Assembly (NCBI GenBank): GCA_947625005.1
Contig: CANQNA010000028.1
Span: 1-13,150, forward strand
DNA from: an uncultured Bacilli bacterium
GTDB taxonomy: Bacteria > Bacillota_I > Bacilli_A > RF39 > UBA660
DNA: 13,150 nucleotides
Direction: 5' to 3'
A program made the translations under genes and the position numbers. Below the pieces are notes generated by a model. It saw only the letters and a list, made by a program, of their open reading frames with translations, did no database searches and was not told where the DNA came from. Positions 1 through 13,150 of the stretch are shown here, one piece after another (position 1 is the first letter of the stretch; each line of letters opens with the position of its first letter).

Positions 1-1628
1 CTAATTTTAGCATTTTCAATTATACTTTCAAATTTTTCAATTTCTTCTTTACTTAATGATTCTTTCGTTATCTTTTCTGTTTCTAAAGCAATTGTTACAT
101 TTTCATTATTTTCTAATATTTCTTTTAATTCTTCATCTTCAGTATTTAGTAATGAATCTTTTAAGATATCACTTGCTTCTGTTGAAAGAGCTACATTTTC
201 ATCACCTGTTGGTTCTTCGACTACGATATCATTTTTATCTTCGACTGGTTTACTTGGTATTAATTTAAATGTTACTGTTACTGTTACTGCACCATCTGGC
301 ATTACAAATGTATTGTCAGCATTTACCGTAATACTTTCTTCTCCTTTAGTAACTGTAATTTTATCTAGTTGATAACCAGAAGCAGGAGTAACTGTTACTG
401 TTACAGTTTCACCAGCAATGGCTTCATCAGGAACTGTAAAACTCCCGTTTACGGATTCTTCTGGAGTAATTGTATATTTTTTACCTACTACACCATTTTC
501 TGATTGTTCAACGCCTTTCGCTAAATAACTTGCGTCAACTTTTGGATTAAAAGTACCACCATTTACAACGATATATTTTTCGTTATTCGTTTCATCTTCA
601 TATGACAATACGCTTTTTCCGGTTGTAGTAAATTTACCATTTTCAATAGTTACTTTAGCTTTATTAGGATATTCAGATTCTGTATTATCAACGATAACTC
701 CAGTTCCACCTGGTAATTCTACACATGAACCATCTTTTTTAGCGTCCCCTGCACAGTAATTTTTATTTGTATCTCCCGTTGTTGTAATATTTGCTTTGTC
801 TTTAATAGTAATTTCACCTTGACGAGCAACAATTCCAAAAATACCTGAAATGTTACCACCAGAAATAGTTAATGTTCCAGATTGAGGATGATATATACCA
901 GCATTTTCTGTACTAGTAAGTGTTCCACCAGAAATAGTAATTGTGGATTCCTTAGTAGTTGCACCATTACCAGATACAGCAAAGTTTTTAACATTTATGG
1001 TACCACCTTGAATATCAATATCATTTTTAGTACCATCAGTCATTACACCATAAAATCCTTCAATAACAGTTCCATCTTTAATAATTAATTTTGCTTTATC
1101 AGTATATGCTTCATTATTATCTTTATCATATGCGCCAACTTGAACAACTGGAAATGGTTTTGTTTCATTTTCGCGAATATAAGTACCACCTTCAAGTATT
1201 AAAGTACCTTTTTGCGCAAGTACACCAGTAGTTGCAGCATTTTGAACAATTTTTCCAGTCTTACCACTATCAACAATTGTTAATGTTATACCTTCTTTAT
1301 TAACAACCAATACTGGTAATGTTGATGAATCATCATTACTTAATGTTTGACCATTTAAATCTAATGTAAAATTAGTTGCTTTTTCTGATACCACCTTGAC
1401 ATATTCTTTTCCAATATTTACTGGTTGCATTAAAGTAATTGTGTCTCCATTTTGAACATTCGCAAAAGATTCATTTACTTTAGTACAATATTCTTGAGTA
1501 TTACCTGTAACATGATTAATTCTCACCTCGGCACCCTTTGAATCACTTGTACATGTAGCATTAACCCCGGATATTAATCCCATAGAACTAATTGTAAGTG
1601 CCAATAGTCCTAACAATTTGTTTTTCAT
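1..1628 (-). CDS. Secreted beta-repeat surface protein (3' end beyond window)
   Basis: This frame is open from the ATG at 1626-1628 to the window edge: 542 complete codons, with the C-terminus missing. The start has a strong ribosome site (AAAGGAG at 1637-1643). Residues 1-24 form a signal peptide (K-rich start, hydrophobic core, VNA before the likely cut). Residues about 60-380 carry recurring short turns (EGGT, QGGT, SGGT, SGGN, NGGT) between alternating hydrophobic strands, the look of a right-handed parallel beta-helix. Residues about 395-455 (GETVTVTVTPASGY, then FVMPDGAVTVTVTF) match the divergent InlB B-repeat/Flg_new_2 type of bacterial surface repeat. An acidic Glu/Lys-rich segment follows from about 460. 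A cell-wall anchor may lie beyond the edge but cannot be seen. The likely role is an exported surface or adhesion-type protein; its ligand is unknown. It seems to be transcribed alone, after a terminator at 1763-1782. Confidence 0.85.
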   Translation of the reverse strand, partial: MKNKLLGLLALTISSMGLISGVNATCTSDSKGAEVRINHVTGNTQEYCTKVNESFANVQNGDTITLMQPVNIGKEYVKVVSEKATNFTLDLNGQTLSNDDSSTLPVLVVNKEGITLTIVDSGKTGKIVQNAATTGVLAQKGTLILEGGTYIRENETKPFPVVQVGAYDKDNNEAYTDKAKLIIKDGTVIEGFYGVMTDGTKNDIDIQGGTINVKNFAVSGNGATTKESTITISGGTLTSTENAGIYHPQSGTLTISGGNISGIFGIVARQGEITIKDKANITTTGDTNKNYCAGDAKKDGSCVELPGGTGVIVDNTESEYPNKAKVTIENGKFTTTGKSVLSYEDETNNEKYIVVNGGTFNPKVDASYLAKGVEQSENGVVGKKYTITPEESVNGSFTVPDEAIAGETVTVTVTPASGYQLDKITVTKGEESITVNADNTFVMPDGAVTVTVTFKLIPSKPVEDKNDIVVEEPTGDENVALSTEASDILKDSLLNTEDEELKEILENNENVTIALETEKITKESLSKEEIEKFESIIENAKI

Positions 1629-1661
1629 ATCTTCCACTCCTTTTAATATTCTTCTCTTTTC

Positions 1662-1708
1662 ATTTTAATACTATCAAAAGAATGTCAAAAAGAAAATGTT
1701 TTTGTCAA
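1662..1708 (-). promoter_or_regulatory. Candidate promoter of the surface protein, with two TTGACA boxes
   Basis: On the minus strand, TTGACA occurs at 1703-1708 and again at 1683-1688, exactly 20 bp apart. The nearer box is followed after 15 bp by TAAAAT (1662-1667), a 5/6 match to the -10 consensus; the spacer is shorter than ideal. TAGTAT at 1668-1673 is another possible -10. The region lies between the upstream terminator and the ribosome site, so a promoter is expected, but the exact elements are uncertain. Confidence 0.35.
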
Positions 1709-1762
1709 CTATTTTTGAAATTTTACATTTAATTTGACAAATACAATTTACAGGATTTAAAA

Positions 1763-1782
1763 ACTATTGATTGCTCAATAGT
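1763..1782 (-). terminator. Rho-independent terminator after the DUF1003 gene
   Basis: A perfect 8-bp inverted repeat (ACTATTGA / TCAATAGT) with a 4-base loop begins 2 bases after the DUF1003 stop codon. On the minus strand it is followed by a short T run (TTTT). It closes the GDPD-small protein-DUF1003 unit and separates it from the surface-protein gene. Confidence 0.7.
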
Positions 1783-1783
1783 C

Positions 1784-2293
1784 TTATTTGTTCTTATCTT
1801 CCTTTTCTTTTAAATAACTTAATATTTTATTTTGATTTTTAAGAACTAATTCTAAATGATCATATAATTGTTCCAAAATAAGTTCACTTTTTAAATCAGT
1901 TCGATAGTCATTTTTATTTCTAATAGTATCTTTTTTAGCTTGTCTATTTTGACTCATCATAATAATTGGAGCTTGTAAAGCGGCTAAGCAGGAAAGCAAC
2001 AAATTAAGTAAGATAAAAGGATAAGGGTCAGGGGATTTAGTTAATAAATAAGTATTTAAAATTATCCAAAAAAGTAAAAATAAACAAAAACCAATAATAA
2101 AGGTCCAACTCCCAGCTACCTCAGATAATTTATCTGCCACTTTATCACCAAAAGTCATCTTGGCATCATTTTCTTTATCAACATCAATTGAAATAGGATT
2201 ATTAAGTAATAAATCAATTATTTCTTCTTCATCTTTTTCCTCTAAATTTTGATTTAATAACATTTTTACAATTTCTTTTTTACGATTTTCCAT
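1784..2293 (-). CDS. DUF1003 family membrane protein
   Basis: A 169-residue protein with the full DUF1003 pattern: a charged N-terminal region (1-45), TFGDKVADKLSEVAGSW leading into a first membrane helix (about 63-84), a second helix (about 91-113) containing LLNLLLSCLAALQAPIIMMSQNRQ, then the basic/acidic stretch RNKNDYRTDLKSE and a C-terminal amphipathic helix ending in Lys/Glu. DUF1003 proteins are common in bacteria, but I know of no established biochemical role; annotation as a membrane protein is safe. The start ATG has GGAGAG upstream at suitable spacing. It is the last gene of a three-gene unit, 24 bp after the 57-residue membrane protein and just before a terminator. Confidence 0.9.
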   Translation of the reverse strand: MENRKKEIVKMLLNQNLEEKDEEEIIDLLLNNPISIDVDKENDAKMTFGDKVADKLSEVAGSWTFIIGFCLFLLFWIILNTYLLTKSPDPYPFILLNLLLSCLAALQAPIIMMSQNRQAKKDTIRNKNDYRTDLKSELILEQLYDHLELVLKNQNKILSYLKEKEDKNK

Positions 2294-2317
2294 GCATTCT
2301 CTCCTTTATATATTATT

Positions 2318-2491
2318 TTATTTTGTATCCTTATTATACAAATATCCAAATATTAATGATAGTATTGTTGCAACAATTGATAATATCGCATTAGGTAAAA
2401 CTTTAGTAAAGTATAAAATACCTCCTACAAAAGTTAAAACAATAAAAATTATTTGTAAAATTAAATAGCTTCGATTTTGTTTTTTCTTCAT
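2318..2491 (-). CDS. Small membrane protein, 57 residues
   Basis: A short gene with ATG at 2489-2491 and TAA at 2318-2320. It encodes a basic start (MKKKQNR), one long hydrophobic segment (about residues 9-29, ILQIIFIVLTFVGGILYF), a short turn, and a second hydrophobic segment (about 33-50) ending NKDTK, so two membrane helices are likely. Its ribosome site is exceptionally good (TAGGAGG at 2497-2503), and the TAG of that motif is the stop codon of the upstream phosphodiesterase gene. This arrangement favours translational coupling. I recognise no family. It fills what would otherwise be a 200-bp gap, and its position between two membrane-protein genes supports it as real. Confidence 0.75.
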   Translation of the reverse strand: MKKKQNRSYLILQIIFIVLTFVGGILYFTKVLPNAILSIVATILSLIFGYLYNKDTK

Positions 2492-2500
2492 TATTGCCTC

Positions 2501-4315
2501 CTACAAAATGTTATTGATAAAATTAACATATTCTTGAATTAAATTACTAGTTTTACTTTTATAAACTAAAGAACTTGCTAAGGTTATATCATCCGTAATA
2601 ATATTATCAACATTACAAGATATCATTTTATTGATACTTTCTTCCGTATTAATAGTCCAAGCATATACCTCTTTACCTGCATTATGTAAATTATTAACTA
2701 AAGTTTTGGTAACACTTGAGGCTTCAACACTAAAACCATCCGCGGCGGTTAAAGATTTAATATCGCCATAAGCTAGACTCATAACATAAATTGTTTTAAT
2801 ACTCTTATCATAAGCTTTAACATTTTCCAATACTTCATAATGTTGCGAGGTAATAACACAATTATTTTCAAAATGATATTTTTTAATTAAATCAACAACT
2901 GATTTTTCAAAATCAGTTTCTTTACCAGTAGGCTTAAGTTCAATATTTAATTTCATGCCATTAGTTTGGGCAAATTCTATTACCTCACTTAATAAAGGAA
3001 TTTTTTCGCCTTGAAACTCTGGTCTAAAGAAACTTCCGGCATCTACATCTTTTATTTCTTCATAAGTTACATCATAAGTTTTTTTATTAATGCCCGTCGT
3101 TCTCTTTAAAGAGGTATCATGGATAACAATTATTTGTTGATCTTTAGTCTGTTGCACATCTAATTCAATCCAATCGGCTCCAAGTTCTTTAGCCCCAATA
3201 AAGGCCCGCATCGTATTTTCGGGATACATTGCTGATGCTCCCCGATGCGCGGTCACGGCCATTGGTCTTACATATTCTATTTTTAAATCATATTTATTAT
3301 TGATAACCGAATAAGTAAATAATGTTCCACTTATAAGTACTAAAATGATACAACTATATTTTAAAACTTTCAAATATTTTGCTTGTTGCTTTTTGGTAAT
3401 ACCTTTGCTTTTAATATGAATTATTTTTTCTTTTCTTTGTTCCTTATGTTTATAAAATAAAATACTTATTAAAGCATAACTTATTGGAGTTGCTAAAAGT
3501 AAAAGAATAATAAAAGATATAGCAATAAGTAACCAAATAATAGTAATTGAAAGATTACCTAAAATATTTACTTGACCAAATATCTTATAAATACCTATTA
3601 TTAGGAAAATACCTAAAAATATCCAAAAGACATAAACAAAAACAATACTTATTTGGGTAATTAAAATTCGAAGATAATCTTTTAATTTATTTTTAGAACT
3701 TAAAGCAACACTTTTATGCCGGGCTTCTTTAAAGTTACAATCTTCTAAAATAAAATAATGGAAAACATATAACCACCGAAATAAAAGAATAGTTAAGAAA
3801 ACAATTAAAGTAACGTAAATAATTGTAAGCACGGAATTATCCAAAATAAAATCTAAGATAAATTCGGGGAGTGATATTGTTGAAATAAAACCTGATGAAA
3901 TTCCCACATTTAAAAAGGGAATTAAAAAGATAACTAGGAACGGGATTAAAATATTTTCTTTTTTAAATACTCTTTTTGATTTATTTAAAGCTTGAATAAA
4001 AGCATCTTTAACACTTATTTTTTCTTTTTGGTAAGAAGCATCAAGAATTATAATAATTGTGCTAATATCGATAAAAGTATAGAAAGTCATAAATAAAAGT
4101 AAAAGTAAAATAAAAATAATAGCTAAAGGATTAATTAAAAAAGAAATTACATTTTCTAAAGTTAAATAATTATAGCCACATATTTTAGTAATAAATGAAA
4201 ATATACTTAAAAATAAAGGAACAAAAATAATTGTCGTTAATAATTTATATATTAATTCAAATAACGCTAGAGATTTAAAATTATAACCTAAAATATTTTT
4301 TAATTTACTACGCAT
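2501..4315 (-). CDS. Membrane-anchored glycerophosphodiester phosphodiesterase
   Basis: A 604-residue two-part protein. Residues about 1-285 are a multi-helix membrane domain of the type fused to GDPDs in Bacillota; a further membrane helix lies at about 318-340. From residue 352 comes a complete GDPD catalytic domain: HRG with His357, PEN with Glu366, ELD with Glu384 and Asp386, HD with His399, and NIELKP with Glu459, so every hallmark catalytic or metal ligand is present. The family hydrolyses glycerophosphodiesters, releasing glycerol-3-phosphate, and can act on lipid or teichoic-acid headgroups; here the active domain is probably outside the membrane. I place the start at the ATG at 4313-4315, preceded by AAAGTGAG. 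The earlier in-frame ATG (4328-4330) would have almost no leader after the -10 at 4340-4345. The stop TAG overlaps the next gene's ribosome site. Confidence 0.9.
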   Translation of the reverse strand: MRSKLKNILGYNFKSLALFELIYKLLTTIIFVPLFLSIFSFITKICGYNYLTLENVISFLINPLAIIFILLLLLFMTFYTFIDISTIIIILDASYQKEKISVKDAFIQALNKSKRVFKKENILIPFLVIFLIPFLNVGISSGFISTISLPEFILDFILDNSVLTIIYVTLIVFLTILLFRWLYVFHYFILEDCNFKEARHKSVALSSKNKLKDYLRILITQISIVFVYVFWIFLGIFLIIGIYKIFGQVNILGNLSITIIWLLIAISFIILLLLATPISYALISILFYKHKEQRKEKIIHIKSKGITKKQQAKYLKVLKYSCIILVLISGTLFTYSVINNKYDLKIEYVRPMAVTAHRGASAMYPENTMRAFIGAKELGADWIELDVQQTKDQQIIVIHDTSLKRTTGINKKTYDVTYEEIKDVDAGSFFRPEFQGEKIPLLSEVIEFAQTNGMKLNIELKPTGKETDFEKSVVDLIKKYHFENNCVITSQHYEVLENVKAYDKSIKTIYVMSLAYGDIKSLTAADGFSVEASSVTKTLVNNLHNAGKEVYAWTINTEESINKMISCNVDNIITDDITLASSLVYKSKTSNLIQEYVNFINNIL

Positions 4316-4339
4316 ATTACTCACTTTCATTCTAAAAAC

Positions 4340-4348
4340 ATTATACCA
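4340..4348 (-). promoter_or_regulatory. Extended -10 promoter of the GDPD unit
   Basis: TGGTATAAT on the minus strand is a perfect -10 hexamer (4340-4345) with the TG extension. No good -35 lies 16-18 bp upstream, as is usual for extended -10 promoters. Transcription should begin near 4333, leaving only about 3 bases before the ATG at 4328-4330 but about 18 before the ATG at 4313-4315. Confidence 0.6.
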
Positions 4349-4373
4349 TTATTTACCATAAAGAGTTACTTTT

Positions 4374-5048
4374 TTATTTATCATTTGTGGCATTGCCATC
4401 ACCTGTTATTGGGATTGTATCGCCTAAATATTTAGGTTTTGGTTTAAAAATACTAGTTACAAAGTCTTTATTACGAGCTAGTATTTCTCTTAGTTCCCGG
4501 TAAGTTGCTCCAGCATAAACGCGGGGGTCTGAGGCAACACCTACAGCTTCTAAGCCTAATTTATCAGCAATATATAAAGCCCGATATAAATGATATTCTT
4601 GCGTTACAATAATAGCTTTCTTACTTTGAAAAATAGCTTTGGCCCGATATATACTTTCATAAGTTGAAAATCCCGCATGGTCCATAAATATATCTTCACT
4701 AGCAACTCCCCTATCTAAAGCATATTGCTTCATGGGATTAACCTCATCATATGTCGTTTGGCCATGATCTCCTGACATAATTATTTTTGGTGCTGCCCCC
4801 TTATTATATAAGAAAATAGCCGTATCAAGTCTATCCGCGAGCATAGGACTGGGTCCATCACTCCAAATTTTTGCTCCTAAAACGATAATACAATCAAAAC
4901 CTTCAAAGTTATAAGAGGTAGTATCTTTAATTATTTGCTTTTTGGTTGAAGTTTTAACATAAGCATTTATCCCCAAGACAAATATTATTCCTAATAAAAT
5001 AATGCTAAATATAGTAATTAATATTATTTTAATTTTTTTCTTTTTCAT
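4374..5048 (-). CDS. SanA/YdcF-like DUF218 membrane protein
   Basis: A 224-residue protein. Residues about 6-28 form an N-terminal membrane anchor after a run of lysines. The rest is a DUF218 domain: DCIIVLGAKIWSDGPSPML (52-70), ADRLDTA, KIIMSGDHG (88-96), the acidic NPMKQYALDRGV segment, STYES (128-132), VTQEYHLYRALYIA (148-161) and REL near 184. These match the SanA/YdcF group, whose E. coli member SanA is linked to envelope barrier function and vancomycin exclusion; the chemistry is not settled. The start ATG at 5046-5048 has AGGAG at 5054-5058. An upstream in-frame ATG (5073-5075) lies inside the promoter's extended -10 element and cannot be in the transcript. It is a separate unit between the terminator at 5085-5117 and the GDPD promoter. 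Confidence 0.88.
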   Translation of the reverse strand: MKKKKIKIILITIFSIILLGIIFVLGINAYVKTSTKKQIIKDTTSYNFEGFDCIIVLGAKIWSDGPSPMLADRLDTAIFLYNKGAAPKIIMSGDHGQTTYDEVNPMKQYALDRGVASEDIFMDHAGFSTYESIYRAKAIFQSKKAIIVTQEYHLYRALYIADKLGLEAVGVASDPRVYAGATYRELREILARNKDFVTSIFKPKPKYLGDTIPITGDGNATNDK

Positions 5049-5065
5049 TTTGGCTCCTATTCTAA

Positions 5066-5074
5066 AGTATACCA
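5066..5074 (-). promoter_or_regulatory. Extended -10 promoter of the DUF218 gene
   Basis: TGGTATACT on the minus strand: a -10 hexamer TATACT (5066-5071, 5/6 match) with TG extension. Initiation near 5059 would place the ribosome site AGGAG almost at the 5' end of the message. It directly follows the terminator of the upstream sigma-factor operon, as expected for an independent unit. Confidence 0.55.
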
Positions 5075-5084
5075 TAGATTAACT

Positions 5085-5117
5085 AAAAAGAAAAAACTTG
5101 CCTTTATAACAAGTTTT
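5085..5117 (-). terminator. Rho-independent terminator of the ECF sigma operon
   Basis: An 8-bp stem (AAAACTTG / CAAGTTTT, 5093-5100 and 5110-5117) with a 9-base loop is followed on the minus strand by TTCTTTTT. The stem starts inside the stop codon (5116-5118) of the serpin-like gene, so the operon ends here. Confidence 0.8.
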
Positions 5118-6198
5118 ATTGATATTTGGTAATATCTGTTATTTTACCAACGAAATATGGTAAGTTTCTTCCCTTTTCTCGTAAAATAACAGCGAAGGTA
5201 TCATCAACGTAAAAGTAACGCAGTTCGGCTCCCTTCGATGCTGTATTTTTTACATCAATACCCGCCTCACTTTTAATACGACCGCCAGTTTCATCTAAAG
5301 TAAACTGAATACTTTGAATAGCTTGCTCTATTTCACCCGCTCCCTGAGATGTAACAAATTCTTTATTTTCTAGTTCCGTATATTCTTTGTAAACATTTAA
5401 GCTTAAATAAGGAGCTTTAAACTCATCAGTATCTCTAAATGATTTTGTTTCTGTATAACTAGCTGCTTTTACCAACATATTTTCATATATTTCTTTAAAA
5501 GTATTTCCCACAGGATTTTTGTAAAAAATAACTTCGTCATTATTTTTCGTATTAATTAAAATAGCAAAATCATCTTTAGAATTATAGAAAAGTACTTCAA
5601 TTTGTTCACCTACAATATCTTTTGTTTTACTATCAATTCCAAAATATTTAATATTTTCATATTTGCCAAAATTGGCATTTTTTAATTTACTAAATTTGTG
5701 AATAAAGGTAAATTCCCGGTATAGCATAGTATAGAAAAAGTAACGATTAGTATCTGTCAATCCCCCATCATCCAAAGCAGAATCACTCCAATCAAAATTA
5801 TCTAAAATATCACTTTTTTGATTAAATTTAGTTTTTAAATCTTGAATTATTTTTTCTTTTAAAGTCAATGTTTTTAACCCATAAATTTTATAATAGTAAT
5901 CATCATCTATCATTTGACTAGTAAATTCTTCTTTATTTAGATTTTCTGCATATGTTACTTGAGGGTCAAAAACAATATCTCCATGAACTATTTCCCTTTT
6001 CATATCATTCCATACCAGTTGAAAAGTTGCACACCAACTACTATCACCAGTAATATCATCTTGCATTGTTGGCACTATTGTTACCCCAACTGTGGGCTTT
6101 ATCTCCGGCTTTCTTTTAAAGAAAAAATAACTTATGCCAAACGCAATAGTAACTAAGATAACACCTGTTACTAATAAATATAATTTCTTTTTAGTCAT
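5116..6198 (-). CDS. Membrane-anchored serpin-like protein
   Basis: A 360-residue protein with one N-terminal membrane helix (about 5-27) and a large, probably extracytoplasmic, domain. I see a remote serpin-like layout: RYFFYTMLYREFTFIHKFS (152-170) where serpins have strand 3A; QIEVLFYNSKDDFAILIN (199-216) at the vvelPY..lsmlilLP region; FKAPYLSLNVYKEYTEL (260-276) at the PkFklesyydl..L region; LDETGGRIKSEAG (301-313) at the hinge; and FYVDDTFAVILREKG..PYFVGKI (329-352) at the C-terminal F..d.PFlflIrd...lFmGkv motif. The hinge lacks the small Thr/Ala residues of inhibitory serpins, so inhibition is doubtful. The fold call is inference from pattern alone. It is the last gene of the ECF operon; its ATG overlaps the previous gene by 8 bp, with GGAGG at 6205-6209 inside that gene. 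Confidence 0.8.
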   Translation of the reverse strand: MTKKKLYLLVTGVILVTIAFGISYFFFKRKPEIKPTVGVTIVPTMQDDITGDSSWCATFQLVWNDMKREIVHGDIVFDPQVTYAENLNKEEFTSQMIDDDYYYKIYGLKTLTLKEKIIQDLKTKFNQKSDILDNFDWSDSALDDGGLTDTNRYFFYTMLYREFTFIHKFSKLKNANFGKYENIKYFGIDSKTKDIVGEQIEVLFYNSKDDFAILINTKNNDEVIFYKNPVGNTFKEIYENMLVKAASYTETKSFRDTDEFKAPYLSLNVYKEYTELENKEFVTSQGAGEIEQAIQSIQFTLDETGGRIKSEAGIDVKNTASKGAELRYFYVDDTFAVILREKGRNLPYFVGKITDITKYQ

Positions 6199-6868
6199 CT
6201 TGAACCTCCATATTTTCTAAAATAAGTATTTCATATCCATCATCAATATTTTCATTATATAAAATTAAAGCAGCATCCATTGTCATATTTTCATAGTTTT
6301 CTATTTTAAGGTCCGCATCTTTACCATATTTATCTCTAGTTGCATCAACTACTAAATAAATAGTATCATTATAATAAAGTACGTCATAAATTATTAAATC
6401 GCCTTCGATAGTACTTCTTCCTATTCTAATAAAAGCACTTTGTTTATTTTGATAAGTCTTTTTAAATTCTAAGTAATTATCAAAATTATAAAGTTGGCCG
6501 TTGGCTTCAACTAAAACATTATCTTTTAAAGCCATATCAAAGTTATAATCCGGGCTTAACTTTCTTATATCAGTATCTTTAGTTAAAGGTAAATTATAAA
6601 ATGCATCAAGTGTATCTATTTTTTTATTTTCAAGAGGACAAGCGAATTTAGAGTTTTTAAAAAGCCAAGTTACAGTTATCAAATCTTGTTCTTGACAATA
6701 ATAGGTATCAATTAAGATTCCCTTATCTACATAACTATCGCCATCTAAATTTTCTTTCCAACTAATAATAGGACTGCCTTTACTTATCCTAGCGACTATG
6801 GTATCCAAAACAATAACTCCTAGAATACTAATTAAGATAATAAAAATATTTTTAACTATTTTAGACAT
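6191..6868 (-). CDS. DUF4362 domain membrane protein
   Basis: A 225-residue protein with an N-terminal membrane anchor (about 7-24) and a DUF4362-like C-terminal half. Residues 107-183 show the pattern YNFDMALKDNVLVEANGQLYN, then a spacer, then AFIRIGRSTIEGDLIIYDVLYYND and VVDATRDKYG, matching the family's DVV..G.vyN / iRi..yT.EGDpi...l.yd / D.TrDkyg pattern. Residues 35-100 are unassigned and contain two cysteines (58, 77). DUF4362 has no known enzyme activity and occurs in secreted proteins of Bacillota. I choose the ATG at 6866-6868, with AGGTG at 6875-6879; the GTG at 6875-6877 belongs to that ribosome site. The start overlaps the Ig-like gene by 8 bp. It is part of the ECF sigma operon. 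Confidence 0.82.
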   Translation of the reverse strand: MSKIVKNIFIILISILGVIVLDTIVARISKGSPIISWKENLDGDSYVDKGILIDTYYCQEQDLITVTWLFKNSKFACPLENKKIDTLDAFYNLPLTKDTDIRKLSPDYNFDMALKDNVLVEANGQLYNFDNYLEFKKTYQNKQSAFIRIGRSTIEGDLIIYDVLYYNDTIYLVVDATRDKYGKDADLKIENYENMTMDAALILYNENIDDGYEILILENMEVQDD

Positions 6869-7325
6869 CAGTATCACCTAAAACAAATTCCGCATAGACA
6901 TAGCCTTTTCCTACATAAGCACCATCTTTATCTATCGCAGCATCTTTAACAATTCGATATCGCCCAGCATCTAGCTTTCCATATAAAGTTTCCCAAGGTA
7001 TATCCATTTCTAAAATACCATCACTATCTACATAATAAGCTTCTAAAGTAAACACATAGTTATCAACGATTGGTTTAACTGGCACCCATTCTGCATTTTC
7101 ATATCTTTCAATTTTATAACTCTTACCATAGGTATGTAACTCATCTTTATTAGTACTTATAATAATAACGGTTGCACCAGTGCTTGTTAATGTTCCTTCT
7201 TTTATTACCATTGAGGTATCTTTTAAAAGATGTAGTTTTTTTTCTTCCACTTTCTCTAAGGAATCGGCAAAAGCTAAAAGAAAAAAGAAAGCTAATATTA
7301 ATCCCCCTATTATAAATCTTTTCAT
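6861..7325 (-). CDS. Secreted or anchored bacterial Ig-like protein
   Basis: A 154-residue protein with an N-terminal signal or membrane anchor (residues 1-20, LAFFFLLAFA core). The body resembles the bacterial Ig-like domain found in many small Bacillota lipoproteins (PF20251 type): TLTSTGATVIIISTNKD (45-61), GKSYKIERYENAEWVPVKP (67-85), then a strand with IPWETLYGKLDAGRYRIVKD (109-128) and YVYAEFVL at the end. Such domains usually mediate surface binding or assembly; no catalytic motif is seen. The stop codon of the preceding gene lies within this gene's ribosome site (TAGGAGG at 7331-7337), five bases before the ATG, an arrangement that favours translational coupling. It is the third gene of the ECF operon. 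Confidence 0.85.
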   Translation of the reverse strand: MKRFIIGGLILAFFFLLAFADSLEKVEEKKLHLLKDTSMVIKEGTLTSTGATVIIISTNKDELHTYGKSYKIERYENAEWVPVKPIVDNYVFTLEAYYVDSDGILEMDIPWETLYGKLDAGRYRIVKDAAIDKDGAYVGKGYVYAEFVLGDTDV

Positions 7326-7334
7326 GATTTCCTC

Positions 7335-7985
7335 CTAGATAAAATAAGATCTTAAAAACATAAGTAATTCATCTTGTTCTAAATTTAAAGTTTCAATTAC
7401 ATAATTATAATCTTTATAACTACTAATTGTTATAAATTTATTGTTGCTAGCAAATATCTTAACTTCCGTATCATTTATAAATGAAGATTCACCTGTTTTT
7501 TCCATCGAACTATATTTAGAGTATTTTTCCTTACTATAGGTAATATTTAAGTATCTATTATTATTACTATAAGCTATAATATAGTAACTTATTTTATTAT
7601 CATTACTGTAGACTACATAAGTTTTTTTGGTATTTAAATCTTCCGGTATATAAACATTATTCATACTAAAAGGTTCAATTATCTCTTGCTCCTCTAATTT
7701 TTCATTAGAGGTTAATCCTTCCATTTCGGATGCCGTTGAAGAAGCAATTTCATTTATAATAATTTCACCATCAAGTTTAGTAGCCATATTATAATTTAAA
7801 GAATTTTTAGCGCTTTTGTTGGAATTTAAAATAAATAAACTAACTATTAATATAAGACAAACTGGAACTAAAACATATTTCCAATTAAATGCTGGTTTAT
7901 TAATTTTTTCGATTATTTGATTATAGTTTTCTATCTTGTTTATATCTTTTTCGATAGATTGTTTTAATTTTCCTTTATTAGTCAT
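7335..7985 (-). CDS. Putative membrane anti-sigma factor
   Basis: A 216-residue single-pass membrane protein: a charged, probably cytoplasmic N-terminus rich in Lys, Glu and Ile (1-34), a membrane helix (about 36-54, YVLVPVCLILIVSLFIL) and an extracytoplasmic part of about 160 residues. The end (167-214: SSFINDTEVKIFAS, KFITISSY, YNYVIETLNLEQDELLMFLRS) resembles the outer domain of some Bacillota anti-sigma-like proteins (DUF4367 style). No zinc-binding HxxxCxxC motif is present, so it is not a ZAS-type anti-sigma factor. The function is inferred mainly from position: it starts 6 bp after the ECF sigma gene and has the expected topology. The ribosome site is a G run (GGGGGG) just before the sigma stop. 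Binding to the sigma factor is not visible in sequence. Confidence 0.75.
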   Translation of the reverse strand: MTNKGKLKQSIEKDINKIENYNQIIEKINKPAFNWKYVLVPVCLILIVSLFILNSNKSAKNSLNYNMATKLDGEIIINEIASSTASEMEGLTSNEKLEEQEIIEPFSMNNVYIPEDLNTKKTYVVYSNDNKISYYIIAYSNNNRYLNITYSKEKYSKYSSMEKTGESSFINDTEVKIFASNNKFITISSYKDYNYVIETLNLEQDELLMFLRSYFI

Positions 7986-7991
7986 TATTCA

Positions 7992-8531
7992 TTACCCCCC
8001 TTTTCCAAATGTCTCTTGTAACTCATGAAGTGTACGATAAAGTAAATGCTTAACATAAGAAATATTAACATTTAAAAGACTAGCAATTTCTTTTAAAGAT
8101 ACATCACTTTGATAATATAAATAAAATATTTTGGGTATATCTTGATTCTTTTTCTTTTTTAAATAAGACCAAATATTATCCCAATCATCTTTTTTAATTA
8201 CTAAGTCATTAATATTAATAGATGATGCTACCATATCTTTTAAAGGAATGCCTTCCATATTTTCTTCTTCTAAAGAAATAGCTTTTATTCTTTGAAGTAA
8301 GGAATAATGTTTTTTTATTTTGTAATTTGCAATACCCCAAAGAAAACTTTTTAAATTGGTATCAGTTATTTCTTTTTTATTTAATATTTTCCATAATTCG
8401 AAATAAATCTCTTGCATAATATCATTAACATCATTAATATTATGGCACTTAATAACCACATATTTAAGAGTATCTAAATATGTTTGATTATAAATTTCAT
8501 TAAATTTCGATAGGTTTAAATTGCTAGCCAT
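7992..8531 (-). CDS. ECF-type RNA polymerase sigma factor
   Basis: A 179-residue group 4 (ECF) sigma factor. Region 2 covers about residues 10-75 (FNEIYNQTYLDTLKYV, DVNDIMQEIYFELWK, LKSFLWGIANYKIKKHY), the core-binding and -10-recognition part. A linker with an acidic stretch follows, then region 4 at about 128-172 (QDIPKIFYLYYQSDVSLKEIASLLNVNISYVKHLLYRTLHELQE) with a helix-turn-helix at about 144-164 for the -35. Regions 1 and 3 are absent, as in ECF factors. I choose the ATG at 8529-8531 with AGGTG upstream; the GTG at 8538-8540 belongs to that ribosome site. It is first in a five-gene operon with a membrane protein directly behind it, the usual sigma/anti-sigma order. A GGAAC element at 8575-8579 suggests it may transcribe its own operon. 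Confidence 0.9.
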   Translation of the reverse strand: MASNLNLSKFNEIYNQTYLDTLKYVVIKCHNINDVNDIMQEIYFELWKILNKKEITDTNLKSFLWGIANYKIKKHYSLLQRIKAISLEEENMEGIPLKDMVASSININDLVIKKDDWDNIWSYLKKKKNQDIPKIFYLYYQSDVSLKEIASLLNVNISYVKHLLYRTLHELQETFGKGG

Positions 8532-8552
8532 ATTCTTCACCTACAATATAAT

Positions 8553-8579
8553 AATCCCATTATTCTCTAAAAAAGTTCC
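8553..8579 (-). promoter_or_regulatory. Candidate ECF-type autoregulatory promoter
   Basis: TGGAAC followed by a T run (GGAAC at 8575-8579 on the minus strand) is the typical -35 context of many ECF promoters. The matching -10 would fall about 16-17 bp downstream, near 8553-8558 (GGGATT), not a familiar ECF -10. TATTAT/TATATT just beyond could serve a housekeeping polymerase. I saw no other non-coding GGAAC on this strand. Confidence 0.4.
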
Positions 8580-8610
8580 AAAAAATAATTAAAAATTTAT
8601 TTCTCACAAT

Positions 8611-8662
8611 AATTTAATAATTCATAGCGAGTTGGGTGGCCTCTTACTATAAATAATTAATT
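8611..8662. repeat. Imperfect inverted repeat with GC-rich loop
   Basis: The arms at 8611-8627 and 8647-8662 match at 13 of 16 paired positions. They enclose a second short stem (GAG 8629-8631 with CTC 8641-8643) and a loop TTGGGTGGC that stands out in this AT-rich gap. It lies between the divergent promoters of the ECF operon and the 54-residue protein gene. A direct repeat TCATTAAT follows at 8662-8669 and 8676-8683. It could be an operator, a small structured RNA or a mobile-element remnant; the sequence does not decide. Confidence 0.4.
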
Positions 8663-8758
8663 CATTAATATTATATCATTAATCTTAGATAATTATGGAA
8701 AAGCATTTTTTGCTGTAACTACTAATTGTTTCCTTGGATAGTTTTATTTTTTCCTTAA

Positions 8759-8787
8759 TTGACATATAAATTATTAAATGTTACATT
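8759..8787 (+). promoter_or_regulatory. Promoter of the 54-residue membrane protein gene
   Basis: A consensus TTGACA (8759-8764), a 17-bp spacer and TACATT (8782-8787, 4/6) preceded by TG one base upstream. This is a good housekeeping promoter pointing toward the ribosome site at 8801-8805. Confidence 0.65.
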
Positions 8788-8810
8788 TTTTTAGAAAAAA
8801 GGAGGCCTTT

Positions 8811-8975
8811 ATGAAAAAAATTAGTGATGCCATTTGGACAGCGGTTTTTGCCGTTGTATTTATTCTTCTTTATTTCTTTGTCCCAGCTTTAAAATCTGAA
8901 AATACTTTATACGGATTTTTCATCTTAGTAGGTGCAACACTTGCTTTTCTTTCTACCGCATTAAAAAAGAAATAG
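8811..8975 (+). CDS. Small two-helix membrane protein, 54 residues
   Basis: The only plus-strand gene. It encodes MKKISDA, a first membrane helix (about 8-25, IWTAVFAVVFILLYFFV), a short polar turn (KSENTLYG), a second helix (about 33-50, FFILVGATLAFLSTAL) and a KKK end. I chose the ATG at 8811 because AAAGGAGG lies 5-6 bases upstream; the in-frame ATG at 8778 has no ribosome site and falls in the promoter. It is transcribed divergently from the ECF sigma operon with 279 bp between their starts and ends at a hairpin terminator. No family is recognised. Clear signals on both sides make it a convincing gene, and its position suggests, without proving, a link to the envelope-stress operon. Confidence 0.75.
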   Translation: MKKISDAIWTAVFAVVFILLYFFVPALKSENTLYGFFILVGATLAFLSTALKKK

Positions 8976-8984
8976 AAAAAAAAC

Positions 8985-9009
8985 AAAGCCTCGCGAAATA
9001 CGAGGTTTT
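8985..9009. terminator. Bidirectional terminator between convergent genes
   Basis: A 9-bp stem (AAAGCCTCG / CGAGGTTTT, one G-T pair) with a 7-base loop lies between the converging 54-residue gene and the AIM24 gene. On the minus strand it is followed by G and eight T, a strong terminator; on the plus strand the T run is partly within the stem, so activity there should be weaker but usable. Confidence 0.8.
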
Positions 9010-9029
9010 ACTTTGCAATATTTTAATTA

Positions 9030-9715
9030 TTAATTTCCACTTTTTGGTATTAAAGCAACAATTCTACTAGCAAAATCATTAAAGTTTTGAGTTTGTAGAA
9101 CTATTTTACCAGGACCAGTTAATTTAGTTAAAAATAAACCTTCGCCTCCAAATAAAACATTTTTAATACCTTTTATACTTTCAATTTCATAATTAACAGT
9201 TTTTTCAAAAGCAACTACATTACCAGTATCAACTTTAATTACTTCACCATCTTTTAATTCTTTAACTATTTGGTCGCCATCAACTTCTAAAAATACATTT
9301 CCATATCCGGAGATATTTTGTAAGATAAAACCTTCTCCACCAAATAATCCGGCACCTAATTTTTTCTAAATGCAACTTTTAATTCTATAGTTGGTTCTGC
9401 ACACAGAAAAGCTCCTTTTTGAACAATTAATCCTGGATGTTTAGCTTCTAATTTTAAATCTAATATACCACCAGGCACGGTTGAATCAAAGGCAATTTTT
9501 TGATTATCTTCAGTTGCAGTATATGTATTCATAAATAATGATTCTCCTGAAAATACTCTACCTAATCCTTTCATTAATCCACCTCTGGTATTAGTTTCAG
9601 AATTAATTCCTGATGTCATCCATGTCATCGCTCCTGATTGAGTAAATAAACTTTCTCCTTTTTTCAATTTAAATTCAACAGCCGGCACTGTTTGGCCTAT
9701 TATTTTATATTCCAT
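9030..9715 (-). pseudogene. AIM24/TIGR00266 family protein, frameshifted
   Basis: The first 119 residues (9356-9715; MEYKIIG, LKKGESLFTQSGAMTWMTSGI, RGGLMKGLGRVFSGESLFMNTYTA, PGGILDLKL, QKGAFLCAEPTIELKVAFRKN) end at TAG. The missing half lies in the -1 frame directly after it: LGAGLFGGEGFILQNISGYGNVFLEVDGD, IVKELKDGEVIKVDTGNVVAFE, NVLFGGEGLFLTKLTGPGKIVLQTQ, ending at 9030. Joined, they give about 228 residues, the normal family length, with the glycine-rich repeats in the right places. The break is at a run of six A (9360-9365, minus strand); one more A restores the frame. The second half has no ATG, GTG or TTG, so it cannot start by itself. It could be a broken gene, a homopolymer error in the assembly, or a frameshift on A-AAA-AAT. 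AIM24-type proteins form beta-rich trimers of poorly known function. A promoter is present at 9740-9768. Confidence 0.85.
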
Positions 9716-9739
9716 AATTTTTCCTTCTTTCTAAAAATA

Positions 9740-9768
9740 ATTATATTATAATAAAATATTTTTCACAA
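9740..9768 (-). promoter_or_regulatory. Promoter of the AIM24-family gene
   Basis: On the minus strand, TTGTGA (9763-9768, 4/6), a 17-bp spacer and a perfect TATAAT (9740-9745); another TATAAT overlaps at 9745-9750. The ribosome site AAGGA and the ATG at 9713-9715 follow. Confidence 0.6.
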
Positions 9769-9811
9769 TATTTTCTAATATTCAAATATCTACACTTTAA
9801 AAATATATGAA

Positions 9812-10843
9812 TTACTTTTTTCTTTTTAAAGCAAAGAGTTCTTTATCATGTTGTTCATCAATTGTATCATTAACTAAGTGTAAAATTGTACTCATTGCTT
9901 CTGTTTGAGAAAAAATATCATGATGGCTATGATCTAAAGTATGATTGACAAAGTTCTCAATTCTTTGAGAAGAAGTTGGCACCATACCATCAGATAATCC
10001 ATCAAAAATAAGTCTATCAAGAGTATATAAATATAAAGCCATTAGAGATTTATATTTTAAAATATCTCTAAAGTTTTGTTCTCCAAAACCAGTTATAAAA
10101 TTGTGATAAGCATTTAGTTTATCCATTGCTGCCAGATTTTCATGATTAAGGATATTAGGAATAAAATCAGCATCGTATACATTAGAACTAGTGGAATTTT
10201 TTGAAGGAACACCAATATCATAATCCATATGTGAATTACTACTAATACTTTCGTATTTTTTTATAACAAAATTATATAAATAATTGGCAAAAGTTTCGTT
10301 CTTTACATAAGAGGAAATAATGCCTTTTATTTGAGGATATAAAATTGTTGGGGTTGCAAGTAATGTACCTTTAAAAGGAGTAGCCGAAGTATAAATATTG
10401 GTCTTAGTAAAACTTCTAGGATTTTTAAAATAGCTTGGTATATAAAAAGCAAGAGCACCGCCTTTGGAATGGGCTAAAACATTTATTGTTCTTGTTGAAG
10501 GAATCATTGCTAAAGCATCAATATAATTAGCTAGGACTCTAGCTTCTTCAATTAAAGGAGCATCATTATCTAACAATAATAATTTTATTTGCATATTTTG
10601 TCTGTTATGAACAAAAAAAGTACCGATTTTATCTATACCTATGGTTTTATCTTTTATTTGATTATTATCTTTCGAAAAATTTTCTACTCTTGAACCATGA
10701 ATAATTATAAAATAATCTTGACTAGAAATTTCAGCATAATTAAATGAGGCAAACGCTAGTGATTTACCATAATCTTCAGTTTTTGGCTTACGCCAAGTAT
10801 GATTTATGTTATCCCATTTTGCAAGGTATGTAATATTTCCCAT
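9812..10843 (-). CDS. Lipase-like alpha/beta hydrolase
   Basis: A 343-residue protein with an alpha/beta-hydrolase pattern. YFIIIHGSR (44-52) is the oxyanion-loop HG region after a core strand; INVLAHSKGGALAFY (120-134) is the nucleophile elbow with Ser126. DGLSDGMVPTSSQ (281-293) supplies the likely acid Asp285, the usual 'substantial D.vVp' position, and LDHSHHDIF (303-311) holds the likely catalytic histidine. The 150-260 region is a probable lid or cap. There is no signal peptide, so the enzyme may be cytoplasmic. The substrate is not predictable; an ester or lipid is likely. The ATG has a GGGGGAG ribosome site and a consensus promoter (10874-10901), so the gene is probably transcribed on its own. 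No clear terminator follows; a weak A/T inverted repeat (9780-9812) overlaps its stop. Confidence 0.8.
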   Translation of the reverse strand: MGNITYLAKWDNINHTWRKPKTEDYGKSLAFASFNYAEISSQDYFIIIHGSRVENFSKDNNQIKDKTIGIDKIGTFFVHNRQNMQIKLLLLDNDAPLIEEARVLANYIDALAMIPSTRTINVLAHSKGGALAFYIPSYFKNPRSFTKTNIYTSATPFKGTLLATPTILYPQIKGIISSYVKNETFANYLYNFVIKKYESISSNSHMDYDIGVPSKNSTSSNVYDADFIPNILNHENLAAMDKLNAYHNFITGFGEQNFRDILKYKSLMALYLYTLDRLIFDGLSDGMVPTSSQRIENFVNHTLDHSHHDIFSQTEAMSTILHLVNDTIDEQHDKELFALKRKK

Positions 10844-10873
10844 GTTTTTTACTCCCCCTCTTTTTGTGCAATT

Positions 10874-10901
10874 ATTCTAAGTATTTTAGCCTTTTTGTCA
10901 A
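10874..10901 (-). promoter_or_regulatory. Promoter of the lipase-like gene
   Basis: On the minus strand, a perfect TTGACA (10896-10901), a 16-bp spacer and TAGAAT (10874-10879, 5/6). It lies between the stop of the broken methylthiotransferase gene and the hydrolase ribosome site. Confidence 0.7.
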
Positions 10902-10924
10902 TAGCACCTGTATTTCACACTTTT

Positions 10925-12037
10925 CTATTTAGTAATGTGATGATTTATTTTTCTTCGAGCCAAGGTTTTAGCATAAATTCTTGTATGTTCTATTTTTTCT
11001 ATTTCACTTAGTTGGGGATAATCATGTGATTTTATAATAGTGGAATCAGTATAAGTACAGATTTCAATATGTTGAGGTTTTATTTCATTAAGAACTTCTA
11101 AAGTTTCTCTTATATCCTCATATTGTTCCGTGGGAAAACCAGCAATTATATTAAGAATTAAATCTATATCGTGATTACCTCTAATATACTTTATAAATTG
11201 CAAAATTTCTTTTTTTTGTATAGCCTTTTTGCATGAGTTCTAAAATACGATTACTACCCGATTCTAAAGAACCATTTAAGGCTGTAACTTTGGTACTTTT
11301 CCTTAAAACATCCTTGAAACCGCCTTTGATAGCATCATGAAAAGCAAAGCCAAATAATTCAGCTCTTTTAACATTATCTAATCCTTCTAAGTATTCTATT
11401 ACCTCAGGCAATTCATAACTACCACGATCAAGACCATATTGACAGACATTTAAACCTTTAATTTGTAAATAAGATATCTTTTTATCATTAGCAATTTCTA
11501 AAACTTCTTTTACTTCACTAATAGGAGCGCTTATAAGCGGTAAACTTTGATAATTTGCCTTACAAAAAGTGCAAGAATTTAAGCACCCCGTTGAAATAAA
11601 GATATCAGCACTATTATCAGCATAAGGTATCAGTGTACCATATCCACCTTCTTCTGGCACTTCATTATATAGAATTTTTAATAATTTTTCAGGTTCATCT
11701 TCGGGAATAATATAATCCATTTTTGATTATAATGAGTTAATAATATCACCTATTTCACCTGAAATAGTAAATTCTCTAGCAAAACAGCCAGCCAAAATAG
11801 TTTTAGCGCTTGGCTTCTTTTTTTCTAATATTTCATTTATAAAGTCAATTACGCCCATAATATGACCTAGGGTACAAGCACAGGTACTACTCAGTATAAT
11901 TATATCAGCTTCTTCTAAAAAACTTTCAGCTTCTTCATAAGTACTATTAGTTTGAAATCTATTATGAAGGGCAACTCAAAAAACTCACTTTGGTAATGAA
12001 AAGCACATTCATTAGTTCCGAGCATAAATATTTTCAT
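10925..12037 (-). pseudogene. MiaB-like radical SAM methylthiotransferase, broken
   Basis: Three pieces reconstruct one protein of about 371 residues. The N-terminal UPF0004-type domain has its cysteines in TNEC, SSTCAC and AGCFARE. The radical SAM domain has CLNSCTFC (cysteine codons at 11583-11585, 11571-11573 and 11562-11564), then GSLESGSNRILELMQKGYTKK and IIAGFPTEQYEDIRETL, all typical of enzymes that methylthiolate tRNA adenosine 37 or ribosomal protein S12. Lesions: a missing base near 11966-11972 (frame shifts after ELPF); an in-frame TAA at 11727-11729; and an extra base in a run of eight A (11210-11217, minus strand). The protein ends without a TRAM domain, so it may also be truncated. 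The start ATG (12035-12037) keeps a good GAGGTGG ribosome site, suggesting recent loss. One-base homopolymer changes could be assembly errors, but the stop codon cannot be explained that way. Which methylthiotransferase it was is not decidable here. Confidence 0.8.
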
Positions 12038-12076
12038 TTGGTACCACCTCAATTTGCAAGTATTCTATAATGTTCT

Positions 12077-12099
12077 AAAAAGTTAATTAATTTTTAACT
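12077..12099 (-). terminator. Weak terminator after the putative lipoprotein gene
   Basis: A 6-bp stem (AGTTAA / TTAACT, 12081-12086 and 12094-12099) with a 7-base loop spans the stop codon and is followed by TTTT on the minus strand. The stem is nearly all A-T, so it is weak. Confidence 0.35.
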
Positions 12100-12995
12100 A
12101 ATTTTAATTGTTTTTCTTTTAATTCTTCATCAGTTATTAAAACGCTTTCATTAGAAATAAGCAATTCTTCATAATTTAAAATATAATCTTTTAAAATATT
12201 TCTAGTTTCTTCAAAAGATAATGAATTAAGAAAGCTTTCGACGATTGATTTAAAAGTCATATATTCGCTACCAGTTACATTGTAATTCATACCATTTTCA
12301 CCATAAGTTACCTTACCATCTTCGGCTATTACAGGCTCTGATGATATCATTACTAAATTTTTACTTTTTTCTGTATAGCATATTTGATAAATGCAAGGAT
12401 AATTTAAAATGTTTCCTTTTTGATCAAAAAATCTTAACGAGATGTATATACTTTGATTTTCATCAACACTTATTATTAATTCACTTTCATATGTTAAATC
12501 AGAACTATCATTCATTACGATAATTAATCGATCTTTATTTATGCTACTTGTAAAGTTATCATAACTAATTATTTGAAGAAACTGATTGTTATCTTCATTT
12601 TGTAATTCAATCCATAAATTGTCCCTTTTCTCTTTAACTTTAGTACATTGACTTTCATTAAGTACAGTCTTTAATAAATTTTGAACATTATCACCATATT
12701 TTGTTGTAAAATTTAATGCTCTATCAATTGCATTAAATAAATCACTATTAGTAGGCGTAGTATTTCCACTTGATAATATTTGTTCTAAAACAGCATAATA
12801 ATCTTCCTTATCTTCCACTGTTTGACTTATTTTTTCTTTAGCATCTATGGCTTCTAAAGAGCTATTTTCTAATGGAACATTACAAGCACATAATCCTGTA
12901 ATTCCTGCAAGAATACCTGACTTTAAGCGATAAACTTTTTTATATACAGTTAAAGTAGTATATAAATCTAACCATTTCTTTTTTAATTTATTCAT
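12087..12995 (-). CDS. Putative lipoprotein of unknown function
   Basis: A 302-residue protein that I do not recognise. The N-terminus is unusual: 24 mostly basic and polar residues, then a short hydrophobic stretch (about 27-37) with GLCACN. Cys38 preceded by L-C-A fits a loose lipobox and Cys36 is an alternative, so lipidation is possible but not certain. The rest looks soluble: helical and acidic (50-115), then alternating strands (RLIIVMNDSSDLTYESELIISVDENQSIYISLRFFD, residues about 155-190; TEKSKNLVMISSEPVI), and a helical C-terminus rich in Glu and Lys. No catalytic motif is seen. The ATG has AGAGG 9 bases upstream. It has its own extended -10 promoter (13029-13037) and stands apart from the broken methylthiotransferase gene downstream. 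Confidence 0.75.
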   Translation of the reverse strand: MNKLKKKWLDLYTTLTVYKKVYRLKSGILAGITGLCACNVPLENSSLEAIDAKEKISQTVEDKEDYYAVLEQILSSGNTTPTNSDLFNAIDRALNFTTKYGDNVQNLLKTVLNESQCTKVKEKRDNLWIELQNEDNNQFLQIISYDNFTSSINKDRLIIVMNDSSDLTYESELIISVDENQSIYISLRFFDQKGNILNYPCIYQICYTEKSKNLVMISSEPVIAEDGKVTYGENGMNYNVTGSEYMTFKSIVESFLNSLSFEETRNILKDYILNYEELLISNESVLITDEELKEKQLKLVKN

Positions 12996-13028
12996 ATCAT
13001 TTTTCCTCTTTTTTTAAAATTACAAACT

Positions 13029-13037
13029 ATTATATCA
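13029..13037 (-). promoter_or_regulatory. Extended -10 promoter of the putative lipoprotein gene
   Basis: TGATATAAT on the minus strand: a perfect TATAAT (13029-13034) with the TG extension. The TTGACT just upstream is only 9 bp away, too close to act as a normal -35. Confidence 0.6.
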
Positions 13038-13094
13038 TATCAAAGTCAATAAAAAAAGAGTATTTTTTGTCCATCACTAAATAAAATTTGAAAA

Positions 13095-13116
13095 GCCCGA
13101 TTTTTAATCCTAGGGC
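13095..13116 (-). terminator. Rho-independent terminator of the gene entering from the right
   Basis: GCCC pairs with GGGC and GAT with ATC (a 3-base bulge on one side, 5-base loop), followed by TTTT on the minus strand (13091-13094). It is one of the few GC-rich spots in this end of the window and overlaps a TAG stop codon. Confidence 0.5.
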
Positions 13117-13150
13117 AATAAGTCTTGTAAAATGTTCTTTCCACTTTCTT
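13110..13150 (-). CDS. C-terminal tail of an unidentified gene (start beyond window)
   Basis: Twelve codons reading ESGKNILQDLLP and then TAG (13110-13112) at the right edge, with the stop set inside a terminator hairpin. This is too short to identify. The other two frames remain open longer but run through the terminator and into the promoter of the next gene, so this frame fits better. Confidence 0.35.
   Translation of the reverse strand, partial: ESGKNILQDLLP

Follow-up and report, generated by a model that had tools for sequence, protein, structure and literature searches.

A predicted serpin-fold protein in a putatively autoregulated ECF sigma factor operon of an uncultured Bacilli bacterium, and its sigma-linked relatives elsewhere

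The DNA analysed here (the window) is a stretch of 13,150 nucleotides from an uncultured Bacilli bacterium, the minus strand of which carries, running from 8540 to 5116, five open reading frames that encode a sigma factor, a single-pass protein in the anti-sigma position, an Ig-like protein, a DUF4362 protein and a serpin-like protein (Table 1). The set is the one that a first-pass annotation had placed there, and the tight packing that it described is borne out by the junctions: in order, the first two are gaps (6 and 9 nt) and the last two are overlaps (17 and 8 nt), of which the 17-nt one, between the Big_14 and DUF4362 genes, holds only with a GTG start. Membrane anchoring of four of the proteins is assigned from N-terminal hydrophobic stretches judged by eye. 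The hairpin behind the serpin-like gene recurs in the nearest named relative (L001, see below) and was not found at the matching place in two operons of other relatives (L057 and L058); being A-T-rich and without an entry in a consensus scan, it was overstated as a strong terminator.

Table 1. Features of the operon, with positions in the window.
Feature	Positions	Strand	Basis or remark
ECF-type promoter of the sigma gene, GGAACTTTTTT-N11-GGATTA	8552..8579	-	Conserved across relatives
ECF sigma factor, 182 aa, GTG start, ATG three codons in	7992..8540	-	TIGR02937
Single-pass protein in anti-sigma position, 216 aa: short inner part, helix ~36-53, outer domain	7335..7985	-	
Big_14 Ig-like protein, 154 aa, N-terminal hydrophobic stretch	6861..7325	-	PF20251, E 2.5e-17
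DUF4362 protein, 228 aa, N-terminal hydrophobic stretch	6191..6877	-	PF14275, above cut-off
Membrane-anchored serpin-fold protein (predicted), 360 aa: helix 3-27, serpin fold from ~residue 43	5116..6198	-	
Reactive-loop hinge, residues 303-312	5263..5292	-	Near-fixed GGx[IVL]KSEA, 119 domains
Variable loop, residues 313-326	5221..5262	-	Column entropy, 119 domains
Weak terminator-like hairpin, T-rich tail	~5084..5117	-	-7.8 kcal/mol

The first reading frame scores 46.8 bits against the sigma70-ECF model TIGR02937 (curated cut-off 42.9) and its product has Sigma-70 regions 2 and 4 only, the single Pfam regions scoring slightly under their cut-offs; we therefore class it as an ECF sigma factor. 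From its position 6 nt behind the sigma gene and its topology, with a modelled helix at residues 36-53, we infer that the single-pass protein acts as the anti-sigma factor, and it is so called below. It matched no Pfam family, its inner (sigma-side) part is modelled at low confidence, and a Foldseek search with the model gave no match at E values up to 0.001; the best structural comparison, with RseB (Z 8.3, rmsd 3.6, 96 residues aligned), is at a level commonly reached by chance. A protein search with the same factor returned three proteins, the window's own among them. The third and fourth reading frames pass the Pfam cut-offs for Big_14 (PF20251, 63.2 bits, cut-off 27) and DUF4362 (PF14275, 28.2 bits, cut-off 25), respectively; a literature search for DUF4362 found no paper that mentions it.

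The GGAAC element proposed upstream of the sigma gene, GGAACTTTTTT (8569-8579, minus strand), is not demonstrably significant from the window alone, since a scan of the window allowing one mismatch gave 4 matches against a chance mean of 3.6, i.e. no excess; comparison across relatives supports it. The motif GRAACTTTTT lies close to the sigma gene's start in 23/36 sigma/anti-sigma pairs, as against 2/322 other reading frames of more than 300 nt from the same loci, and 10 of the 13 pairs without it seem, by eye, to form a sigma subgroup of their own. In its strict form, GGAACTTTTTT-N(8-13)-GGATTA, the pattern has a single site in each of four genomes (G001, G007, G026 and G033), always 5' of this sigma gene, and its reversed control has none in these genomes. 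The sole strict site in each genome makes the description of the operon as self-contained a fair one. GGAAC-type autoregulation is assigned by motif, and this comparison makes it very probable that the operon is transcribed by its own sigma factor. A wider regulon was sought in the same four genomes at three mismatches; the counts (23, 11, 19 and 24) did not clearly exceed those of the reversed control (15, 13, 15 and 10). In G033, two such three-mismatch sites stand before its other two sigma genes. A first version of the promoter pattern was a poor choice, matching in just 2/7 genomes, and was dropped.

Serpins are best known as animal protease inhibitors and are textbook metastable proteins. 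The fifth reading frame matches the Serpin family PF00079 below its cut-off (19.4 bits, cut-off 27, over residues 284-355), as do relatives (22.1 bits for L009, 25.4 bits for L031); the predicted model of the protein nonetheless has the serpin fold, which upholds the serpin-like label given to it on first reading. Alignment of 119 domains reveals a near-invariant hinge, with Gly305 present in 119/119 and Gly306 in 112/119, followed by a loop (residues 315-324) with entropies of 2.4-3.8 bits, compared with a domain mean of 1.6. The fold, together with a variable loop after a fixed hinge, would suit an active inhibitory serpin, induced by envelope stress and protecting the cell against proteases of host or competitors. 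We consider such a role improbable, because the hinge (ETGGRIKSE) departs at P14 and P12-P9 from the inhibitory consensus ExGTEAAAA (P17-P9; PMC8233489), and because the Pfam cut-off is missed. These two properties, along with its family's ties to transcription regulators, set it apart from miropin, the 1mtp serpin and similar bacterial serpins. PMC8233489 notes membrane-anchored prokaryotic serpins and does not use the term 'sigma factor'. No match to the serpin-like protein was found in plasmid and phage collections.

The nearest named record, L001, is a metagenome-assembled genome labelled 'uncultured Bacilli bacterium', isolate Lapin-020 (1.2 Mb assembly), the isolate name of which we read as indicating rabbit origin; it carries all five genes in identical order. 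From ~8.5 to 1.2 kb the two sequences are almost identical, save for an island at 6100-5050 that is ~10% different and coincides with the serpin-like gene minus its first 33 codons, which are without differences. The two serpin-like proteins are 88% identical. Over codons 34-360 dS is 0.37 and dN/dS 0.19, compared with a dS of 0 to 0.09 in seven neighbouring genes. Given this divergence amid near-identical DNA, the stretch appears to have been imported, and we read the gene as an imported allele under purifying rather than diversifying selection; positive selection was considered and rejected, the dN/dS being 0.19 and the excess near the loop being present in dS too.

Comparison with more distant relatives separates the operon into what would be a stable pair of genes and a changing remainder. 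Homologues of the sigma factor adjoin the anti-sigma gene in 13/13 regions examined outside the genome of L001, in one of which (L067) the anti-sigma reading frame is broken, and in a further 20/20 regions selected from the better anti-sigma hits in another order. A DUF4362 protein is third in 2/13 of the former (L057 and L058), with DUF218 next, as in the window, and neither Big_14 nor a serpin gene is in the operon in any of the 13. The longer C termini of the L057 and L058 DUF4362 homologues were considered as possible Big_14 fusions and fail to match Big_14. Among the 20 regions, a DUF4362-related protein follows in L206 and L214, in both of which Pfam detects no DUF4362, and lies upstream in L215. 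The 99 genomes around that of L001 (G001) include 11 with the anti-sigma protein and two with the serpin-like protein, namely G001 itself and a 71-residue match in G010. Among the 41 loci recruited by the window's serpin-like protein, this operon was found in L001 alone, with 10 of the loci having <2.4 kb of upstream sequence, too short to judge; in these and the 13 anti-sigma regions, a Big_14 gene within the operon is likewise confined to the window and L001. By the refuting condition that the first-pass annotation itself set, the exact five-gene set is not conserved, and the interpretation put forward there holds in respect of a self-contained ECF operon and is not supported in respect of conservation of the set. 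On this gene content the sigma and anti-sigma genes are the apparent core of the operon, Big_14 and the serpin being probable local additions, although the scarcity of the serpin among relatives could also reflect loss.

These comparisons also bear on the proposal, made when the locus was first described, of a single surface complex, made up of the Big_14, DUF4362 and serpin-fold proteins, from which the sigma factor would take its signal. The spacing of the genes makes a single transcript likely, and at one locus elsewhere (L186) a serpin-like gene comes next after the gene of a protein above the DUF4362 cut-off, which itself comes next after a sigma gene; yet all three proteins were found together in the window and L001 only, and we regard such a complex as highly improbable.

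The result of most interest lies outside the window, where serpin-fold domains are wired to sigma factors. One relative, L037, is a single protein of 564 residues in which sigma regions 2 and 4 are followed by a stretch that is hydrophobic by eye (~208-230) and then by a serpin-like domain. With L037 as query, 7999 candidates were scored and 797 proteins found; the 120 matches listed of these all have sigma domains by Pfam and align over 95-99% of L037, and a serpin-like family HMM from which L037 was left out detects the domain with E below 1e-90 in 35/35 aligned relatives drawn from the 120. Sigma factor and outer domain are therefore in one chain in L037 and these 35 proteins, whereas in the window they are separate genes.

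The serpin-like domain is present in 120/336 genomes of one order, where 60 regions, a non-random choice made in part on frame length, yielded 62 serpin-like genes: 10 sigma-fused, 11 immediately preceded by a same-strand sigma gene and 41 other. In five of the last (L151, L152, L166, L177 and L186) a sigma gene lies at a greater distance upstream within the run. The neighbour is an ordinary sigma gene in L173-L176, as well as in L137 (outside the 60); in another group it encodes a longer sigma protein (~284-330 residues, one checked in Pfam) that extends past the sigma domain with, by eye, hydrophobic stretches. In L197 a putative sigma-like gene lies 290 bp upstream of the serpin-like gene. 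The middle gene of L166, a candidate DUF4362 relative, matched solely an HMM containing a protein of L133 (see below), and was not counted. In all six Gastranaerophilales-type loci (L031-L036) a small gene and one further gene precede the serpin-like gene, which begins 10-40 bp behind, and in two of them (L031 and L032) Pfam identifies the small gene as Penicillinase_R (BlaI/MecI). Distant relatives of the window's protein thus occur in one chain with ECF sigma factors or in genes next to theirs, an arrangement that suggests an undescribed route by which bacteria sense conditions outside the cell. The first interpretation gains from this a support that was not visible from the window's sequence.

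A second operon of this kind is L133 (G129), in which a sigma gene, a window-type anti-sigma gene (E 7e-55 against an HMM not containing the L133 protein) and a third gene are followed by a sigma-serpin fusion. The first 87 residues of the third protein are common to DUF4362 proteins (E 2e-20, HMM without L133); with only these matching and no DUF4362 detected by Pfam, we do not count it as a true DUF4362 protein. L206 has an anti-sigma protein very similar to that of L133 and the first three genes, with no serpin behind. Among the places listed for the 336 genomes, L133 is the only one in which the distance from a window-type anti-sigma gene to a serpin-like gene is <=5 kb (1/336 genomes); in G284 and G293 they share a contig at distances of ~6 and ~11 kb.

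When the serpin family was placed in a quick tree (108 rows, SH-aLRT support only), a branch with support of 99 set apart 26 rows, i.e. 18 fused, 4 split, 2 BlaI-linked and 2 without a noted regulator. The window falls across that branch, within a 42-row subgroup whose 41 further members have no noted regulator (27 of the 41 are database proteins and neighbourhood is covered for 14). Since the window is placed apart from the fused, split and BlaI-linked rows, its serpin-sigma link is probably separate and recent, rather than inherited from the fused arrangement.

On a rival reading, the serpin-fold gene may be a passenger or target, i.e. a stand-alone envelope protein, acquired by transfer and inserted behind a regulated promoter, that the sigma factor expresses without being informed by it. 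The absence of a noted link in the rest of the subgroup accords with this reading, as do the absence of a conserved sigma neighbour from most of the 41 loci recruited by the window's protein, the absence of the protein from 97/99 relatives and the extent of the imported stretch, which spans most of the gene. Against it stand the relatives fused to, split from or adjoining sigma factors, and the similar operon in L133 that terminates in a sigma-serpin fusion; we hold it to be quite possible, if short of probable.

To the best overall explanation, that of an autoregulated ECF operon in which a serpin-fold module feeds back on sigma release, we assign about an even chance. The unlinked rows of the subgroup, the 41/62 sampled genes classed as other and the 1/336 frequency of the window-type combination among the listed places all argue against it. 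According to this feedback model, the operon would be an autoregulated sigma/anti-sigma unit of a gut Bacilli species, transcribed by its own sigma factor from the GGAAC promoter, with the anti-sigma factor holding the sigma factor and its outer domain sensing an envelope condition. The genes after the pair would be exchangeable envelope proteins, among which the membrane-anchored serpin-fold protein would have been inserted lately between DUF4362 and DUF218, its source being a family of extracytoplasmic serpin-fold modules of other gut bacteria, there used in chains of sigma factor, membrane helix and serpin fold or encoded near a sigma factor or BlaI-type repressor. The protein is most likely a non-inhibitory, loop-inserting module, the variable loop of which would meet a ligand or protease outside the cell; the resulting conformation, with loop insertion as the presumed switch in the model, may then act on sigma release through contact with the sigma/anti-sigma pair.

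With respect to known systems, the sigma gene followed by a single-pass protein and the conserved promoter motif resemble the canonical ECF/anti-sigma arrangement as described in PMC8999054; the lack of a Pfam family for the anti-sigma protein and the extra envelope genes, one of predicted serpin fold, do not. ECF factors fused to membrane-spanning anti-sigma parts appear in that review of non-canonical ECF factors (IutY of ECF243, ECF48/52/53 and ECF36), in which the word serpin does not occur. The relatives of the window's serpin resemble these in combining sigma factor, hydrophobic stretch and outer domain in one chain, and differ in the serpin fold of the outer domain, the window itself differing in that its sigma and serpin genes are separate. 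A literature search found no title on a sigma-serpin link, though mention within the text of some paper is possible. The small gene before the serpin-like gene in L031-L036 recalls the BlaI/MecI repressor family, a likeness that belongs to the relatives and not to the window.

More broadly, there may be a widespread, undescribed class of switch consisting of an outer serpin fold, one membrane helix and an ECF sigma factor in the same chain or as a neighbour, in which insertion of the variable loop into the central sheet would do the sensing, and cleavage or ligand binding outside the cell would hold or release the sigma factor within, the window being a recent capture by a conventional sigma/anti-sigma operon; this generalization is speculative and we rate it as somewhat unlikely. 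If true, a large membrane-anchored serpin-fold family would give serpins a signalling role in bacteria, and ECF signalling would gain an outer domain to which a change of conformation is intrinsic. The single-chain sigma-serpin proteins are direct objects on which to test the switch idea. In raw, uncontrolled counts, GAAACTTTT is found upstream of 8/15 fused genes, 0/10 longer sigma genes and 0/5 split pairs.

Comparison of the window with its nearest named record, L001, a MAG of an uncultured Bacilli bacterium that carries the same five genes in the same order, reveals an island of approximately 10% divergence over the serpin-like gene (window 5050-6100), set in surrounding DNA that is near-identical; the island is probably an imported allele. 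The DNA immediately 5' of the operon is also unlike in the two otherwise near-identical records (window upstream of ~8580 versus L001 1-5600), with L001 having other genes in this region than those present in the window.

Three other loci carry neighboring copies of sigma-fused or serpin-like proteins (table), an arrangement that suggests local duplication.

Adjoining copies of sigma-fused or serpin-like proteins in three loci
Locus	Positions	Feature
L155	5396-10251	adjoining copies
L161	2980-6566	adjoining copies
L162	2467-5690	adjoining copies

Locus L215, identified from anti-sigma matches, contains two tandem sigma/anti-sigma pairs (3275-7001), with a DUF4362-related gene upstream.

Related sigma-like genes lie 0.3-1.9 kb from a downstream, otherwise stand-alone serpin-like gene in L010 (7036-7686), L017 (5305-5949) and L020 (6778-7482), an upstream position that may be due to chance. 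At three other loci, L151 (1808-2314), L152 and L177 (15647-16153), sigma frames near a serpin-like gene stop early at roughly the same point; either the three loci have a frame change in common or the early stops stem from assembly. Some proteins in which the sigma and serpin-like domains are fused in one chain (P0126, P0230 and P0238) have an additional C-terminal stretch matching DUF3221, the Pfam match for P0126 being marginally under the cut-off.

In all six Gastranaerophilales-type loci (L031-L036), which are from another phylum, a BlaI/MecI-type repressor gene and a gene for a 121-123 aa protein precede a membrane serpin-like gene, and in L003 the serpin-like gene begins 46 bp after the end of a helix-turn-helix-like protein (7128-7859; family assigned by eye).

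Elsewhere in the window, a 119 aa AIM24-type frame (9356-9715) is possibly cut short, since its match spans only positions 1-114 of the 205 in the family model. Two adjoining frames at 10925-11720 match MiaB/RimO radical SAM models in consecutive parts, as if a single gene had been split.
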